Shown: positions 1-64,000 of the stretch, piece after piece
How the letters are laid out: each line of letters begins with the position of its first letter
How positions within the stretch are numbered: the stretch's first letter is position 1
Assembly: GCA_947632025.1 (NCBI GenBank)
Contig: CANRNN010000005.1
Location: 1-64,000, forward strand
DNA: 64,000 nucleotides
DNA from: an uncultured Clostridia bacterium
GTDB taxonomy: Bacteria > Bacillota > Clostridia > Oscillospirales > Ruminococcaceae
Reading direction: 5' to 3'
Position numbers and translations under genes: made by a program
The notes under the pieces: model-generated
What the model saw: the letters and a program-made list of their open reading frames with translations, nothing else
What the model was told of the DNA's origin: nothing
Databases searched by the model: none

Positions 1-1
1 A

Positions 2-77
2 TGGTGGAAGTTATAGGGCTCGAACCTATGACCCTCTGCTTGTAGGGCAGATGCTCTCCCAGCTGAGCTAAACTTCC
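2..77 (-). tRNA. tRNA-Val (anticodon UAC)
   Basis: The reverse strand folds as a complete 76-nt cloverleaf: a perfect 7-bp acceptor stem (GGAAGTT with AACTTCC), D arm GCTC/GAGC, anticodon stem TCTGC/GCAGA, T arm ATAGG/CCTAT with loop TTCGAGC, discriminator A, and an encoded CCA end. The 7-nt anticodon loop is CCTACAA, which puts UAC at positions 34-36 and decodes GUA/GUG valine codons. Position 33, almost always U, reads C here. No other tRNA lies beside it in the window. Confidence 0.93.
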
Positions 78-120
78 GTACTTCATTTCTATCAGAAAAA
101 AATTTTCTAACGACTTTTTT

Positions 121-149
121 ATTTTACACCTTTTTTTTAATTTTGTCAA
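121..149 (-). promoter_or_regulatory. Promoter of tRNA-Val
   Basis: On the minus strand TTGACA (144-149) and TAAAAT (121-126) are separated by exactly 17 nt. The predicted start lies a few tens of bases before the tRNA 5' end. The rest of 78-325 is AT-rich and shows no gene. Confidence 0.75.
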
Positions 150-325
150 GGGCTTTTTTCGACATTTCGACATTTTGTATATTTTAACGAATCTGCTTCC
201 GGCAAATGGCAATTTTTCAAAATAATTTCTACGTTTTGCACAAATTTTTCAGGTAAAAATTACAAGCTATATATCCCCGAAATCAACGCAAACTAACAGC
301 GAATCCACAGAGGGGAGGAATTTCA

Positions 326-529
326 ATGGATAAAACAGCTCTTACGCTGTCTATAATCGGCGGATTGAACTGGGGCTTGATGGGCATTTTCGGATTTGAC
401 GCGGTAGCGTGGTTCTTTGGCGGTTCAAGCTCTGTTCTCAGCCGTATCGTTTATATAGTTATAGCGCTGGCTTCCTGCTGGTGCATTTCCTTGCTTTTCC
501 GCAGGAACGCTATTGCCAAGGAAGTCTGA
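326..529 (+). CDS. DUF378-family small membrane protein
   Basis: This 67-residue protein has two hydrophobic segments (about residues 5-30 and 38-58). Between them are the GGLNWGLMG and FGFDAV motifs typical of DUF378 proteins such as B. subtilis YuzA. The family has no established function. The start is fixed by the Shine-Dalgarno sequence GGGGAGGAA just before the ATG. It is monocistronic and followed by a strong terminator. It is probably an integral cytoplasmic-membrane protein with a short basic C-terminus (RRNAIAKEV). Confidence 0.85.
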   Translation: MDKTALTLSIIGGLNWGLMGIFGFDAVAWFFGGSSSVLSRIVYIVIALASCWCISLLFRRNAIAKEV

Positions 530-608
530 CATTTTGCCGAAATTTTCCGATAAATTTTGTGCAGTTTCACGAAAATATTATTGACTAAATTTCGGTTTTT
601 ATTCAAAA

Positions 609-641
609 CAAAGCTCCTCGCCGCCCGCGTGGAGCTTTTTT
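609..641 (+). terminator. Intrinsic terminator after the DUF378 gene
   Basis: AAAGCTCC and GGAGCTTT form a stem around a GC-rich loop, followed by a run of T. Confidence 0.8.
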
Positions 642-643
642 AG

Positions 644-1129
644 CAGTTTACAGTGTATAGTGTACAGTGAACAGTATTGGACAGAGATATCCGCTTCGCG
701 GATTTATTAGATTGTTACAAAGTCATAATGCTGACGAAACAATGGGCAGCCGACGCAGCTTCACGGTTGCTGAATTTACAGTCGCCGGCAAAATGGGAAA
801 TCCTGTAAGGCGATTGATTCGTCAACGTTACCACTTTATGACAATCAAATACTTCGCCGACAGGCGAAATTCCCTGTACAGTGAACAGTATTGGACAGAG
901 ATATCCGCTTCGCGGATTTATTAGATTGTTACAAAGTCATAATGCTGACAAAACAGCGGTCAGCCGACCCTAGCTTCACGGTTGCTGAATTTACAGTTGC
1001 CGGCAAAACGGGAAATCCTGTAAGGCGATTGATTCGTCAACGTTACCACTTTATGACAATCAAATACTTCGCCGACAGGCGAAATTCCCTGTTCAATACT
1101 GTACACTATACACTCAACACTGTCAACTG
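644..1129. repeat. Composite repeat element: two tandem ~214-bp units between 41-bp inverted ends
   Basis: Two copies of a 214-215 bp unit lie in tandem (661-874 and 875-1089). They are nearly identical apart from a divergent patch around 735-755 / 949-970 and a 1-bp indel. The block is bounded by 41-bp arms, 644-684 and 1089-1129, which match as inverted repeats at 35 of 41 positions. The arms consist of iterated CAGTGTA-like words. Internal small palindromes include ATCCGC-TTC-GCGGAT and TCGCC-GACA-GGCGA. Reading frames across it are parallel in both copies and have no plausible start signals, so it is taken as non-coding. One end of a related copy lies upstream of dnaG (12265-12340). The right arm overlaps the end of mnmA. 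Confidence 0.85.
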
Positions 1130-2193
1130 ATTACCCCTCCTCCGACGACGGTGTCGCCGTCGTAGAGGACGACCGCCTGACCTGCTGAGATCGCTCTCTG
1201 CGGCTCGGAAAAACGTACCGTGACAGTGCCGTCGGGATTTGAAAACGCTTCCGCTTCGGCTTCTTTGCTGTGGTAGCGTGTTCGTGCCGTTACTTTTATC
1301 GGTCTTTCAGGCGGAGTGTCATAGGTTATCCAGTTGAAATCACGGGCAATAAGCTCTTTGGAAAATAATTCCTTTTCCGTTCCGAGCTTTACGGTGTTGT
1401 CCGAGGTGGATTTTTCCAGAACAAAAAGCGGCTCGGAGTAGGAGATCCCCAGTCCCTTGCGCTGTCCTATAGTATAGCGGATAAGCCCGCGGTGCCGACC
1501 GAGTACGCGTCCGTCCGACATAACAAAATCTCCGTCAGGGTATTTTTTTCCGCTGAAATTTTCTATAAACGCCGCGTAATTCCCGTCGGGAACAAAGCAA
1601 ATATCCTGACTTTCGTGCTTTGAGGCGTTAAGAAGCCCGCTTTCCTTTGCGAGCGCCCGCACCTGTTCCTTGTCGGAAAATTCACCCAGCGGAAAGCGCG
1701 TTCGCGCAAGCTGCTCCTGCGTCAGAAAATACAGAACGTAGCTCTGGTCTTTCGCCTCGTTCAGAGCCTTTTTCAGCAGCCACCGCCCGCTTTGCTCGTC
1801 AAATTCGACCCTTGCGTAATGTCCTGTAACGATAACATCACACATAAGCGCGTCGGCTCTCTCGAACAGCTTCCCGAATTTGAGCCAACGGTTACATTCA
1901 ATGCACGGGTTCGGGGTTTCGGCGATCTCATACGAGTGAACGAACTGCGCGATCACCTTTTCCCGAAATTCATCCACAAAATTGAATACATAAAACGGTA
2001 TTCCCAGCTTTGCGCATACGTTTCCCGCGTCCTCGGCGTCGTCTGCTGTGCAGCAGGATTTTTCAGTAAAATCTCCGGAATTTTCGCGCAGCTTCATAGT
2101 CGCCCCCACGCACTCAAATCCCGCTTTTTGCATTAAAAGAGCGGCGGCAGAGCTGTCCACGCCGCCGCTCATAGCTATAAGCGCCTTAGCCAT
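1123..2193 (-). CDS. mnmA: tRNA-specific 2-thiouridylase MnmA
   Basis: MnmA inserts sulfur at C2 of the wobble uridine in tRNA-Lys, -Glu and -Gln, using ATP and a persulfide donor. The protein has 356 residues, normal for the family. The N-terminal PP-loop SGGVDSS is present, as are the two catalytic cysteines in the CIECN and DICFVPDG motifs, followed by the central and C-terminal barrel domains. The chosen ATG (MAKALIAMSGG) sits after a GGAG site inside the end of nadA and overlaps it by 8 nt (ATGGCTAA), which suggests translational coupling. An upstream TTG would add eight residues without a better ribosome site. The stop codon lies inside the inverted arm of the neighbouring repeat element. 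Confidence 0.95.
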   Translation of the reverse strand: MAKALIAMSGGVDSSAAALLMQKAGFECVGATMKLRENSGDFTEKSCCTADDAEDAGNVCAKLGIPFYVFNFVDEFREKVIAQFVHSYEIAETPNPCIECNRWLKFGKLFERADALMCDVIVTGHYARVEFDEQSGRWLLKKALNEAKDQSYVLYFLTQEQLARTRFPLGEFSDKEQVRALAKESGLLNASKHESQDICFVPDGNYAAFIENFSGKKYPDGDFVMSDGRVLGRHRGLIRYTIGQRKGLGISYSEPLFVLEKSTSDNTVKLGTEKELFSKELIARDFNWITYDTPPERPIKVTARTRYHSKEAEAEAFSNPDGTVTVRFSEPQRAISAGQAVVLYDGDTVVGGGVIS

Positions 2194-3103
2194 TTCCAAG
2201 CTCCAGCATACGGTCAATGCAGACTTTTGCTTTCAGGCGGGTATCCTCGTCGAGTATTATCTCCTCGCCGTAATTGCCCTCTAAGCAGTGCAGGACGCTT
2301 GCTATTTTTGTCAGCTGCATATTCCTGCACACGAAGTTTTTAGACAGCGGGTAGAATCTCTTTTCGGGGCAGTCTATTCCGAGGTGCTGCACTATGCTGT
2401 TTTCCGTGCCGATTATAAATTCCTTTGCGTCGGAATTTTTGGCGTAGTCCATAATTTCGGTCGTAGAGCCGACAAAGTCCGCCAGCTTCACAACGGAGGT
2501 ATCACATTCGGGGTGTGCCAGAAACAGCGCGTTCGGGTGGAGCTTCTTTGCTTTTTCGACTTCGGAAGCGTCAAACTGCGCGTGCGTCGGGCAGCAGCCG
2601 TAGACGGTCTGAATGGTCTTTTCGGGGCATTGTTCCGCGATATAAGTTCCAAGATTCTTGTCGGGAATGAACAGAATTTTATCTTCGGGCATACGCTTTA
2701 TGATCTTCGGGGCGGAGCTTGACGTTACGCAGACATCGCAGACGGTCTTAAGCTCGGCGGTAGTGTTGATGTAAGCGACGACCGCGTAACCGGGGTACTT
2801 CTCCTTGAGCTGTAAAAGCATTTGCGGGTCGAGAGCGTCCGCCATAGGGCAAAGCGCGTCCGCTTCCGGCAGGAGAACACGCTTTTCGGGGCAGAGTATC
2901 TTCACGGTTTCCGCCATAAAGCGAACGCCGCACATCATAACGGTCTTGTTAGGGACTTTCTGCGCCTTTTGCGCAAGCCCGAAACTGTCGCCGACGTAAT
3001 CCGCGACTTCAAGAATATCGTGCGTCTGATAGCAGTGCGCGAGAATACACACGTCCTTTTCTTTTTTCAGCTTAAGTATTTTTTCCTGAATATCTTTTAT
3101 CAT
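2186..3103 (-). CDS. nadA: Quinolinate synthase NadA
   Basis: NadA condenses iminoaspartate with dihydroxyacetone phosphate to give quinolinate for de novo NAD synthesis, using a [4Fe-4S] cluster. The 305-residue length fits the three-domain family. The three expected cluster cysteines are visible in CGVRFMAET, HPECD and FVCRNM. nadB and nadC, the usual partners, are not adjacent here. The gene lies between an Fe-S-type Rrf2 regulator (47-nt gap) and mnmA (8-nt overlap), so the three are read as one operon. Regulation by the Rrf2 protein is plausible but not shown. Confidence 0.95.
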   Translation of the reverse strand: MIKDIQEKILKLKKEKDVCILAHCYQTHDILEVADYVGDSFGLAQKAQKVPNKTVMMCGVRFMAETVKILCPEKRVLLPEADALCPMADALDPQMLLQLKEKYPGYAVVAYINTTAELKTVCDVCVTSSSAPKIIKRMPEDKILFIPDKNLGTYIAEQCPEKTIQTVYGCCPTHAQFDASEVEKAKKLHPNALFLAHPECDTSVVKLADFVGSTTEIMDYAKNSDAKEFIIGTENSIVQHLGIDCPEKRFYPLSKNFVCRNMQLTKIASVLHCLEGNYGEEIILDEDTRLKAKVCIDRMLELGNG

Positions 3104-3149
3104 AAAAATACCTGTCCTTTCAGTTCAAGAGTTCTGATAGTTCTGCGGT

Positions 3150-3563
3150 TCAGCCTTTTGCCTTGTCGACTATATCCTTAAGCGATATTCCCGAAAGATA
3201 GTCGTCGACGACCTTATACAATCCCTGCCACAGCGGCAGCGTCGCACATTCCGCTTTCATCACACAGGAATTTTCGTCGCCCTGAAGGCACGTCACAGGC
3301 GCGAGAGAGCCTTCCGTCGCCCGAAGTATTTCTCCGACGTTATATTCCTCCAAAGGCTTGCACAGCATACACCCGCCCTTTGTCCCGCGGCTTGTCGAGA
3401 GCAGTTCTGCCTTTCCGAGGATAGCCACTATCTGTTCGAGATATTTCTTTGACACCCTCTGCCTTTGAGCGATATCGGTAAGCGACACTGCGCCCTCGTC
3501 CTCGTGCAGAGCCACGTCTATCATAAGCCTGAGCGCGTATCTTCCCCTTGTTGAAATTTTCAT
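3150..3563 (-). CDS. Rrf2/IscR-family transcriptional regulator
   Basis: This 137-residue protein has the N-terminal winged helix of the Rrf2 family (MKISTRGRYALR, then helix-turn-helix around residues 25-50). Three cysteines at 92, 100 and 106 sit where IscR-like members bind an Fe-S cluster, which suggests sensing of Fe-S or redox state. The start follows the site AAGGTGAT; a longer frame with four extra residues lacks one. It is the first gene of the nadA-mnmA operon, whose products need an Fe-S cluster and sulfur transfer respectively. CymR- or NsrR-like roles are possible alternatives. Confidence 0.9.
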   Translation of the reverse strand: MKISTRGRYALRLMIDVALHEDEGAVSLTDIAQRQRVSKKYLEQIVAILGKAELLSTSRGTKGGCMLCKPLEEYNVGEILRATEGSLAPVTCLQGDENSCVMKAECATLPLWQGLYKVVDDYLSGISLKDIVDKAKG

Positions 3564-3605
3564 TAAAAAGATCACCTTGAATCACATTATATAAACGCTA
3601 ACTAT

Positions 3606-3634
3606 ATTATACCACCAAATTCCCTGCTTTTCAA
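3606..3634 (-). promoter_or_regulatory. Promoter of the rrf2-nadA-mnmA operon
   Basis: On the minus strand TTGAAA (3629-3634) and TATAAT (3606-3611) are separated by 17 nt, with an extended -10 TG. Confidence 0.75.
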
Positions 3635-3675
3635 TAGGAATTTGAAATTTTTTCGCGCAAATTATTTATAATCAC

Positions 3676-3704
3676 TTTACATTTTATAAAAAATGTGGTA
3701 TAAT
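3676..3704 (+). promoter_or_regulatory. Promoter of the cobU-like/pilT unit
   Basis: TTTACA (3676-3681) and TATAAT (3699-3704) are 17 nt apart with an extended -10 TG. It is divergent from the rrf2 promoter. Confidence 0.75.
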
Positions 3705-3710
3705 AAAAAT

Positions 3711-3845
3711 TGAAAACGTTGGCGTCCGCGGGAAATGTCCGTTCGGGTCAGACCCGCGCGTCAGGGCAGTATTTTGTCCCCGCGCCCATTGCGGGAACGG
3801 AAATTTCGGGATCCATTATCTGATTCGGGATATATTTTAAGAAAG
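3711..3845 (+). ncRNA. Structured GC-rich 5' leader of unknown class
   Basis: About 140 nt lie between the promoter and the start codon of the CobU-like gene. The first 90 nt are clearly more GC-rich than the flanks. A perfect hairpin CGGGT-CAG-ACCCG lies inside longer pairing possible between CGCGGG (about 3726-3732) and CCCGCG (about 3778-3786), followed by a CCC-ATTGC-GGG hairpin. I found no B12 box, GEMM core, T-box or other riboswitch signature that I know. It may be a cis-regulatory RNA; only the structure is visible. Confidence 0.4.
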
Positions 3846-3856
3846 GAATTACGGAT

Positions 3857-4399
3857 ATGGCACGGTCAATACTTATCACAGGCGGAGCCGCAAGCGGAAA
3901 AACAAGATTTGCGGCTTCATATTTTTCAGGCTGCGACAACGTTCTCTACCTGAGAGTCGGAGGAGAGATCGACAAGGACGTAAAGCACCGCATCGAGTTC
4001 GATAACAAAAATCGCGGCGTGGAATGGGAAATAGTCAGCAAGGATACCCTCACCCCCTGTCAGGAAATAGGCAGCCATAAGTTCGTCATTTTTGACAGCT
4101 TAAGTTCATTCACAAGACTGGCGATAAGCAGACTTCCGTCTGTCGAGAACGTAAGCGATAAGGATAAAAAAGCTCTGGAGGAAATGGTGATAAATTCCGT
4201 CGGCGACGTTCTCGAAAAAATGCGTCAGAATAACGGAAATATCGTCATCATCACCATCGAAACAGGCTTCGCGAACGCCGCGGAGCAGGGCTTTATGGCG
4301 GTTTACCGTGACGTTCTGGGCAGACTTAACCAGCGTATCGCAAACGCCTCGGACGAGGTCTATTTTTCCGCAAGCGGAATTCAGTTCAAAATAAAGTGA
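3857..4399 (+). CDS. CobU-like P-loop protein (adenosylcobinamide kinase family, degenerate)
   Basis: This 180-residue protein is full length for CobU, which phosphorylates adenosylcobinamide and transfers GMP to it. The Walker A GGAASGKT (9-16), the RDVLGRLNQRIANASDEV block and the C-terminal SGIQFKIK ending match the family. The segment that carries the guanylylated histidine of Salmonella CobU (RIQHH) reads RIEFD here, so no histidine is at that site. No other cobalamin gene is in the window, and the next gene is pilT (49-nt gap). A true B12 role is therefore uncertain; it may be a kinase-only or repurposed paralogue. A ribosome site AAAGGAA precedes the ATG. Confidence 0.75.
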   Translation: MARSILITGGAASGKTRFAASYFSGCDNVLYLRVGGEIDKDVKHRIEFDNKNRGVEWEIVSKDTLTPCQEIGSHKFVIFDSLSSFTRLAISRLPSVENVSDKDKKALEEMVINSVGDVLEKMRQNNGNIVIITIETGFANAAEQGFMAVYRDVLGRLNQRIANASDEVYFSASGIQFKIK

Positions 4400-4448
4400 C
4401 CCGAATACCACCGCACATTGAACAATACATATTACGGAGGGCAAATTT

Positions 4449-5501
4449 ATGACTTTTGAAGAATTCATTATGCAGGCACGCGAAATGAACGCGTCCGATA
4501 TCCACCTCACGGTCGGAGCGCCCACGGTTATCCGCGTGAACGGCGAATTAAGAAAGTATCAGGACCTGTCCGATCAGGTCGTCCACCGCACTATCGTTTC
4601 CATTCTCTCGGCAGAACAGGAGAAAAAACTTACCGGGGGCGAGGATATAGACTTTTCGTTCGAGCTTCCCAACGGCGCAAGACAGCGTGTAAACGTGTTT
4701 CACCACGGCGGACGGCTTGCGTGTTCGATACGTCTGCTGAACGCGACTATACCCAATCTCGACCAGCTGGGAATGCCGAAAGTACTTTTGGATCTCGCCA
4801 AGAAAAGAAGAGGTCTTATCCTCGTAACAGGTCCTACGGGCGCGGGAAAATCCACCTCTCTCGCCGCGATGATACAGCATATAAACGAAACAAGAGCCTG
4901 CCATATCATCACAATAGAGGACCCTATAGAGTACCGCTACGATCAGGCAAAGGCTACTATCCACCAGCGTGAGATAGGGCGCGACGTTCCGTCGTTCGAG
5001 TACGCTTTGAGAAGCGCGCTGCGTGAGGACCCCGACGTTATCCTTATCGGAGAGATGCGCGACTATGAAACCATCTCCCTTGCTATGACTGCTGCCGAAA
5101 CGGGACATTTGGTTTTCGGCACTCTGCACACAAGCTCTGCTTCGCAGACGATAGACCGTATCATAGACGTCTGCCCGTCGCAGGCGAAGGAGCAGGTGCG
5201 TATGCAGCTCGCGAATATGATACAGGGTATCGTCGCGCAGACGCTCGTTCCCACCAAGGACGGAAAGGGAAGATGTGCCGCCGTCGAGGTAATGCTCGGC
5301 ACGGACGCTATACGCAACCTTATACGTTCCAATAAGGTCACGCAGATGGACACGACTATGCAGGGCGGTTCTGCGGTCGGAATGCAGACGCTTATCGACA
5401 GCCTGCACCAGCTTTACAAGGACGGCAGGATAAGCTACGCGACCGCCATGGAATTTGCCAACAATCCCGAAGAAATGGAGAAAAAGCTTCTCAGTCATTA
5501 A
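4449..5501 (+). CDS. pilT: PilT-family type IV pilus retraction ATPase
   Basis: PilT is the hexameric AAA-like ATPase that powers pilus retraction and twitching. The 350 residues match the family. Visible elements are an N-terminal PAS-like domain (1-100), Walker A GPTGAGKST (about 127-135), the Asp box with IEDPIEY, Walker B VILIGEMRD, the His box HLVFGTLHT, and the AIRNLIR retraction motif near the C-terminus. The site GGAGG precedes the ATG. No pilB, pilC, prepilin or peptidase genes are nearby, so the rest of the machine must be elsewhere or absent. Confidence 0.93.
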   Translation: MTFEEFIMQAREMNASDIHLTVGAPTVIRVNGELRKYQDLSDQVVHRTIVSILSAEQEKKLTGGEDIDFSFELPNGARQRVNVFHHGGRLACSIRLLNATIPNLDQLGMPKVLLDLAKKRRGLILVTGPTGAGKSTSLAAMIQHINETRACHIITIEDPIEYRYDQAKATIHQREIGRDVPSFEYALRSALREDPDVILIGEMRDYETISLAMTAAETGHLVFGTLHTSSASQTIDRIIDVCPSQAKEQVRMQLANMIQGIVAQTLVPTKDGKGRCAAVEVMLGTDAIRNLIRSNKVTQMDTTMQGGSAVGMQTLIDSLHQLYKDGRISYATAMEFANNPEEMEKKLLSH

Positions 5502-5525
5502 AATTTTGTATTCCGCGAAAATATA

Positions 5526-5552
5526 AGCCCCTCACGCGAGGGGCTAATTTAT
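5526..5552 (+). terminator. Terminator after pilT
   Basis: AGCCCCTC and GAGGGGCT form a perfect 8-bp stem with loop ACGC, then a T-rich tail. It probably serves the convergent flavodoxin operon too, since A-rich sequence lies on the other side. Confidence 0.85.
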
Positions 5553-5572
5553 TTTATTCCGTAATTTCCGTA

Positions 5573-5986
5573 TCATGCTCTGTAGCGCACCATTTTCGCG
5601 AACGCCGATACTCCGTCAAGGTCGTTTTGGTCGGGGTGTTCCTTATGCATAAAGAGAAAATGCCCCGGACAGTTGTAGAATTTCTCGAAAACGCGTATTC
5701 CGAGCTTTTCGGCAAACGGCTTTATTTTCCTGAACGCCGAACTTCCCGAAGCGGACGAGCCGAACACCGCCAGTGTGCCTATCTTGTCGGCGTTCTTTTC
5801 CAGAAATTCATACACCGATTTGTCGGGACTTCCCGCATATACCGAACTTCCAAGAAGTACAATGTCAGCTTTTTCTTCAAGCTGTGTGTCTGTCGTTTCT
5901 GCATTTGTTTCTACAGCGGCAGCCGCGCTTTCCGCCAACAGTTTCGTGTTTCCCGAACGGGAGCAGTATATTACCTTTATCGTCAT
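5573..5986 (-). CDS. Flavodoxin-like protein
   Basis: This 137-residue protein begins with a beta strand and the FMN-phosphate loop SRSGNTK (9-15). It continues through the LLGSSVYAG and VFGSSASG segments typical of short-chain flavodoxins. It likely carries electrons in the cytoplasm through a bound FMN. It is the last gene of a three-gene redox unit with gpx and a TSCPD protein; only 12 nt separate it from the latter. Family members with similar loops can act as FMN reductases, so the exact partner is open. Confidence 0.88.
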   Translation of the reverse strand: MTIKVIYCSRSGNTKLLAESAAAAVETNAETTDTQLEEKADIVLLGSSVYAGSPDKSVYEFLEKNADKIGTLAVFGSSASGSSAFRKIKPFAEKLGIRVFEKFYNCPGHFLFMHKEHPDQNDLDGVSAFAKMVRYRA

Positions 5987-5998
5987 GGCTTTCCGTCC

Positions 5999-6253
5999 TC
6001 ACTTTGTTTCTTCATAAGCGCGTCTTACCGCGATAGCAAGCTGGTCGGCGCAGGAAGTAGGTCTGCGTCCGCAGGTGTTCCCGCGAAGATACTTCTCGAT
6101 CTTGTCGACTGTCCAGCCGTCCACGAGCTTTGAAATAGCTTTCAGATTTCCGTTGCAGCCGCCCATAAACTCGATATTCGTGATAACGTCGCCGTTTATG
6201 TCGAAACTGATGATCTGAGAGCAGGTGTTCTGTGTCTGATAATTGTACCTCAT
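5999..6253 (-). CDS. TSCPD domain protein (TIGR03905 family)
   Basis: This 84-residue protein matches the stand-alone TSCPD family. It has an N-terminal strand pair (residues 1-30), GGCNGNL (about 31-37), and the signature TCGRRPTSCADQLA near the C-terminus. TSCPD domains also occur at the end of some B12-dependent ribonucleotide reductases, where they are cysteine-rich. The free-standing form has no firm function. Four cysteines (Cys10, Cys33, Cys61 and Cys68) are compatible with metal or thiol chemistry. Its place between gpx and a flavodoxin supports a redox role by inference. Confidence 0.88.
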   Translation of the reverse strand: MRYNYQTQNTCSQIISFDINGDVITNIEFMGGCNGNLKAISKLVDGWTVDKIEKYLRGNTCGRRPTSCADQLAIAVRRAYEETK

Positions 6254-6296
6254 TGATAATTACCTCCAAAATAAGCGTTCGGGAATTTTACGGGTT

Positions 6297-6839
6297 TCAC
6301 AAAGCCGATTTGACCTTTTCCATAACGTTTTTCATAGATTCGGTCGGCTCGAATCGCGCGAGTATCTCACCGTCGCGGCTTATGAGAAATTTCGTGAAAT
6401 TCCACTTGATATTGCCGTTGTTTTTGTAATCTTTGTCCATTTTCTTTGCGGCAGCGGACAAAATAAGCGTCATGGGGCTTTTGCCGAAGCCCTCGAATTT
6501 TGTGTTCTCGGAAAGATACTTGAAAAGCGGGTCGGCGTTCTCGCCGAGAACATCTATTTTCGAGAATTGAGGAAAAGTTATCCCGTACCGTCCCGTGCAG
6601 AATTCGTGAATTTCCTCGTCGTCGCCGGGAGCCTGATTCGCGAACTGATTGCACGGAAAATCCAGAATTTCAAGACCGTCTTTCGCGTGTGCGTCGTACA
6701 GATCCTGAAGCTCGTCATACTGCGGCGTAAAACCGCACCCTGTCGCGGTATTCACGATAAGCAGGACTTTTCCCTTATAATCCGCGAGGGAAACCTCGCT
6801 GCCGTCCCTTGCCTTCACCGTAAAATCGTAGATCGACAT
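6297..6839 (-). CDS. Glutathione peroxidase-family thiol peroxidase
   Basis: The 180-residue protein has the thioredoxin-like fold motifs of the family: the peroxidatic cysteine Cys35 in NTATGCGFTPQ, FPCNQF (60-65), and WNFTKFLI toward the C-terminus, giving the Cys/Gln/Trp/Asn catalytic set. It uses cysteine, not selenocysteine. Cys63 or Cys81 could resolve the sulfenate. Bacterial members usually take electrons from thioredoxin rather than glutathione. It heads the operon that continues to the TSCPD and flavodoxin genes, with its own consensus promoter. Confidence 0.95.
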   Translation of the reverse strand: MSIYDFTVKARDGSEVSLADYKGKVLLIVNTATGCGFTPQYDELQDLYDAHAKDGLEILDFPCNQFANQAPGDDEEIHEFCTGRYGITFPQFSKIDVLGENADPLFKYLSENTKFEGFGKSPMTLILSAAAKKMDKDYKNNGNIKWNFTKFLISRDGEILARFEPTESMKNVMEKVKSAL

Positions 6840-6897
6840 ATTTTTTCCTCCTGTTTTGTGTAATATTCATCTGTGAGCGGTAAAGCCCCATAAGTAT

Positions 6898-6926
6898 ATT
6901 ATACCGTATCGGTGGGAATTTGTCAA
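6898..6926 (-). promoter_or_regulatory. Promoter of the gpx operon
   Basis: TTGACA (6921-6926) and TATAAT (6898-6903) on the minus strand with a 17-nt spacer. Confidence 0.8.
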
Positions 6927-6966
6927 CCGACGGAATCTGAAATTACGGTGAAATTTTCCTTTTATC

Positions 6967-7992
6967 TTAACGGATATCGCAGTTCGGGAGAGCAGTCCTG
7001 AGCTCCGACAGCTTTCCGTGCGGAAACTCGTTGTCGTCAATTTCAAGAATCTGAAGCCAAGTCATTTTCGCGAGCGGCGAGGGGTCGTAAATCTCGTTGT
7101 CGGACAAATTGAGAATTTCAAGCTTTGTAAGCCCCGTCACCGCCGAAACATCGGAAATTTCGTTGTCCGAAAGATACAGGTCAATAAGGTTCGTAAGGCT
7201 CGAAACGGGCGAAATATCGCGCAGATCGTTGTCCTCAAGATAGAGATACCTAAGTCCCGTAAGGCTTGACAGCGGTCTTATGTCCGTAATCTCGTTGTCG
7301 GAAAGCCGCAGCGACGTAAGCGAAGTCAGCCCCGACAGCGCGGAAACATCTCTTATGTCGTTGTCGGAGAGCGTGAGATTTTTAAGATTTGTAAGACCGC
7401 CGAGCGGCGAGATATCGTAAATGTCGTTGTCGAAAAGCGTCAGCGTGTGCAGATTTTTGAGGTTCGCAAGCGGCGAAATATCCCGCACGTCGCAGTCCGC
7501 CAGCGTAAGCGCGATCAGGTTTTCGAGCCGTCCGATTTCGCGCATATCCGTAGCCGTCAGCCGCTCGTTTGTGAGAGTAAGCGTGGTGGTGTCCGCGACG
7601 GAATAGCTTTGCCCGCGGATAATAACGACATTCCCGCTCTCCGAGGGGGATTGAGGTGCGGAGCTTTCGGGAGAACTTGCGCTGCTTTGCGGAACGTTCT
7701 CCACAGGCGCGGAACTTTCAACGCTTGCTATACTTTGTGAACTTTCCGAACTCTGCACACTTTCGCTTGTCGAAGCCTGAGAACTCTCCGAACTTTCGCT
7801 TTCAAGAGAATTTTGTGAACTTTCTGAACTCTCCGGACTTTCCGAGATGTTTGAGGAACTTTCCGAAATTTCAAATCCCTTTGAACCGCTGTCGATATAG
7901 TCCGCGCCGCCGGTGCTGCCGTTACAGCCTGAGATGCACATTACTGTCAAAAAAGCCACAGCAGACAAAAAAGCCGTTTTTTTCTTTTTCAT
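6967..7992 (-). CDS. Leucine-rich-repeat surface lipoprotein
   Basis: This 341-residue protein starts with a lipoprotein signal peptide (MKKKKTAFLSAVAFL, lipobox CISGC with Cys at about residue 23). A serine/glutamate-rich linker of about 85 residues follows. Then come seven to eight 22-residue leucine-rich repeats of the internalin type (consensus LxxLxxLxLSDNEIxDISPL). It is probably lipid-anchored on the outer face of the membrane, with the linker spanning the wall and the repeats binding a protein or glycan. The start is set by GGGAGGC before the ATG; a frame nine residues longer lacks this. It is monocistronic. Confidence 0.88.
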   Translation of the reverse strand: MKKKKTAFLSAVAFLTVMCISGCNGSTGGADYIDSGSKGFEISESSSNISESPESSESSQNSLESESSESSQASTSESVQSSESSQSIASVESSAPVENVPQSSASSPESSAPQSPSESGNVVIIRGQSYSVADTTTLTLTNERLTATDMREIGRLENLIALTLADCDVRDISPLANLKNLHTLTLFDNDIYDISPLGGLTNLKNLTLSDNDIRDVSALSGLTSLTSLRLSDNEITDIRPLSSLTGLRYLYLEDNDLRDISPVSSLTNLIDLYLSDNEISDVSAVTGLTKLEILNLSDNEIYDPSPLAKMTWLQILEIDDNEFPHGKLSELRTALPNCDIR

Positions 7993-8024
7993 ATGAACTG
8001 CCTCCCATATTGTTTTCACTCTAA

Positions 8025-8053
8025 ATTATACAACTTAAACCTTGTTTTGTCAA
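8025..8053 (-). promoter_or_regulatory. Promoter of the LRR lipoprotein gene
   Basis: TTGACA (8048-8053) and TATAAT (8025-8030), minus strand, 17-nt spacer. Confidence 0.8.
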
Positions 8054-8087
8054 GACGGAAAACGATTACATTTTTTTGTGAAATTAC

Positions 8088-8116
8088 TTGAAATTTCGGA
8101 ATAGATATGGTATAAT
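8088..8116 (+). promoter_or_regulatory. Promoter of pgm
   Basis: TTGAAA (8088-8093) and TATAAT (8111-8116), 17-nt spacer with extended -10 TG, divergent from the lipoprotein promoter. Confidence 0.8.
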
Positions 8117-8136
8117 GTATATAGCGCATATATACT

Positions 8137-8200
8137 TGGAAATTAGGTAAGATGTCGGAGCCACCCTCTAACCTCTTACCTCTAATATCTAATTTCTAAA
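8137..8200. repeat. Low-complexity inverted repeat in the pgm leader
   Basis: AAATTAGGTAAGA on the left is mirrored by TCTTACCT...CTAATTT on the right, the right side being iterated CTCTAA/CTTACC words. It lies between the pgm promoter and ribosome site and so would be part of the mRNA leader. Confidence 0.55.
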
Positions 8201-8216
8201 CAGGAGGTCTTTTCCA

Positions 8217-9935
8217 ATGGCGGATATTCAAAAACTGTATGAGCTTTGGCTCGAAAAGGCGGTCGAGGACCCCGATCTCAAAAAAGAACTGGAGTCTGTC
8301 AAAAACGACGAGGAAGGGAAATCCGACCGTTTCTACCGCGAACTGGAATTCGGTACGGCGGGACTTCGCGGAGTTATAGGCGCGGGTACTAACCGTATGA
8401 ACGTCTACACCGTAAAGCAGGCGACTCAGGGACTGGCGGATTATATCATCAAAGAGGGTCTGGAAAAAAGCGTCGCTATAGCTTACGACAGCCGCATAAA
8501 AGCGGATTATTTCGCACGCTCGGCGGCGGAAGTCCTCGCGGCAAACGGAATAAAGGTACATATCTATAAAGAGCTTATGCCTACGCCTATGCTCTCGTGG
8601 GCGGTAAGATATCTTAAGTGCGGCGCGGGCATAGTCGTAACAGCGTCACATAACCCCGCAAAGTACAACGGATATAAGGTCTACGGCGCGGACGGCTGCC
8701 AGATGACCTCCGAGGCGGCTGATAAGGTACTCGCTAATATCCTTAAAACGGATATGTTCGGCGGAATAAAGTCGGTCGGCTTTGAAAAAGCAGTTTCCGA
8801 CGGCATCGTAAAGTATATAGACGATTCCGTTATCGACGCCTATATCGCAAAAGTCCGTGAGCAGAGCCTTCACAGCGACCTCGTGCCTTCAAGTAACCTC
8901 AAAGTCGTTTATACCCCCCTCAACGGTACGGGAAACAAGCCCGTCCGCCGTATTCTGAAAGAAATAGGCGTAAAGGACGTTGTCGTAGTGCCGGAACAGG
9001 AAAATCCCGACGGGAATTTCACTACCTGCCCGTACCCGAATCCCGAAATCCGCGAGGCGCTGCAGAAAGGTCTTGAACTCTGCGATAAGGAAAAGCCCGA
9101 TCTGCTGCTCGCGACAGACCCCGACTGCGACCGCGTGGGAATCGCCGTTCCCGACGGCAACGGCGGCTACGAGCTGTTCACAGGAAACGAAACGGGCGCG
9201 CTGCTGCTCGATTATGTCTGCAAGGAGCGTATCGCTCTCGGAAGAATGCCCAAAAATCCCGTTGCGGTAAAAACAATAGTTACCAGCGACATCACGAAGG
9301 CTATCGCCAAAAAATACGGCGTGGAACTGCGTGAGGTGCTTACGGGATTCAAATACATCGGCGAACAGGTCGGTCTGCTTGAAGCGGCAGGCGAGGAAGA
9401 GCGCTATATCTTCGGCTTCGAGGAGAGCTACGGCTACCTCGCGGGCGGTTATGTGCGCGATAAGGACGCAGTCGTGGCGTCTATGCTCATCTGCGAAATG
9501 GCGGCGTATTACCGCTCCAAGGGCGTTTCCATGATAGAAGCAAGAAAACGTATGTACGACGAGTACGGCGTATACCTCAACAAAGTCGAGAGCGTCGGCT
9601 TCGAGGGCGAAGCAGGTATGACCAAGATGAAGGAAATTATGGGCGGTCTGCGCAAGGACGCTCCCAAGAGCATCGGCGGGCTTAAGGTGCTGGCTGTCAC
9701 CGACTACAAGGAGAGCAAGACCGTTACCGCCGAAGGCAAGACCTCCGAGGTGAAGCTCCCTAAGAGCGACGTTATAACGTTCACGCTCGAAAACGACGCG
9801 TCGGTCATCATTCGTCCGTCGGGTACAGAGCCGAAAATCAAGGCTTATTATACCACAAAGTGTGACAAGAAAGAGGACGCTGCCGCTCTTCAGGCAAAAC
9901 TTTCGGCAGATTTCACAAAAATTCTCGGAGTTTGA
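8217..9935 (+). CDS. pgm: Phosphoglucomutase/phosphomannomutase (alpha-D-phosphohexomutase)
   Basis: The enzyme interconverts glucose-1-P and glucose-6-P (or mannose equivalents), linking glycolysis to glycogen, wall and sugar-nucleotide synthesis. The 572-residue length matches the long PgcA-type mutases of Firmicutes. Motifs in order are GTAGLRG (sugar/phosphate entry), the phosphoserine loop TASHNP, the magnesium loop DPDCDR, the sugar-binding GFEESYG, and the phosphate-binding RPSGTEPK near the C-terminus. AGGAGG precedes the ATG. It is transcribed alone from its own promoter, and the next gene has another. Confidence 0.95.
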   Translation: MADIQKLYELWLEKAVEDPDLKKELESVKNDEEGKSDRFYRELEFGTAGLRGVIGAGTNRMNVYTVKQATQGLADYIIKEGLEKSVAIAYDSRIKADYFARSAAEVLAANGIKVHIYKELMPTPMLSWAVRYLKCGAGIVVTASHNPAKYNGYKVYGADGCQMTSEAADKVLANILKTDMFGGIKSVGFEKAVSDGIVKYIDDSVIDAYIAKVREQSLHSDLVPSSNLKVVYTPLNGTGNKPVRRILKEIGVKDVVVVPEQENPDGNFTTCPYPNPEIREALQKGLELCDKEKPDLLLATDPDCDRVGIAVPDGNGGYELFTGNETGALLLDYVCKERIALGRMPKNPVAVKTIVTSDITKAIAKKYGVELREVLTGFKYIGEQVGLLEAAGEEERYIFGFEESYGYLAGGYVRDKDAVVASMLICEMAAYYRSKGVSMIEARKRMYDEYGVYLNKVESVGFEGEAGMTKMKEIMGGLRKDAPKSIGGLKVLAVTDYKESKTVTAEGKTSEVKLPKSDVITFTLENDASVIIRPSGTEPKIKAYYTTKCDKKEDAAALQAKLSADFTKILGV

Positions 9936-9971
9936 TTCTCGAATTTGTGAATTCCGTCATCTGAAAAGCCC

Positions 9972-10000
9972 TTGCAATTTTCCGTGGAGTGTGTTATAAT
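9972..10000 (+). promoter_or_regulatory. Promoter of rpmE
   Basis: TTGCAA (9972-9977) and TATAAT (9995-10000), 17-nt spacer, extended -10 TG. From the -35 through the bases after the -10 it matches the hpt promoter at 30 of 33 positions. Confidence 0.8.
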
Positions 10001-10059
10001 TAAAAGGTATTGATATGCAATTACGGAAATTTGCAGATAAAGATGAGAGGTGACAATCA

Positions 10060-10263
10060 ATGAAAGAGGGAATCCACCCCGATTATCAGCCGACGACTAT
10101 AAAGTGCGCCTGCGGAAACGTTATCGAAACACGTTCCACAAAAAAGGACATCAGAGTCGAGATATGCTCTAAGTGCCACCCGTTCTATACGGGCAAGCAG
10201 AAGCTGGTCGACAGCGGCGGACGCGTAGACAGATTCAAGAAGCGCTACAATATCGGCAAGTAA
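10060..10263 (+). CDS. rpmE: 50S ribosomal protein L31 (zinc form)
   Basis: L31 bridges the large and small subunits. The 67 residues carry CxC (16, 18) and CxxC (36, 39), the zinc-binding set of the C+ form. The MKEGIHPDY start and the HPFYTGKQK block are typical. AGAGGTGAC precedes the ATG. It is monocistronic, with its own promoter and terminator. Confidence 0.97.
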
Positions 10264-10290
10264 AAGCGCTTGGTTAATTGTTGAAAAGGA

Positions 10291-10326
10291 AAACTCACGC
10301 ATGAGCATTTGTGCGTGAGTTTTTGT
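10291..10326 (+). terminator. Terminator after rpmE
   Basis: AAACTCACGCA and TGCGTGAGTTT form a long stem followed by T residues. Confidence 0.85.
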
Positions 10327-10359
10327 TTCCGTAAGGAGCGAATTTTGTCGGGAGGACGA

Positions 10360-10980
10360 ATGGAGTACAGGACGATAGCGGGGCGCTGTGAAGCGCGTTT
10401 TGAGGAGAAAAAATCGGAATTCATAGGGTATGCCGCCCCCGTTTCAAGCGAGGAGGAGGCTGTCGGATTTATCGAGGAAATACGCACTATGCACCGAAAG
10501 GCAACGCATAACTGCTACGCATATATACTGCGGGAAAATTCGGCGGCGCGTCATTCCGACGACGGCGAACCGTCGGGTACGGCAGGTGTGCCTATATACG
10601 AGGTGCTGCGAAAAGGGGGACTTACCGATATAGTTTGTGTGGTAACGCGCTATTTCGGCGGAATACTGCTGGGCGCGGGAGGACTTGTAAGGGCGTACAC
10701 CCGCGCTGCAAAGGACGCCGTCGACGCGGCTGAAATAAAGGTCATGGCAATGTCGGAGGAACTTAAAATTTCGCTTGATTACGCGCTTTACGGGAGAATG
10801 CCCGCGATATTTCAGCTGTTCGACGTTAAGGTCGAAAACGAGAATTTCGGCGGGAATGTGGAAATAACTCTCCGCGTCCGCGCGGAACAGTCCGAGGAAT
10901 TTCAAAAGTCACTAGTGGATTCCTGTAACGGAAAAATTATTGTGCAAGGTCTACAAAAAGATTGGTATAATTTTGCGTAA
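10360..10980 (+). CDS. yigZ: YigZ/IMPACT-family protein
   Basis: The 206-residue protein has the IMPACT domain with the signature region HSDDGEPSGTAGVPI and RYFGGILLGAGGL, then the C-terminal alpha/beta domain of YigZ. Family members are linked to translation control and were once called proline dipeptidases; no enzyme activity is certain. The ATG at 10360 follows GGGAGGA. A longer frame starts inside the rpmE terminator and is not credible. dgt lies 94 nt downstream. Confidence 0.92.
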   Translation: MEYRTIAGRCEARFEEKKSEFIGYAAPVSSEEEAVGFIEEIRTMHRKATHNCYAYILRENSAARHSDDGEPSGTAGVPIYEVLRKGGLTDIVCVVTRYFGGILLGAGGLVRAYTRAAKDAVDAAEIKVMAMSEELKISLDYALYGRMPAIFQLFDVKVENENFGGNVEITLRVRAEQSEEFQKSLVDSCNGKIIVQGLQKDWYNFA

Positions 10981-11074
10981 AATGACGAAAATTCCGGAGC
11001 AAAAAAGGTAAAATCAGTCGAGAATTGTATTTAATATTGTAAGGGTATTTTTTTGATTTTTTCAGGAGGAATTT

Positions 11075-12085
11075 ATGCTGCCGCGTGAGAGAATTATGGC
11101 AAACGAGCGCTTGACGCTTTCGGAATACGCGTGCAAAGCCGAGGACAGTCGCGGCAGACAGGTGTACGAAAAACCCTGCGATTTCCGCACGGATTTTCAG
11201 CGCGACCGCGACAGGATAATTCACTGTAATTCCTTTCGCAGATTAAAGCATAAAACTCAGGTGTTCCTTATACCGCACAGCGACCATTACCGCACGCGGC
11301 TCACTCACACGCTTGAGGTAAGCCAGATATCGCGGACTGTCGCGTGCGCGCTGGGCTTGAATGAGGATCTGACCGAAGCCGTCGCGCTCGGACACGACCT
11401 CGGACATACGCCGTTCGGACACGACGGAGAACGTATTTTGAACAAACTTATGCCGTGCGGATTTGCGCATAATCTCCAGAGCAGGCGCGTGGTAGAACGC
11501 CTTGAAAAGGACGGGCAGGGGCTTAATCTCACGTTTGAGGTCGTCGACGGGATAGTCGGACATCGGGGCAGCTCGGCGCTTCCCGTGACGCTGGAGGGGA
11601 GAGTTGTCCGCTTCTGCGATAAGATAGCATACATCAATCACGATATAGAGGACGCGATACGCGGCGGAGTTATAACGGCGCAGATGCTTCCCGAAAAACC
11701 CGTGAGGATCCTCGGAAAAACGAAATCAGAGCGTATAACGAGCCTTGTGCGCTCGCTTGTGGAAAACAGCGGCAGCGATATTTTATTTGACAGCACGACC
11801 GAAGAAGCTTTCGGGGAGCTGCGGGAATTTATGTTTGAGAAAGTCTATCGTGCGGCTCCAACAATAGCGGAGAAGGACAAGGCTTCCCGTATCGTGGAAT
11901 ATCTTTTCGGGTATTTTTTGAAGCACAAGGACGAAATGCCGCCGCTTTACATCGAGATTGCCGACAGCGAGGGCATCGAACGTGCGGTCGGCGACTACAT
12001 AAGCGGAATGACCGACGAGTACGCTGTTGATTACTTCAAAAAGCTTTTTATTCCCAAAGGCTGGAACAAAGGCTACATCGACTAG
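11075..12085 (+). CDS. dgt: Deoxyguanosinetriphosphate triphosphohydrolase-like protein
   Basis: HD-domain enzymes of this family remove triphosphate from dNTPs and tune the nucleotide pool. The 336 residues show the metal-binding set: H in THTLEVSQ, the HD pair in GHDLGHTPFGHDGE, and a later D in YINHDIEDA. GGAGGAATTT precedes the ATG. A -10-like TATAAT with a TG extension at 10966-10971 could give it its own promoter, but the -35 is poor. dgt upstream of dnaG and rpoD is a common order in Clostridia, which supports a DNA-replication context. Confidence 0.92.
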   Translation: MLPRERIMANERLTLSEYACKAEDSRGRQVYEKPCDFRTDFQRDRDRIIHCNSFRRLKHKTQVFLIPHSDHYRTRLTHTLEVSQISRTVACALGLNEDLTEAVALGHDLGHTPFGHDGERILNKLMPCGFAHNLQSRRVVERLEKDGQGLNLTFEVVDGIVGHRGSSALPVTLEGRVVRFCDKIAYINHDIEDAIRGGVITAQMLPEKPVRILGKTKSERITSLVRSLVENSGSDILFDSTTEEAFGELREFMFEKVYRAAPTIAEKDKASRIVEYLFGYFLKHKDEMPPLYIEIADSEGIERAVGDYISGMTDEYAVDYFKKLFIPKGWNKGYID

Positions 12086-12345
12086 CGGCTGCCGCAGTGA
12101 GAGCCTTTGGGGCGCGAACATCGTGTTCGCGCTATGTTGGCTCTCCTTGCAACATCGTGTTGCCGCGGGCGTTCGCTTCGCGCGTAGACAAAGACTTGCA
12201 ATAATATTGCGCGAGAATATTGTGGACGATTATCAGTGGCGGCGAATCGCCGCAGTGATAACTGTGACAATCAAATACTTCGCCGACAGGCGAAATTCCT
12301 TGTCCAATACTGTGAACTGTACACTGTACACTGTAAACTGTAATT
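12086..12345. repeat. Hairpin cluster plus partial copy of the intergenic repeat element
   Basis: The dgt-dnaG gap holds a series of short palindromes, several with triplet loops: GCGAACA-TCG-TGTTCGC, GCAACA-TCG-TGTTGC, GCAATA-A-TATTGC. A composite hairpin spans 12230-12261 (TTATCA ... TGATAA enclosing GCGGCGA-A-TCGCCGC). An outer pair GAGAGCC/GGCTCTC encloses the first. From 12265 to 12340 the sequence matches one end of the element at 644-1129, including its CAGTGTA-type arm. No gene is seen. The cluster resembles REP/BIME-like palindromic repeats. Confidence 0.7.
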
Positions 12346-12356
12346 AAGGGGTAGAT

Positions 12357-14105
12357 ATGCGTTTATCGGACGATTTTATACAGAAAATACGCGAAAACAG
12401 CGATATAGTGTCAATAGCGCAGAGCTATGTCGAGCTTAAACGCTCCGGCAGCAGTTATATGTGCCGCTGCCCGTTCCATGCGGAGAAAACGCCGTCCTGC
12501 TCTATCTCGGCGGACAAGCAGCTGTTCCATTGCTTCGGCTGCGGTGCGGGCGGCGACGTTATAACATTCGTCAGAATGATAGAGAATCTTGACTATATCG
12601 ACGCGGTAAAGCTCCTTGCAGAGCGTGCGGGAATATCAATGCCGGAGGATAACAGTACCGGCGAGGATCTCTCGAAAAAAAGAATGCGCTTGTATGAAAT
12701 GAACCGCGAGGCAGGACGCTTCTTCCACCAGACACTGTATTCGGGACAATTCCCGCAGGGACTGGAATATCTCCACAGACGCGGACTGACCGACCATACG
12801 ATAAAGCTCTTCGGGCTTGGCTACGCACCCGACGATTATCATTATTTACATAAATACCTGAAAAGTCTGGGCTACAGCGATTTCGATATGTTCGACGGGT
12901 CGCTGCTTGCCGCAAACGGAAATAAAATGTACGATAAATTCCGCGACAGAGTGATGTTTCCGATTTTCGACACAAGAGGAAATATCGCCGCGTTCGGCGG
13001 GAGAACTCTCAAAAAGGACGACAGAACACCAAAATATCTCAACAGCGGCGAAACTATCGCGTTCAACAAGCGGAATATGCTTTTCGCGCTGAATAAGGCG
13101 AAAAATTCCAAAGCGGATTATTTTATACTCTGCGAGGGGTATATGGACGTTATCTCGCTTCATCAGGCGGGATTCGACAGCGCGGTTGCGTCGCTTGGTA
13201 CTTCGCTTACCGAACAGCAGACAAATCTTATCGCAAGACTTAACAAAAAGAGTGTCGTGCTGTCCTACGATTCGGATACAGCCGGACAGACCGCCGCGTC
13301 AAGGGCAATAAATATGTTCTCGGCGGTCGGGATACACGCAAGGGTGCTGCGCGTAGAGGGCGCAAAAGATCCGGACGAGTTCATCAAAAAATACGGAGCG
13401 GCTGCTTTTAAGGAGCTTATCGAGAAGTCGGCGGGCGCGTTCGATTTTCAGATGTCAAAGCTCTCGGACGGACTGGATATAAATTCCGACGACGGGAAAA
13501 GCGAGCTTCTTAGGCGTTCCGTCCCGTTCCTTAGCGGCATCGGAAACGATATCGACAGGGCGGTCTATATTTCTAAGGTCGCAAAAAATACGGGCATTCC
13601 CGCCGAAACAATAACCGGTATCGTAAACCGCGAGATGCGCCGCAGTAAACGCCGCGAATATTCGGCACAGCAGTCCGCGGCAATTAGAGGAACGTTTGAT
13701 AAGATAAATCCCGATTCCCGAAAATTCCCGAAAGAAGAACGCGCCGAGCGCGGTATAATCTGTTTTTTGTATCATAATCCGGACAGGCTCGGCTGGCTTT
13801 CCGAAAGGCTTACGGGCGAGTTTTTGACTGTTTTCAACAAAAAAGTATTTGAGTTTGTAAAAAAACTTATACAAAGCGGGATAGAACCCGATATTTCTCT
13901 GTTCAATGAGGAATTTGAACCCTCGGAAATGGGCAGAATAACTGAAATGATAAGCGACGGCAAGTTTGCCGATAACCTCGATGTGGTCGGGGATTTTGTG
14001 AAGGTCATAAATGAAAGCGCCGCTCCCGCACAGAAGGATCCGAGGGAGATGACAGCGGAGGATCTTCTTAATATCGTTCAAAAGACAAAGGAGAGTCGAA
14101 AGTAA
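12357..14105 (+). CDS. dnaG: DNA primase DnaG
   Basis: DnaG makes RNA primers at the replication fork. The 582-residue protein starts with the CHC2 zinc-binding domain (CPFH near 40 and CFGCGAGGD near 62). The TOPRIM core follows with the EGYMDV motif and the SYDSDTAG acidic cluster, and then a C-terminal helicase-binding region. The start follows AAGGGG. Its stop codon directly abuts the next ATG (first rpoD gene), the classic macromolecular-synthesis arrangement. The replicative helicase partner, dnaB, is also in this window at about 60 kb. Confidence 0.97.
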   Translation: MRLSDDFIQKIRENSDIVSIAQSYVELKRSGSSYMCRCPFHAEKTPSCSISADKQLFHCFGCGAGGDVITFVRMIENLDYIDAVKLLAERAGISMPEDNSTGEDLSKKRMRLYEMNREAGRFFHQTLYSGQFPQGLEYLHRRGLTDHTIKLFGLGYAPDDYHYLHKYLKSLGYSDFDMFDGSLLAANGNKMYDKFRDRVMFPIFDTRGNIAAFGGRTLKKDDRTPKYLNSGETIAFNKRNMLFALNKAKNSKADYFILCEGYMDVISLHQAGFDSAVASLGTSLTEQQTNLIARLNKKSVVLSYDSDTAGQTAASRAINMFSAVGIHARVLRVEGAKDPDEFIKKYGAAAFKELIEKSAGAFDFQMSKLSDGLDINSDDGKSELLRRSVPFLSGIGNDIDRAVYISKVAKNTGIPAETITGIVNREMRRSKRREYSAQQSAAIRGTFDKINPDSRKFPKEERAERGIICFLYHNPDRLGWLSERLTGEFLTVFNKKVFEFVKKLIQSGIEPDISLFNEEFEPSEMGRITEMISDGKFADNLDVVGDFVKVINESAAPAQKDPREMTAEDLLNIVQKTKESRK

Positions 14106-15188
14106 ATGGGATATTCAAATTCTATTGAGGATCTGCTTAAAGAGGGCAGGACCCGCGGAAGCCTGACCGCAAAGGAGGTAAGCGACGCACTTGAGCAGTC
14201 GGGTATGAGCGACGAGCAGATAAGCCGCCTGTTTGAGAAAATCTCGGATATGAATATAAAGGTCGTCGATGAGGGCGACGACGAGGATATCGACTTTGAC
14301 GGCTTGTTCAACGGCGGAGGACGCGGAGATAACGACGACACGGACGACGATTACCTCGTTCCCGACGACGCCGTAAAGTCGTTCCTGAAAGATATAGGAA
14401 AGATACCGCTTCTCTCAACAGAGGAGGAAATAGAGCTTGCAGAGCGCTACGCCAAGGAAAACGACGAAAACGCAAAGAACCGTCTTATCGAGGCAAATAT
14501 GCGTCTGGTGGTGAGTATTGCCAAAAAATATGTAAGGCGCGGTATGCAGTTTCTTGACCTTATTCAGGAGGGAAATGTCGGACTTATCAAGGCGGTCGAG
14601 AGATTCGACTACACAAAGGGATTCAAGTTCTCGACGTATGCCACATGGTGGATAAAACAGGCGATAACACGCGCTATCGCCGATCAGGCAAGAACGATAC
14701 GAATACCCGTCCATATGGTGGAAACCATAACTAAGGTTAAAAAAGCACAGGGCTACCTTCTGCACGAAAACGGCACCGAGCCTTCCGAGGAGCAGATAGC
14801 AAAATATCTCGGAATATCTTCCTCAAAGGTGAGGGAAGTGCTGCGCATTTCTCAGGATCCGGTATCGCTTGAAACCCCTATCGGAGAGGAAGAGGACAGC
14901 CATCTGGGGGATTTCATTCCCGACGAGGACGCTGTCGCTCCCGATGACGAGGCAAATCACGCTATGCTCAAGGAAACGATAATGCAGGTACTTGATACGT
15001 TAAGCGAACGGGAAAAGCTCGTAATTATGATGAGATACGGGCTGTATGACGGTCAGCAGAGAACGCTCGAATATGTCGGAGAAAAGCTTCAGGTGACACG
15101 CGAAAGAATACGCCAGATCGAAACAAAGGCAATAAGAAAGCTGCGCCACCCGTCCAGAAGCAGAAAGCTGAAGGACTTTTTGGAATAA
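14106..15188 (+). CDS. rpoD: RNA polymerase sigma factor RpoD (first copy)
   Basis: This group 1-type sigma factor has 360 residues. It shows a short region 1.1 (about 1-60), an acidic aspartate-rich spacer, region 1.2-2 with [17 protein letters not shown] and [16 protein letters not shown] (-10 recognition), region 3 RTIRIPVHM, and region 4.2 [20 protein letters not shown] (-35 recognition). It abuts dnaG with zero gap and an AAAGGAGAG site inside the end of dnaG. A second sigma gene follows. Its ending [13 protein letters not shown] is typical of the housekeeping factor of Clostridia, so it is taken as primary. Confidence 0.95.
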
Positions 15189-15239
15189 GTATGTACATAT
15201 TACAATATTACATATTCCGTTTTACGAAAGGACTTGCAA

Positions 15240-16289
15240 ATGAGTAACAGCGAAAACAAGGCGTTTAACGAGATTCTTGAGCGCGGTAAACAGGAAGGTA
15301 CACTCTCCCTTAAAGAGATATACGAGCATATCGACAACGTGGAGCTTCTCGATAAGCTCAGTGAATTTGTGGAGGTCAATAATATCAGGCTCGACGACGA
15401 TATTGTCGTCGACGAGGATCTGAAAAATGTTCAGGACGGCACAGACGAGCTGGATTCGGGCATAGGCGACGACCCCGTGAAAATACATCTTAGGGAGATC
15501 GGAAAGATCCCGCTCCTTACCTCCGATGAGGAAAAAGGACTTGCGGAGAGGATAATGTCGGGCGACGAAGCCGCACGGGAAAGGCTTATCCTCGCGAATA
15601 TGAGATTGGTCGTAAGCATAGCAAAACACTACGTCGGACGCGGAATGCCGCTGCTTGACCTTATTCAGGAGGGCTACAGCGGACTTATCAAGGCGGTCGA
15701 AAAGTACGACTATTCCAAAGGCTTCAAGTTTTCAACATACGCGACATGGTGGATTCGCCAGTCGATAACCCGTTCCATAGCCGATCAGGCAAGGACGATA
15801 CGGATCCCCGTGCATATGGTGGAAACTATTTCAAAAGTAAAGAAAACACAGAACAAGCTGCTCCACGAAAAAGGACACGAGCCGTCTATAGAGGAAGTCG
15901 CGACAGAGCTTAATATGTCGGTGAACAAGGTCCGTGAGATAATCCGCATAGCGCAGGACCCCGTGTCGCTTGAAGCTCCGGTAGGCGAGGAGGAGGACAG
16001 CTATCTGGGGGATTTCATTCCCGACGAGGACGCGCCCGCGCCGATTGATTCGGCAATGCAGGCGGTGTTCAAGGACGAGCTGAACAAGGCGCTCGACACG
16101 CTTCCGGAACGCGAACGCGACGTGCTGAAATTCCGTTACGGAGTTGGATTCGACCGCGCGCATACGCTTGAAGAAGTCGGCAGGGAATTTAAGGTAACAC
16201 GGGAGAGGATACGCCAGATAGAGGCAAAGGCGCTGCGCAAGCTCCGCTCCCAGAGCAAGGGAAAGGCACTGAAGGTATTTCTCGACTGA
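15240..16289 (+). CDS. Second RpoD-type sigma factor
   Basis: This 349-residue sigma-70 paralogue directly follows rpoD (51-nt gap). It keeps region 1.1-like sequence, regions 2.4 ([16 protein letters not shown]), 3 and 4.2 ([18 protein letters not shown]). Promoter-contact residues match the first copy, so both should read TTGACA/TATAAT promoters. The C-terminal tail ([13 protein letters not shown]) and most of the N-terminal 80 residues differ. The ATG at 15240 follows GAAAGGA; a TTG six bases earlier is ignored. It could be a primary-like (group 1/2) factor for growth-phase or stress use. No anti-sigma gene is adjacent. Confidence 0.92.
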
Positions 16290-16329
16290 ACGAACAAAAA
16301 AACGTCGGAAATACTATACATACAAAAAT

Positions 16330-16358
16330 GCCGCGGTGAAAATCCGCGGCTTTTGTTA
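16330..16358 (+). terminator. Terminator after the sigma genes
   Basis: GCCGCGG and CCGCGGC flank a 7-nt loop and are followed by TTTTGTT. Confidence 0.85.
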
Positions 16359-16410
16359 TTTGAGTTTTTTCGGGAATACTATCACAAAGGCGAAAAGGGG
16401 GATATAAATT

Positions 16411-16815
16411 ATGGGAATAGTATGCGTTGTGGGAAACGGCTCGGCGGGAGAACTGCTGTGTGATTTGCCTGTCATAGAAACGGGCAGCTTTGCGGAAATA
16501 TCCTGTCCGGACGCTGTGATAATAGCAGGGCAGGATTCAAGGATCAGGGTAAATTCGGCGCTCGCGGTGATAGTCGACGAGAATTACGGCGGGGAACTGC
16601 CGCAGGGCGTGCAGCTTGTCACCTGCGGTATCTCGCCGAAGAACACGGTAAGCGTGACCTCGCGCACCGAGGACAAGCTTACTCTCGCGCTTAACCGGTC
16701 GCTTAAGACCCTCGGCGGAGTCGCCGAGCCGATGGAGATCCCCGTTCCCGTCAAAAAAGGTTTCGCGGAGTACGACCTTATGGCGGAATTTGCGGCAAGA
16801 CTTCTTATTCAATAA
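16411..16815 (+). CDS. Conserved hypothetical protein, 134 residues
   Basis: I do not recognise a named family. The protein starts with a hydrophobic strand and glycine turn (IVCVVGNGSAGE), and has a central DAVIIAGQD strand and the block CGISPKNTVSVTS. It ends in a helix rich in Ala and Leu. No signal peptide or membrane span is evident, so a cytoplasmic alpha/beta protein is likely. AAAGGGGG gives a strong start. It stands alone between the sigma-operon terminator and its own terminator. Nucleotide binding through the N-terminal glycine-rich loop is possible but not shown. Confidence 0.75.
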   Translation: MGIVCVVGNGSAGELLCDLPVIETGSFAEISCPDAVIIAGQDSRIRVNSALAVIVDENYGGELPQGVQLVTCGISPKNTVSVTSRTEDKLTLALNRSLKTLGGVAEPMEIPVPVKKGFAEYDLMAEFAARLLIQ

Positions 16816-16819
16816 ACAA

Positions 16820-16862
16820 CTATCCCTGAGGACTTCTGCCCCCAGGGATAGACTTTATCTTT
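16820..16862 (+). terminator. Terminator between convergent genes
   Basis: CTATCCCTG and CAGGGATAG form a perfect 9-bp stem around a 14-nt loop, followed by a T-rich stretch. It may also stop the convergent amt transcript. Confidence 0.7.
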
Positions 16863-16890
16863 TGTTCCGCACTGTAATTTTTTCTGTAAA

Positions 16891-18690
16891 TTATTCTACG
16901 TCCTGAAGCGCGTCGTAGCCGCTTTCGCCGGTTCTTACCTTTACAACGTCGACTACGTCGTATACGAATATCTTGCCGTCGCCTATCTTGCCGGTGTAAA
17001 GCACGTTCTTAGCGGTTTCAACGACCGTTTCAACAGGCACCTTGCAGACAACGATCTCCATCTTGATCTTGGGAAGAAGATGTGTTTCGATAGGAACTCC
17101 ACGGTAGTATTCCGTTGCGCCTTTCTGCATACCGCAGCCGAGAACGTTCGTTACTGTCATACCGGTTATTCCTATGCCGGACATAGCGTTCTTGAGGACT
17201 TCGACGTGTTCGGGCTTGGTGATGATGACCACCTTCGACATATGAACGCCGTCCGAGGGAGTGTATTTCTTATGTACAACAGGAACATCTTTCTCGGAAG
17301 AGCTTGCCGCAGCCTCGACTTTCGCGAGGGTGTCGACTTCCTTCTCACGTCCCGAAGATGTGGTTTCGACCTGCATAGTCGGGATAAAGTCTGCGTAGGA
17401 GCTGGGAAGTCCGTGTTCCGTAGCGTCCAGACCGACGATTTCCTCGTGACGGGAAACACGCAGTCCGATAGTCTTTTTAAGGAACAGGAACGTAAGCGAG
17501 ATAGTCACTGCCGTCCACGCGATGATGCAAAGCTCACCGAGAGCCTGAACTCCGAGCTGTGCGAATCCGCCGCCGTAGAACAGACCCTTTACGGGTTCGC
17601 CGCCGACGCCGACATTCTGACCGTGACCGTTAGCGAACAGACCTACCGCCAGAGTACCCCATACGCCGTTGCAGAAGTGTACCGCGACCGCGCCGACAGG
17701 GTCGTCGATCTTAAGTACATAATCGAGCAGCCAAACGCCGAATACTACGATAAATCCAGAAACCAGACCGATTATAGCCGCCGACAGGCAGTCAACGTCC
17801 GCGCACGGAGCCGTTATCGCGACCAGTCCCGCCAGAGAGGCGTTAAGGCACATTGAAACATCGGGCTTGCCGTTTTTAAGCCATGTGAATATCATAGTCG
17901 TGCAGGTTGCGACCGCAGGGGCAACCGTCGTGGTAAGGAAGATGTTCGCGAGGTATTCGACATTGGAAGCCGCCGCGCCGTTGAATCCGTACCAGCCGAA
18001 CCAGAGAATGAATACGCCCAGTGCGCCGAGCGTCATAGAGTGACCGAGAATAGCGCGGGGTTTTCCGTCTTTGCCGAATTTGCCGATACGGGGACCTACC
18101 ATTGCCGCGCCGATAAGTGCGCACACGCCGCCCGCGGTGTGAATTGCCGCCGAACCTGCGAAGTCAACGAATCCCATCTGTGCCAGCCAGCCGCCGCCCC
18201 ATACCCAGTGAGCCTCGATAGGGTAGATTACAGCGCTTATAACTGCCGAATAAATGCAGTAGCTTATGAACTTTGTACGCTCCGCCATAGCGCCCGACAC
18301 GATAGTCGCCGCCGTCGCACAGAACACAAGGTTGAACACGAATTCCGCGCATCTGTCAAACGAGGTGAAGCTTCCCAGTACGTCCAGCGTCGGTATGCCC
18401 ACCAGTCCGAACAGCGCGTCCTCTCCGAGCAGCAGCCCGAATCCGAGGAAAATAAACACCACCGTTCCGATACAGAAGTCCATAAGGTTCTTCATAATTA
18501 TGTTGCCTGCGTTTTTCGCACGGGTCATACCCGTTTCCACCATCGCGAAGCCCGCCTGCATAAAGAACACCAGTGCTGCTCCTATCAGATACCATATTCC
18601 GTTTCCGTCGCCCACATTGAACATCGTGCTGTTGACTACTTCGTCAACGCCCGGTGCTGCTTCTGCAAGCGTTGTGAAGATTGCGTTCAT
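16891..18690 (-). CDS. Ammonium transporter fused to a PII (GlnB/GlnK) domain
   Basis: One 599-residue chain joins an Amt channel (about 1-430, eleven predicted membrane helices) to a linker (430-483) and a complete PII domain (484-599). Amt signatures include FMQAGFAMVETG and GAAMVGPR. In the PII part the nucleotide-binding GIGITGMTV and the TGKIGDGKIFV loop are intact. The T-loop reads YYRGVPIETHLLPK, with Ile where GlnB has the uridylylated Tyr51. PII proteins gate Amt through the T-loop in response to ATP/ADP and 2-oxoglutarate; here the gate is tethered. Transcription is from a consensus promoter through a leader with a terminator-like hairpin. Confidence 0.95.
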   Translation of the reverse strand: MNAIFTTLAEAAPGVDEVVNSTMFNVGDGNGIWYLIGAALVFFMQAGFAMVETGMTRAKNAGNIIMKNLMDFCIGTVVFIFLGFGLLLGEDALFGLVGIPTLDVLGSFTSFDRCAEFVFNLVFCATAATIVSGAMAERTKFISYCIYSAVISAVIYPIEAHWVWGGGWLAQMGFVDFAGSAAIHTAGGVCALIGAAMVGPRIGKFGKDGKPRAILGHSMTLGALGVFILWFGWYGFNGAAASNVEYLANIFLTTTVAPAVATCTTMIFTWLKNGKPDVSMCLNASLAGLVAITAPCADVDCLSAAIIGLVSGFIVVFGVWLLDYVLKIDDPVGAVAVHFCNGVWGTLAVGLFANGHGQNVGVGGEPVKGLFYGGGFAQLGVQALGELCIIAWTAVTISLTFLFLKKTIGLRVSRHEEIVGLDATEHGLPSSYADFIPTMQVETTSSGREKEVDTLAKVEAAASSSEKDVPVVHKKYTPSDGVHMSKVVIITKPEHVEVLKNAMSGIGITGMTVTNVLGCGMQKGATEYYRGVPIETHLLPKIKMEIVVCKVPVETVVETAKNVLYTGKIGDGKIFVYDVVDVVKVRTGESGYDALQDVE

Positions 18691-18735
18691 TTAAGACCGC
18701 TCCTTTCAAATGTTTTAATTATGTTTATTTATATA

Positions 18736-18785
18736 GAAAAAGGCTATGATATGGGAATACCTCGCGGAATTCTCACCTCATAGCC
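18736..18785 (-). promoter_or_regulatory. Terminator-like hairpin in the amt leader (possible attenuator)
   Basis: In the amt leader, GGCTATGA (transcribed 5' arm, 18778-18785) pairs with TCATAGCC (18742-18749). Inside, GAATTCC and GGTATTC pair around a GCGA (GNRA) tetraloop. The stem is followed by TTTTTCT, as in an intrinsic terminator, yet it sits between the promoter and the amt start codon. It could attenuate transcription or form a small RNA. It matches no nitrogen riboswitch I know. Confidence 0.6.
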
Positions 18786-18801
18786 TCGTTGCTATGTTTT
18801 T

Positions 18802-18830
18802 ATTATACTACGTTTAACTTGATTTGTCAA
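18802..18830 (-). promoter_or_regulatory. Promoter of amt-PII
   Basis: Full-consensus TTGACA (18825-18830) and TATAAT (18802-18807), 17-nt spacer, minus strand. The interval 18831-19032 shows no gene. Confidence 0.85.
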
Positions 18831-19032
18831 GTGATTTTTGCAAGTTTTTAATTCAAAACTTGCATTTTGTATAATTCAACAAAAATTTTCACCAATATCC
18901 GATATAGTAATGCAATTAGTACAAAAATCCGAAAATTCACGGAGAAAATTACCGAAAACGCGCACATTTGTTGAATAAAATCATACGCGGACGAGAAAAT
19001 ATTTTTGAAATCTTTCACAAAGGAGTGATCTT

Positions 19033-19197
19033 ATGTCACGGGAAACCGAACGATATATCAAAAGCGCGGCTGCAGGAGCGATAACGGGAGGACTTGCGTA
19101 TCTGGCGATGCGCAAGCTGACGGGGGATTCCCGATTCAAGCGCAAAACTACAGCGAAGGTCATGAAGATCGTCGGGAACTTTATGGATTCGCTTTGA
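19033..19197 (+). CDS. Small hypothetical protein, 54 residues
   Basis: The reading frame starts at an ATG preceded by AAGGAGTGATC and encodes a basic 54-residue protein. It has a short Ala/Gly-rich hydrophobic stretch (SAAAGAITGGLAYLAM, about 11-26) and a lysine-rich C-terminal half, and could be membrane-associated. It has a good ribosome site and a strong terminator of its own, which supports a real gene. I do not recognise a family. It is convergent with feoB. Confidence 0.65.
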   Translation: MSRETERYIKSAAAGAITGGLAYLAMRKLTGDSRFKRKTTAKVMKIVGNFMDSL

Positions 19198-19213
19198 TAA
19201 AGCCATAAACAAG

Positions 19214-19247
19214 CGAGAGCCGCAAACACGGCTCTCGATTTTATTTA
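19214..19247 (+). terminator. Terminator between the 54-residue gene and feoB
   Basis: CGAGAGCCG and CGGCTCTCG form a perfect 9-bp stem followed by ATTTTATTTATTT. Confidence 0.85.
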
Positions 19248-19251
19248 TTTG

Positions 19252-21375
19252 TTATGCTCCGAATATCCCCGCGATGTTCGCTATAACGGCGCACAGAACT
19301 ATTCCGCATACCGTCGGGATAACGAACGCCAGCGCCGCCCATTTTCCGCCTGCTTCCTTTTTTACCGTCAGAAGCGAGGTCGCGCACGGAAAGTGCATAA
19401 GCGAAAAAATTATCACGCACAGCGCCGTTACACGCGTCCAGCCGTTCGCCGTGAACAGCTCCGCAAGCTGCGTCGGCTCTATCTCCGACAAGCTTCCGCT
19501 TTGAAGATACATCATAGCCGTCAGCGGGATAACTATCTCGTTCGCGGGAAGTCCCAGCAGGAATGCCGCGATTATCACCCCGTCCATTCCGATAAATTTC
19601 CCGAACGGGTCAAGAAAATCCGTAATATACATCAAAACGGCATTCCCGTTTATCTGTATATTCGCCAGAAGCCAGATGACAAGCCCCGCAGGAGCCGCGG
19701 CAGCAAGCGCTCTGCCCAGAACAAAAATAGTCCTGTCAAGCAGCGACCGCAGAAGTATCTTGCCTATCTGCGGCTTTCTGAAAGGCGGAAGCTCAAGTGT
19801 GAAGGACGACGGCTCTCCTTTTAATATGGTAAGAGAAAGCAGCTTTGAAACTCCGAGAGTGGTGAAAATTCCCAGAACTATCACTCCCGTCAGCATCACT
19901 GCCGAAAGCAGTCCGCCGAAAAATCCCGAAACCCCGACAAAAAACAGCGAGATTATCGTAAGTATCATCGGAAAACGCCCGTTGCACGGCACAAAAACGT
20001 TCGTCAGCATCGCGATAAGCCGCTCCCTCGGACTGTCGATTATACGGCAGCCGACTATCCCCGCAGCGTTGCACCCAAAGCCCATTGCCATTGTAAGCGC
20101 CTGTTTTCCGCAAGCCGAGCATTTGCAGAACGGTCTGTCGAGATTGTAGGCTATCCTCGGCAGATACCCCAAGTCCTCCAGCAGCGAGAACAGCGGGAAA
20201 AATATCGCCATAGGCGGCAGCATTACCGACACCACCCACGCCGTCACCCGATAAACGCCGTCGATAAGCGCACCGCGAAGCCATTCGGGCGCGCTTGCGT
20301 TCACCATTTTGTCGGAGAGGAAATTTCCGAATTTCGTAAGCACCGAGCTTAGAAATTCGCTCGGATAATTCGCAAGTACTATCGTGATGTAAAATATCAG
20401 GGTCAGCAGAACGAGCATTATCGGATACCCCAGCGCCTTGCTCGTAAGCACCTTGTCGGCTTTGGAAAGCTCCCCCGAAACCTCTCCCGAAACGGCTTCA
20501 TCGCATATTTCCTCGACGTTTAGCATAATACAGGAAACTATCCTGTCCGTAAGAACCCCGTCGGAGATTCCCGCCTGTTCAAGCAGCCTTTCGGCGTCCG
20601 AAACAGCTTCGGAAAGCGCTTCGTTATCGGAATTTTCCATACGGCTCTTTATTTCGGAAACAAGCGCTTCGTCGCCCTCTATAAGCCGCAGCGCCGTCCA
20701 GCGGGCAGGGATACCGTCAAGTATTTTTGCGTTTTCCACCACGGGCGCGACAAGCTCCAGAGCCTCCTCAACGGGCTTTATATACCTGAGTTTTCTCGGC
20801 TTCGGGATATATTTTCCGCTGCATAATTCCTCCAGACGTGTTACAAGTACGCCGAGAGATCTCTTATCGTGAGCAGATGTCCCCACCACCGGCACTCCCA
20901 GTTCCCGTTCGAGAGCGTCAAGGTCTACCCGTATCTTCTTGCGCCGCGCTTCGTCCATAAGGTTCACGCATACAAGCGTTTTCGGGCATACCTCTATTAT
21001 TTGCAGGGCAAGGTTCAGGCTTCTCGAAAGGCAGGTTGCGTCGCACACCACCACAGCCGCGTCTATCCCGCCGAAAAGAATGAAGTTTCTTGCGACTTCC
21101 TCCTCGCGGGAGCGTGCCATAAGCGAGTATGTCCCCGGAATATCCGCCAGTACACAGGAAAAATCTCCCCGCTTAAAGTACCCTTCGGCGGCGGCGACGG
21201 TTTTTCCCGACCAGTTTCCCGTGTGCTGATGAAGCCCCGTAAGCGCGTTAAAGACGGTGCTTTTCCCGACATTCGGATTTCCCGCCAGGGCAACTATCTT
21301 GTCGGCAGGAGATTTTCGGGAAACGGAAAACTCTCCGCACGCGGAAAATCCCGTAGAATCAGCAGTAAGTCCCAT
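19252..21375 (-). CDS. feoB: Ferrous iron transporter FeoB
   Basis: FeoB imports Fe2+ across the inner membrane. The 707-residue protein has an N-terminal GTPase domain (G1 GNPNVGKS near 33, G3 DIPGTYS, G4 NLMD). A helical GDI region follows, then a C-terminal membrane domain with two Gate motifs containing the conserved cysteines in GCNAAGIVGC and FPCAT. It directly follows feoA (TGA-ATG, no gap), so the two are co-translated. An alternative internal start would remove the first 20 residues, which are not conserved. Confidence 0.96.
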   Translation of the reverse strand: MGLTADSTGFSACGEFSVSRKSPADKIVALAGNPNVGKSTVFNALTGLHQHTGNWSGKTVAAAEGYFKRGDFSCVLADIPGTYSLMARSREEEVARNFILFGGIDAAVVVCDATCLSRSLNLALQIIEVCPKTLVCVNLMDEARRKKIRVDLDALERELGVPVVGTSAHDKRSLGVLVTRLEELCSGKYIPKPRKLRYIKPVEEALELVAPVVENAKILDGIPARWTALRLIEGDEALVSEIKSRMENSDNEALSEAVSDAERLLEQAGISDGVLTDRIVSCIMLNVEEICDEAVSGEVSGELSKADKVLTSKALGYPIMLVLLTLIFYITIVLANYPSEFLSSVLTKFGNFLSDKMVNASAPEWLRGALIDGVYRVTAWVVSVMLPPMAIFFPLFSLLEDLGYLPRIAYNLDRPFCKCSACGKQALTMAMGFGCNAAGIVGCRIIDSPRERLIAMLTNVFVPCNGRFPMILTIISLFFVGVSGFFGGLLSAVMLTGVIVLGIFTTLGVSKLLSLTILKGEPSSFTLELPPFRKPQIGKILLRSLLDRTIFVLGRALAAAAPAGLVIWLLANIQINGNAVLMYITDFLDPFGKFIGMDGVIIAAFLLGLPANEIVIPLTAMMYLQSGSLSEIEPTQLAELFTANGWTRVTALCVIIFSLMHFPCATSLLTVKKEAGGKWAALAFVIPTVCGIVLCAVIANIAGIFGA

Positions 21376-21612
21376 TCATATCCCCCTTACCTTTACACGC
21401 CGTGCGTCAGGTTTTCTTATAGCTATGACCGCTCCGCGTATAAGATACGCGGACGGATCGCCCATGGGGCTCTGACCCAGACGTTTTACCACAGCGCCTT
21501 CGCAAAGACCTATATCGAGCAGACGGCGGCGCATGGCGCCCTCTGTTTCAAGCTCCACTACCTCGGCGCGCTCGCCGACGTTTATATCGCACAATGAACG
21601 GATCTTCTCCAC
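21376..21612 (-). CDS. feoA: FeoA domain protein
   Basis: This 78-residue SH3-like cytoplasmic protein assists FeoB. The RRRLLDIGLCEGAVVKRL core and the C-terminal AIRKPDARRVKV strand fit FeoA. I chose the GTG at 21612 (VEKIRSLCDI) because GGGGTGAT lies upstream at normal distance; the longer frame runs through a terminator-like hairpin. It abuts feoB. No clear Fur box was seen upstream, so iron control is assumed from the family, not shown. Confidence 0.92.
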   Translation of the reverse strand: MEKIRSLCDINVGERAEVVELETEGAMRRRLLDIGLCEGAVVKRLGQSPMGDPSAYLIRGAVIAIRKPDARRVKVRGI

Positions 21613-21624
21613 AAAAATCACCCC

Positions 21625-21657
21625 GAAAATAAAATTCAAGCCGGATAAGGCTTGAAT
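21625..21657 (-). terminator. Terminator of the phosphatase-gumN unit, in the feoAB upstream region
   Basis: ATTCAAGCC and GGCTTGAAT form a perfect 9-bp stem, followed on the minus strand by TTTATTTT. A TATAAT-like hexamer just before it could start feoAB transcription, in which case the hairpin would lie in the feoAB leader. Confidence 0.65.
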
Positions 21658-21684
21658 CATTATATGTCATTCGCAAAAATCGGG

Positions 21685-22638
21685 TTACAAAAAAGGGGCG
21701 GAAGTCCCGCCCTCGTTTTGTATTTCGTAGCCCGCTTCGCCGAGAAAGTCGAGTATATCCGGCGGTGCGGCAAAGTGCATAGCTCCCACGGCGACAAACA
21801 GCTTTTCGCCGTTTTTCAGGGAGTTTATGATTTTTTCGGACATAGCCCGCTGTCGGTTTTCGTACATCTCCGAAAGGTAGAAATCGTATTCTTCCTTAAG
21901 TTCCGCGGGGACTTCGTCCTCGTAAAGCATTTTTTCAAGCGCTGTCAGGTCGCCTGTTTTCCACGCTTCGTAAAGCCGCACAAGCGCGTCTTTTTGCTGC
22001 TCGCGGTCGGTTTGTACAGACTGTTTGAGGAAGTATATCTGAAGCGCCATAGGCTCGCGGGAATTCATTTCGTACTGTGATTCGACCGATTCAAGCTCGA
22101 TGACGTTTATGGAATTTTCCTTTGCGTAATTCAGAAGCATTCTGTCCGTGCCGTTGTTTGAATCGTATCCAAGCTCGTCCGCCAGACTGTTTGTCAGCAG
22201 CGACCCCCACACCGACGGGATATAGCGTTCAAACACGGGAGCATAGAGCTTTTTCTTCTCGAAATAATTTCTTATCTCCCCGTAGTCGTCACCGAGAACG
22301 TCCCTTGCCGTGCCGTCCCGAAGTTCCAGTATCCGCATTGCTTCGTCAAGCCTCTTGCTGTCTTTTTCAAGCTCTGTCAGGTCCACCTCTACCGCCAGCC
22401 GTCCGCACTCGTCAAGCGCCGAGTAGACTTTTTCGGGAAGAGCGCAGTTGTCGGGCGCGGTATGCATCGTCCCCAGCAGGTATGCCGTGCCGCCCGTCTG
22501 TTTGTCCTCGACCTTGAAAAACGGCGGATCGGCTATAACGGCTATGTCCGGTGCGGCGTTCTCTTTCGGGGAACACCCCGAAAACAGCATTATCACCGCA
22601 AATACAGCCGAAATTGCTTTTACGGGATATTTTTTCAT
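21685..22638 (-). CDS. TraB/GumN-family lipoprotein
   Basis: The 317-residue protein has a lipoprotein signal (MKKYPVKAISAVFAVIMLFSGC, Cys22). The TraB/GumN domain follows with the paired motifs YLLGTMH near residue 55 and VAVGAMHF near 285, which carry conserved metal-ligand histidines. Eukaryotic Tiki members of the superfamily are metalloproteases; bacterial roles are unclear. It is probably anchored outside the membrane. It overlaps the upstream histidine-phosphatase stop by one base, so the two are co-translated. A terminator follows. Confidence 0.9.
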   Translation of the reverse strand: MKKYPVKAISAVFAVIMLFSGCSPKENAAPDIAVIADPPFFKVEDKQTGGTAYLLGTMHTAPDNCALPEKVYSALDECGRLAVEVDLTELEKDSKRLDEAMRILELRDGTARDVLGDDYGEIRNYFEKKKLYAPVFERYIPSVWGSLLTNSLADELGYDSNNGTDRMLLNYAKENSINVIELESVESQYEMNSREPMALQIYFLKQSVQTDREQQKDALVRLYEAWKTGDLTALEKMLYEDEVPAELKEEYDFYLSEMYENRQRAMSEKIINSLKNGEKLFVAVGAMHFAAPPDILDFLGEAGYEIQNEGGTSAPFL

Positions 22639-23246
22639 CAGAACAATCTCCCTGAGATCTCAAACAGCGGACCTTTCTGCCACATAAACGGCGTGAGTAT
22701 TATCTCGTAGCCGTCCCCAGGCTCAAGCAGAAAGTCGGCGGGTCTGCCTTTCGGCAGTCCGCAGCCGCACAGAAGATTCGTTATTACCCCCGCGTGAGTG
22801 ATACACGCCGCGCGGTAGATCTCGTGCTTCATCATATCATCGAAAATCTCGCCCAGACCCGCAACGCACCGAAGTACAAAATCCCCGTACCGTTCGCCGT
22901 TCGGCGGAGCGGCTTCTCTGCCGCCCTTTATCCATTCCGTGTACGCGCCCAGATCCTGAAGCTGCGCCTGAGTTTTCCCCTCAAAGTCCCCGAAATTCAT
23001 TTCTTCAAGCTTGTCCACTATCATAAGCGAATGTTCGGGGTAGATCATCTCGGCGGTTTCCAGACATCTCGCAAGCGGAGAGGAGTAGACTTTCCCGACG
23101 TTCGGGTATATATCCTGCGCGGCAAGCTCTTCTATCTGCTTTCTTCCCGTCGGGCAGAGGGAGAGGTCTGTCTGCCCGATATATTTTCCGTCAAGGTTTC
23201 CCTGCGTTATACCGTGACGAATGAGGTAAAGGTAATAGTTCTTCAT
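22638..23246 (-). CDS. Histidine phosphatase-family protein
   Basis: The 202-residue protein has the catalytic RHG motif (YLIRHGITQGN, near residue 10), SSPLARCLETAE, the acid/base region LEEMNFGDFEG, and the second catalytic His in CITHAGV. This is the phosphoglycerate-mutase-like branch, which includes CobC and broad phosphatases; the substrate cannot be told. A CobC-like role would fit a cobalamin salvage path, but no cob operon is here. The start follows GGAGGAATAT; four upstream residues are excluded. The following gene overlaps by one base. Confidence 0.92.
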   Translation of the reverse strand: MKNYYLYLIRHGITQGNLDGKYIGQTDLSLCPTGRKQIEELAAQDIYPNVGKVYSSPLARCLETAEMIYPEHSLMIVDKLEEMNFGDFEGKTQAQLQDLGAYTEWIKGGREAAPPNGERYGDFVLRCVAGLGEIFDDMMKHEIYRAACITHAGVITNLLCGCGLPKGRPADFLLEPGDGYEIILTPFMWQKGPLFEISGRLF

Positions 23247-23318
23247 ATATTCCTCCAAAATATGAGCTTTTAGCTAAAATCCACTATCAGACCGTCGAAA
23301 ATTTGTCTATTATGTCAC

Positions 23319-23347
23319 TTTACAAATCGGAATAAATGAGTTATAAT
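23319..23347 (+). promoter_or_regulatory. Promoter of the XRE regulator gene
   Basis: TTTACA (23319-23324) and TATAAT (23342-23347), 17-nt spacer. Confidence 0.75.
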
Positions 23348-23398
23348 ATACTATATGACATTGTTTTTGTAACAAAATTCTTTTACAGGAGTTCGGGA

Positions 23399-24064
23399 AT
23401 GAATCAGGATTTTCCAAGAATTATCAAATTGTTGCGGAAGGAGCGCGGACTTCATCAGAATGAAGCCGCCGAACAGCTTGGGGTGAATCAGTCACTGCTG
23501 TCGCATTACGAACGCGGAAAGCGCGAGTGCGGACTGGATTTTCTGACAGCGGCGGCGGATTTTTACGGGGTTTCGGTGGATTATCTTCTCGGAAGAACAA
23601 GCTCCCGTACAGGTATGATAGTTTCTGAGGAACAGCTTCCCGAAAGCACGGTTTCGGAGGGGTATGAGGGCGACCCCGCGGGCGCTCCCACTATGCTTAA
23701 AAAGAAAGTTATCACAAATTCTCTTGAAGTGATCTTCTCGCTGCTCGTGAAATCAAAAAACCATAAACTCGCCAATGCCGTAAGCTCTTTTCTGCTGACG
23801 GCGGTCTACCGTGCTTACAGAATGTTGTATTCGGCGGGAAATAACGACGAAAACAGCTTTTCCGTGCCGCACGAAACCGTCGCGGGCGCCTGCTTCGCAA
23901 AGCTCTCGATAGACGACGCGAAAGCCGCTGCCGCCGTAAAAGGCGGCTCTAAGGACGAAAAGATAAACAACGCCCGTATCGAGCGGGAATTTCCCCGTCA
24001 GAGCAGCGCGCTGTTTATGACCGTCACCAATGTCGAACACGATCTGCACAAGCTTATAAAATAA
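23399..24064 (+). CDS. XRE-family transcriptional regulator
   Basis: The 221-residue protein begins with a Cro/C1-type helix-turn-helix (about 5-62, with QNEAAEQLGVNQSLLSHYERGKRE). The domain ends with YGVSVDYLLGR, the common junction of such regulators. The C-terminal 150 residues are helical with no recognised ligand domain. The start follows GGAGTTC; the frame is open 21 residues further upstream, overlapping the promoter, and that extension is rejected. It is monocistronic and convergent with era. Its target is unknown, and no inverted-repeat operator is obvious in the promoter. Confidence 0.88.
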   Translation: MNQDFPRIIKLLRKERGLHQNEAAEQLGVNQSLLSHYERGKRECGLDFLTAAADFYGVSVDYLLGRTSSRTGMIVSEEQLPESTVSEGYEGDPAGAPTMLKKKVITNSLEVIFSLLVKSKNHKLANAVSSFLLTAVYRAYRMLYSAGNNDENSFSVPHETVAGACFAKLSIDDAKAAAAVKGGSKDEKINNARIEREFPRQSSALFMTVTNVEHDLHKLIK

Positions 24065-24088
24065 TCCGGAACAGTTGGGTTTATGCGT

Positions 24089-24988
24089 TTACACGTCGTC
24101 GGACAGCTTGTATTCGCTTATGATGTTTTCGCGGTTGCGCCAGTCCTCTTTGACTTTCACGAAAAGCTGGAGATTGACCTTTGTGCCGAGAAGCTCCTCA
24201 ATGTCCTTGCGTGCGAGAGTGCCTATCTGTTTCAGGCGCTCGCCGCCTTTTCCGATTATCATTCCCTTATGGGAATCCTTTTCACAGATAATTACCGCAC
24301 GAAGGTCTGTTATGTCCTCCGTGCCTTTTTTTCTGGAGCTGAACTCCTCAATGTCGACGGCGGTGCCGTGCGGTATTTCCTGCTGCATTGTCCACAGAAT
24401 CTTTTCGCGGATTATCTCGGCGCAGAGAAAGCGCTCGGTGCGGTCGGTCGCTATGTCGTCGGGGAAGAAGTGTTCGCCCTCGACGGCGAATTTTTCAAGT
24501 GCGGGCAGTATTTTATCGGTATTTATACGGCGCTTTACGCTTATCGGTATCACTTCCTCAAAGTCGTAAAGCTCGCTGTACTGCGCTATTACCGGCAGGA
24601 GTTTTTCCTTGTCGCTTATAAGGTCTACTTTGTTAAGTAGCAGTATCACAGCCGTTCCGTTTGCCGCGAACGAGCGCACAAGCTCCTGTTCGACGGCTGA
24701 AATTTTTCTTGTCACGTCCGCCATAAGTATAGCGCAGTCAACGTCGTCGACGGCTGTACGGACAGACTTTACCATATGTTCATTCAGACGGTTGCGCGCC
24801 TTTATCATTCCGGGAGTGTCTATAAAAACGTACTGTATCTCGCCCTTGGTGAGAACTCCGTTTATCTTGTTGCGGGTGGTCTGGGGCTTGTCGCTGACGA
24901 TAGATATTTTCTCGCCGACCAGAAGATTCGTAAGCGAGGATTTTCCCGCGTTCGGGCGACCCGTGACCGCTATGAATACGTTTTTCAT
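24089..24988 (-). CDS. era: GTPase Era
   Basis: Era binds the 3' end of 16S rRNA and helps small-subunit maturation. The 299 residues have G1 GRPNAGKS (about 10-17), the effector PQTTRNKI, G3 DTPG, G4 NKVD and a C-terminal KH domain with IIGKGGERLKQIG. The start at 24988 overlaps the trmD stop by 4 nt (ATGA); the longer frame is only the trmD tail. It is the last gene of the rlmB-to-era operon. Confidence 0.96.
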   Translation of the reverse strand: MKNVFIAVTGRPNAGKSSLTNLLVGEKISIVSDKPQTTRNKINGVLTKGEIQYVFIDTPGMIKARNRLNEHMVKSVRTAVDDVDCAILMADVTRKISAVEQELVRSFAANGTAVILLLNKVDLISDKEKLLPVIAQYSELYDFEEVIPISVKRRINTDKILPALEKFAVEGEHFFPDDIATDRTERFLCAEIIREKILWTMQQEIPHGTAVDIEEFSSRKKGTEDITDLRAVIICEKDSHKGMIIGKGGERLKQIGTLARKDIEELLGTKVNLQLFVKVKEDWRNRENIISEYKLSDDV

Positions 24989-25722
24989 TTGCTGTCCTTT
25001 CTTTTCTTTCCGGAGCTTAGTATTTCGGGATTCTGAGCGATATATTTTTCGTACATATCCGGACGTTTCGATTTTGTGACTTCGAGAGCCTTCTGCGTCT
25101 GCCATTCCTGTATCTTCGCGTGGTCGCCCGAAAGCAGCGTTTCGGGGACGCTTCTTCCGCGCCAGACTTCGGGTCTTGTATACTGCGGGAACTCCAGAAG
25201 TCCCGCGTAGTGCGATTCTATCGAATACGCGTCCTCGTTCGGCAGAACGCCTTTCAGAAGCCTTGCCACCGCGTCTGTGATGATAAGCGCGGGCAGCTCT
25301 CCTCCCGTAAGCACATAATCTCCCACGGAAATCTCCTCCGCGTCCAGCTCTTCGAGAACACGCTCGTCCACGCCCTCATAATGCCCGCAGATCAGTATCA
25401 GTCCGTCTTCACGGGAAAGCTCGCGGGCTTTTTCCTGTGAAAATATCTCACCTTTCGGCGAGAGATAGATTATCCTCGGACGTGCCTTGTGCTGCGAGAT
25501 AAGCGCCATTACGCAGTCGTAAACGGGCTGCGCCATCATCACCATTCCCGTACCGCCGCCGTAGGGCTTGTCGTCGACGTTGCGGTGACGGTTTTCGGTG
25601 TACAGGCGTATATCGTGAGTACACACCTCAAGGCAGCCGTTTTTAATTCCGCGTCCCAGAACGCTCGTTTTCAGAACGGCGTCGCACATTTCCGGAAACA
25701 GCGTCGCTATATCTATCCTCAT
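24985..25722 (-). CDS. trmD: tRNA (guanine37-N1)-methyltransferase TrmD
   Basis: TrmD methylates G37 of tRNAs reading CNN codons and prevents frameshifting. The 245-residue protein shows the SPOUT knot: LSPKGEIFSQ, LICGHYEGVDERV, and GDYVLTGGELPALI, followed by the C-terminal helical domain with SIESHYAGLLEFPQYTRP. ATGA overlaps link it to rimM upstream and era downstream. rimM-trmD is a conserved bacterial pair, supporting the assignment. Confidence 0.97.
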   Translation of the reverse strand: MRIDIATLFPEMCDAVLKTSVLGRGIKNGCLEVCTHDIRLYTENRHRNVDDKPYGGGTGMVMMAQPVYDCVMALISQHKARPRIIYLSPKGEIFSQEKARELSREDGLILICGHYEGVDERVLEELDAEEISVGDYVLTGGELPALIITDAVARLLKGVLPNEDAYSIESHYAGLLEFPQYTRPEVWRGRSVPETLLSGDHAKIQEWQTQKALEVTKSKRPDMYEKYIAQNPEILSSGKKRKDSK

Positions 25723-26282
25723 TCCTTGTCTTTCACCGCCGTGTCCTTTGCGTTTTCTGTGTCCTCCGCGTCCTCTGCGTCCTCGAACAGACCGTCAAGC
25801 GGTATTATGAGAATTATGCCGTTTTCTACGTCTATTGACTTCACCACGTCGTCGATATACGGGAACATAAGCTCCCGTCCGTCGGGCTGTTTCATTGAGA
25901 AAACGTCCGCCGCGCCGTTCTGGTAAACGTCCGTGACTTTTCCGTAGACCTCGCCTGTTTCGGCGTTTTTCACGGTACAGCCGATAATATCCTGAATGAA
26001 GAACACGTCGTCCGCCATAATTCCGTCGTTGCGGTTGATGTAGAGATACTGCCCCACGAGCTTTTGTGCGTCCTCAAGTGTGTCGATGTCAAAGAGTTTC
26101 AGCACGACGATATTTTTATGAACGAACGCGTGTTCCTTGTCGACTATTTCTTTGTCTTTTCCGAGATAATAATTTTCAAAATCACAGAAAACCTCCGGAA
26201 AGTCGCAGTAGGTCTGACATCTCATCTCCCCGCGTATCCCGTGTGTTCCGACGATCTTTGCTATTTCAAGAAATTCCTTCAT
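25719..26282 (-). CDS. rimM: 16S rRNA processing protein RimM
   Basis: RimM helps mature the head of the 30S subunit through S19. The 187-residue protein has the N-terminal barrel (EIAKIVGTHGIRGEMR) and the PRC-like C-terminal barrel (ELMFPYIDDVVKSIDVENG). The final 22 residues are an acidic low-complexity tail made of repeated EDA/EDT units, beyond the usual family end. The tail runs into the 4-nt overlap with trmD. The gene overlaps the flippase gene upstream by 4 nt. Confidence 0.95.
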   Translation of the reverse strand: MKEFLEIAKIVGTHGIRGEMRCQTYCDFPEVFCDFENYYLGKDKEIVDKEHAFVHKNIVVLKLFDIDTLEDAQKLVGQYLYINRNDGIMADDVFFIQDIIGCTVKNAETGEVYGKVTDVYQNGAADVFSMKQPDGRELMFPYIDDVVKSIDVENGIILIIPLDGLFEDAEDAEDTENAKDTAVKDKE

Positions 26283-27721
26283 CTTTGCCGTTCCTTATCT
26301 TGTTTATTCGCTGGACTTCCCGTTTTCTTGGCGAGAACCAGTTTCACCGCCTGAACGCAGGACTTGAAATTCAGCGCGAGTATCACCACGAATATGACCG
26401 CGTTTATTGTGTTCTGCAAAACCCCGTACTCAAGCGCCATTATCGACCAGCTCATAGCCGCCAGCAGCGCGAGATTCACGCCTATCTTCAGCCAGTATAT
26501 CTTCATATACAGATATTTTTTCGTATCTGCTATTCTGTAGACGAACACTATTATATAGCTTATAAGCGTCGCTATTGCCGCGCCCATTATCCCTATGGTA
26601 TTTATGAGAACGACGTTAAGTACGATATTTGAAAACGCGCCTATCGCCGAAGATGTCATAGAGTGCGTGGTCTTTCTTGCCGCCTCGTAGATAGACGCCA
26701 GAAAGTTGTCAAAGCTCTGGAAAATAACAGCGCCCAGCAGCACCGGCACATACAGATACGCCGACTGGAATTCCTCCGAGCCGAAAAACGGCATTATCAT
26801 CGGGCGCAGTATAAGCATTATCCCCGCGCTTGCGAGGAAGATGACCGTTTGCAGCATACTGAAAGTATTCGAGTAGAAATTTGATGTTGTGCGTGAATTT
26901 CTCTCCGTGATAGCCGACATTCTCCACGCCTGCGAGAAGATACCTATGACCATTACCGCCAGATTCGGGAACTTGTACGCGAAGCCGTAAATTCCCGTCG
27001 CGTCGTTTCCGATAAAGACCGTCATCATAAACAGATCGGAAAAGTTTATTATCCACCACATCACAGACGTGGGCATAAGCGGCACGCAGTAGCGGTACAT
27101 TGCCTGACGCAGCGTCTTGTCGCAGCTGAACGGGTGATAGTCTTTCATAAGTCCCGTCGTCGCGTAGAGGAACACTATCGACGTGACGTTTCCGAGAACT
27201 ATCGAGAAAACATATCCCGCCACCCCGAAATCAAAAACTCCCAGAAACAGGAGATTGTACACCACCGTCGATACCGTCGTGATTATCCCGTCCACCGCGT
27301 ACAGCGTCACGGAGTATCTCGAACGGACGTATATGGCGATATTTTCTTTCAGCATTCCGAGGACGACGTATATGTATATCAGCCACTCATACCCCCGAAA
27401 TATCGGGATAAGCTTTATAAGCGGCACCGCCGCCAGAAACAGCGCCGAGTTTATCAGCACTGTGTTTACGGCGACGGAATACACCATTTTTCCGTCATTG
27501 TCCTTTTCGAGAGCGAATCTCAGCACCGCGCTCGAAATCGACAGCGAAACCACCGATATCAGCAGATCGCACGCCGTGACAATGTACGACATCTCGCCGT
27601 AGCCCGCCGTTCCGAGCTTGTCAGTGTAAAACCGCAGCATTACATAGACAAGCAGCTTGGAACTCAGCTGCCCTACCGCCAGAATAAGCATATTGCTTGC
27701 CAGAATACGGTATTTATTCAT
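26279..27721 (-). CDS. Polysaccharide flippase-type membrane protein (MOP superfamily)
   Basis: The 480-residue protein has 12-14 hydrophobic segments, an N-terminal SNMLILAVGQLSSKLL region, and repeated Gly/Pro-containing helices typical of Wzx/MurJ-like polysaccharide exporters. It probably flips a lipid-linked oligosaccharide across the membrane. No glycosyltransferase genes flank it, and it sits inside an RNA-modification operon (4-nt overlap with rimM, 24-nt gap from tadA). The substrate could be a wall or spore polysaccharide. The basic tail KKTGSPANKQDKERQR is cytoplasmic. Confidence 0.88.
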   Translation of the reverse strand: MNKYRILASNMLILAVGQLSSKLLVYVMLRFYTDKLGTAGYGEMSYIVTACDLLISVVSLSISSAVLRFALEKDNDGKMVYSVAVNTVLINSALFLAAVPLIKLIPIFRGYEWLIYIYVVLGMLKENIAIYVRSRYSVTLYAVDGIITTVSTVVYNLLFLGVFDFGVAGYVFSIVLGNVTSIVFLYATTGLMKDYHPFSCDKTLRQAMYRYCVPLMPTSVMWWIINFSDLFMMTVFIGNDATGIYGFAYKFPNLAVMVIGIFSQAWRMSAITERNSRTTSNFYSNTFSMLQTVIFLASAGIMLILRPMIMPFFGSEEFQSAYLYVPVLLGAVIFQSFDNFLASIYEAARKTTHSMTSSAIGAFSNIVLNVVLINTIGIMGAAIATLISYIIVFVYRIADTKKYLYMKIYWLKIGVNLALLAAMSWSIMALEYGVLQNTINAVIFVVILALNFKSCVQAVKLVLAKKTGSPANKQDKERQR

Positions 27722-27745
27722 AAAATAACAAATTCCTGTATATTT

Positions 27746-28195
27746 TTATCGCAAAGACCTGAAAAATTCGCTCAACACGTCCCCGCAGCGTTTTTCGAGA
27801 ACTCTGCTTCTGACCATCGGCACGTGCGTGAATTTTTCATCGAACAGCGTCACAACAGACGCGCACGCGCCGTTTTTCCCGTCAAAAGCGCCGTACACGA
27901 GCCGTTTCAGGTGCGCGTTCATAATAGCCCCCGCGCACATAGGGCACGGTTCCAGCGTCACGAATATCGTGCAGTCCGAAAGCCTTCTGCGCCCCAGTTT
28001 TTTTGCGGCGGCGTCTATTGCTATCATCTCCGCGTGCGCGAGAGGGGAGATGTTCGTTTCACGGAGATTGTACCCCTCTCCGATTATATCGCCGTCATTC
28101 GTGACGACGACCGCCCCGACGGGTATCTCGCCGAGCGAGGCGGCTTTTTTTGCAAGCTCCAGCGCCCGCTCCATATATTCCTCGTCGAATATCAT
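27746..28195 (-). CDS. tadA: tRNA-specific adenosine deaminase TadA
   Basis: TadA converts A34 to inosine in tRNA-Arg. The 149 residues have the zinc site HAE (about 54-56) and PCPMCAG (about 83-89), plus the family's C-terminal helix ending in FFRSLR. It overlaps the upstream gene by 4 nt, so it is translationally coupled to the large membrane protein. It belongs with rlmB, rimM, trmD and era in one operon of RNA-maturation genes. Confidence 0.95.
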   Translation of the reverse strand: MIFDEEYMERALELAKKAASLGEIPVGAVVVTNDGDIIGEGYNLRETNISPLAHAEMIAIDAAAKKLGRRRLSDCTIFVTLEPCPMCAGAIMNAHLKRLVYGAFDGKNGACASVVTLFDEKFTHVPMVRSRVLEKRCGDVLSEFFRSLR

Positions 28196-31100
28196 TTCCG
28201 TTTCAGCAGCACCGCGCCCGCTGCTGCCGCTCCGAACACGAGATTGTATATCAGCACGAAAAGCGGCGAGAACATATTATATACCGTGAAAAGCGCGAAT
28301 ATCAGCATCAGCAGTATACCCAGCGCTATCCCTACCATCTGTATCACGCTGCTTATATAAGTGCGCGAACGGATAAGCCGCCCTTCCCGTATCGCCCCCG
28401 CGAACGAGGGAATAGTCCCCGTGCAGTTGGCTGCGGCGCTTCCGTTGGTGACGTATTTTGTGTTTTCGCCGAAAACTTCGTGCGAATCGAACGGAATTAT
28501 CCTCACGCGGTCTGCGTCCAGGTCGAAAAGCTCCGCTATCGTCGCTTCGGTCAGCATTCCGTCGACCGTGCGGATAATAAGCGAAACCCCGCTGTCGGTA
28601 AGTGAGCGCAGACTGTTCTTTATTGTCTTGTTTGCGGAAAGGTGAATAAAGAACATCAGGCAGACCTCTCCGCCCACGGCAAGATATATCACCTCGTCGT
28701 TGTTGACGTTCGCGGCGGCTTCCTTGCGCATATTCGGCACGGTTATTTCGTGATTTTTCATATGACGGCGGTTTCCGAGAAGTATCCTGCGCCTGTCAAT
28801 CCAGCCCATAACTCCGAGATTGTTCTCATACACGCAGTCGGAAACATTTTTCAGCAGCTCGCGCTTATAATTCAGCATTCCGAAGAACGCGTCCGCCAGA
28901 ACGCTGTCGGAAGCGACCGCAAGGCTTGCCGCGAGGATTATCGCCTCGTCGATATTTACCTTGCCCTCTCCGTGATTCTGCGGCTGCTTATATCCGCAGA
29001 TATTTGTTATCTTAACGCACTCCGGAGTGAAAAGCGACGACGCTTCCAGAAGCACGGCGTTATATTCCGCCAGTTCAGCCGCAGCTCCGTATCCGAGGAT
29101 AGCCGACCCGCGCCTGTTATTTTTTTCGGCACTCAGCAAAAGCGGCAGAGTTACCGTCATAGAACCCGAAAACGCCGCTCCTACCGAAAGCACGGCGGTA
29201 AACGCCGTAATAGCCCAGTTTATGCGGTTTATCACCATTTCGCTCTCGCCGGCGCTTGTAAAGAACGCCGCCAGCGCACACGCCGCGCCTGCGGCAAGAA
29301 CGGCAGGCACTATTTTCCGCGAGAGCCTGTCGGAAGCGTCCTCGCAGTATGTCGAGATGATAAAGTCGGTAAGCATCTCGGTCTTTCTCATGGTGCCGAC
29401 CTCAGGTATGCCCTCGACAGCGCCCTTAGCGAGTTTTTCCGCTCCGCTTTTCTCACATTGTCCGATAAAGTATTTCGGACGGTCCTGATATGTGAACTCG
29501 AAATTCTTTTGAGCGGTCTTTACGGTAAACAGCTTAGAAAGTGTGTTGAAAAGCAGCGCTCCCAGCGAAAGCAGCAAATAGACGTGCGCGTTTCCAAGCT
29601 GAATAAATTCCGCTCTGAAAAGATACGGCACCAGCGCCCCTATTGCCCCCGCGTGTGCGAAAGCGCACAGCGTATCCGCGTCGGGACGAAGTTTTATCAG
29701 CCGTGAGAAACCGTTTGTGATGACCGACGAGCAAGCCGCAAACGAAAGTATCCCGATAGTCAGGTGAGTATACAAAAAGTTTTCGGGTGCGTAGCGGCGG
29801 CTTACGATATTGTTCAGCCCGCCGAGATTTATGTTGAACTGATTTATAACAGCCACAAAAAGCGTTGCCGCGAAAAGCACGGCGATTATCAGCAGGCGGC
29901 TTTTAAGTCCCTTGTCGGCACGCGAGAGCCTGTCGCGGATAACGTTCTCGTCGTCGAGGTCGACAGGTTCGTCGTCCTCGTAGTCGTCGGCTTCCTCCTC
30001 CGCTTCTTCTGCGGGAGCGGCGAATTCCTCCGTATCCGGAGTTTCGAGAATAAAATTCGCTATTTTGCGTTTTTTCTTCTGTGCCAGCTCGTTGGCGCGG
30101 CGGATCTTCTCGACCTCGCTGTTTTCGGATATTTCGCTGTCGCTGTCGTTATCGCTGCTGTTTTCGGGGATATCCCCGATGACGGCTGTTTTTTCCTCCG
30201 AATGTTCCTGCTGCTCGTATATTTTCTTGTTTAGCGCGTCGACTATGCTCTCTCCGACGTGTATCTCCGCCGGAAAGACGGGGTCGTGACGCTGTACAAT
30301 TTCGTCGTCCTCGTCGAGAATGGAGCTTGACGGGTGATATTCCTTGACGTGTTCTTCTCCCCGTGCTATGCGCTTGAGGTCGTTTCCAGCCACCGCGAGC
30401 GTATCTGTTCCGTCCTCGGCTTCCCGCAGAATCTCCTCGGCTTTTTCGCGTGTTTCCATCGGGTTGAGCGAGTCGATATAGTCGTCGGGATTTTCCGCTT
30501 CCATATCTATTTTAAGCAGAGCCTGATTTATGTCCTCGATTTTTTTCTGCTTTCGCATTTCCATAGTTTCGGTAGTTACCAGATCACCGCGTGTATGGAA
30601 AATGATATCGTCGTCCTCGCCCGCGACGTCGGGCTTTACATAGGGCTTGACGTATTCGCTTTCGGGGTGGACAAGTTCCTTGTCGTAGTCGACGGTATCA
30701 ATGAAATCCTCGTCCTCCTCGGAAACCTCGCGCAGACGCTCCCATTTTTTCATATCGGCTGCGTTGCGTATTTCCAGAGCCCTGCGCTTGTCGGATTCCT
30801 CTTCCGTCAGCTGTCTTGCCGAGAGCTTCGGGCTTTCGGGCTTTACGGGAGTTTTCGACGCTTCACGTTTTTCAAATGCTCTTGCGATATCGGCTTTCCT
30901 GCGCTTATCCGATTCCTGTTCCGTAAGCTGTTTAGCCGACAGTCCGCGTTCTTTTCCCACCGACTTCAGGACCTGCGTCACGCTTAGGTCTGTTTTTTTC
31001 GCGGAAGGCTTCTGCTCGCCTTTTTTCTGAGCGCCCGCACGCAGAGCGCGGTTTATCACGTCGCTGTCGAAAAGCTCCGTGGCGCTTCCTCTCTGCTGTC

Positions 31101-31206
31101 CCGCGTAGGGGATAGTTCTGTTGTCGGCGTCCTCGAATTCTTCGGGCTTCTCGCGGGAGTTCCCGACTTCTTTCAATATATCGTCAATGCTGTATTTATC
31201 CGCCAT
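28192..31206 (-). CDS. Large membrane protein resembling a catalytically dead P-type ATPase
   Basis: The 1004-residue protein has a long, charged, probably disordered N-terminus (1-435) with a repeated motif LSAKQLTEQESDKRR / LSARQLTEEESDKRR (near 89 and 128). At least four membrane helices (about 437-560), two more (630-692) and a C-terminal pair (951-1000) follow. Between them the order matches P1B-type ATPases: SGSMTVTLPLLLSA where the CPx helix should be, GSAILGYGAAAELAE, LLEASSLFTP where DKTGTLT should be, GWIDRRRILLGNRR like the nucleotide domain, and IIRTVDGML where TGD should be. The phosphorylated Asp, TGES and GDGxND are absent. Function is unknown. The ATG at 31206 follows AAGGAG. 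It lies between rlmB and tadA. Confidence 0.75.
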   Translation of the reverse strand: MADKYSIDDILKEVGNSREKPEEFEDADNRTIPYAGQQRGSATELFDSDVINRALRAGAQKKGEQKPSAKKTDLSVTQVLKSVGKERGLSAKQLTEQESDKRRKADIARAFEKREASKTPVKPESPKLSARQLTEEESDKRRALEIRNAADMKKWERLREVSEEDEDFIDTVDYDKELVHPESEYVKPYVKPDVAGEDDDIIFHTRGDLVTTETMEMRKQKKIEDINQALLKIDMEAENPDDYIDSLNPMETREKAEEILREAEDGTDTLAVAGNDLKRIARGEEHVKEYHPSSSILDEDDEIVQRHDPVFPAEIHVGESIVDALNKKIYEQQEHSEEKTAVIGDIPENSSDNDSDSEISENSEVEKIRRANELAQKKKRKIANFILETPDTEEFAAPAEEAEEEADDYEDDEPVDLDDENVIRDRLSRADKGLKSRLLIIAVLFAATLFVAVINQFNINLGGLNNIVSRRYAPENFLYTHLTIGILSFAACSSVITNGFSRLIKLRPDADTLCAFAHAGAIGALVPYLFRAEFIQLGNAHVYLLLSLGALLFNTLSKLFTVKTAQKNFEFTYQDRPKYFIGQCEKSGAEKLAKGAVEGIPEVGTMRKTEMLTDFIISTYCEDASDRLSRKIVPAVLAAGAACALAAFFTSAGESEMVINRINWAITAFTAVLSVGAAFSGSMTVTLPLLLSAEKNNRRGSAILGYGAAAELAEYNAVLLEASSLFTPECVKITNICGYKQPQNHGEGKVNIDEAIILAASLAVASDSVLADAFFGMLNYKRELLKNVSDCVYENNLGVMGWIDRRRILLGNRRHMKNHEITVPNMRKEAAANVNNDEVIYLAVGGEVCLMFFIHLSANKTIKNSLRSLTDSGVSLIIRTVDGMLTEATIAELFDLDADRVRIIPFDSHEVFGENTKYVTNGSAAANCTGTIPSFAGAIREGRLIRSRTYISSVIQMVGIALGILLMLIFALFTVYNMFSPLFVLIYNLVFGAAAAGAVLLKRK

Positions 31207-31223
31207 TTTTATACTCCTTGAAT

Positions 31224-31964
31224 TTATCTGCTGCCGCGCTGTCTTACGATCTCGTACATAAGTATCCCTGCCGAAACCGACGCGTTGAGGGAGTTTACCT
31301 TTCCGTTCATCGGAAGGCTGATTGTTTCGTCGCACGTTTCGCGGACCAGCCTTCCCAGTCCGAATCCCTCCGAGCCTACCACCAATGCTGCGGCTCCCGT
31401 AAGATCTATTTTGTCATAAGGCGTGCCGTCGGCTTCCATTCCGTACACCCACACGCCTTTTTTCTTCAGAAATTTTATTGTATCGACAAGATTCGCCACT
31501 CTCGCTATTTTTATCCATGCCGCCGCGCCCGCGCTTGTTTTGAATACGGTGGCGTTTACCGAAGCGGAGCGCCGTTTCGGAATGATTATCCCGTCCGCGC
31601 CCGCTGCTTCTGCCGAGCGGATAATAGCGCCCAGGTTATGCGGGTCGGCGATCTCGTCCGCTATTATTATGAACGGCGGCTTGCCCTTGCGTTCGGCTTC
31701 TTCGAGAATATCCTCCGGCTGCGCGTAGGAGCAGGCGCTTATTTCCGCCGCTATTCCTCCGTGTTTTGCGCCGTTTGTCATAGCCGAGAGCTTCTCCTCG
31801 CTCACATCCTTTACGACAATTCCGCGTTTTTTGGCTGCCGCCGCGAAACTTCCAAGGTTCGCGCCTTTTTGAAGGTAAACCGTGTCTATTTCTTTATCGG
31901 AGTTCAAAGCCTCCATAACGGCGTTTCTGCCGTAAATTATCTGCTGTTCGATCTCGTTGTCCAT
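31224..31964 (-). CDS. rlmB: 23S rRNA 2'-O-methyltransferase RlmB/TrmH family
   Basis: The 246-residue SPOUT methyltransferase has an N-terminal L30e-like substrate domain (IIYGRNAVMEAL) and the three SPOUT motifs: DPHNLGAIIRSAEAAG, VVGSEGFGLGRLV and ISLPMNGKVNSLNASVSAGI. RlmB methylates G2251 of 23S rRNA; YacO-like members are close. The start at 31964 follows AAAAGGAAAA. It is the first gene of the long operon to era, with its own promoter. Confidence 0.93.
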   Translation of the reverse strand: MDNEIEQQIIYGRNAVMEALNSDKEIDTVYLQKGANLGSFAAAAKKRGIVVKDVSEEKLSAMTNGAKHGGIAAEISACSYAQPEDILEEAERKGKPPFIIIADEIADPHNLGAIIRSAEAAGADGIIIPKRRSASVNATVFKTSAGAAAWIKIARVANLVDTIKFLKKKGVWVYGMEADGTPYDKIDLTGAAALVVGSEGFGLGRLVRETCDETISLPMNGKVNSLNASVSAGILMYEIVRQRGSR

Positions 31965-32005
31965 AATTTTCCTTTTCGTGGTATAAAGATACTCATACAT
32001 TATTC

Positions 32006-32034
32006 ATTATACCACATCTCAAATCAAATTTCAA
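32006..32034 (-). promoter_or_regulatory. Promoter of the rlmB-era operon, with overlapping inverted repeat
   Basis: TTGAAA (32029-32034) and TATAAT (32006-32011), 17-nt spacer, extended -10 TG. GTGGTATAA at the -10 (32007-32015) is repeated in inverse at 31978-31986, 20 nt away. Confidence 0.78.
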
Positions 32035-32084
32035 CATATATTTCCCGCCCAAAATAAAATTTCTGTAAAATTTCGGGGAAATCG

Positions 32085-32113
32085 TTGCTTTTTTTGGAAA
32101 ATGGTGTTATAAT
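32085..32113 (+). promoter_or_regulatory. Promoter of the yifB-malQ-pulA unit
   Basis: TTGCTT (32085-32090) and TATAAT (32108-32113), 17-nt spacer, extended -10 TG. Confidence 0.75.
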
Positions 32114-32171
32114 AAAACTATATTGGTTGAAAATTTGAAAATTGATGGAAAACAGTTTTTTGGAGGACATA

Positions 32172-33704
32172 ATGTTCAGCAGGGTCAACAGCTTGGGGTT
32201 ATTCGGATTGAACGCTTTTCCCGTGACCGTGGAAGCAAACGTTTCGGCGGGACAGCCGACGTTCGACGTGGTGGGACTTCCCGATGCGGCAGTGCAGGAA
32301 AGCAAGGCAAGAATACGCGCCGTGATGGGTCATCTTAAATTAAAGCTGCTCAACGGCAGAGTTACGGTAAACCTTGCGCCCGCTTCCGTCAAAAAAATAG
32401 GTTCGATGTTCGACCTGCCCATTGCCGTGGCACTTATGGAGCTGGGCGGGCTTGTCCCCCGCGTAAGCGACGACGCGGCGTTTATGGGAGAATTGTCGCT
32501 GGACGGCTCTCTTGCGCCCATAAACGGCGTTCTGAGTATGGTGATAACGGCAATGAAAAACGGCTTGAAGCGCGTTTTCCTCCCCGTCGAAAACGCCAGA
32601 GAAGCGTCCGTCGTCGAGGGGATAGACGTTTACGGCGTGAGGGATCTGCCGCAGCTTATGGATTTTCTGGTCCACGGCACGGGTATCTCTCCCGAACCGA
32701 AATACGAGCCGTCTGTGTTCTCAAATAAGCATTACGAAGATTTCGCGGACGTAATGGGACAGTACAGCGCGAAAAAGGCGCTTGAGGTCGCGGCTGCGGG
32801 CGCGCATAACGTGCTTATGCTCGGTCCTCCCGGTTCGGGAAAATCAATGCTCGCGAAAAGAATACCGTCCATTATGCCGAAAATAACGTTCGAGGAAAGC
32901 ATTGAAACCACACAGATATATTCCGTCGCGGGTATGATAGACCCGTCCGCGCCGCTTGTCTGCGAACGCCCGTTCCGCTCCGTAAGCCATACGGCGTCGT
33001 CCGTCGGGCTTATCGGCGGAGGAAGCACGCCGCGTCCGGGCGAGATCTCCCTTGCGCATAACGGAGTGCTTTTCCTTGACGAGTTCCCCGAATTCGACAG
33101 AAAGGTGCTTGAAACTCTGCGGCAGCCGCTCGAAAACGGCGATATAACCATTTCCAGAGCGATAGGCTCGGTAAATTACCCGTGCGATGTTATGCTCGTC
33201 GCCGCAATGAATCCGTGTCCGTGCGGAAATTTCGGAAATCCCGTCAAAAAATGTACCTGCACACCAAGTCAGGTGGGAGCGTACCTGCATAAGATCTCCC
33301 GTCCCGTGCTTGACAGAATAGATATTCAGGTGGAGGTAAAGCCGCTGAAATACGACGAGCTTGCCGTGAGAACGCCGCAGGAATCCTCCGCCGAAATACT
33401 CGAAAGAGTTCAGCACGCGAGAGATATTCAGGCTAAGAGATTCAGCGGGACTTCGATAAGATCCAACAGCAGGATAACGTCGGATATAATAGCCGAGGTA
33501 TGCCCGCTGGAAAATGACGCAAAGAAACTGCTTTCTGACGCGTTCGATTCGCTGGGGCTTTCCGCGAGAGCCTATGACCGTATCCTCAAAGTCGCCAGAA
33601 CGTGCGCCGACCTCGAAGATTCCGAAATAATAAAAAAATCCCACGTTTCTCAGGCGATAAGCTTCAGAAGCCTTGACAGAAAATACTGGGACAATTTCTC
33701 ATAG
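32172..33704 (+). CDS. yifB: YifB/ComM-family magnesium chelatase-like AAA+ ATPase
   Basis: The 510-residue protein has an N-terminal Lon-like/ChlI domain (FPVTVEANVSAGQPTFDVVGLPDAAV), a AAA+ module with Walker A GPPGSGKS and Walker B GVLFLDEFPEF, and the cysteine motif CPCGNFG...CTC. A C-terminal chelatase domain ends it. The family member ComM is a helicase promoting branch migration during natural transformation in Gram-negatives; a similar recombination role is possible here. The ATG at 32172 follows GGAGG. It heads a plus-strand run with malQ and pulA. Confidence 0.94.
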   Translation: MFSRVNSLGLFGLNAFPVTVEANVSAGQPTFDVVGLPDAAVQESKARIRAVMGHLKLKLLNGRVTVNLAPASVKKIGSMFDLPIAVALMELGGLVPRVSDDAAFMGELSLDGSLAPINGVLSMVITAMKNGLKRVFLPVENAREASVVEGIDVYGVRDLPQLMDFLVHGTGISPEPKYEPSVFSNKHYEDFADVMGQYSAKKALEVAAAGAHNVLMLGPPGSGKSMLAKRIPSIMPKITFEESIETTQIYSVAGMIDPSAPLVCERPFRSVSHTASSVGLIGGGSTPRPGEISLAHNGVLFLDEFPEFDRKVLETLRQPLENGDITISRAIGSVNYPCDVMLVAAMNPCPCGNFGNPVKKCTCTPSQVGAYLHKISRPVLDRIDIQVEVKPLKYDELAVRTPQESSAEILERVQHARDIQAKRFSGTSIRSNSRITSDIIAEVCPLENDAKKLLSDAFDSLGLSARAYDRILKVARTCADLEDSEIIKKSHVSQAISFRSLDRKYWDNFS

Positions 33705-33723
33705 AATGGAGTTTTGATATGAT

Positions 33724-35208
33724 ATGTTGAAACGAAGCAGCGGAGTACTTATGCATATAACGTCCTTGCCGTCCCCTTACGGTATCGGAACACTGGGCGC
33801 GGAGGCTGAAAAGTTCGCGGACTGGCTGAAAGCGGCAGGGCAGAGCTGGTGGCAGGTGCTGCCTGTCGGACCTACGGGTTACGGCGACAGCCCGTATCAG
33901 CCGTTCTCGTCGTTTGCGGGGAATCCGCTTATGATAGATCTGGACGAGCTTTGCGAGCAGGGGCTTCTCACGAAAGAGGAGTGTCAGAACGCCGATTACG
34001 GAGCCGATCCGTCAATAGTCGACTATGCAAAAATATCCGCCACAAGAGATGAGCTTCTGCATAAGGCTTTTTCAAAATTCGTCGACGACGTGGGATATAC
34101 TTCTTTCGTGCTTGAGGAAGCGGAGTGGCTGGACGATTTCGCACTGTTTATGGCGGTGAAAAAGCATTTCGGCGGGATAGCGTGGCGCGAGTGGGACGAG
34201 GATATCCGTATGCGCAGGCTGGAAGCTCTCGAAAATTATACGGAAATGCTCAGTGAGGATATCCGCTTTGAAAAATGGTGCCAGTATATCTTTTTCCGCC
34301 AGTGGAACAGATTTCACAACGTCTGCGGCTCCAAGGGAATAGGGATAATAGGCGATATCCCGATATATGTTTCCCCCGACAGCGCCGACGTGTGGGCAGC
34401 TCCGGATCTCTTCGAGCTTGACGAAAAGCTCTGCCCAAAGCGCGTCGCGGGCGTGCCGCCGGATTATTTCTCGAAAACGGGACAGCTATGGGGAAATCCG
34501 CTGTACAATTGGGAAGAAATGAAAAAAACCAATTACGACTGGTGGATAAAGCGCGTAAAAAGATCCGCGCAGCTTTACGATATGATACGCATAGACCACT
34601 TCCGTGCGTTCGACACATATTACGCCATACCTTTCGGAGAGTCGACCGCCGAACACGGCGACTGGGAAAAAGGTCCGGGAATGGATTTGTTCAACGAAAT
34701 AAAAAAGCAGCTCGGCGACGTGAATATCATAGCAGAGGATCTCGGCGATATTTTCGACAGCGTGAAGAAATTGCTGGCTCAAAGCGGCTTTCCGGGAATG
34801 AGAGTGCTTCAGTTCGGCTTCAATCCCGAAAATTCCGACAACGATCATTTGCCGCATAATTATCCGAAAAATTCCGTATGCTATACCGGTACCCACGATA
34901 ACGCGACCATCGTCCAGTGGTTTAAGGAAGCCGACTCCTCGTCGAAGAAAATGGCAAAGCGCTATCTCAATAAAGGCGCGTTCGACAGGTTCAACGTGTG
35001 CGCTGTGCGCGCGGCGTTCGCGTCGCCGTCGGCGCTTGCGGTGATACCTATGCAGGACGTGATAGGGCTTGACGGACGGGGGAGAATGAACGTCCCGTCG
35101 ACGCTCGGCGGAAACTGGAGCTGGCGTATGATGCCGAAGGATCTCAAGCCGAAATACGCGGATATGCTGCGGAATTTCGCGGAAGCATATATGAGGATCC
35201 CGAAGTGA
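33724..35208 (+). CDS. malQ: 4-alpha-glucanotransferase (amylomaltase, GH77)
   Basis: MalQ transfers glucan segments between maltodextrins. The 494 residues show the family start RSSGVLMHITSLPSPYGIGTLG, the nucleophile region MIRIDHFRAFDTYYAIP, the acid/base IIAEDLG, and the third acid in YTGTHDNAT. GGAG lies about 11 nt before the ATG. The next gene, a debranching enzyme, starts 4 nt after its stop, so the two form an alpha-glucan utilisation unit (storage glycogen or dietary starch), probably cytoplasmic since no signal peptide is present. Confidence 0.96.
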   Translation: MLKRSSGVLMHITSLPSPYGIGTLGAEAEKFADWLKAAGQSWWQVLPVGPTGYGDSPYQPFSSFAGNPLMIDLDELCEQGLLTKEECQNADYGADPSIVDYAKISATRDELLHKAFSKFVDDVGYTSFVLEEAEWLDDFALFMAVKKHFGGIAWREWDEDIRMRRLEALENYTEMLSEDIRFEKWCQYIFFRQWNRFHNVCGSKGIGIIGDIPIYVSPDSADVWAAPDLFELDEKLCPKRVAGVPPDYFSKTGQLWGNPLYNWEEMKKTNYDWWIKRVKRSAQLYDMIRIDHFRAFDTYYAIPFGESTAEHGDWEKGPGMDLFNEIKKQLGDVNIIAEDLGDIFDSVKKLLAQSGFPGMRVLQFGFNPENSDNDHLPHNYPKNSVCYTGTHDNATIVQWFKEADSSSKKMAKRYLNKGAFDRFNVCAVRAAFASPSALAVIPMQDVIGLDGRGRMNVPSTLGGNWSWRMMPKDLKPKYADMLRNFAEAYMRIPK

Positions 35209-35212
35209 CGCT

Positions 35213-37012
35213 ATGAGAAAAAATGATTTAGCCCGCGCCGAAGAGCTTAAGTTCCGCGGAAAGCTCGGCGCGGTTTTTTTCGGAAACAGGACGGTGTTCA
35301 GGGTCTGGAGCCCGTTCGCGGACAGCGTCTGCCTGCGGCTTTATGATGCGGAAAACCGACATTCCGAGCCGATAAAGATGACCAAAAGGAACGGGGTCTT
35401 TGAATGTTCAAAAACGGGACTTCCCGACGGGATATCGTATACTTTTTTAGTCACGAAAAACGGACGTTCCGTTGAAACAGCCGACCCGTATTCCGTCCGC
35501 GTGACAGCCGACGGAAAGCGTTCGGTCCTTGCGGATATGCGAAAAAACAAGCCCGACGGGTGGGACGTTCAGCCGAAAATTTCGGGAAAAGACCCGATAA
35601 TTTACGAGCTTTCCGTGCGGGATTTTTCAATGAGCGGTGACGCCGATTTTAAGTTCCGCGGGAAATTTTCGGCGTTTTCCGAGCGCGGGGTAAAAAATTC
35701 CCACGGCGACGCCGTCGGTCTGGAATATATAAAGTCGCTGGGCGTGACGCATATACAGCTTATGCCGGTGTTCGATTTTGATTTTATGCAGACGGAGTAT
35801 AACTGGGGCTACAATCCGCGCTTCCACAATGCTCCGAGCGGGTATTATTCGCGGGAAGATCCGATACGCGAGCTTCGGGAGCTGATAATGTCCGCACATC
35901 AGATGGGGCTTGGAGTAATAGCGGACGTGGTGTACAATCACCTTTTTTCGGCGGAGAAATGCGCCCTCGGAAAGGTATTCCCGAAATATTATTTCCGAGG
36001 ACGCTCAAACGGCTCCGGCTGCGGAAACGAGTTCGCGAGCGAGCGTTTTATGGCGAGAAAATATATCATCGACAGCCTTGAATTTCTCGCACGGGAATAT
36101 AAATTCGACGGTTTCAGATTCGACCTTATGGGGCTTCTCGACCTGAAAACCATGCGGGAAATTTCCCGCAGGCTGACGCGGACAGACCCCGATATACTGC
36201 TTTACGGAGAGGGCTGGACAGGCGGCGAAAGCGCTCTGGACGGGCGGCTTCGGGCGGAAAAATATAACGCCGGAAAACTTCCCGCCGTCGCTTTTTTTAA
36301 CGATGACTTCCGTGATTCGGTAAAGGGTTCGGTTTTCAACGAAAAGGACTGCGGATTCGTGAACGGCTCTCCGAACGAGCGGAATATCGCGGTGATATCG
36401 GGCGCGCTTACCGGAAAACTCCCGAAAAAATTCCGTACACTGTCCCCTACGCAGTCGATAAATTACGTCGAATGTCACGACAATCACACGCTTTTCGACA
36501 AGCTTCGCATTTCGCTTGAAAACGCGGATACCGAACGGATACTGCTTGCCGAAAAAATGTCCGCAGCGATTATTTTTCTGTCCGTCGGGATACCGTTTTT
36601 TCAGGCGGGGGAGGAGTTTCTCCGCTCGAAAAATTTCAATTCAAACAGCTACAGCGCGGGCGATGAAATAAATTCGCTTAAGTGGGATAAGGTTTCGGAA
36701 AACCGCGGGATAGTCAGCTATTACCGCGGCTTGACAGCGTTCAGAAAGCGGTTTTTGAAAGAAAACGGCACACGCGCGATACGTCGGGTAAGCGGCGGAC
36801 TGCTGCTGAGAATAGAAGTTCCGGACGGCGAATTCTATTTTCTCGCGAATCCCACAGACGAAAAAATAACTCTTGATATTTCGGGAAAATTCGAGATATT
36901 CGCGGACGAAAATTCCGCGTCGGATTCGGCTTTTTCGACAGAAGAAAAATTATCCGCCGAAAAATTTTCAATAAAGCTTGCAAGGAGGACTGCAAATGGA
37001 CAGACTGACTGA
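35213..37012 (+). CDS. pulA: Pullulanase/debranching enzyme (GH13, type I pullulanase-like)
   Basis: The 599-residue protein has an N-terminal CBM48-like domain (about 15-110) and a GH13 barrel. The YNWGYNP signature of type I pullulanases is near residue 203. Catalytic residues are in GFRFDLMG (nucleophile), LYGEGWT (acid) and VECHDNHT. It hydrolyses alpha-1,6 branches. The lack of a signal peptide implies use on intracellular or imported glucans together with MalQ. The last residues overlap the start of the next gene by 17 nt. The upstream ribosome site is weak, so coupling to malQ is likely. Confidence 0.94.
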   Translation: MRKNDLARAEELKFRGKLGAVFFGNRTVFRVWSPFADSVCLRLYDAENRHSEPIKMTKRNGVFECSKTGLPDGISYTFLVTKNGRSVETADPYSVRVTADGKRSVLADMRKNKPDGWDVQPKISGKDPIIYELSVRDFSMSGDADFKFRGKFSAFSERGVKNSHGDAVGLEYIKSLGVTHIQLMPVFDFDFMQTEYNWGYNPRFHNAPSGYYSREDPIRELRELIMSAHQMGLGVIADVVYNHLFSAEKCALGKVFPKYYFRGRSNGSGCGNEFASERFMARKYIIDSLEFLAREYKFDGFRFDLMGLLDLKTMREISRRLTRTDPDILLYGEGWTGGESALDGRLRAEKYNAGKLPAVAFFNDDFRDSVKGSVFNEKDCGFVNGSPNERNIAVISGALTGKLPKKFRTLSPTQSINYVECHDNHTLFDKLRISLENADTERILLAEKMSAAIIFLSVGIPFFQAGEEFLRSKNFNSNSYSAGDEINSLKWDKVSENRGIVSYYRGLTAFRKRFLKENGTRAIRRVSGGLLLRIEVPDGEFYFLANPTDEKITLDISGKFEIFADENSASDSAFSTEEKLSAEKFSIKLARRTANGQTD

Positions 37013-38777
37013 ATTGCGCAGGGAAATGAATTCGCGGGGGATCTTCGCGTATATCGTGCCGACGGACGACTTTCACGGGTCGGAATACGTCGGCGCGCAT
37101 TTTCTGCTGCGGGAATATCTGAGCGGCTTTACGGGCTCTGCGGGAACGCTTGTCGTGACAGATGACGAAGCCGCTTTGTGGACGGACGGGCGGTACTTTA
37201 TTCAGGCTCAGAGAGAGCTTCATAGCGGAATATCGCTTATGAAGTCGGGCGTGCGCGGCGTCCCGAAGATAGAGGAGTTTCTGCTTGAAAAAATGCCCGA
37301 AAATTCCGTTCTCGGATTCGACGGACGCGTTGTTACGGCAAGTTTCGCAAAGAAACTTGGCAATGTCCTGTCCGCGAAAAAGATAACGCTTCACACCTGT
37401 GATGATCTGGCGGGAATGGTGGTGCGCGACCGTCCGCCGCTCTCGAAAGAGCCCGTGTTTGCACTTCCCGAAAGCGTCTGCGGGAGATCCCGACGCGATA
37501 AAATTGCCGATATCCGCCGTAAGCTCTCCGAAAAAAACGCCGATCATCTGGTCGTGTCCGCGCTCGACGAAATAGCCTGGACGCTCGGTCTGCGCGGAGG
37601 AGATGTCGAGTATAATCCCGTGTTTCTGGCGTTTATGATAGTGGAGCGTCAGGGCGTGAAAATATTCGCCGAGCGCTCTGTCTTCAGCGAAAAGATAATT
37701 TCAGAGCTTAAATCTGACGGCGTGGAGATTTTCCCGTATGACGAAATTTATTCGGCGCTCGCTTCGCTGTCGGGGAGAGTGTGGATAGATACAAACTCGG
37801 TCAGCTTTTCACTTAGAAATTCGCTTCCCGATACCTGCGCGGTAATCTCGGAGCGAAGCCCCATAGTGCTGATGAAATCAGTCAAAAACGAATCTGAAAC
37901 AGCCGCCGAAAAACGCGCTCACCTCAAAGACGGGCTTGCCGTGACGCGGTTTATGATGTGGCTTGAAAGCGCGGTCGGACGCGAGAAGATAACCGAAATA
38001 TCCGCCTCCGAAAAGCTTGAGGAATTCCGAAAAGCAGGGGAGGGCTATCTCGGTCAGAGCTTCGCGCCGATAATGGCTTTCGGGGAACACGGCGCTGTCG
38101 TTCACTATTCCGCGGACGCGTCGACAAATGCCGAGCTTGCTCCGAGGGGATTTCTGCTCTCCGATACGGGCGGACATTACCTTGACGGCACGACCGACAT
38201 CACACGGACGTTCGTCCTTGGCGAGCTTTCCGACGAGGAAAAACGCGCCTACACGCTCGTTCTGGCGGGACATTTAGAGCTTCTTCACGCGGAGTTTCCT
38301 GCGGGAGTGCGCGGTTCGACGCTTGATTACGCCGCCCGCGAGCCGCTCTGGAAAGCTCACCTTGACTTTGACCACGGAACGGGTCACGGAGTGGGATTTT
38401 TGCTGAACGTCCACGAGGGTCCCCAGCGTATCAGCCGAAACGCCGTAAACGACGAGCCGCTCCGCGCGGGAATGATAACCTCCGACGAACCGGGCTTGTA
38501 TCTTGAAGGGAAGTTCGGCGTTCGCCACGAAAGCCTGCTGTTATGCGAAAAATCGGACTCATCGGAGTTCGGCGAGTTTTTGAGATTCTCCCCGCTCACC
38601 CTTGTCCCCTTCGACCCGCGCGGATTGGAAATATCCCTTCTCCAGCCGCGTCAGATCCGATATTTCAACGAATATCAGCAGCTTGTATTCGAGAAATTAT
38701 CTCCGCACCTGACCTCAGAGGAAACCGTTTGGCTCAGGGAAAAGACCCGCCCCGTCAAGCTCCGCGAAACCGAGTGA
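36996..38777 (+). CDS. Xaa-Pro aminopeptidase (M24B family)
   Basis: The 593-residue protein is the long three-domain type: two creatinase-like N-terminal domains (1-310) and the pita-bread catalytic domain. Metal ligands are visible in DTGGHYLDGTTDITRT (two Asp), GTGHGVGFLLNVHEGP (His), SDEPGLY (Glu) and RHESLLL (Glu). It removes N-terminal residues ahead of proline and is probably cytoplasmic. The start follows GGAGG inside the end of pulA, with a 17-nt overlap. A terminator follows. The functional link to the glucan enzymes is unclear. Confidence 0.93.
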   Translation: MDRLTELRREMNSRGIFAYIVPTDDFHGSEYVGAHFLLREYLSGFTGSAGTLVVTDDEAALWTDGRYFIQAQRELHSGISLMKSGVRGVPKIEEFLLEKMPENSVLGFDGRVVTASFAKKLGNVLSAKKITLHTCDDLAGMVVRDRPPLSKEPVFALPESVCGRSRRDKIADIRRKLSEKNADHLVVSALDEIAWTLGLRGGDVEYNPVFLAFMIVERQGVKIFAERSVFSEKIISELKSDGVEIFPYDEIYSALASLSGRVWIDTNSVSFSLRNSLPDTCAVISERSPIVLMKSVKNESETAAEKRAHLKDGLAVTRFMMWLESAVGREKITEISASEKLEEFRKAGEGYLGQSFAPIMAFGEHGAVVHYSADASTNAELAPRGFLLSDTGGHYLDGTTDITRTFVLGELSDEEKRAYTLVLAGHLELLHAEFPAGVRGSTLDYAAREPLWKAHLDFDHGTGHGVGFLLNVHEGPQRISRNAVNDEPLRAGMITSDEPGLYLEGKFGVRHESLLLCEKSDSSEFGEFLRFSPLTLVPFDPRGLEISLLQPRQIRYFNEYQQLVFEKLSPHLTSEETVWLREKTRPVKLRETE

Positions 38778-38799
38778 AAGCCTCTGTCTTAATAAAAAA

Positions 38800-38830
38800 T
38801 ATCCCCCGAAAAATCGGGGGATACGCTGTT
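38800..38830 (+). terminator. Bidirectional terminator between the aminopeptidase gene and telA
   Basis: TATCCCCCGA and TCGGGGGATA form a perfect 10-bp stem with an AAAA loop. A-rich sequence on the left and T-rich on the right suit both directions. Confidence 0.85.
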
Positions 38831-38845
38831 TTGCAGTGGAAAAAT

Positions 38846-40009
38846 TTACGCTTTCATACGTTTTTTGTAGTCCGCCGTGATAGCTTCCAGCTTCTTGGAA
38901 TCCTCTATTCTCTTTGCGCGTGATTCGTCCTGTATCCGCTGTACTTCGTCGATTCCGCTTACAATGGTCTGCCATGTCTGTTCAAGCGTTTCTACCTTAA
39001 TGGATGAATTTGCCGACATAGACGCTATCATCTTTGACTGCTCGACGGTGTTGTTTGCGTTCTTTATAAGCATTTCGTTGGTCTTTTCGTCGAGAGCGCT
39101 TAACGATTCCGCCTGTATTCTCTGACGTTTCAGCATAATCGCCTGCGCCAGCGACTGCTTGAAAACAGGCATAGTTATGATAAACGCCGAGTTTATCTTT
39201 CTCACGAGATTCAGATTTGAGTATTCCATAGTTTTCAGCATCGGAACAGTCTGAAGCGCGACGTTCTGTGCGACTTTCAGGTCCATTACGCGCTGGTCGA
39301 GGATCTCGCGCATCTGCTGTAAATTTGAAAGATCCATACGGACCGTGCCGTCTTCGGGACTTTCCTCGGCTTTTTTCTTGTATTCCTCGATATATTGGTC
39401 AAGCTCCTTTACGCCCTGTTCGCCTGCCATGATATACTTCACAAGCTGCTGATAATATCCGATATTCGCGTCATACATATTGTCGAGCTTGGTATTTGCC
39501 GCTTCTATCTCGGATTCGTACTGTTTCAGCTGGACGTATATCTTGTCTATTTCCTTGCCCATGGTGTCGTACTTGTTGAGTATCTTCTCGATATTTTTCT
39601 TGAGCTTGCCGAAAAATCCGGGTTTGTCCTCAAGCTCCTTCGCGTCGAATTGATCCATAATAGCCGCGAGATGTTTCAGCATAACGCCCGTGTCGTTTAT
39701 CTGCTGGATACTCATGGAATTCAGCACCTGATCGGAAGCCTGCGAGATCTGGTCGGCTGCTTCCGCGCCGAATTTCACGATAGTCGAGGAATCGTTGACG
39801 TTGATGGTGGAAACCAGCTTGTCGATCTCCTCGCTGTTTGCGAGCTGCTGCTTTATCTCGTCGGTCTTGACCATGATGTTGAAGCTCTTTGCTTCTTCAA
39901 GTTTTGCTTCGAGAGCCGCGTCGGAAGTCTTTACCGCCGCGGAAGTTTCTACCTCAGCCGACGTCTGCGCTGTTGCCTGTGCCGCTCCGGGAGTGAATTG
40001 AAGTCCCAT
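38846..40009 (-). CDS. telA: TelA-family toxic anion resistance protein
   Basis: The 387-residue protein belongs to the TelA/KlaA family (B. subtilis YceH), linked to tellurite and other stress resistance. It is almost wholly helical and probably coiled coil from about 35 to 385. Family blocks such as SIQQINDTGVMLKHL, FGKLKKNIEKIL and the NLNLVRKINSAFIITMPVFK segment are present. The N-terminal 30 residues are Ala/Thr/Ser-rich. No membrane span is seen. AAAGGAAA precedes the ATG. It ends the Ter-type operon, 35 nt after yceG, the same yceG-yceH order as in B. subtilis. Confidence 0.93.
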   Translation of the reverse strand: MGLQFTPGAAQATAQTSAEVETSAAVKTSDAALEAKLEEAKSFNIMVKTDEIKQQLANSEEIDKLVSTINVNDSSTIVKFGAEAADQISQASDQVLNSMSIQQINDTGVMLKHLAAIMDQFDAKELEDKPGFFGKLKKNIEKILNKYDTMGKEIDKIYVQLKQYESEIEAANTKLDNMYDANIGYYQQLVKYIMAGEQGVKELDQYIEEYKKKAEESPEDGTVRMDLSNLQQMREILDQRVMDLKVAQNVALQTVPMLKTMEYSNLNLVRKINSAFIITMPVFKQSLAQAIMLKRQRIQAESLSALDEKTNEMLIKNANNTVEQSKMIASMSANSSIKVETLEQTWQTIVSGIDEVQRIQDESRAKRIEDSKKLEAITADYKKRMKA

Positions 40010-40044
40010 AATAATGATTTCCTTTCATACTTCGGCAAAATGCC

Positions 40045-42222
40045 TTAATGCTTTCCGAACAGCTTTCCGAAAAAACCGCCGTTCTTGTCCTCAGAGGGTA
40101 TCTTGAATTTCGGAACCTCTGTGTTGTAGAGAAACTGGTTCATGATATGCTCCTCGAAAGCGTCGCCCGAAACGAACGTTTCAAGGTTTTTATAGCCCGT
40201 AGGCGTATAAATGAGAACATCGAAGCCTATGAGGTTGCACAGCACGATCCTCACGCAATCCTCCACGGTGAAAGTATCCTCCACCGCGTCGATAATAACA
40301 AGCTTCGGTATAGTTTTCGTAAAATCGAACCGCTGAACTATCTGTAAAAATTCGCGGTCAGGCGTCATTCCGTAATGTATCACGCTGCACATAAGCTCGT
40401 CGCCGTTCAGTTTCAGAAACTTTGATGAAACCGCTTCCTGAAGCTTGTAGAACAGCATATCCTGTATTCTGTCCGGCAGGAAGCTGAACTTGTTTAGCGT
40501 CGAGGCTTTCAGCTTTTCGGTATCTATCTCGCCGTTTCTGTAGAACTGCCTGTATGCCGACAGATCCGTGCTGCTTCCGGAGTTTTGGGCATTTTTCTGC
40601 TTGATATACAGTATCGTTTCCGGAGTGAGCTTCTGCCGCACATCGTCCCAGTATCGGTTCAGATCGCCGTTTTCGACGCCGCTTATTTTCGCGAAAATAT
40701 TCGGCACCGTCACCAGATTCCCCGACACGGCGAATCCCTGACGGAACTTCGCTTCCTGCTTCCACAGTATAGCTATCTCCTCGAACGTCGTTTTAAGCGT
40801 AAGCGACATACTGTTCGGAAACTGAAAGCTTCTGAATATTCCCGTTTCGCCGTTGTACAGCATCGTATCAAGCTCTCTTTCGGCGGAATACGCGACCGTC
40901 GCGGCTTTCATCTTGACGGCTTTTGTCGGATACGAGCCGCTTTCCTTCGTCTGCGGAAGCTCGAATATCTGCATTCTCCCGTCGGGATTTTTCCCGACCG
41001 CAAGCTCCAGATTCGACTTATTCGGCGTGATATATACCACGTCGAATCCGCACCGCGACATAAAATTCAGAAACAGCAGCTCCGACTGCGATATATCCCC
41101 GTAATACAGCACCACGGGTATATCCTCGTATTTCACGGAATATTTTCTTGCCTGAGTGCAGCGGTACAGCCACGTTATCATCTTGTTAGCGTAATTTATG
41201 ATGACCGTCTGATTCGGCGTGTCAAGTCCCGAAAGCAGCTCTTTCAGGTTTCTCTGCGCGAGAGCCGTTCTCGTTCTGTCGCCTCGGAGATCTATCGTCA
41301 TTGCGAGGGAATCCACGCGTTCGGCGGTGCTTGAACCCCTCGGCGTTCCAAGCGCCTTTACTTCCTCGGCGTTGGGATTTTCAAGCGGTTTTTCTATAAA
41401 AATGAGCTGCTTTTTTTTCCCCGCGAAATTTTCCTTGAATTTCACGAGCATATTCGTGTACACAGCCTCGTCCTCGCAGCCCACAAGCGCCGCGCAGTAT
41501 ACGGGTATCTCCCCGTCCTCCGTGAACACTCCGCCGTCCTCTATGACGCGTTTTTGCCTGTCTTTCAGGATATCCTCGAACATTCCCGCTGCCGTTGTCG
41601 AAAGCCGCTTTACAAGTCCTTTCACGCGCTCGCCCTCGGCACGCATCTCCGAAAGCTGCGATTCCCGCGAGAGGTCTATTTTCCCGAAATCCACCTGTAC
41701 CGGCGCTGTGAATTTTCCGCTCTTCACGGCGACCCTGTCCCTGAACGCGAATTTATTAAAATCGGTATCCAGCCCCCAGCTTACCAGCGTTATCTTCAAG
41801 CCCGCCGCCTGAAGCATACACAGGAAATACAGCTCTCTCAGGCTTGCCGGACCGATATATACCGCCTTTACGGGACGCGCCGACATATATTTCATAAGCC
41901 AGCACATCAGCACGAAGTAGGTGTTTTTCTTGTTGACCCCGCATTCCTCCACAGCCTTTGCCATGACCTCCGCGACCGCTGCCGTATCGCACGGCGTATT
42001 CGTGTCGCGCACCCAGCCGTCAAGGGCACGTTTTATGTCGTCGGAGCTGTCAAAGCTTGCCGCTGTATACGCGCTTGCTCTTGCTATCTCGTCCGTCGAG
42101 CCCAGCGGCAGTTTTTCCTTGAAGAAAAGCCCGTTTTTGCTCGACGCAGCGAATTCTCCGACAAGAAATCCGCGAAAGCTTTCGGGATTATCATACCCGA
42201 CATACCTCGCAAACTCCTGCAT
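40045..42222 (-). CDS. yceG: YceG-like protein of the Ter stress cluster
   Basis: The 725-residue protein resembles YceG, described as a putative component of a biosynthetic module in Ter systems; its chemistry is unknown. I see three similar units: hydrophobic strand, then ...ELYFLCMLQAAGLKITLVS (about 117-150), ...ELLFLNFMSRCGFDVVYITP (about 370-403), and VEDCVRIVLCNLIGFDVLIYTP (about 640-680), suggesting repeated alpha/beta domains. The end FKIPSEDKNGGFFGKLFGKH is amphipathic. The ATG at 42222 follows AAGGAGG. It sits between the TerD fusion gene and telA. Confidence 0.85.
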   Translation of the reverse strand: MQEFARYVGYDNPESFRGFLVGEFAASSKNGLFFKEKLPLGSTDEIARASAYTAASFDSSDDIKRALDGWVRDTNTPCDTAAVAEVMAKAVEECGVNKKNTYFVLMCWLMKYMSARPVKAVYIGPASLRELYFLCMLQAAGLKITLVSWGLDTDFNKFAFRDRVAVKSGKFTAPVQVDFGKIDLSRESQLSEMRAEGERVKGLVKRLSTTAAGMFEDILKDRQKRVIEDGGVFTEDGEIPVYCAALVGCEDEAVYTNMLVKFKENFAGKKKQLIFIEKPLENPNAEEVKALGTPRGSSTAERVDSLAMTIDLRGDRTRTALAQRNLKELLSGLDTPNQTVIINYANKMITWLYRCTQARKYSVKYEDIPVVLYYGDISQSELLFLNFMSRCGFDVVYITPNKSNLELAVGKNPDGRMQIFELPQTKESGSYPTKAVKMKAATVAYSAERELDTMLYNGETGIFRSFQFPNSMSLTLKTTFEEIAILWKQEAKFRQGFAVSGNLVTVPNIFAKISGVENGDLNRYWDDVRQKLTPETILYIKQKNAQNSGSSTDLSAYRQFYRNGEIDTEKLKASTLNKFSFLPDRIQDMLFYKLQEAVSSKFLKLNGDELMCSVIHYGMTPDREFLQIVQRFDFTKTIPKLVIIDAVEDTFTVEDCVRIVLCNLIGFDVLIYTPTGYKNLETFVSGDAFEEHIMNQFLYNTEVPKFKIPSEDKNGGFFGKLFGKH

Positions 42223-42278
42223 TTCCGATGCCTCCTTAATTTGTGGATATTTCAGAGCGGGACAGTGACCGTCGGCTA

Positions 42279-43481
42279 TTATTCCGTGACCTCCAGCCCG
42301 AAGCTCCTGCAAAGACGGGCGATACCGTTATTGTAGCCTGCGCCTACCGCCGATATCCGCCATTCTCCCTTATAAAGGTAGAATTCCATAGCCACCGCCG
42401 CTGTTTCGGACGAAAGCCCGTCCATTTCAAAAGATACCCGCTCCGTGTCCGTGCAAAGCGACACCCTCGGACGCTCGACATAAGCGAAGCAGTTTTCGCT
42501 TCCCGAAGCGCTCTGCGGCTCGGCGTAGACCGCGTATGCGAGCGTTATTTTCTCCACGCGGCAGTCCGCCGCCGCAAGGTTAATTTCTATATGCCCGTCC
42601 TGCGGGAAGTATCTCACGGCGCCGTCCTCCGAACGCTCGTTCCCGAAGAAAACGAATCCCTTTTCGTTGACGGCGCGCCCGTCCTTATCGAGCATAAAAA
42701 CGTAAGGGTCTATATCCATTTTGCGGTTCTTTCTGCACTCGAACCACACCGAAAATTCCGTTCCAACATACGGCGCCGCGGACGTTCTCATTCCGCGTGT
42801 CATAGTAAGCTTTGCGGAATTTTCCGCTTTCGGCGCGGTCATTGAAATAACGTCCGTCAGGCTCTCCGCGCTCGGCGCAGTGTAAATTTCCTTATCCCGG
42901 ACGGGCTTATCTGCTGCCGGTCTGCCCGTGACGCTTACCCGCCTTATAAATTTTGACTTGAAAAGCGCTTCGGCATACAGAAGCGTCCTCGCCGAAATTC
43001 CCGAAACCGAAAGCGTTATTTCGTTTCTTCCAGCCGAAAGCACATTCGGCGAGAATCTCACCTCGTTAAGCGAACATTCTATCGTAGTTTTTTCGGGAAC
43101 GTTCACGGTCAGCCTGAACGTGTTTTCCTCGTCCGCGCATATATTTCCGAGAGCGATCGTCCTCGGCACGTCGAAATTCCCGTCCTCCGAGCCGAATCCT
43201 CTCACCCTGCCCAACACTTCCACTTCGGACACCGCCGCGGGACATTCCGCTTCTATCGCGACATCGGAAACGTCCCCCTCGGTAATTTCCACGCGCAGTC
43301 CCTCAAGCGTGACGTTCGGGGCTTTCACATACACCGCGGCTCCGTTTTTCGCATATATGGTCGTGTTTTTCCCGACCAGACGAAGCGGACGGTCAATAAC
43401 GACAGGACCCTCAAATTCTCCGGAGGGAAGTACTGCCGTACCGCCCCCGGCGGCAGAAGAAATTATATCCCGAAGTTCCAC
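42279..43481 (-). CDS. TerD-domain protein with N-terminal beta-helix-like domain
   Basis: The 400-residue protein has an N-terminal stretch (about 20-110) of short beta repeats (VVIDRPLRLVG, TTIYAKNGAAVYV, PNVTLEGLRVEI) that resemble a right-handed beta-helix. A middle beta-rich region follows, and a C-terminal TerD domain (about 255-400) ends in GYNNGIARLCRSFGLEV. Compared with the neighbouring canonical TerD, the [13 protein letters not shown] calcium loop is replaced by FPQDGHIEINLAA, so calcium binding there is probably lost. GTG is the start, after AGGAGG. The fusion may recognise a cell-surface or polymeric target; this is inference. Confidence 0.8.
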   Translation of the reverse strand: MELRDIISSAAGGGTAVLPSGEFEGPVVIDRPLRLVGKNTTIYAKNGAAVYVKAPNVTLEGLRVEITEGDVSDVAIEAECPAAVSEVEVLGRVRGFGSEDGNFDVPRTIALGNICADEENTFRLTVNVPEKTTIECSLNEVRFSPNVLSAGRNEITLSVSGISARTLLYAEALFKSKFIRRVSVTGRPAADKPVRDKEIYTAPSAESLTDVISMTAPKAENSAKLTMTRGMRTSAAPYVGTEFSVWFECRKNRKMDIDPYVFMLDKDGRAVNEKGFVFFGNERSEDGAVRYFPQDGHIEINLAAADCRVEKITLAYAVYAEPQSASGSENCFAYVERPRVSLCTDTERVSFEMDGLSSETAAVAMEFYLYKGEWRISAVGAGYNNGIARLCRSFGLEVTE

Positions 43482-43506
43482 ACGTCCGCCTCCTGCTCAA
43501 AAATAA

Positions 43507-44094
43507 TTATCCGACGTTCACGCCGTAAGAGCGGCACAGCGCTTCAAGTCCGCCCTGATAGCCGCTTGCCACGGCGTTGAATTTCCACTCGCCGTTGTGA
43601 CGGTAAATTTCGCACACGACAAGCGCCGTTTCAATGGAAAATTCCTCCACCAGATCAAACCGCAGTTCTTCTTCTCCGTTTTCGTCGTCGGGATTGTCGA
43701 TCTTCACCACGCGAACATAGGAGTTTGACACCTGCCCGAAATTCTGGTTTCTCTGAGCCGCCTCGAAGATAGTTACCGTAACCGCTATCTTCTGTATTTC
43801 CTGCGGTATTTTTGTGAAATCAATGATAATTGCCTCGTCGTCGCCTTCGCCTTCGCCCGTGCGGTTATCGCCCGTGTGAACGACAGCTCCGTCACGCGCG
43901 GAAAGGTTGTTGTAGAACACGAAATCCTCGTCGCGCAGTACTTTTCCGTTCGCTCCGAGCAGGAAAACGCACGCGTCAAGGTCGAAATCATTTCCTCCGT
44001 CATAGCGGTTCACGTCCCAGCCTAAGCCTATTCTCGCCATTGTCATTGATTTGTCAAGGCTTACCCGCTGACCTTTTGAAAGACTTACTGCCAT
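43507..44094 (-). CDS. terD: TerD-family calcium-binding stress protein
   Basis: The 195-residue protein is a canonical TerD/TerE/YceD member: LSKGQRVSL start, [47 protein letters not shown] (calcium ligands), [13 protein letters not shown], and the [15 protein letters not shown] end. These beta-sandwich proteins bind Ca2+ and are tied to tellurite, oxidative and envelope stress. AGGAGG precedes the ATG. It lies 32 nt after the calcium-ATPase gene, which suggests calcium handling as the shared theme of the operon. Confidence 0.96.
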
Positions 44095-44125
44095 ATCTGT
44101 TCCTCCTAAAAATTATTCAATAAAA

Positions 44126-46891
44126 TTACTGTTCTTTTTTGCCCGCGCCCGTTATTGCTTTTCTCAGCAGGTCAACGGGGATTATCGAAATTGCGGGAAC
44201 AAGTACCACAAGCCACTCTACGGGATTCAGTCCCCAGCCCGAAAGTATCCCGCGTCCGAGGTAGGTCATAAGGATCTGCACCACGGCGATGATTCCGAAT
44301 ACCGTAAGGAATCCCTTGTTCTTGCCGAGATTGTCGAAGAGATTTACGCGGTCGGTGCGTGCGTTGAACGCATTGAACACCGCAATGAAGATGAAGAACG
44401 CGAAATATGCCGTGTGAAGAATAGCGTGCGGTTCGTTTTCGATGTGGATATCACGCAGAAGCCCCCATTGTTCGAGGTAACTCAGCGAATTTACCGCTCC
44501 CTCCGCGGGTTTCGGGAACGAACCGAGAATCAGCATAGCCAGCGACAGCACGAATGTCCAGCCCGCTCCGACGATAATTTCCGACATCATAGCCTTGCTT
44601 ATTATCGGCTCGGTACGGCGCTTGGGCTTTTCACGCATAAAGCGTGCAAGAGGCGGCTCTCCGCCGAATGCCAGTGCCGCGAGCGTATCCATTACGAGGT
44701 TCACCCAGAGTATCTGAATGACGGAAAGCGGATTTGCCACGCCGATAAGCGGGCAGATAAACGAAATAAGCACCGCCGCCACGTTTATAGTCAGCTGGAA
44801 CACGATAAATTTCCTTATGGAGTTGAAAATCGTGCGCCCGTAGAGTATCGCGCGGTCGATAGAGTTGAAGTTGTCGTCGAGGATAACGATATCGGACGCT
44901 TCTTTCGCGACTTCCGTACCGCCGCCCATTGCGAAGCCCACGTCGGCTTTTTTGAGGGCAGGGGAGTCGTTCACGCCGTCGCCCGTCATACCCGCCACAA
45001 GGTCGAGTTCCTGCGCAAGCCGCACCAGACGGCTCTTGTCCGTAGGCAGCGCTCTTGCGATAACGCGGATATCCTTTATCTTCGCCTTTATCTCGTCGTC
45101 GGACATTTTCGCAAGCTCGTCGGACGTCAGCATAAGATTTGTGTTTTCGTCGTCGATAAGTCCCGCTTCTTTCGCTATCGCAACTGCGGTTTCGCGGCGG
45201 TCGCCCGTTATCATTACTACCTGAACGCCCGCGCCCTTTACTTCCTTAATCGCGGTCACGGATTCGGGACGGACCTCGTCGCGTATTCCGAGGCACCCGA
45301 CAAGCGTCCAGTTATTGCCGTCGGGCAGTGAATCCTCGCCTAAAGCGTCCTCGCTCGTCGCTAATGCAAGCACACGGATAGCGCGGTTTGCAAGTTCGTC
45401 TATTTTCGCGTTGAGTTTCGCCATATCGAACGGCTGCTTTTCGCCGTTCATATCGTAGTAGTGGGAGCATCTCTGAAGTATCTTTTCGGGAGCGCCCTTA
45501 ATAAGCGAGAGATTGTATTCTCCCTTGATCTGCGTCGCGGAGTATTTGTTTGTAGAGTTGAACGGGATATTTCCGACAGCCGAAACATTCGCGCCCGACG
45601 GGCAGTCCACCGCATACGCGAGAATAGCGCGCTCCGTCGCGTTTCCGCCGAGTACGCGTCTGTCCTTGCCCTCTCCGCTTATCATAGAAAGCGTGTTCTT
45701 GTGAATGGACAGCGCGAGAATATCTTTGAGTTTTCCCTTCAGGTCGTTGATTGTCTTGTATTCGGAAACATCGCCCATAATGAAGTTTATCGCTTCGAGC
45801 TTGCCTTTGGTGATAGTTCCCGTCTTATCGGAGAAAAGGATATTGAGCGAGCCTGCCGTTTCGATACCCGCGACCTTGCGCACCAATACGTTATCCTTAA
45901 GCATCTTGCCCATATTCTGCGCGGAAACTATCGCTATCATAAGCGGCAGACCCTCCGGCACCGCCATAACTATGATAATGACCGCAAGCATTACCGCTTC
46001 GATTATCGCTTTCACCAGTGCCGCCCACGCGAAAACTCCGTCAGGCGCGAGAAATGCCATAGGCTGGAAATTCGTATCGAACAGAATTGTCTTTGCAAGC
46101 ATTGCGACAGCTATCGCCACGCCGCCGATATAGCCGAATTTCGATATGCCGTTCGCGAGTTTTCCGAGCTTTACCTTAAGAGGAGTATCGCGGTCGTCGT
46201 CCGTCTGCAGTTCGCTTGCTATCTTTCCGTAGACCGACTTGTCGCCGACAACGGTAACCTGCATAACGGCGTTTCCGGAGCATACCACCGCTCCGCGGTA
46301 TACCTTATATTCGCTGTCGAAATCGGTATTTTCGTCGGTATCTTTCCACCCGTCGGGAATTGCGTGCTTTTTCGCCTCGCGGCTCTCACCGTTCAGCACC
46401 GACTGGTCGACTTTTATATCCCCGTCAATGATTATGCCGTCGGCGGGTATCTTATCTCCCGACTGGAGCAGTATAGCGTCCCCGACAACTATATCGTTTA
46501 TCGCGACTTCGGCTATAACGTTGTTTCTGTACACTTTGCACATGATCCTTGAAGCTTCTTCCTGAAGCTTCTGGAACGCGTTTTCATTCCTGAATTCCGA
46601 GAACGTCGAAACCAGCGTCGCCAAACATATAGCCACGAAAATTCCGAGCGGCTCGTACCATTCGGGCGCGCCCTCGATAATAGGGTTCCCGTCCGAGCCT
46701 TTTACAAGCCCCAGAATCGCCAGCACAACGTTTATCAGCAGCGCGACGATAAGAATTTTTATCATCGGGTCGCCGAGGTTGCTTTTCAGCTTATCCCAGA
46801 AGCTCTCGTGAGCCTGCTCCGTCATGGAGTTGTCGCCGAATTTCTGTTTGCTTTCGGCAACTTCCTTGTCTGTAAGACCGAATTGTTTCAT
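44126..46891 (-). CDS. Calcium-transporting P-type ATPase (P2B/PMCA-like)
   Basis: The 921-residue protein is a complete P2-type ATPase. It has an A-domain NGESREAKK (TGES equivalent), the M4 motif VPEGLPL (P2B signature rather than SERCA's PEGLP with extra acids), the phosphorylation site SDKTGTIT, KGAPE in the nucleotide domain, TGDRRETA, and TGDGVNDSPAL. Ten membrane helices are expected. It likely exports Ca2+ from the cytoplasm. It stands where some Ter clusters have the membrane protein TerC, between the kinase and terD. A heptanucleotide repeat lies just upstream. Confidence 0.93.
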   Translation of the reverse strand: MKQFGLTDKEVAESKQKFGDNSMTEQAHESFWDKLKSNLGDPMIKILIVALLINVVLAILGLVKGSDGNPIIEGAPEWYEPLGIFVAICLATLVSTFSEFRNENAFQKLQEEASRIMCKVYRNNVIAEVAINDIVVGDAILLQSGDKIPADGIIIDGDIKVDQSVLNGESREAKKHAIPDGWKDTDENTDFDSEYKVYRGAVVCSGNAVMQVTVVGDKSVYGKIASELQTDDDRDTPLKVKLGKLANGISKFGYIGGVAIAVAMLAKTILFDTNFQPMAFLAPDGVFAWAALVKAIIEAVMLAVIIIVMAVPEGLPLMIAIVSAQNMGKMLKDNVLVRKVAGIETAGSLNILFSDKTGTITKGKLEAINFIMGDVSEYKTINDLKGKLKDILALSIHKNTLSMISGEGKDRRVLGGNATERAILAYAVDCPSGANVSAVGNIPFNSTNKYSATQIKGEYNLSLIKGAPEKILQRCSHYYDMNGEKQPFDMAKLNAKIDELANRAIRVLALATSEDALGEDSLPDGNNWTLVGCLGIRDEVRPESVTAIKEVKGAGVQVVMITGDRRETAVAIAKEAGLIDDENTNLMLTSDELAKMSDDEIKAKIKDIRVIARALPTDKSRLVRLAQELDLVAGMTGDGVNDSPALKKADVGFAMGGGTEVAKEASDIVILDDNFNSIDRAILYGRTIFNSIRKFIVFQLTINVAAVLISFICPLIGVANPLSVIQILWVNLVMDTLAALAFGGEPPLARFMREKPKRRTEPIISKAMMSEIIVGAGWTFVLSLAMLILGSFPKPAEGAVNSLSYLEQWGLLRDIHIENEPHAILHTAYFAFFIFIAVFNAFNARTDRVNLFDNLGKNKGFLTVFGIIAVVQILMTYLGRGILSGWGLNPVEWLVVLVPAISIIPVDLLRKAITGAGKKEQ

Positions 46892-46960
46892 TTGCTTTTT
46901 ATCCTTTCGTAAAATCGGAATCTATTCCGAGAATTGCCTTATGACCGAATGACCGAAAAA

Positions 46961-46990
46961 TGCCTGCTGCCTGCTGCCTGCTGCCTGCTG
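46961..46990. repeat. Heptanucleotide tandem repeat TGCCTGC
   Basis: Four perfect TGCCTGC units followed by a partial TGTCCTGC lie in the 104-nt gap between the kinase stop and the P-type ATPase start. A GAATGACCGA-type duplication lies beside them (about 46942-46957). Confidence 0.8.
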
Positions 46991-46995
46991 TCCTG

Positions 46996-48474
46996 CTAGG
47001 ACTTGTTTTGATTTACGGAAACCTCGCACAACAGCCCGTTGTCTTTTCCGCTCATTCTGAAAAGCGCTGCGTCTTTAAGTTCCACCGCGCTCCCTTTTGG
47101 GACGAGCCGTCCCGACGGCGAGGTCATACCTTCCGCCCCGTGATTCACGAGCAGCCACATTCCCTTATACTGTGCTATATAAGCCCGCATTTCGGGCGAA
47201 GCTTTTTCGTCGTTGTGGACGTTCGAGTAGATGTGCCAGTCGAACAGCGGCATTCTGTCGTAAACTATGATGTCGCTTTTTTCACGGTAAACTCCGTGCC
47301 GTCCGCGCATTTCGCTTTTAAGTCCCAGACGTATTATTTTTTCACGGACTCTTGTTTTGCAGAACGGGCAGACGGGGTCGTTCTCGTCGCGCACTATGAA
47401 CCATCGCTTTTCGCACTGCGGATTCGCGCACGGATAAAGTCTGTCCCACGCTTTTAGAAGTTCCGTTTCCCATTCCATAGCCGTAGGTCTTTCGGCGGGG
47501 TCGTGAAGCCCGTCCACAAACGCCCTTATAAACAGCCGTTCAAGCCCCTTTGACAGAGAACCTATCGTCACGTCAAGGTCGGGCGGTCTGTTTGAGGTAT
47601 CGTTCGGGTCCTCGATAAAGGTCGCCTTTTCTCCCAGAGCGAGAAAGTCGTCCTCTTCGGCGCTGTCGGCGCTGTATATCTTCGGACCTATCAGCGGGTG
47701 ACGGAAGAAAAGGTATTCATAGATAAGCACCGGCAGTGCGTGAAGGTCGGTCAGCACGCTCGGCAGTATCCGTCCTCTGTCGCTGCCCATAGTCGCCAGC
47801 ACCTCCGGCGCTATATATCCCCTTGTTCCCACCACTTCGGGAGGATACTTGTTCGGCACGACAAGCGAATCTATATCTATTACCACCGCCGAACCTGTTT
47901 TCGGGTCTATAAGCACGTTGTTGCACGAAAGATCCGAGTGTGCAAGCCCCGCCTGATGCATTCTCCGTATAGTCCTCGAAAGTCCTATCGCGGTTTTCAG
48001 CATCGTCCTGAAATCTCCCCGTTCGGCAGGGGAGAGGTACTTTCTGTTTTTCCCCGTGAACCAGTTTGATTTTTTGTCCTTGCCCTTAAGGTTCAGTACC
48101 GCCGAAGCCCCCGCGTCGAAAAAGAAGTTGTCTGGATACGCGGGACACACTATCCCGAATTCGGGCTGCCTTACTATCGCGACAGGCCAGCAGAAGCGCT
48201 GCCTGAAATATTCGGCGGTTTTTTGGGTATTTCCGAGAGCGCCCCCGTCCTCCTCGGCTATTGTCGGATTATAGATACCCACTATGGTGCGTATCCGGTC
48301 CTGAAGCCTTGGGTCGAGAGCGTCCTCCTGCCTGTTAAAAAACTGCACCGCGAACTTCTTGTCGGGGGTGAAATAGGTATGTTTCATACCCCCTCGCGGA
48401 GCGTTCGCGTCGTATATATATTGTATCGTGTCGCCGCTTTCTAAAACGGCTGTCAGCGTTTCTCCGCTCTGCAT
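46996..48474 (-). CDS. Serine/threonine kinase-like protein with zinc ribbon (TerY-P triad type)
   Basis: The 492-residue protein has a kinase domain (about 15-330): catalytic loop HSDLSCNN (179-186), metal site DIDS (200-203), and VVGTRGYIAPEV in place of the activation segment APE. The beta-3 motif reads FAVQFF, with Gln where the ATP-anchoring Lys is expected; Lys39/Lys40 may substitute. A zinc ribbon follows (CANPQCEKRW...CPFC). The last 110 residues are a beta-rich domain that may recognise phospho-targets. It lies between the PP2C phosphatase and the calcium ATPase. Kinase, PP2C and vWA genes together match the triad described for Ter systems. Confidence 0.87.
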   Translation of the reverse strand: MQSGETLTAVLESGDTIQYIYDANAPRGGMKHTYFTPDKKFAVQFFNRQEDALDPRLQDRIRTIVGIYNPTIAEEDGGALGNTQKTAEYFRQRFCWPVAIVRQPEFGIVCPAYPDNFFFDAGASAVLNLKGKDKKSNWFTGKNRKYLSPAERGDFRTMLKTAIGLSRTIRRMHQAGLAHSDLSCNNVLIDPKTGSAVVIDIDSLVVPNKYPPEVVGTRGYIAPEVLATMGSDRGRILPSVLTDLHALPVLIYEYLFFRHPLIGPKIYSADSAEEDDFLALGEKATFIEDPNDTSNRPPDLDVTIGSLSKGLERLFIRAFVDGLHDPAERPTAMEWETELLKAWDRLYPCANPQCEKRWFIVRDENDPVCPFCKTRVREKIIRLGLKSEMRGRHGVYREKSDIIVYDRMPLFDWHIYSNVHNDEKASPEMRAYIAQYKGMWLLVNHGAEGMTSPSGRLVPKGSAVELKDAALFRMSGKDNGLLCEVSVNQNKS

Positions 48475-48504
48475 TACGGTTTCCTCTGTTTTTGATTTGA
48501 TTTT

Positions 48505-49818
48505 TCAGTAGTTTAGTTTTATGATAACGAGCGTCCTGTCGTCGAAGCTCCCGCGCTCGTTGTAGTTGTCGAGCCACACGCCCAGCCGCTCTTCCGGAGT
48601 TTCTCCCACATTCATTCCGAAAGCCTCCAGCGAGTGGCAGTACAGCGCCTCTTTTTTGTTCCATAGTGCGTTTACGTTTTTTTCGGACTTGTCGTTCGCC
48701 AGCAGCTGTTTTGAATATTGCAGCGCCACGCTTTTCTTGCTTAAGGAAACCGATCTGAACCGTATCGGCGCGGGATCTTCCGGAGATATCCCTTCTTTCC
48801 CGCAGGAATAATCCAGTATCCCGTTAAGCTGAAGGTCTATGAAAAGCCGTTTCATCATCACGGCGGGGAAGTAGTCGTCCGCCACTCCGTCCGACATAAG
48901 GAACACCGTATCCGAGCTTCCCCGTGATATCTTTGTTTTCTTTGCCAGAGCGTCGTCGGAGGTCGTTTTTTCGGAAAGAAAATCCGTTTCTCCCGAAAAA
49001 GCCCCGCTGTCCGCGTCGCCCATTATTTTAAGGCACGCGTCGGCGTCTGCCTTGCTGTCCAGTGCGCAGACGCACCCGTCGCCTATCTGTACGCACGCCA
49101 CAAACGTCTGCGCCGTGCCGTTCACCTCCACGGGAACAGCCACAGCCGCCAGAAACGTCGACGCCAGATCGCCTATCTCAGGCGCTCTTCCCAAAGCCGC
49201 CTTGTAATTCTCGTCCTCAATGATTCCGGCAAGCTCCTGCTGCTGCGCACAGAACGCCTTTTTCGCCGCGTCGTGGAGTATATTCGCTATTTTTCCGCAC
49301 GCCGACAGAAATTCCTCCGAGGAAAGCTCCGCGCACAGTCCCTTTTTAAGCTCGCCTGAAAATTCCTCCGCAAGACGCTCTTTCATAAATCCCACGGCGG
49401 TTTCGCAGCTAACCCGCGAACCTATCCTCGACAGTTTTCTCGAACCTGCCCCGTCGCATACTGCCGCGACAAAGCAGTCGTCCGTCACGGCGCTCTCGAA
49501 ATAATCGTCGCAGTTAGAGCCCTCGTGCTTGTGTTTTTTTCCTCTCACCCTTGCTCCGATTATCTCTCCCTTTTGGGATTTAGAGTGCTTTACATGAAGC
49601 TCAGAGTGCATTTCTGTTCCGTCGTCGGTTATTTCCTTATACTGCCACATGGAAGCGGTATGTTCCATAACTTCCATATCCGAGAGTTTTTCGGCGGGCG
49701 GTATATTTGCGGCTTCGGAATTTGCCGTCGTTTTGTTTTTTTCGTCGTGCAGCTCGTCTATCGTCACCGTAAGCTGCAATTCGTCCGCGTCGCCCTGCGG
49801 TTTAACGGTATTATCCAT
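48505..49818 (-). CDS. PP2C-type protein phosphatase
   Basis: The 437-residue protein has a variable N-terminus (1-90) and a PP2C domain with the metal-binding motifs GSNCDDYF, VCDGAGS, VQIGDG, MSDGVADD and FDDRTLVI. It should remove phosphate from Ser/Thr of targets of the neighbouring kinase. No membrane span is seen. AAGGAG precedes the ATG. It lies 21 nt after terY and 30 nt before the kinase gene, consistent with a kinase-phosphatase-vWA module. Confidence 0.9.
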   Translation of the reverse strand: MDNTVKPQGDADELQLTVTIDELHDEKNKTTANSEAANIPPAEKLSDMEVMEHTASMWQYKEITDDGTEMHSELHVKHSKSQKGEIIGARVRGKKHKHEGSNCDDYFESAVTDDCFVAAVCDGAGSRKLSRIGSRVSCETAVGFMKERLAEEFSGELKKGLCAELSSEEFLSACGKIANILHDAAKKAFCAQQQELAGIIEDENYKAALGRAPEIGDLASTFLAAVAVPVEVNGTAQTFVACVQIGDGCVCALDSKADADACLKIMGDADSGAFSGETDFLSEKTTSDDALAKKTKISRGSSDTVFLMSDGVADDYFPAVMMKRLFIDLQLNGILDYSCGKEGISPEDPAPIRFRSVSLSKKSVALQYSKQLLANDKSEKNVNALWNKKEALYCHSLEAFGMNVGETPEERLGVWLDNYNERGSFDDRTLVIIKLNY

Positions 49819-49839
49819 TCAAAACTCCTTAAAAACGCC

Positions 49840-50481
49840 TTACGGCACGATAACGAATCCCTGCGGAGGCGGCGGCAGCTGTACGGCTTCTCCGGGCTTT
49901 GCGTCTATGCTCTTTGAGGAAGCCTTTACCGAGCTTGACACCCACGCGAAGAACTGCGCCATATCTCCCGCCGTGAGATTATTCATCATAAGCACGTTGT
50001 TGGTTATTTTCTTAAGGACGTTGGCGTTTGCGTTAGCGCCCGCGCCGCACGCTATGATATTTCCGACGGAAACTTTTTTAATTGCTTCTATGCCGTCGTC
50101 GAGGTTATCGGTCGGCGCTCCGTCCGTCATAATGAACACAAGCGGCTTCCAGTCGCCTTTCTGCTCGGCGGTGGAGGTGCGCACCTCGTTTTTCACGCAG
50201 TCCGCCAGCACGGTAAGCGCCCCGCCCAGTGCCGTAGCGCCTCCTGCCTGCAAGGCGGGCTCTTTGAACACCATAAGCTCCGTCAGCGGAGTAAGCTGTC
50301 TTGCGGAACTGTCGAACGTGATTATTGACAGGAACGCCGTTTCCAGTGCCTGCGGGTCGCCCTTAAGCTCCGACACCAGTGTTTTTATTCCTTGTTTTAC
50401 AGCCTCTATCGGCTCTCCTGCCATAGACCCGCTGCAGTCCAGCAGCAGATACACCGGCAATCTTCTTATATAATCCGACAT
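49840..50481 (-). CDS. TerY-like von Willebrand A domain protein
   Basis: The 213-residue protein is a single vWA domain. The metal-dependent adhesion site is DCSGS (15-19), with Thr in GGATALGG and Asp in MTDGAPTD. The tail ends in VQLPPPPQGFVIVP. TerY proteins of this kind are cytosolic and are thought to scaffold phosphorylation-dependent Ter complexes. The ATG at 50481 follows GGAGG; a start 13 residues earlier lacks a site. It is the first gene of the eight-gene operon, with a full consensus promoter upstream. Confidence 0.92.
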   Translation of the reverse strand: MSDYIRRLPVYLLLDCSGSMAGEPIEAVKQGIKTLVSELKGDPQALETAFLSIITFDSSARQLTPLTELMVFKEPALQAGGATALGGALTVLADCVKNEVRTSTAEQKGDWKPLVFIMTDGAPTDNLDDGIEAIKKVSVGNIIACGAGANANANVLKKITNNVLMMNNLTAGDMAQFFAWVSSSVKASSKSIDAKPGEAVQLPPPPQGFVIVP

Positions 50482-50535
50482 TTTGTGTACCTCCGAAAAA
50501 AATAAAATAACTCCGTCCAAACTTTCTCACTATAT

Positions 50536-50564
50536 ATTATAAAACAATTTTCATATTTTGTCAA
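50536..50564 (-). promoter_or_regulatory. Promoter of the Ter-type operon
   Basis: TTGACA (50559-50564) and TATAAT (50536-50541), 17-nt spacer, minus strand. It is the only strong promoter I see for the eight genes down to telA. Confidence 0.85.
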
Positions 50565-50632
50565 GAGTTTTACCTCAATTTCCCCCGAAATACGCCATAT
50601 GTTTTTAATATTGCGAAAACTTTGCGGGCTAC

Positions 50633-50661
50633 TTGATTTTTTTGGCAGGAAGTGGTATAAT
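50633..50661 (+). promoter_or_regulatory. Promoter of the gtrA-like gene
   Basis: TTGATT (50633-50638) and TATAAT (50656-50661), 17-nt spacer, extended -10 TG, divergent from the Ter operon promoter. Confidence 0.75.
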
Positions 50662-50730
50662 TTAATTTGAATATAGTTGGAGGAGTGGGTAAAGATCAAA
50701 AACAAGCTCGAAAAAATAAAGGAAGTCCTC

Positions 50731-51273
50731 TTGTCCCTCAGGACAAAGGAGGGCATACGGGAGTTTTATTTGCAGCACAAACAGATAATCCTCTACTTCG
50801 CGTTCGGCATAGGCACGACCATTGTGTCCTTTCTAAGCTATTACCTCACCCGTGTATTTTTCCCCGACGAGGAGAGCGTACCCCGGTTTCTCGCGTGGAT
50901 ATACAACATCACGCGTGTTTTCGGGATAGAGAGCAACACGGCGCTGCCGGTCATCGTTTCGTGGTTTTTGTCCGTCACATTCGCGTTTTTGACGAACCGC
51001 GTCTACGTTTTCGAGAGCCGCGCCGACACCTTCGGGAAGTTTATGCTTGAGGCTCTGAGGCTTTACGCTTCGAGAATAGCCACGCTTTTCGTGGATCTGC
51101 TGATAATGTTTTTGCTGGTGGACCTTACCGGCATACACAACGCGCTGTACGAATTCTGCGCGAAGATCTTCTCGAACATAATCGTGCTGATACTGAATTA
51201 CATTTTAAGCAAGGTCTTTGTTTTCAGAAACAAATCCCAAAATTCCAAAAAGCGAAAAAAATCGACCAAATAA
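50731..51273 (+). CDS. GtrA-family membrane protein
   Basis: The protein (180 residues from this start) has four predicted membrane helices (from about 20) and the GtrA features FLTNRVYVFES and ILSKVFVFRNK. GtrA-like proteins take part in moving undecaprenyl-linked sugars for wall or O-antigen decoration. The start is uncertain. The frame is open from 50677 (TTG), but a strong GGAGGAG lies at 50679-50685, downstream of that codon. From it the only codon at proper distance in frame is ATC (50695). TTG at 50731 has its own AAAGGAAG and is used here. The C-terminus is very basic. Confidence 0.8.
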   Translation: MSLRTKEGIREFYLQHKQIILYFAFGIGTTIVSFLSYYLTRVFFPDEESVPRFLAWIYNITRVFGIESNTALPVIVSWFLSVTFAFLTNRVYVFESRADTFGKFMLEALRLYASRIATLFVDLLIMFLLVDLTGIHNALYEFCAKIFSNIIVLILNYILSKVFVFRNKSQNSKKRKKSTK

Positions 51274-51304
51274 CGGCGGACGCACTCCGCCGTTTTCTTT
51301 TTTG
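51272..51304 (+). terminator. Terminator after the gtrA-like gene
   Basis: AACGGCGGA and TCCGCCGTT form a 9-bp stem with loop CGCAC, then TTCTTTTTT. Confidence 0.88.
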
Positions 51305-51343
51305 CGAAGAAATTCATTTTCCGTCACGGAATAAAGCTCCCAT

Positions 51344-51389
51344 ATTCTCCCATACTAAAGGCGAACAAAAAATTTCGGTAAGGGAGAAT
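51344..51389 (+). promoter_or_regulatory. Inverted repeat covering the clpC ribosome site
   Basis: ATTCTCCC (51344-51351) is the exact complement of GGGAGAAT (51382-51389), the Shine-Dalgarno of clpC. The intervening 30 nt are A-rich. Pairing would hide the ribosome site. I saw no CtsR heptad repeat or CIRCE element upstream. Confidence 0.5.
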
Positions 51390-51397
51390 GAGAACTT

Positions 51398-53761
51398 ATG
51401 TCACAAGGATCCAACAGCGTCCCCGCGTTTTCGGCGGAGGCGGCGGAGGCTATCGGAAACGCGGCTGCAATAGCGGGGCAGATGGGGCATACCTATGTAG
51501 GCTCGGAGCATTTGCTGTGCGCTCTGGCAAAAAATTCCGAAAGCGCCGCGGGAGTGCTTCTGGCGAGGGCGCAGGTGCGCTTCTGCGAGCTTATACTGCT
51601 TGTAAAAGACCGCGTGGGTATCGGAGAGAGCTTACAGCTTTCCGAAAGGGACTTTTCCCCGCGTCTGCGAAAGCTTCTTATGTCGGCGCGCTCTCTCGCC
51701 GCGGCAAGAGGGGACAATTTCGTCGGAACGGAGCATATCCTCACGGCTATCGTGACCGACCGCGACTGTACGGCGTTCGCGATATTGTCGGAGCAGGGAC
51801 AGGACCTTATCGGGCGGCTGTGCGGGAACGTGGGCGCAAAAGCTCCGATTCCGAGTGACAGCGCAAGGTCGTATGAACCGCCCGATTTTTCCGCTGCCGA
51901 AAAAGCTTCAAAGCTTCCGAAAAAGACCGCCGCTAAAGCGGAGCATAAAAAGGAATTCCCCATGCTCTCGAAATACGGCAGGGAACTTACCGAGGACGCA
52001 GGACGCGGGCTTCTCGACCCCGTCATAGGCAGAGAGCCTGAGATAGAACGTATGGTGCAGATACTTCTCCGCAGGACGAAAAACAATCCCTGCCTTATCG
52101 GCGACGCGGGCGTCGGAAAGACCGCCGTGGCGGAGGGCTTTTCCCAGCGCGTCGCGTCGGGGAACGTCCCGCCGGAGCTGTGCGGCAAGCGCGTGTTCGC
52201 CCTTGACCTTTCGTCCATGCTCGCGGGCGCAAAGTACCGCGGCGACTTCGAGGAGCGCCTCAGATCCGTCCTTGAGGAAGCTATGAACGACCCCGACGTT
52301 ATCCTGTTCATAGACGAGATCCATATGATAGTCGGAACAGGCGCGGCAGAGGGCGCCATTGACGCCGCCAGTATCTTAAAGCCGCTTCTTGCCAGAGGAA
52401 AACTCTGCCTTATCGGCGCGACGACCACAGATGAATACCGCCGCTTTATCGAAAAAGACAGCGCCCTCGAACGCAGGTTCCAGCCCATAAACGTCCCCGC
52501 TCCCGACGAGGAGGGCGCGGTGCGTATCCTTTACGGGCTTCGTCCGCGCCTTGAGGAGCATCATCACGCCATAATCACAGAATCCGCCATAAAAGCCGCC
52601 GTGACGCTTTCCGAACGCTATCTCAACGACCGCAGGCTTCCCGACAAGGCTATAGACCTTATCGACGAAGCCGCCGCAGCGGCAAGAGTTTCCGGTATCG
52701 AAAAAAATCCCCGCCCGTCGCTTTTGCGCACGGCAAAGGACAAGACCGCAGCACGGACGGTCGTGGACGAGGAGGACGTAGCCGCGGCTGTTTCACGAAT
52801 GACGGGTATCCCCGCCGACAAGCTCTCCGAGGACGAGAGCCGCCGCCTTTCGGAGCTTGAAGATCTCCTCACAAGCCGCGTGATAGGTCAGGAAAAGGCG
52901 GTATCTCTCGTCGCTAACGCCGTCCGGCGCGGACGCGCGGGACTTCGCGACCCGAACCGCCCCATAGGCTCTTTCCTGTTTCTCGGTCAGACGGGAGTGG
53001 GCAAAACTGCGCTTTCCCGCGCGCTTGCCGAGGGAGTTTACGGCGACCCGAAAAGGCTTATCCGCTTTGATATGTCGGAGTTTACGGAAGCCCATTCCGT
53101 CAGCAAGCTTATAGGCTCGCCGCCCGGCTATGTAGGCTATGAGGAACAGGGCAGGCTCGTAAAGGAAGTCCGCACCATGAGCTATTCCGTCGTGCTTTTC
53201 GACGAAATAGAAAAAGCTCACCCTGAGGTGCTGAACGTGCTTCTGCAGATACTTGAGGACGGAAAACTCACGGCTTCCGACGGCAGATGCGCCGATTTCC
53301 GCAACACGATAGTCATCATGACGGGAAATATAGGCGCACAGGCTCTGTCAAAGAACTTTGTCGGATTCGGAAGCACCAAAGGCGGAAGCTCCGACGTTAT
53401 GCGGGAGCTTAAAAACAGATTCCGTCCCGAACTCCTCGGAAGGATAGACAGCATTGTCGTGTTCGAGCGGCTTACTCCCGAAAATATGGAAAAAATATGC
53501 GTGAAAATGCTCGACAGCGTCGCTGAACGGGCAAAGACGCGGGGCATAGAGCTTTCTTTCGGAAAGTCCGCCGCCGGAGAGCTTTGCCGCAGCGTCCGCG
53601 GTGAGGACGCGGGCGCTCGTCCTCTTCGCGCAAGGATAACCTCCGAGATAGAGGATATGCTCTCCCTTCGGATAATTTCGGGAGAGCTCAGATCGGGCAG
53701 CCGTGCCGAGGTGGTCTTTGAGGACGGACGCTTTGAAGTCCGCCTTATGAACCGCCAGTAA
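51398..53761 (+). CDS. clpC: ATP-dependent Clp protease ATPase subunit ClpC
   Basis: ClpC unfolds proteins for ClpP. The 787-residue protein has an N-terminal repeat domain (1-145), a linker (145-185), and AAA domain 1 (Walker A GDAGVGKT, Walker B VILFIDEIH). A shortened middle region follows, where ClpC proteins usually carry a UVR/coiled-coil segment, and then AAA domain 2 (GQTGVGKT, VVLFDEIEK). The loop NFVGFGS gives a VGF tripeptide for ClpP docking. The absence of an obvious UVR motif may alter adaptor use. The gene stands alone; its stop directly abuts that of convergent spoIVB. Confidence 0.93.
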   Translation: MSQGSNSVPAFSAEAAEAIGNAAAIAGQMGHTYVGSEHLLCALAKNSESAAGVLLARAQVRFCELILLVKDRVGIGESLQLSERDFSPRLRKLLMSARSLAAARGDNFVGTEHILTAIVTDRDCTAFAILSEQGQDLIGRLCGNVGAKAPIPSDSARSYEPPDFSAAEKASKLPKKTAAKAEHKKEFPMLSKYGRELTEDAGRGLLDPVIGREPEIERMVQILLRRTKNNPCLIGDAGVGKTAVAEGFSQRVASGNVPPELCGKRVFALDLSSMLAGAKYRGDFEERLRSVLEEAMNDPDVILFIDEIHMIVGTGAAEGAIDAASILKPLLARGKLCLIGATTTDEYRRFIEKDSALERRFQPINVPAPDEEGAVRILYGLRPRLEEHHHAIITESAIKAAVTLSERYLNDRRLPDKAIDLIDEAAAAARVSGIEKNPRPSLLRTAKDKTAARTVVDEEDVAAAVSRMTGIPADKLSEDESRRLSELEDLLTSRVIGQEKAVSLVANAVRRGRAGLRDPNRPIGSFLFLGQTGVGKTALSRALAEGVYGDPKRLIRFDMSEFTEAHSVSKLIGSPPGYVGYEEQGRLVKEVRTMSYSVVLFDEIEKAHPEVLNVLLQILEDGKLTASDGRCADFRNTIVIMTGNIGAQALSKNFVGFGSTKGGSSDVMRELKNRFRPELLGRIDSIVVFERLTPENMEKICVKMLDSVAERAKTRGIELSFGKSAAGELCRSVRGEDAGARPLRARITSEIEDMLSLRIISGELRSGSRAEVVFEDGRFEVRLMNRQ

Positions 53762-54781
53762 CTACGCCGCGTCCTGACAGTGTTCGAGCATCGTCTGCGC
53801 GTAAACGGCATAGCCGCGCGTAGGGTCGTTTACAAGAACGTGCGTCACAGCGCCCGCAAGCCTGCCGTTTTGTATTATGGGGCTTCCGCTCATGCCGCGC
53901 ACTATGCCGCCTGTTTTTTCCAGAAGCTCGCTGTCGGTTATTCTTATCATCATGGATTTCGAGCCTTTGGGGTCAAGGGGATTCACGCGCTCTATTTCTA
54001 TGGAGTATTCGCGCGGCTCGCTCCCGTCAAGAGTTGTGAGGACGGTCGCCGCGCCGACTTTTATCTCATGACGGAAAGCCACGGGCATAGGCTCTCCCGC
54101 AAGGTCGGAAAGGTCGCAGGAAACCGTGCCGAAAATTCCCGTCGGAGAATTTTCCTTTATCTCGCCTATTTCCGATTCGGGAAGGATTATTCCGCAAAGC
54201 TCGCCCGCGCTGCCCTCGCGCCCTTTTACAACGTCGTATATCTCGGCGGCGGTTATCTCTCCCGAACCGAGCGGCACGGCGTCGCCGGTGGTAATGTCGC
54301 TTACCGCGTGTCCCAAGCCGCCGAATACGCCGCTTTCGGGGTCCAGAAACGTAAGCGTGCCTATCCCCGCCGCGCTGTCGCGCACCCATGCGCCTATTTT
54401 AAGGACGCCGTTTTCCATGGCGGGAGTACATTGTGTTGATATTTCCGCGCCGTCGCGCCTGAAAACGAGCGTCGTCACGCTCTCCGAAAGCTGTACCGCG
54501 TCGGACAGCTCCTCGTTGGTGGAAACCTCGCGCCCGTTCACGCATATTAGAACGTCGCCCTCTTTAAGACCCGCGCCCTTTGCGGGAGAATTATCCGAAA
54601 CGGATATCACCATCACCCCGTCCGAGCGCATTTTTATCCCGAACGGCTCTCCGCACGGAATGACGCTTGCACGCGTGTCCGCCGCGCCCGCCGCGTTAAG
54701 CGGAAGAAACGCAGGCACGGCGATACATACCGCAAACAGCCACGCGCAGGCTGATATTGCCTTGAAGGATCTGATATTCAT
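53762..54781 (-). CDS. spoIVB: SpoIVB-type serine peptidase (S55)
   Basis: SpoIVB is made in the forespore and cleaves SpoIVFA to activate sigma-K in the mother cell. The 339-residue protein has an N-terminal membrane anchor (about 7-32), a PDZ domain (about 50-115, VSDNSPAKGAGLKEGDVLICVNG) and an S55 peptidase domain with GGLGHAVSD (His) and RGMSGSPIIQNG (Ser). It implies the organism can sporulate or descends from sporulating bacteria. The start at 54781 follows AAGGAG; a 65-residue upstream extension is AT-rich leader and is rejected. Confidence 0.93.
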   Translation of the reverse strand: MNIRSFKAISACAWLFAVCIAVPAFLPLNAAGAADTRASVIPCGEPFGIKMRSDGVMVISVSDNSPAKGAGLKEGDVLICVNGREVSTNEELSDAVQLSESVTTLVFRRDGAEISTQCTPAMENGVLKIGAWVRDSAAGIGTLTFLDPESGVFGGLGHAVSDITTGDAVPLGSGEITAAEIYDVVKGREGSAGELCGIILPESEIGEIKENSPTGIFGTVSCDLSDLAGEPMPVAFRHEIKVGAATVLTTLDGSEPREYSIEIERVNPLDPKGSKSMMIRITDSELLEKTGGIVRGMSGSPIIQNGRLAGAVTHVLVNDPTRGYAVYAQTMLEHCQDAA

Positions 54782-54969
54782 ATTCTGCTCCTTAAATTGA
54801 AAATTTGATTGGAAAGATCTGAGCGGCTTTCTCCGCTCCCGAATATTTTTCACCGACGCGGGTCGATTATGTTTTGAAATAATCGGCTGACGAGAGCGTT
54901 TGATTTTGGCGGAAATTTTCCCGTATCCCCGCGTTGACCGCGAAATTTCGGAATCGGACGTAAACCCCC

Positions 54970-54998
54970 TTGACAATTGCGGAAAAAAGAGGTATAAT
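54970..54998 (+). promoter_or_regulatory. Promoter upstream of rnj
   Basis: Full-consensus TTGACA (54970-54975) and TATAAT (54993-54998), 17-nt spacer. The start would be near 55005, about 400 nt before the rnj start codon. The segment 54782-54969 shows no gene. Confidence 0.82.
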
Positions 54999-55004
54999 AA
55001 TTAT

Positions 55005-55403
55005 ATGTATTTTCCGAAATTGGTTTTTTTCGGAATGTTAAACGTAATTTTTTCATGCCGCTTCGTTTGGCGGAATTTTTTGGAATTTGCGGACGCCGTC
55101 CGTAATCTGTAAGGAATTTGCGGACATCGTCCGTTTTATAAAGGTATAATTTAATATTTAACGTTCGGAGAAGCGCGAAATATATCACCTTGACTTAATT
55201 TTTGCTCAAAAATAACCGAATATAGGTGTAAAAAAACGGAAATTTTCGCGGCACGGAATTTTGGCGGGATTTTCCTCACGCTCGCTTCTACGGATCGGAA
55301 ACAGAACGAGAATTTCTATATTCTGCGCCGCGCCGTGTGTATTTCACGGCGGGAAGGTCATGTATGCTTTTGTTTTCATTCTGTTTTCGGGAAAGGAAAT
55401 CAT
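55005..55403 (+). ncRNA. Long structured 5' leader of rnj
   Basis: The leader contains CCGAAA/TTTCGG (about 55013-55033). Two tandem near-copies of a GGAATTTGCGGAC-NNC-GTCCG unit follow (about 55080-55135), each forming a 5-bp hairpin with a triplet loop (GCC and ATC). Nearer the gene is CGCCGTG/CACGGCG (55331-55351). A second TATAAT at about 55144 has no good -35. No known riboswitch was recognised. An autoregulatory role for RNase J is inferred by analogy with RNase E. Confidence 0.5.
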
Positions 55404-57380
55404 ATGGGATTATTAGGCAACAACAGAAGCATCTACGAAAGAGTAAGAAATGAAAACAAATCCGCGGGTACGGGTACAACAAGTCAGAGTGCGGGCACAG
55501 GAACAGGTACGGGCACAGGTTCCGGTACGGGTTCGGGTACAGGCACGGGCACGGCGAGAAGTTTCACGCCGCCGCCGAAAACTTACCGCAAGCCGGGGAC
55601 TCCTGTGCTGAACAGCACGCGGCAGGCTATGGAAAGAGCCGCCGCAAAACCTCCGGCGGAAAAACGTCCCGTGCTGGGAAGAGGTCCGCGTCCCGTTCAG
55701 ACACATCAGCCGCAGAGAAGAAGCTCCCCCGTGAGGTTCTGTGCGCTCGGCGGTCTGAACGAAATAGGAAAAAACCTGTATGTATACGAGTTCGCGAACG
55801 ATATGTTCATAGTCGACTGCGGACTGGCGTTCCCCGACGAGGAAATGCCGGGAGTAGACCTCGTCGTTCCCGATTTCTCTTATCTCGAAAAAAACCGCGA
55901 CCGTTTCAGAGGAATAATTATCACGCACGGTCACGAGGATCATATCGGCGCGCTTCCGTATCTGCTGAAAAAAGTAAACGTCCCGATATACGGCACGCGC
56001 CTTACGCTCGGTCTTGTAGAGGGAAAACTTAAAGAACACGGACTGCTCTCGCAGGCTTCCCTCAACGTCGTAGAACCGCGCCAGAACGTCAGAATGGGCT
56101 GTATGTCGGTCGAGTTTATCCGCGTAAATCACTCCATACCCGATTCCTGCGCACTGGCAATTCACACGCCGGCGGGAGTTATCGTCCATACGGGGGATTT
56201 CAAAGTCGACTATACGCCTATCGAGGGCGGGATAATCGACCTCGCAAGATTCGGAGAGCTCGGCAACAGGGGCGTTCTCGCCCTTATGAGCGAATCGACG
56301 AACGTCGAGCGCCCCGGCTATACCAAAAGCGAACGCTCCGTCGGCGAGAGCTTCGAGGGTCTTTTCGCCAGAGCCGAGGGAAAACGTATCATAATCGCGA
56401 CATTTTCCAGTAATATCCACAGGATACAGCAGATAATAAATCAAGCCGTACAGCACGGCAGACACGTTGCCGTTTCGGGAAGAAGTATGACAAACGTCAT
56501 AGCAAAGGCAGTGGAGCTGAATTATATCCGCGTGCCCGACGGTACTCTTATAGATATCGAGGACGTGAATAAATATCAGCCCGAAGAGCTTGTTATAGCG
56601 ACAACAGGTTCTCAGGGCGAGCCGCTTTCGGCGCTTTCGAGAATGTCCAGCGGCGACCACAGACAAGTCACCATCACCCCCAACGACTTTATCATCATCT
56701 CCGCAAACCCCATTCCCGGAAACGAAAAGTTCGTCACAAAAGTCGTGAACGAGCTTATGAAACAGGGCGCGGAGGTCATCTACGAAAGTATGTACGAGGT
56801 ACACGTTTCGGGACACGCCTGCCAGGAAGAGCTGAAAATGATGATCTCGCTTACAAAGCCGAAGTTTTTCGTGCCTATACACGGCGAGTACAAGCACCTT
56901 AAAAAACACGCGAAACTCGCGGTGGGTATGGGTATCCCCGAAGAAAATACGTTCGTGGCAGACCTTGGAGATGTGCTTGAAACAGACGGCGTAAATATGA
57001 AGTTCGCAGGGACAGTGCCGTCGGGAAAGGTCATGGTGGACGGCTTCGGCGTGGGCGACGTGGGCAGCGTCGTGCTGCGCGACAGAAAACATCTCGCGGA
57101 GGACGGCGTTATGATAGTCGTCGCGACCATAGAACGCGAAAGCGGACGTGTCATAGCAGGTCCGGATATAGTGTCGCGCGGATTCGTCTACGTCCGCGAG
57201 AGCGAGGAGCTTCTCGACGACGCAAAGCAGCTTATGCGTCAGGTGATAGACGACTGCATAGACCGCGGCGTGCGCGAGTGGGGAAACCTTAAATCCGCAA
57301 TGCGCGACGAGCTTTCGGAATTTATATACAAGGAAACCAAAAGAAGCCCGATGATACTCCCCATTATCATGGAGGTCTGA
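55404..57380 (+). CDS. rnj: Ribonuclease J
   Basis: RNase J is a metallo-beta-lactamase/beta-CASP nuclease acting as endonuclease and 5'-3' exonuclease in mRNA decay. The 658-residue protein has the core motifs HGHEDHIGALPY (near 174), HTGDFK and SGHA. Its N-terminus, about 110 residues longer than usual, contains a TG/SG dipeptide repeat (about 22-50) and a Pro/Arg-rich stretch before the catalytic domain begins at VRFCALGGLNEIGKN. The ATG at 55404 follows AAAGGAAA. It heads the gdpP-rplI-dnaB-tilS run. Confidence 0.95.
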   Translation: MGLLGNNRSIYERVRNENKSAGTGTTSQSAGTGTGTGTGSGTGSGTGTGTARSFTPPPKTYRKPGTPVLNSTRQAMERAAAKPPAEKRPVLGRGPRPVQTHQPQRRSSPVRFCALGGLNEIGKNLYVYEFANDMFIVDCGLAFPDEEMPGVDLVVPDFSYLEKNRDRFRGIIITHGHEDHIGALPYLLKKVNVPIYGTRLTLGLVEGKLKEHGLLSQASLNVVEPRQNVRMGCMSVEFIRVNHSIPDSCALAIHTPAGVIVHTGDFKVDYTPIEGGIIDLARFGELGNRGVLALMSESTNVERPGYTKSERSVGESFEGLFARAEGKRIIIATFSSNIHRIQQIINQAVQHGRHVAVSGRSMTNVIAKAVELNYIRVPDGTLIDIEDVNKYQPEELVIATTGSQGEPLSALSRMSSGDHRQVTITPNDFIIISANPIPGNEKFVTKVVNELMKQGAEVIYESMYEVHVSGHACQEELKMMISLTKPKFFVPIHGEYKHLKKHAKLAVGMGIPEENTFVADLGDVLETDGVNMKFAGTVPSGKVMVDGFGVGDVGSVVLRDRKHLAEDGVMIVVATIERESGRVIAGPDIVSRGFVYVRESEELLDDAKQLMRQVIDDCIDRGVREWGNLKSAMRDELSEFIYKETKRSPMILPIIMEV

Positions 57381-57411
57381 TATTTTCGGCAAAAAAAGGA
57401 GCTGAGGCGGT

Positions 57412-59460
57412 TTGAGAAATTTCTATAAAAGCAATATGCTTCTCGCGGCAATATGTGTGCTTATAGTTATGCTTATCGCGATAGACGTTTACGTTTTCAA
57501 AAGCGAGCCGCTCATCTTCTGGATAACTTTGCCTGTTATGCTGGGAGTTTCGGGACTGGCTCTCGGAAAACTTATGCAGATACGGCAGAACGAGTACTGG
57601 TATTTCGACCAGCTCTCGGAGGAGATACGCGGCACGGATTCAATGTCGCTTATCAGCTTTCCGCTGCCTATCTGCGTCATAGACGGCGACCGCTCGATAA
57701 TCTGGAGCAACGAGGAGTTCAACAAGAATTTCTTCCGCCCCGACGAGGACGACTGCTCCATAGACAGAATAACCGATATGCCCGCCGAGCTTTTCGGCGC
57801 GGAGGGCAGAGAGCTGGGCTTCAACGACAGGTGGTTCAGGGTCTACGCCGTTTCCCACGAATATACCGTAAACGACAGAATAACCGGCAGACAGAACAAT
57901 GACGACGGCTCTGAGAAAATAACAATGCTCATTTTCCGCGAGATAACCGAGCTTAAAAATCTCCGCGCGACCTACGAAAACTCAAAGCCCGTCGTAATGA
58001 TAGTGGTAGTCGACAATTACGAAGAGCTGCTTTCGGGAGCAAAGGAAAGCGAGCGCGCCACCGTCACCATTCAGGTAGACCGCCTTATAGAGGAATATTT
58101 CGCCGATAAAAAGGCAGTTATGAAAAAAATAACCGGCGATAAATTTCTGATAGTCCTCGAACAGCAGTATCTGCTGAAAATGATAAACGAAGAAAAAATG
58201 GCGCTCATAAATATGGCGCACGAAATAAAGGTAAACGAGAAAAATCCCGTGACGCTGTCAATAGGCGTGGGAACGACAGCCGAAACCCTCGCGGAGGGAG
58301 AGCGCTTCGCAAGCGAAATGCTGGTAAAGGCTCTCGAACGCGGCGGCGATCAGGCTCTCGTGAAAACGCCCAACGGCTTCGACGCTTTCGGCGCGGTATC
58401 CCCCGGAAAGGAACGCACCGGAAAGGTTAAGATACGTCTTGCGGCAGAGGAAATAAAGACCCTTATCGGAAAGGCGGATACCGTCTACATAATGGGTCAC
58501 AGCTTCGGCGATTACGACAGCGCGGGGTCTGCGATAGGACTTACCTGCGCTATCAGAAGACTGGGCGTTCCGGCATATACCGTGGCGAGATTCCGCGACA
58601 GCTCCAAAACTAACGCAAAGGCTCTTTTCGACAGATTCGCGGATTACGACCCGCCCGTCGCGATAGAGCCCGATGAAGCAAAGCAGTTCTTTACGGACAG
58701 GTCCGTGCTTATGATAGTCGATACCCATATCCTCAAAAAACTGGAGGATAAGGAGCTTTACGAGCGGGCAAACAAAAGCAGCGTCGTGATAATCGACCAC
58801 CACCGCCTGAGCGCGGGCGCGATAACCGAATTCGGCGTGCGCTGTCAGGAAAGCAACGCGTCGTCCGCGTCAGAGCTTGTCACGGAGCTTGTACAGTATT
58901 TCAGCCCGAACGTCCTGCTGAGGTCTTTGGAAGCAGAAGCGCTTCTGGCGGGAATAACACTGGATACAAAAGATTTTGTAATGCGTTCGGGAGTGTCAAC
59001 GTTCGAGGCGGCGGCGTATCTCAAGAAAATAGGAGCGGATACCATCGCCGTAAAGAAGCTGTTCGACACCACTATCGAAAATAAACTCAAAAAGTCGCAG
59101 ATAATCTCCTCGGCGCAGCTTTACAGAGCGCGCTGCGCCATAGCGGTAGTAAATGAAAGCTTTACGGACGTGCGCGTGGTATGCTCGCAGGCGGCGGACG
59201 AAATGCTGTATATAAGAAACGTCGACGCGTCGTTTACGGTATACCCTATCGAGAACGGCTGGGGCATTTCGGCACGTTCGCTCGGAAAAATAAACGTTCA
59301 GGTGATAATGGAAAAACTCGGCAACAAGCTCGACGACGGCGGCGGTCACCAGTCAATGGCAGGAGCGCAGCTGTATGAAATGACACAGGAAGATGTGGTA
59401 AACAGACTTCACTCGGTAATAGACGAATACTTCACGTCCACACCGGAGGACAAAAAATAA
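57412..59460 (+). CDS. gdpP: Cyclic-di-AMP phosphodiesterase GdpP
   Basis: GdpP degrades c-di-AMP and so controls osmolyte uptake and wall homeostasis. The 682-residue protein has two N-terminal membrane helices (8-55), a PAS-like domain (about 75-180), a degenerate GGDEF (about 180-325), and DHH/DHHA1 domains (345-680). The metal sites HSFGDYDSAG (near 362), VDTH and IDHH and the late GGGHQSMAGA are all intact. The start is TTG at 57412 after AAGGAG; no ATG fits better. It lies 31 nt after rnj and 18 nt before rplI. Confidence 0.95.
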   Translation: MRNFYKSNMLLAAICVLIVMLIAIDVYVFKSEPLIFWITLPVMLGVSGLALGKLMQIRQNEYWYFDQLSEEIRGTDSMSLISFPLPICVIDGDRSIIWSNEEFNKNFFRPDEDDCSIDRITDMPAELFGAEGRELGFNDRWFRVYAVSHEYTVNDRITGRQNNDDGSEKITMLIFREITELKNLRATYENSKPVVMIVVVDNYEELLSGAKESERATVTIQVDRLIEEYFADKKAVMKKITGDKFLIVLEQQYLLKMINEEKMALINMAHEIKVNEKNPVTLSIGVGTTAETLAEGERFASEMLVKALERGGDQALVKTPNGFDAFGAVSPGKERTGKVKIRLAAEEIKTLIGKADTVYIMGHSFGDYDSAGSAIGLTCAIRRLGVPAYTVARFRDSSKTNAKALFDRFADYDPPVAIEPDEAKQFFTDRSVLMIVDTHILKKLEDKELYERANKSSVVIIDHHRLSAGAITEFGVRCQESNASSASELVTELVQYFSPNVLLRSLEAEALLAGITLDTKDFVMRSGVSTFEAAAYLKKIGADTIAVKKLFDTTIENKLKKSQIISSAQLYRARCAIAVVNESFTDVRVVCSQAADEMLYIRNVDASFTVYPIENGWGISARSLGKINVQVIMEKLGNKLDDGGGHQSMAGAQLYEMTQEDVVNRLHSVIDEYFTSTPEDKK

Positions 59461-59478
59461 ACAGCGGAGGAAAAAATA

Positions 59479-59928
59479 ATGAAAGTGATTCTTCTTCAGG
59501 ATGTTAAAGGAACAGGCTCAAAGGGCGAGATAAAGGAGGTAAAGGACGGCTATGCCGTGAACTTCCTTATCAAGAAAGGTCTTGCACAGGAGGCAACACC
59601 TCAGAACCTCAACCTGCTTCAGGGACAGAAAGACAGCGCACAGCACAAAATAGACGTCGAAAGACAAAACGCAAAGGATACAGCAGAAAAGCTGGAGGGA
59701 AAAACTATAGTCGTGTCCGCAAAGGCAGGTCAGAACGGCAGGCTTTTCGGCACGGTGACTTCAAAAGAGGTCGCGTCGGCAATAAAGCGTGACCTCGGTC
59801 TGGATATAGATAAAAAGAAGATAAATATAGCCATGAAAATTGAGGGCTTCGGCGATTTCGCAGCGGAAGCGCGGCTCTACGCGGGAGTTTCGGCAAAATT
59901 CAAGGTATCGGTCAAGGAAGAGGTATAA
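59479..59928 (+). CDS. rplI: 50S ribosomal protein L9
   Basis: The 149-residue protein is a normal L9. The N-terminal domain [21 protein letters not shown] and [13 protein letters not shown] bind 23S rRNA. A long connecting helix follows (about 41-75), then the C-terminal domain with [12 protein letters not shown]. Its stop overlaps the dnaB start (TAATG). The gdpP-rplI-dnaB order is conserved across many Firmicutes and supports all three calls. Confidence 0.98.
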
Positions 59929-61289
59929 TGGCAGACAACGAATTGACAGGAGTGCATATGCCGTTCAGTCAGGAGGCTGAGGAATCAGTCATCGGCGCTG
60001 TCATAAGCGACGACAGCGTTCTGGGCGACGTAATTCAGATGCTTCACGCGGAGCATTTCTATATTGAGGTATACCGCGGAATATACGAGATATTATCGTC
60101 AATGTTTATGGCTTCCGATAAAATAGATATAGTCACAGTAAAGGAAGCCTGTATGCGTCACGGCGTTTTCAAGACCGACGGCGACGCGAATGTTTGTCTT
60201 GTAAACGCCGTAAACCGTGTTCCGAGCATTTCGGGAGCAACGGTCTACGCAAATATCATTGTCGAGAAGTATATCCTGCGCAGCCTTCTGCTCGCTTCAC
60301 ATAAGATAATCGAAACTATAAACTCCGACCAGCCCGCCGATAAGATAGTCGATTTCGCGGAACAGCAGATATACGATATTCGGGCAGGCATCGAGAACAG
60401 GTCGCTGACGCCCATAAGCGGCATAGCCTACGGTCAGCTTATGGCTTTGCAGGAGCTTGCCGAGCAGTCCGCCCGCAACGGCGGAAAGCCCGTTATGACG
60501 GGACTTTCCACGGGATATACCGAGCTTGACAGAAGGATATTCGGACTGAACAAGACCGACCTTATCATTCTGGCGGCGCGTCCGGGTATGGGAAAAACTT
60601 CATTCGCCATGAATATCGCCGTGAATGCCGCAAAGCTCCACCGCGACAAGGCAGTATGTATTTTCAGTCTGGAAATGTCCAAGGAGCAGCTGGTTTCGCG
60701 TATGATATGCAGCGAGGGACAGGTTTCCTCCGATGTTATGAAAACAGGACGCGTGCCGATAAACGACTGGGAAAAAATAACCACCGCGACCGCTATCCTT
60801 ACACAGCTGAATATCATGATAGACGATACCCCCGCGTGCAATATCATGGGGATAAAGTCAAAGCTCCGCCGCGTAAACAATCTGGGGCTGGTAATAATAG
60901 ATTATCTGCAGCTTATGACGTCGTCAAATAACTATAACGGAAACCGTGTGGCTGAAATTTCGGAAATCACCAGAAATCTGAAAATTATGGCGAAAGAGCT
61001 TAACGTCCCGGTTATAGCGCTCTCGCAGCTCGCCAGAGGCACCGAGCAGCGCGAGGATAAACGCCCGCTGCTCTCCGACCTGAGAGATTCCGGCTCTATC
61101 GAGCAGGACGCGGATATTGTAATGTTCCTCTACAGAAATTCATATTATCAGAAGGACGACCCCAACCAGAACCTCTGCGAGTGCATAGTCGCCAAAAACC
61201 GTCACGGAGAGGTCGGAACGGCATACCTCGGCTGGTTCAGCGAATATACGAAGTTTATGAATATCGACTATAAGGTAAAAGGTGCGTAA
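59928..61289 (+). CDS. dnaB: Replicative DNA helicase DnaB
   Basis: DnaB (DnaC of B. subtilis) unwinds DNA at the fork and binds DnaG. The 453 residues show the N-terminal helical domain (PFSQEAEESVIGAVI) and a RecA-like domain with Walker A ARPGMGKTS (about 218-226), VIIDYLQLM (Walker B), and LSDLRDSGSIEQDAD with the arginine finger region. It overlaps rplI by one base and ends within the ribosome-binding region of tilS. The primase it partners with is also in this window (about 12.4-14.1 kb). Confidence 0.97.
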   Translation: MADNELTGVHMPFSQEAEESVIGAVISDDSVLGDVIQMLHAEHFYIEVYRGIYEILSSMFMASDKIDIVTVKEACMRHGVFKTDGDANVCLVNAVNRVPSISGATVYANIIVEKYILRSLLLASHKIIETINSDQPADKIVDFAEQQIYDIRAGIENRSLTPISGIAYGQLMALQELAEQSARNGGKPVMTGLSTGYTELDRRIFGLNKTDLIILAARPGMGKTSFAMNIAVNAAKLHRDKAVCIFSLEMSKEQLVSRMICSEGQVSSDVMKTGRVPINDWEKITTATAILTQLNIMIDDTPACNIMGIKSKLRRVNNLGLVIIDYLQLMTSSNNYNGNRVAEISEITRNLKIMAKELNVPVIALSQLARGTEQREDKRPLLSDLRDSGSIEQDADIVMFLYRNSYYQKDDPNQNLCECIVAKNRHGEVGTAYLGWFSEYTKFMNIDYKVKGA

Positions 61290-61290
61290 A

Positions 61291-62301
61291 ATGGAAAGGC
61301 TGACCGAAAAGGCAGCAGCGGCAGTCCGCGAATTCTCAATGACGGACGGCGCGGACGCAGTCGTCTGCGCACTTTCGGGCGGCGCGGACAGCGTGTCGCT
61401 GCTGAGGGTGATGAAGCTGCTTGCGGAGAGCTTTTCGTTTGAGGTGTTCGCGTGCCATTTGAATCACGGGCTCCGCGGAGAGGAAAGCGACCGCGACGAG
61501 CGCTTCTGCCGCGAACTGTGCGGGCAGCTGGATATACCGCTGTTTTCACGGAAAGCCGATATATCGTCAATGCGGGAAAAGCACGAAAGCACCGAACAGG
61601 CAGCCAGAAGAGTGCGGTACGGTTTTTTCGCGGAAACCCTTGAAAAAGTCGGGAAAAGCGGGAAAACTCCCGTTCTGGCGACTGCGCATACAGCGTCGGA
61701 TAACGCCGAAACGGTCATATTCAACCTCACCAGAGGGACGGGTCTGAACGGTCTTTGCGGAATACCGCCCGTGAGAACTCTCGGAAGATTCCGCGTCGTC
61801 CGCCCGCTTATACGCGCTTCAAGAGCAGATGTGGAGGATTTCCTCGGACGGCTCGGACAGGATTTCGTCACGGATAAAACAAATCTTTCGGACGAATTTT
61901 CACGAAACAGAATAAGACTGAACGTTATGCCACAGCTTGCGAAAATAAATCCCGCCGTCGCGGAAACCGTATCCAGAGCGACCGAAAATCTCCGCCGCGA
62001 TAACGACTACTTGTGCGGGATAGCCGAAAATGCACTGAATGAGGCAAAATGCGGGCGCGGCTGGAAAGCGTCAGAGCTTGCAAAACTTCCCGAACCGATA
62101 AAAGCACGGGCAGTCGCGAAAATACTCACGCTCGGAAATATCCGGCCGTCAGAGCTTCGGATAAAAACAGCGTCGGAGCTTCTGGAAAAATATTCCGCAA
62201 AATATAATCCCTGTAAAAACCGCTTCTTTCTGGTCAGAAAAGGCGTCTGCTTCACAGAGGAAATAACCCAGTTTTTTCACGGTTATAACGAAAAAAGATA
62301 A
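61291..62301 (+). CDS. tilS: tRNA(Ile)-lysidine synthase TilS
   Basis: TilS converts C34 of tRNA-Ile(CAU) to lysidine, changing its codon from AUG to AUA. The 336-residue protein has the PP-loop SGGADSVSLLR (near 30), the HLNHGLRGEESDRDERFC region, TAHTASDNAETV and RNRIRLNVMPQL, followed by the C-terminal domains. The ATG at 61291 directly follows the dnaB stop with AAGGTG upstream; a GTG at 61282 is a possible alternative. TilS beside hpt and ftsH is the common bacterial order. Confidence 0.95.
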   Translation: MERLTEKAAAAVREFSMTDGADAVVCALSGGADSVSLLRVMKLLAESFSFEVFACHLNHGLRGEESDRDERFCRELCGQLDIPLFSRKADISSMREKHESTEQAARRVRYGFFAETLEKVGKSGKTPVLATAHTASDNAETVIFNLTRGTGLNGLCGIPPVRTLGRFRVVRPLIRASRADVEDFLGRLGQDFVTDKTNLSDEFSRNRIRLNVMPQLAKINPAVAETVSRATENLRRDNDYLCGIAENALNEAKCGRGWKASELAKLPEPIKARAVAKILTLGNIRPSELRIKTASELLEKYSAKYNPCKNRFFLVRKGVCFTEEITQFFHGYNEKR

Positions 62302-62350
62302 ATTTTTCTCGGAACGGAAGAAATTTTCATACGTTTATCACGAAAAATAA

Positions 62351-62379
62351 TTGCATTTTTTCGTGGAATGTGTTATAAT
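62351..62379 (+). promoter_or_regulatory. Promoter of hpt
   Basis: TTGCAT (62351-62356) and TATAAT (62374-62379), 17-nt spacer, extended -10 TG, nearly identical to the rpmE promoter. Confidence 0.8.
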
Positions 62380-62403
62380 TAAATTTGTGTGGAGGAATTT
62401 GAA

Positions 62404-62940
62404 ATGTTTGTTCCGCAGGAGGTTGAACGTATCCTGTTCACAAAAGAAGAAATTTCCGCGCAGGTAAAGCGTATAGGCGCAGAGCTTACCCGTGACTACA
62501 AAGGGAAAGAACCTCTGTTTCTGTGCGTGCTTAAGGGCGCGTCGGTGTTCTTCGCGGACCTTATACGCGAGGTGGAAATACCGGTCAGAATAGATTTTCT
62601 GAGGGCTTCAAGCTATGTGGGAACGGATTCTTCGGGAACAGTAACTCTCGAAACTTCCACTATCCCCGACGTGAAAGACCGTGACGTGCTTATCGTCGAG
62701 GATATAGTCGATACCGCAAGGACGCTCTCTTTGCTGAAAACAGAGATAAGCGGACGCGGCGCGCGGTCGGTGCATACCGCCTGCCTTCTGGATAAACCGT
62801 CAAGGCGCGTGGTAAAAGACTTCAAAGCCGATTATACGGGAATGGAAATAGAGGACCTGTTCGTGGTGGGCTACGGGCTGGACTGCGGGCAGGAGTTCAG
62901 AAATCTCCCGTATATCGGGATATATAAGTCTGTTTCGTAA
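62404..62940 (+). CDS. hpt: Hypoxanthine phosphoribosyltransferase
   Basis: The enzyme salvages hypoxanthine and guanine to IMP and GMP with PRPP. The 178-residue protein shows the PRPP motif VLIVEDIVDTARTL, the family's early LCVLKGASVFFADL and RIDFLRASSYVGTDSSG, and the late GYGLDCGQEFRNLPYIGI. The ATG at 62404 follows GGAGGA; a GTG five codons earlier overlaps that site and is rejected. It lies between tilS and ftsH, the conserved order. Confidence 0.96.
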   Translation: MFVPQEVERILFTKEEISAQVKRIGAELTRDYKGKEPLFLCVLKGASVFFADLIREVEIPVRIDFLRASSYVGTDSSGTVTLETSTIPDVKDRDVLIVEDIVDTARTLSLLKTEISGRGARSVHTACLLDKPSRRVVKDFKADYTGMEIEDLFVVGYGLDCGQEFRNLPYIGIYKSVS

Positions 62941-63008
62941 GCATTGTCCGATATCGGGTATCAGATATTACATAATTTAAGAATTCAACAAATTTTCATA
63001 GAAATCAC

Positions 63009-63037
63009 TTTCCGGCAGCAAAAGCTGAAACCGGAAA
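63009..63037 (+). promoter_or_regulatory. Hairpin in the hpt-ftsH gap
   Basis: TTTCCGG and CCGGAAA enclose CAGC-AAAA-GCTG, giving a bulged stem about 17 nt before the ftsH start. No T-run follows, so a terminator is unlikely; it may influence ftsH translation. Confidence 0.4.
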
Positions 63038-63053
63038 AAGAAAGGCGGTCTAA

Positions 63054-64000
<947 letters not shown>

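Follow-up and report, generated by a model that had tools for sequence, protein, structure and literature searches.

The window, i.e. the whole stretch of 64,000 nucleotides that was analyzed, carries on its minus strand eight co-directional ORFs, identified by their Pfam domains, together with a promoter and a terminator:

50536..50564, minus strand: sigma-70-type promoter TTGACA-N17-TATAAT, exact pattern, read from 50564 to 50536
49840..50481, minus strand: vWA protein (TerY-like), Pfam VWA E 1.8e-15, MIDAS motif DCSGS kept
48505..49818, minus strand: PP2C phosphatase, Pfam PP2C_2 E 9.6e-31
46996..48474, minus strand: protein kinase with a C-terminal zinc ribbon (four conserved Cys) and a further C-terminal stretch, Pfam Pkinase E 2.9e-10
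44126..46891, minus strand: predicted P2B (PMCA-type) Ca2+ ATPase, TIGR01517 587 bits (curated cut-off 507), Pfam E1-E2/cation ATPase
43507..44094, minus strand: TerD, Pfam TerD E 3.7e-76, acidic GEGDDE loop kept
42279..43481, minus strand: fusion protein with a weak beta-helix-like N-terminus, a middle region, and a degenerate TerD domain (Pfam TerD, residues 251-394)
40045..42222, minus strand: YceG, Pfam YceG_bac E 2.1e-60, ATG start at 42222 by homology
38846..40009, minus strand: TelA, Pfam TelA E 6.3e-97
38799..38824, minus strand: intrinsic terminator between the operon and a convergent aminopeptidase-like gene, its stem found on both strands

With the chosen start codons, the intergenic gaps are 21, 30, 104, 31, 25, 56, and 35 nt. 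The frame of YceG opens earlier with a TTG at 42312, but its most likely start is the ATG at 42222, since this is roughly where the alignments of most homologues begin. The promoter is the sole 12/12 match in the scanned stretch, and the terminator consists of an 11-pair stem followed by TTTTTATT (38824-38799). The ORFs, the Pfam matches, and the sequence scan thus agree with what the first-pass annotation had described: eight co-directional genes with gaps of 21-104 nt, a promoter, and a terminator. Among 30 regions examined, namely the window and 29 related loci, the vWA gene is preceded by an exact promoter match at a distance of at most 260 nt in 29 (the window and 28 of the loci). This pattern is commonplace in the genome, with 235 exact copies against none for the reversed-pattern control, which points to ordinary vegetative transcription and rules out a special stress promoter.

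Ter systems have been connected with tellurite, phage, and colicin resistance, and their actual job has been unclear for decades. The operon had been assigned to this type of system, and the Pfam domains of TerD, YceG, TelA, and the triad bear this out: by adjacency and strand, a TerD-domain protein is encoded in the same predicted operon as TelA and YceG. The three promoter-proximal genes have the composition of a TerY-P triad, whose definition includes a kinase with a C-terminal zinc ribbon (excerpt of PMC11090510), namely a vWA protein with a MIDAS motif, a PP2C phosphatase, and a predicted Ser/Thr-type kinase fused to such a ribbon. All eight relatives aligned keep the catalytic motifs of the kinase (H-S/T-DLSxNN and D-I/L-D), as well as the four Cys that follow its kinase domain. 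The best plasmid kinases found are ~40-41% identical to that of the window. Where close kinases (41-62% identity) occur in other sampled genomes, the pump and the fusion protein share their locus (5 of 5), and three further sampled genomes have weak partial matches (27-30%). One of these (G330) has triad-like genes with neither pump nor TerD labelled in 15 kb, and the rule that the pump always accompanies the triad holds for close kinases only.

TerD proteins bind Ca2+, and the best solved match of the window TerD is 2kxt/2kxv. In the alignment, the TerD domain of the fusion protein has its acidic loop deleted. The naming of this protein as a beta-helix/TerD fusion stands for its TerD part, while the beta-helix part relies on weak matches to NosD: residues 3-71 match the NCBIfam profile at E 1.7e-8, with 33.5 bits for a cut-off of 300, and the match to the solved NosD has an E-value of 0.041. 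Profiles of its N-terminal part and of its middle region find matching proteins in families f78 and f77 as well.

The nearest solved proteins to the pump are ACA8, PMCA1/2, and LMCA1. It resembles ACA8, PMCA1, and LMCA1 of Listeria in its family score and in its catalytic and Ca2+-site motifs: PEGLP, DKTGT, and the Asn and Asp of M5/M6 are kept in the alignment, the latter two being the predicted ligands of a single Ca2+ site. It differs from them in that its gene is tied to TerD, and unlike its PMCA-type relatives it lacks a long regulatory tail (the ACA8 match covers residues 50-911 of 921).

Within the genus, the pump is conserved in a single block with the triad and the TerD/YceG/TelA core. 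The pump was found in 29 of 34 congeneric loci; it is truly absent from two, and a contig end cuts off the other three, i.e. it is present in 29 of the 31 loci long enough to tell. Both loci truly without the pump also lack a neighboring TerD. Among 41 congeneric genomes, 37 have the window-type pump, three have a ~280-bit pump instead, and one (73% complete) has neither; in a search complete to E about 1e-13, no match of the 280-bit class turned up in any of the 37. The three pump-less congeners (G017, G027, and G454) lack the window-type pump genome-wide and carry elsewhere another pump of the broad family, below the family cut-off. The Ter loci of two of them (L066 and L067) retain the triad, the fusion, YceG, and TelA. 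The first-pass annotation had called the Ca2+ ATPase dedicated, which is doubtful because it is the only PMCA-type family match at E 1e-60 or better in its own genome and because the three pump-less congeners carry a different broad-family pump elsewhere.

Beyond the genus, we used an even sample of 398 genomes of the phylum and defined the pump subfamily by scores of 450 bits or more. Such a pump is present in 14 sampled genomes besides that of the window. TerD lies at most 0.9 kb from the pump in 9 of these 14 genomes and in 1 of 47 with other pumps (Fisher p about 1e-6). An incidental adjacency of the pump, which had been set beforehand as the outcome that would refute the association, is ruled out by this difference and by the conservation in the genus. 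The TerD-pump neighbors are spread over families f78, f70, f77, f24, f117, and f13, and in a Fusobacteriaceae locus a pump is upstream of YceG-TelA-TerD. The sole Ter-linked pump among the 47 (G232) belongs to another subfamily, so that the pump type is not fixed. In 4 of the 14 genomes with a subfamily pump, TerD has no match anywhere in the genome. A pump tree of 42 rows, which left out TerD-less members, seemed to show an exclusive Ter-pump clade; once five TerD-less members were added, the clade was mixed, with TerD-less and linked pumps interleaved (5 changes). Hence, the link between pump and TerD is strong, but not exclusive.

Outside these genomes, the annotation around a member of the pump subfamily on a spirochaete plasmid shows no TerD over about 12 kb on the longer side. 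Fourteen phage records match the pump, and among the 12 listed one, a 4.5 kb unannotated fragment, reaches subfamily identity; in one scan of viral contigs, the pump matched nothing. According to the excerpt of PMC12363816, the same Jug-phages that have TerD genes also encode a Ca2+ ATPase, and the excerpt does not place the two together. Among the literature matches listed, we found no TerD-linked Ca2+ ATPase locus, and Anantharaman and others (2012), the central Ter paper, may mention such pumps.

TerC has no match in the whole genome of the window, which sets the operon apart from classical ter operons of the terZABCDE type. TerC is missing from all 11 genomes with a Ter-linked pump, and present in 10 of 12 YceG genomes without one (Fisher 7e-5). 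The difference persists when only YceG-bearing genomes are counted (0/7 vs 10/12, p 0.0007), when families are counted (0/8 vs 6/8, p 0.007), and when only YceG-bearing families are (0/6 vs 6/8, p 0.01). Judged by coordinates, 7 of the 10 TerC-bearing YceG genomes have TerC at most 0.7 kb from TerD or YceG. The two groups have no family in common and the pattern may therefore be a lineage effect. One genome with Ter genes (G384) has neither TerC nor a linked pump, and in another (G385), which lacks TerD, TerC adjoins a subfamily pump. In Escherichia coli, TerC-TerD is named the minimal functional unit of tellurite resistance (excerpt of PMC12054061), and the TerC family has been associated with the export of Mn2+, its superfamily with Ca2+ (excerpts of PMC12096827 and PMC4608589).

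We lean towards the view that this is a Ter-type stress operon without TerC, in which the PMCA-type Ca2+ ATPase beside TerD acts as the membrane ion-transport partner, the role of TerC in classical ter operons; the pump appears to sit in the usual place of TerC. More tentatively, a P2B ATPase that pumps Ca2+ may have replaced TerC as the ion transporter in one branch of Ter systems. In that case, the conserved function of the Ter membrane core would be to govern the movement of Ca2+ (or a divalent ion) through the membrane; TerD would be the Ca2+ sensor and the triad the switch. Under the favored view, a disturbed membrane or metal balance, caused by a leak, a toxin, a phage, or an antimicrobial, would let Ca2+ in, and TerD, with its acidic loop kept, would bind it. 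TerD, the fusion, YceG, and TelA would then assemble with the pump at the membrane, the kinase-PP2C pair and the vWA protein would toggle this assembly on and off, and the pump would bring cytosolic Ca2+ back to its low level. Since the acidic loop of the fusion is lost, this protein would be a scaffold or an adaptor rather than a Ca2+ binder. Ter operons with a recognizable ATP-driven calcium pump beside TerD offer an entry point for which the class of substrate is known and assays are standard, and a pump in the usual place of TerC makes it easier to address the old question of the metal that Ter systems handle. Should the pump replace TerC, the relevant metal could be settled by simple complementation together with imaging of Ca2+.

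Other readings of the locus concern the pump and the absence of TerC. The ATPase might be a housekeeping Ca2+ pump, kept in the operon only for steady co-expression and without mechanistic coupling to the Ter proteins. The commonplace promoter type, the four TerD-less genomes with the same subfamily, the lack of a second PMCA-type match at E 1e-60 or better in the genome, and the distribution among congeners, where no genome has both pump types, all speak for it. However, pumps adjoin TerD in six other families as well, with differing gene orders, and pump and TerD are missing together within the genus, which is not what plain hitch-hiking would give, and we consider this reading unlikely. It is compatible with another, which we regard as possible but not probable, in which TerC is missing as a trait of the lineage and the pump is an added module that replaced nothing. 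The lack of a common family between the two groups is in line with this, as are G384, G432, and the three congeners, which lack both TerC and a demonstrably linked subfamily pump. It accounts less well for the fact that the pump holds the TerD-side neighborhood where TerC, in most TerC-bearing Ter genomes, adjoins TerD or YceG.

It is much less probable that the operon is chiefly an anti-phage system built around the TerY-P triad, even if such triads protect Pseudomonas aeruginosa against some phages (excerpt of PMC10889362) and accompany restriction systems (excerpt of PMC11090510). PADLOC gave only weak matches to the kinase and none to the other seven proteins, so that a defense-island reading by this tool was rejected, and no nuclease domain was found in the operon with Pfam. 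Moreover, unlike a mobile defense island, the YceG of the operon occurs in nearly all sampled congeners (36 of 37), and its chromosomal flanks are often shared.

The first-pass annotation had further stressed that this version joins the triad, the core, and the Ca2+ ATPase, and had proposed from this that local calcium may be at once signal and output. The genes do form one block, but the combination is neither unique to the genus nor special to this operon, since comparable ones occur in families f117, f78, and f77. One close comparison is the Ter locus of G273 (f78), with YceG, TelA, vWA, kinase, pump, TerD, and fusion, whose pump and kinase are 64% and 54% identical to those of the window. 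It differs by its gene order, an AIM24 gene, and the lack of a PP2C match in the stretch. It also has the Ter biosynthetic genes in the same single locus, whereas in the window genome they make up a second Ter operon on another contig. This second operon would make a nucleoside-like metabolite, which has been proposed as the product of such Ter biosynthetic systems. The yceCDEFGH Ter operon of Bacillus subtilis shares with the window genes of the TerD, YceG, and TelA types and, unlike it, is not known to have a triad or a pump. Its TerC is MeeF, formerly YceF (excerpt of PMC12096827), and the B. subtilis control genome gave matches for TerD, YceG, and TerC. Finally, a plasmid of Azospirillum ramasamyi (NZ_CP029830.1) combines a classical ter operon with TerY-P. 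Like the window, it has TerD paralogues, vWA proteins, and PP2C, and its kinase, aligned over 97% of the query, is 41% identical to that of the window. It differs by TerC and TerB, and by an annotation that lists no P-type ATPase over the 27 kb shown, whereas the window operon combines the pump with YceG and TelA in a genome without a TerC match. The plasmid locus also has phosphoribosyltransferase, StiP, and aldolase genes.

The domains, gaps, promoter and terminator given in the first-pass annotation for an eight-gene Ter-type operon were all found. The operon spans positions 38846-50481 of the minus strand, with intergenic gaps of 21-104 nt, and encodes a TerY-like vWA protein, a PP2C phosphatase and a zinc-ribbon kinase (together, the triad), a PMCA-type (P2B) Ca2+ ATPase (the pump), TerD, a fusion of a beta-helix-like N-terminus with a degenerate TerD domain, YceG, and TelA. 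Its flanking signals are:

50564-50536, minus strand: promoter, exact TTGACA-N17-TATAAT
38824-38799, minus strand: terminator, 11-pair stem

The exact promoter pattern is commonplace in this genome (235 copies in 2.36 Mb, against 0 for a reversed-pattern control) and no further 12-of-12 match occurs inside the operon, which makes it plausible that one ordinary vegetative promoter serves all eight genes. Of the 30 regions examined, the window counted, 29 carry the exact pattern in the 260 nt that precede the vWA gene. A tRNA gene lies at 5-77 of the window, on the minus strand.

The pump proved to be more than an incidental neighbour, as had been proposed. We compared it with 398 genomes drawn evenly from the phylum (two candidates scored per genome, reporting limit E 1e-95). 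The scores fell into two separate groups: 14 genomes, our own excluded, with at least 450 bits, and 47 whose best match did not exceed 413 bits. TerD was searched in all 62 genomes (14, 47 and our own). It lies at most 0.9 kb from the pump in 9 of the 14 high-scoring genomes (G273, G099, G334, G059, G262, G364, G355, G048, G238) vs one of the 47 others (G232; Fisher p ~1e-6), or 6/10 vs 1/28 when counted by family (p 0.0005). The pump of G432, at a contig edge with TerD on a different contig, was scored as not linked. The association is not exclusive. Four of the 14 high-scoring genomes (G450, G054, G346, G385) gave no TerD match anywhere, a spirochaete plasmid carrying a member of the pump subfamily has no TerD annotated across the 22 kb shown, and TerD-less and TerD-linked pumps interleave (5 changes) in a tree including the former. 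An earlier, cleaner-looking tree is unreliable, since it left the TerD-less members out. In G059, a protein adjoining the pump (L199:4025-5365) has a TerD domain with a vWA-like stretch (DNSGSM) C-terminal to it, the latter seen in sequence only. A 4.5 kb phage-labelled fragment from the human gut (L210, MT840059.1; an unverified record that may be bacterial) carries a pump of this subfamily and two same-strand TerD-like reading frames, recognised by eye. A pump also precedes YceG-TelA-TerD in a Fusobacteriaceae locus (L143); there, the pump is separated from the Ter genes by a protein that combines a YceG domain with a trypsin-like peptidase (L143:4779-6242).

Close relatives of the kinase (41-62% identity) occur in 5 other sampled genomes, and in each of the 5 the kinase locus also encodes the pump and the fusion protein. 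Weak partial matches (27-30%) occur in three further genomes; the one read (G330) has triad-like genes, with no pump or TerD labelled. Family f117 (G238, G262, G364) has the arrangement vWA-PP2C-kinase-pump-TerD-226 aa protein-TerD-TerD-fusion, and its stretch shows no label for YceG or TelA; Pfam assigns the 226 aa protein of G238 to AIM24. The order in G273 (family f78) is YceG-TelA-vWA-AIM24-kinase-pump-TerD-TerD-TerD-fusion, with no PP2C labelled in the locus, followed by genes for a C-C bond lyase, PRTase/TRSP, StiP/PELOTA and HAD. Its vWA protein (L155/L198) has DCSAS vs D-C/T-SGS in the others. One locus of G334 (family f77) holds pump, fusion, TerD, triad and PRTase. Given these combinations, the window operon is one arrangement of a wider set.

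Within the genus, YceG is present in 36/37 genomes (our own counted) vs 2/24 from other families of the order, and the kinase in all 26 loci that extend to its position. Direct reading of 34 congeneric loci showed the pump in 29 and its absence in 2; in the other 3 the contig ends too early to tell. Both pump-less loci pass directly from the kinase to the fusion gene and lack the neighbouring TerD as well; four pump-bearing loci keep the pump and lack the adjoining TerD. Since flanking genes (GtrA, ClpC-like, aminopeptidase-like) are often common to these loci, the operon appears to be part of the core chromosome. Those relatives that carry names are listed as uncultured Clostridia or Oscillospiraceae, and many come from animal guts (deer, and rabbits if "Lapin" is so read). 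In this genome the biosynthetic module forms an operon of its own, the second Ter operon, on another contig (C4, L071:4809-10458), with TerD, C-C bond lyase, ATPgrasp_Ter, PRTase/TRSP, StiP/PELOTA and HAD; StiP is found in 30/41 congeneric genomes (our own counted). This second operon sits just downstream of SpoVA-type sporulation genes.

The best matches of the pump are PMCA-type ATPases, and PEGLP, DKTGT and the M5/M6 Asn and Asp are kept in 11/11 copies compared. The operon TerD keeps the acidic loop GEGDDE, which we take to bind Ca2+. This loop aligns with that of the solved TerD (2kxt/2kxv); it is gone from the TerD domain of the fusion in the window and in the aligned f117 and f78 proteins, and is still there, altered, in the f77 protein. 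The beta-helix part of the fusion gave weak matches, and sequence comparison gave no relative of solved structure for YceG or TelA. In the kinase, the catalytic loop is kept, with variants Ser to Thr (G273) and DID to DLD (G334), as are the four Cys of the zinc ribbon.

In a classical ter locus of Azospirillum, the membrane partner TerC lies among TerD genes beside the same triad, with a kinase 41% identical to ours. TerC was sought in 30 genomes. It is absent from 11/11 tested genomes with a Ter-linked pump, of this subfamily (G000, G273, G238, G262, G364, G334, G059, G048, G355, G099) or another (G232), vs present in 10/12 sampled YceG genomes without one (exceptions G384, G432; Fisher p 7e-5, by family p 0.007). 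Four genomes of the linked-pump group have no YceG; when only genomes with YceG are counted, the figures become 0/7 vs 10/12 (p 0.0007), or 0/6 vs 6/8 by family (p 0.01). In 7 of the 10 genomes with TerC (G063, G423, G200, G187, G345, G415, G269), its coordinates place it at most 0.7 kb from TerD or YceG. Among the TerD-less pump genomes, TerC occurs in G385 and in none of G450, G054 and G346; in G385, 27 nt separate the TerC gene from a pump of this subfamily (L196:9125-12472). Three congeners (G017, G027, G454) have neither TerC nor this pump, and carry elsewhere another pump, matching the PMCA-type family below its cut-off.

The linked-pump group and the YceG group without a linked pump have no family in common, so lineage may account for part or all of this pattern, a serious caveat. 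The pump could also be the general Ca2+ pump of the cell. The calcium idea of the first-pass annotation nevertheless gains support from the recurrent pump-TerD adjacency and the missing TerC; its interpretation stands as to this adjacency and less so as to a combination particular to this operon, since comparable ones occur in f117, f78 and f77. Most likely, the operon would act as a stress system associated with the membrane: TerD would sense Ca2+, the pump would restore it, and the kinase-phosphatase pair would act as the switch. One report (PMC12054061) names TerC plus TerD as the smallest unit that gives tellurite resistance in E. coli; two others (PMC12096827; PMC4608589) connect TerC proteins with the export of Mn2+, and the superfamily they belong to with Ca2+. 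In another gut lineage (L112-L129), where the window TerD as query found no TerD, 10 of 18 loci have dynamin-like, M48 peptidase-like, dynamin-like, YceG and TelA genes in a row, one has part of the second dynamin gene, and 7 lack a match, some being short contigs. This neighbourhood fits a membrane role.
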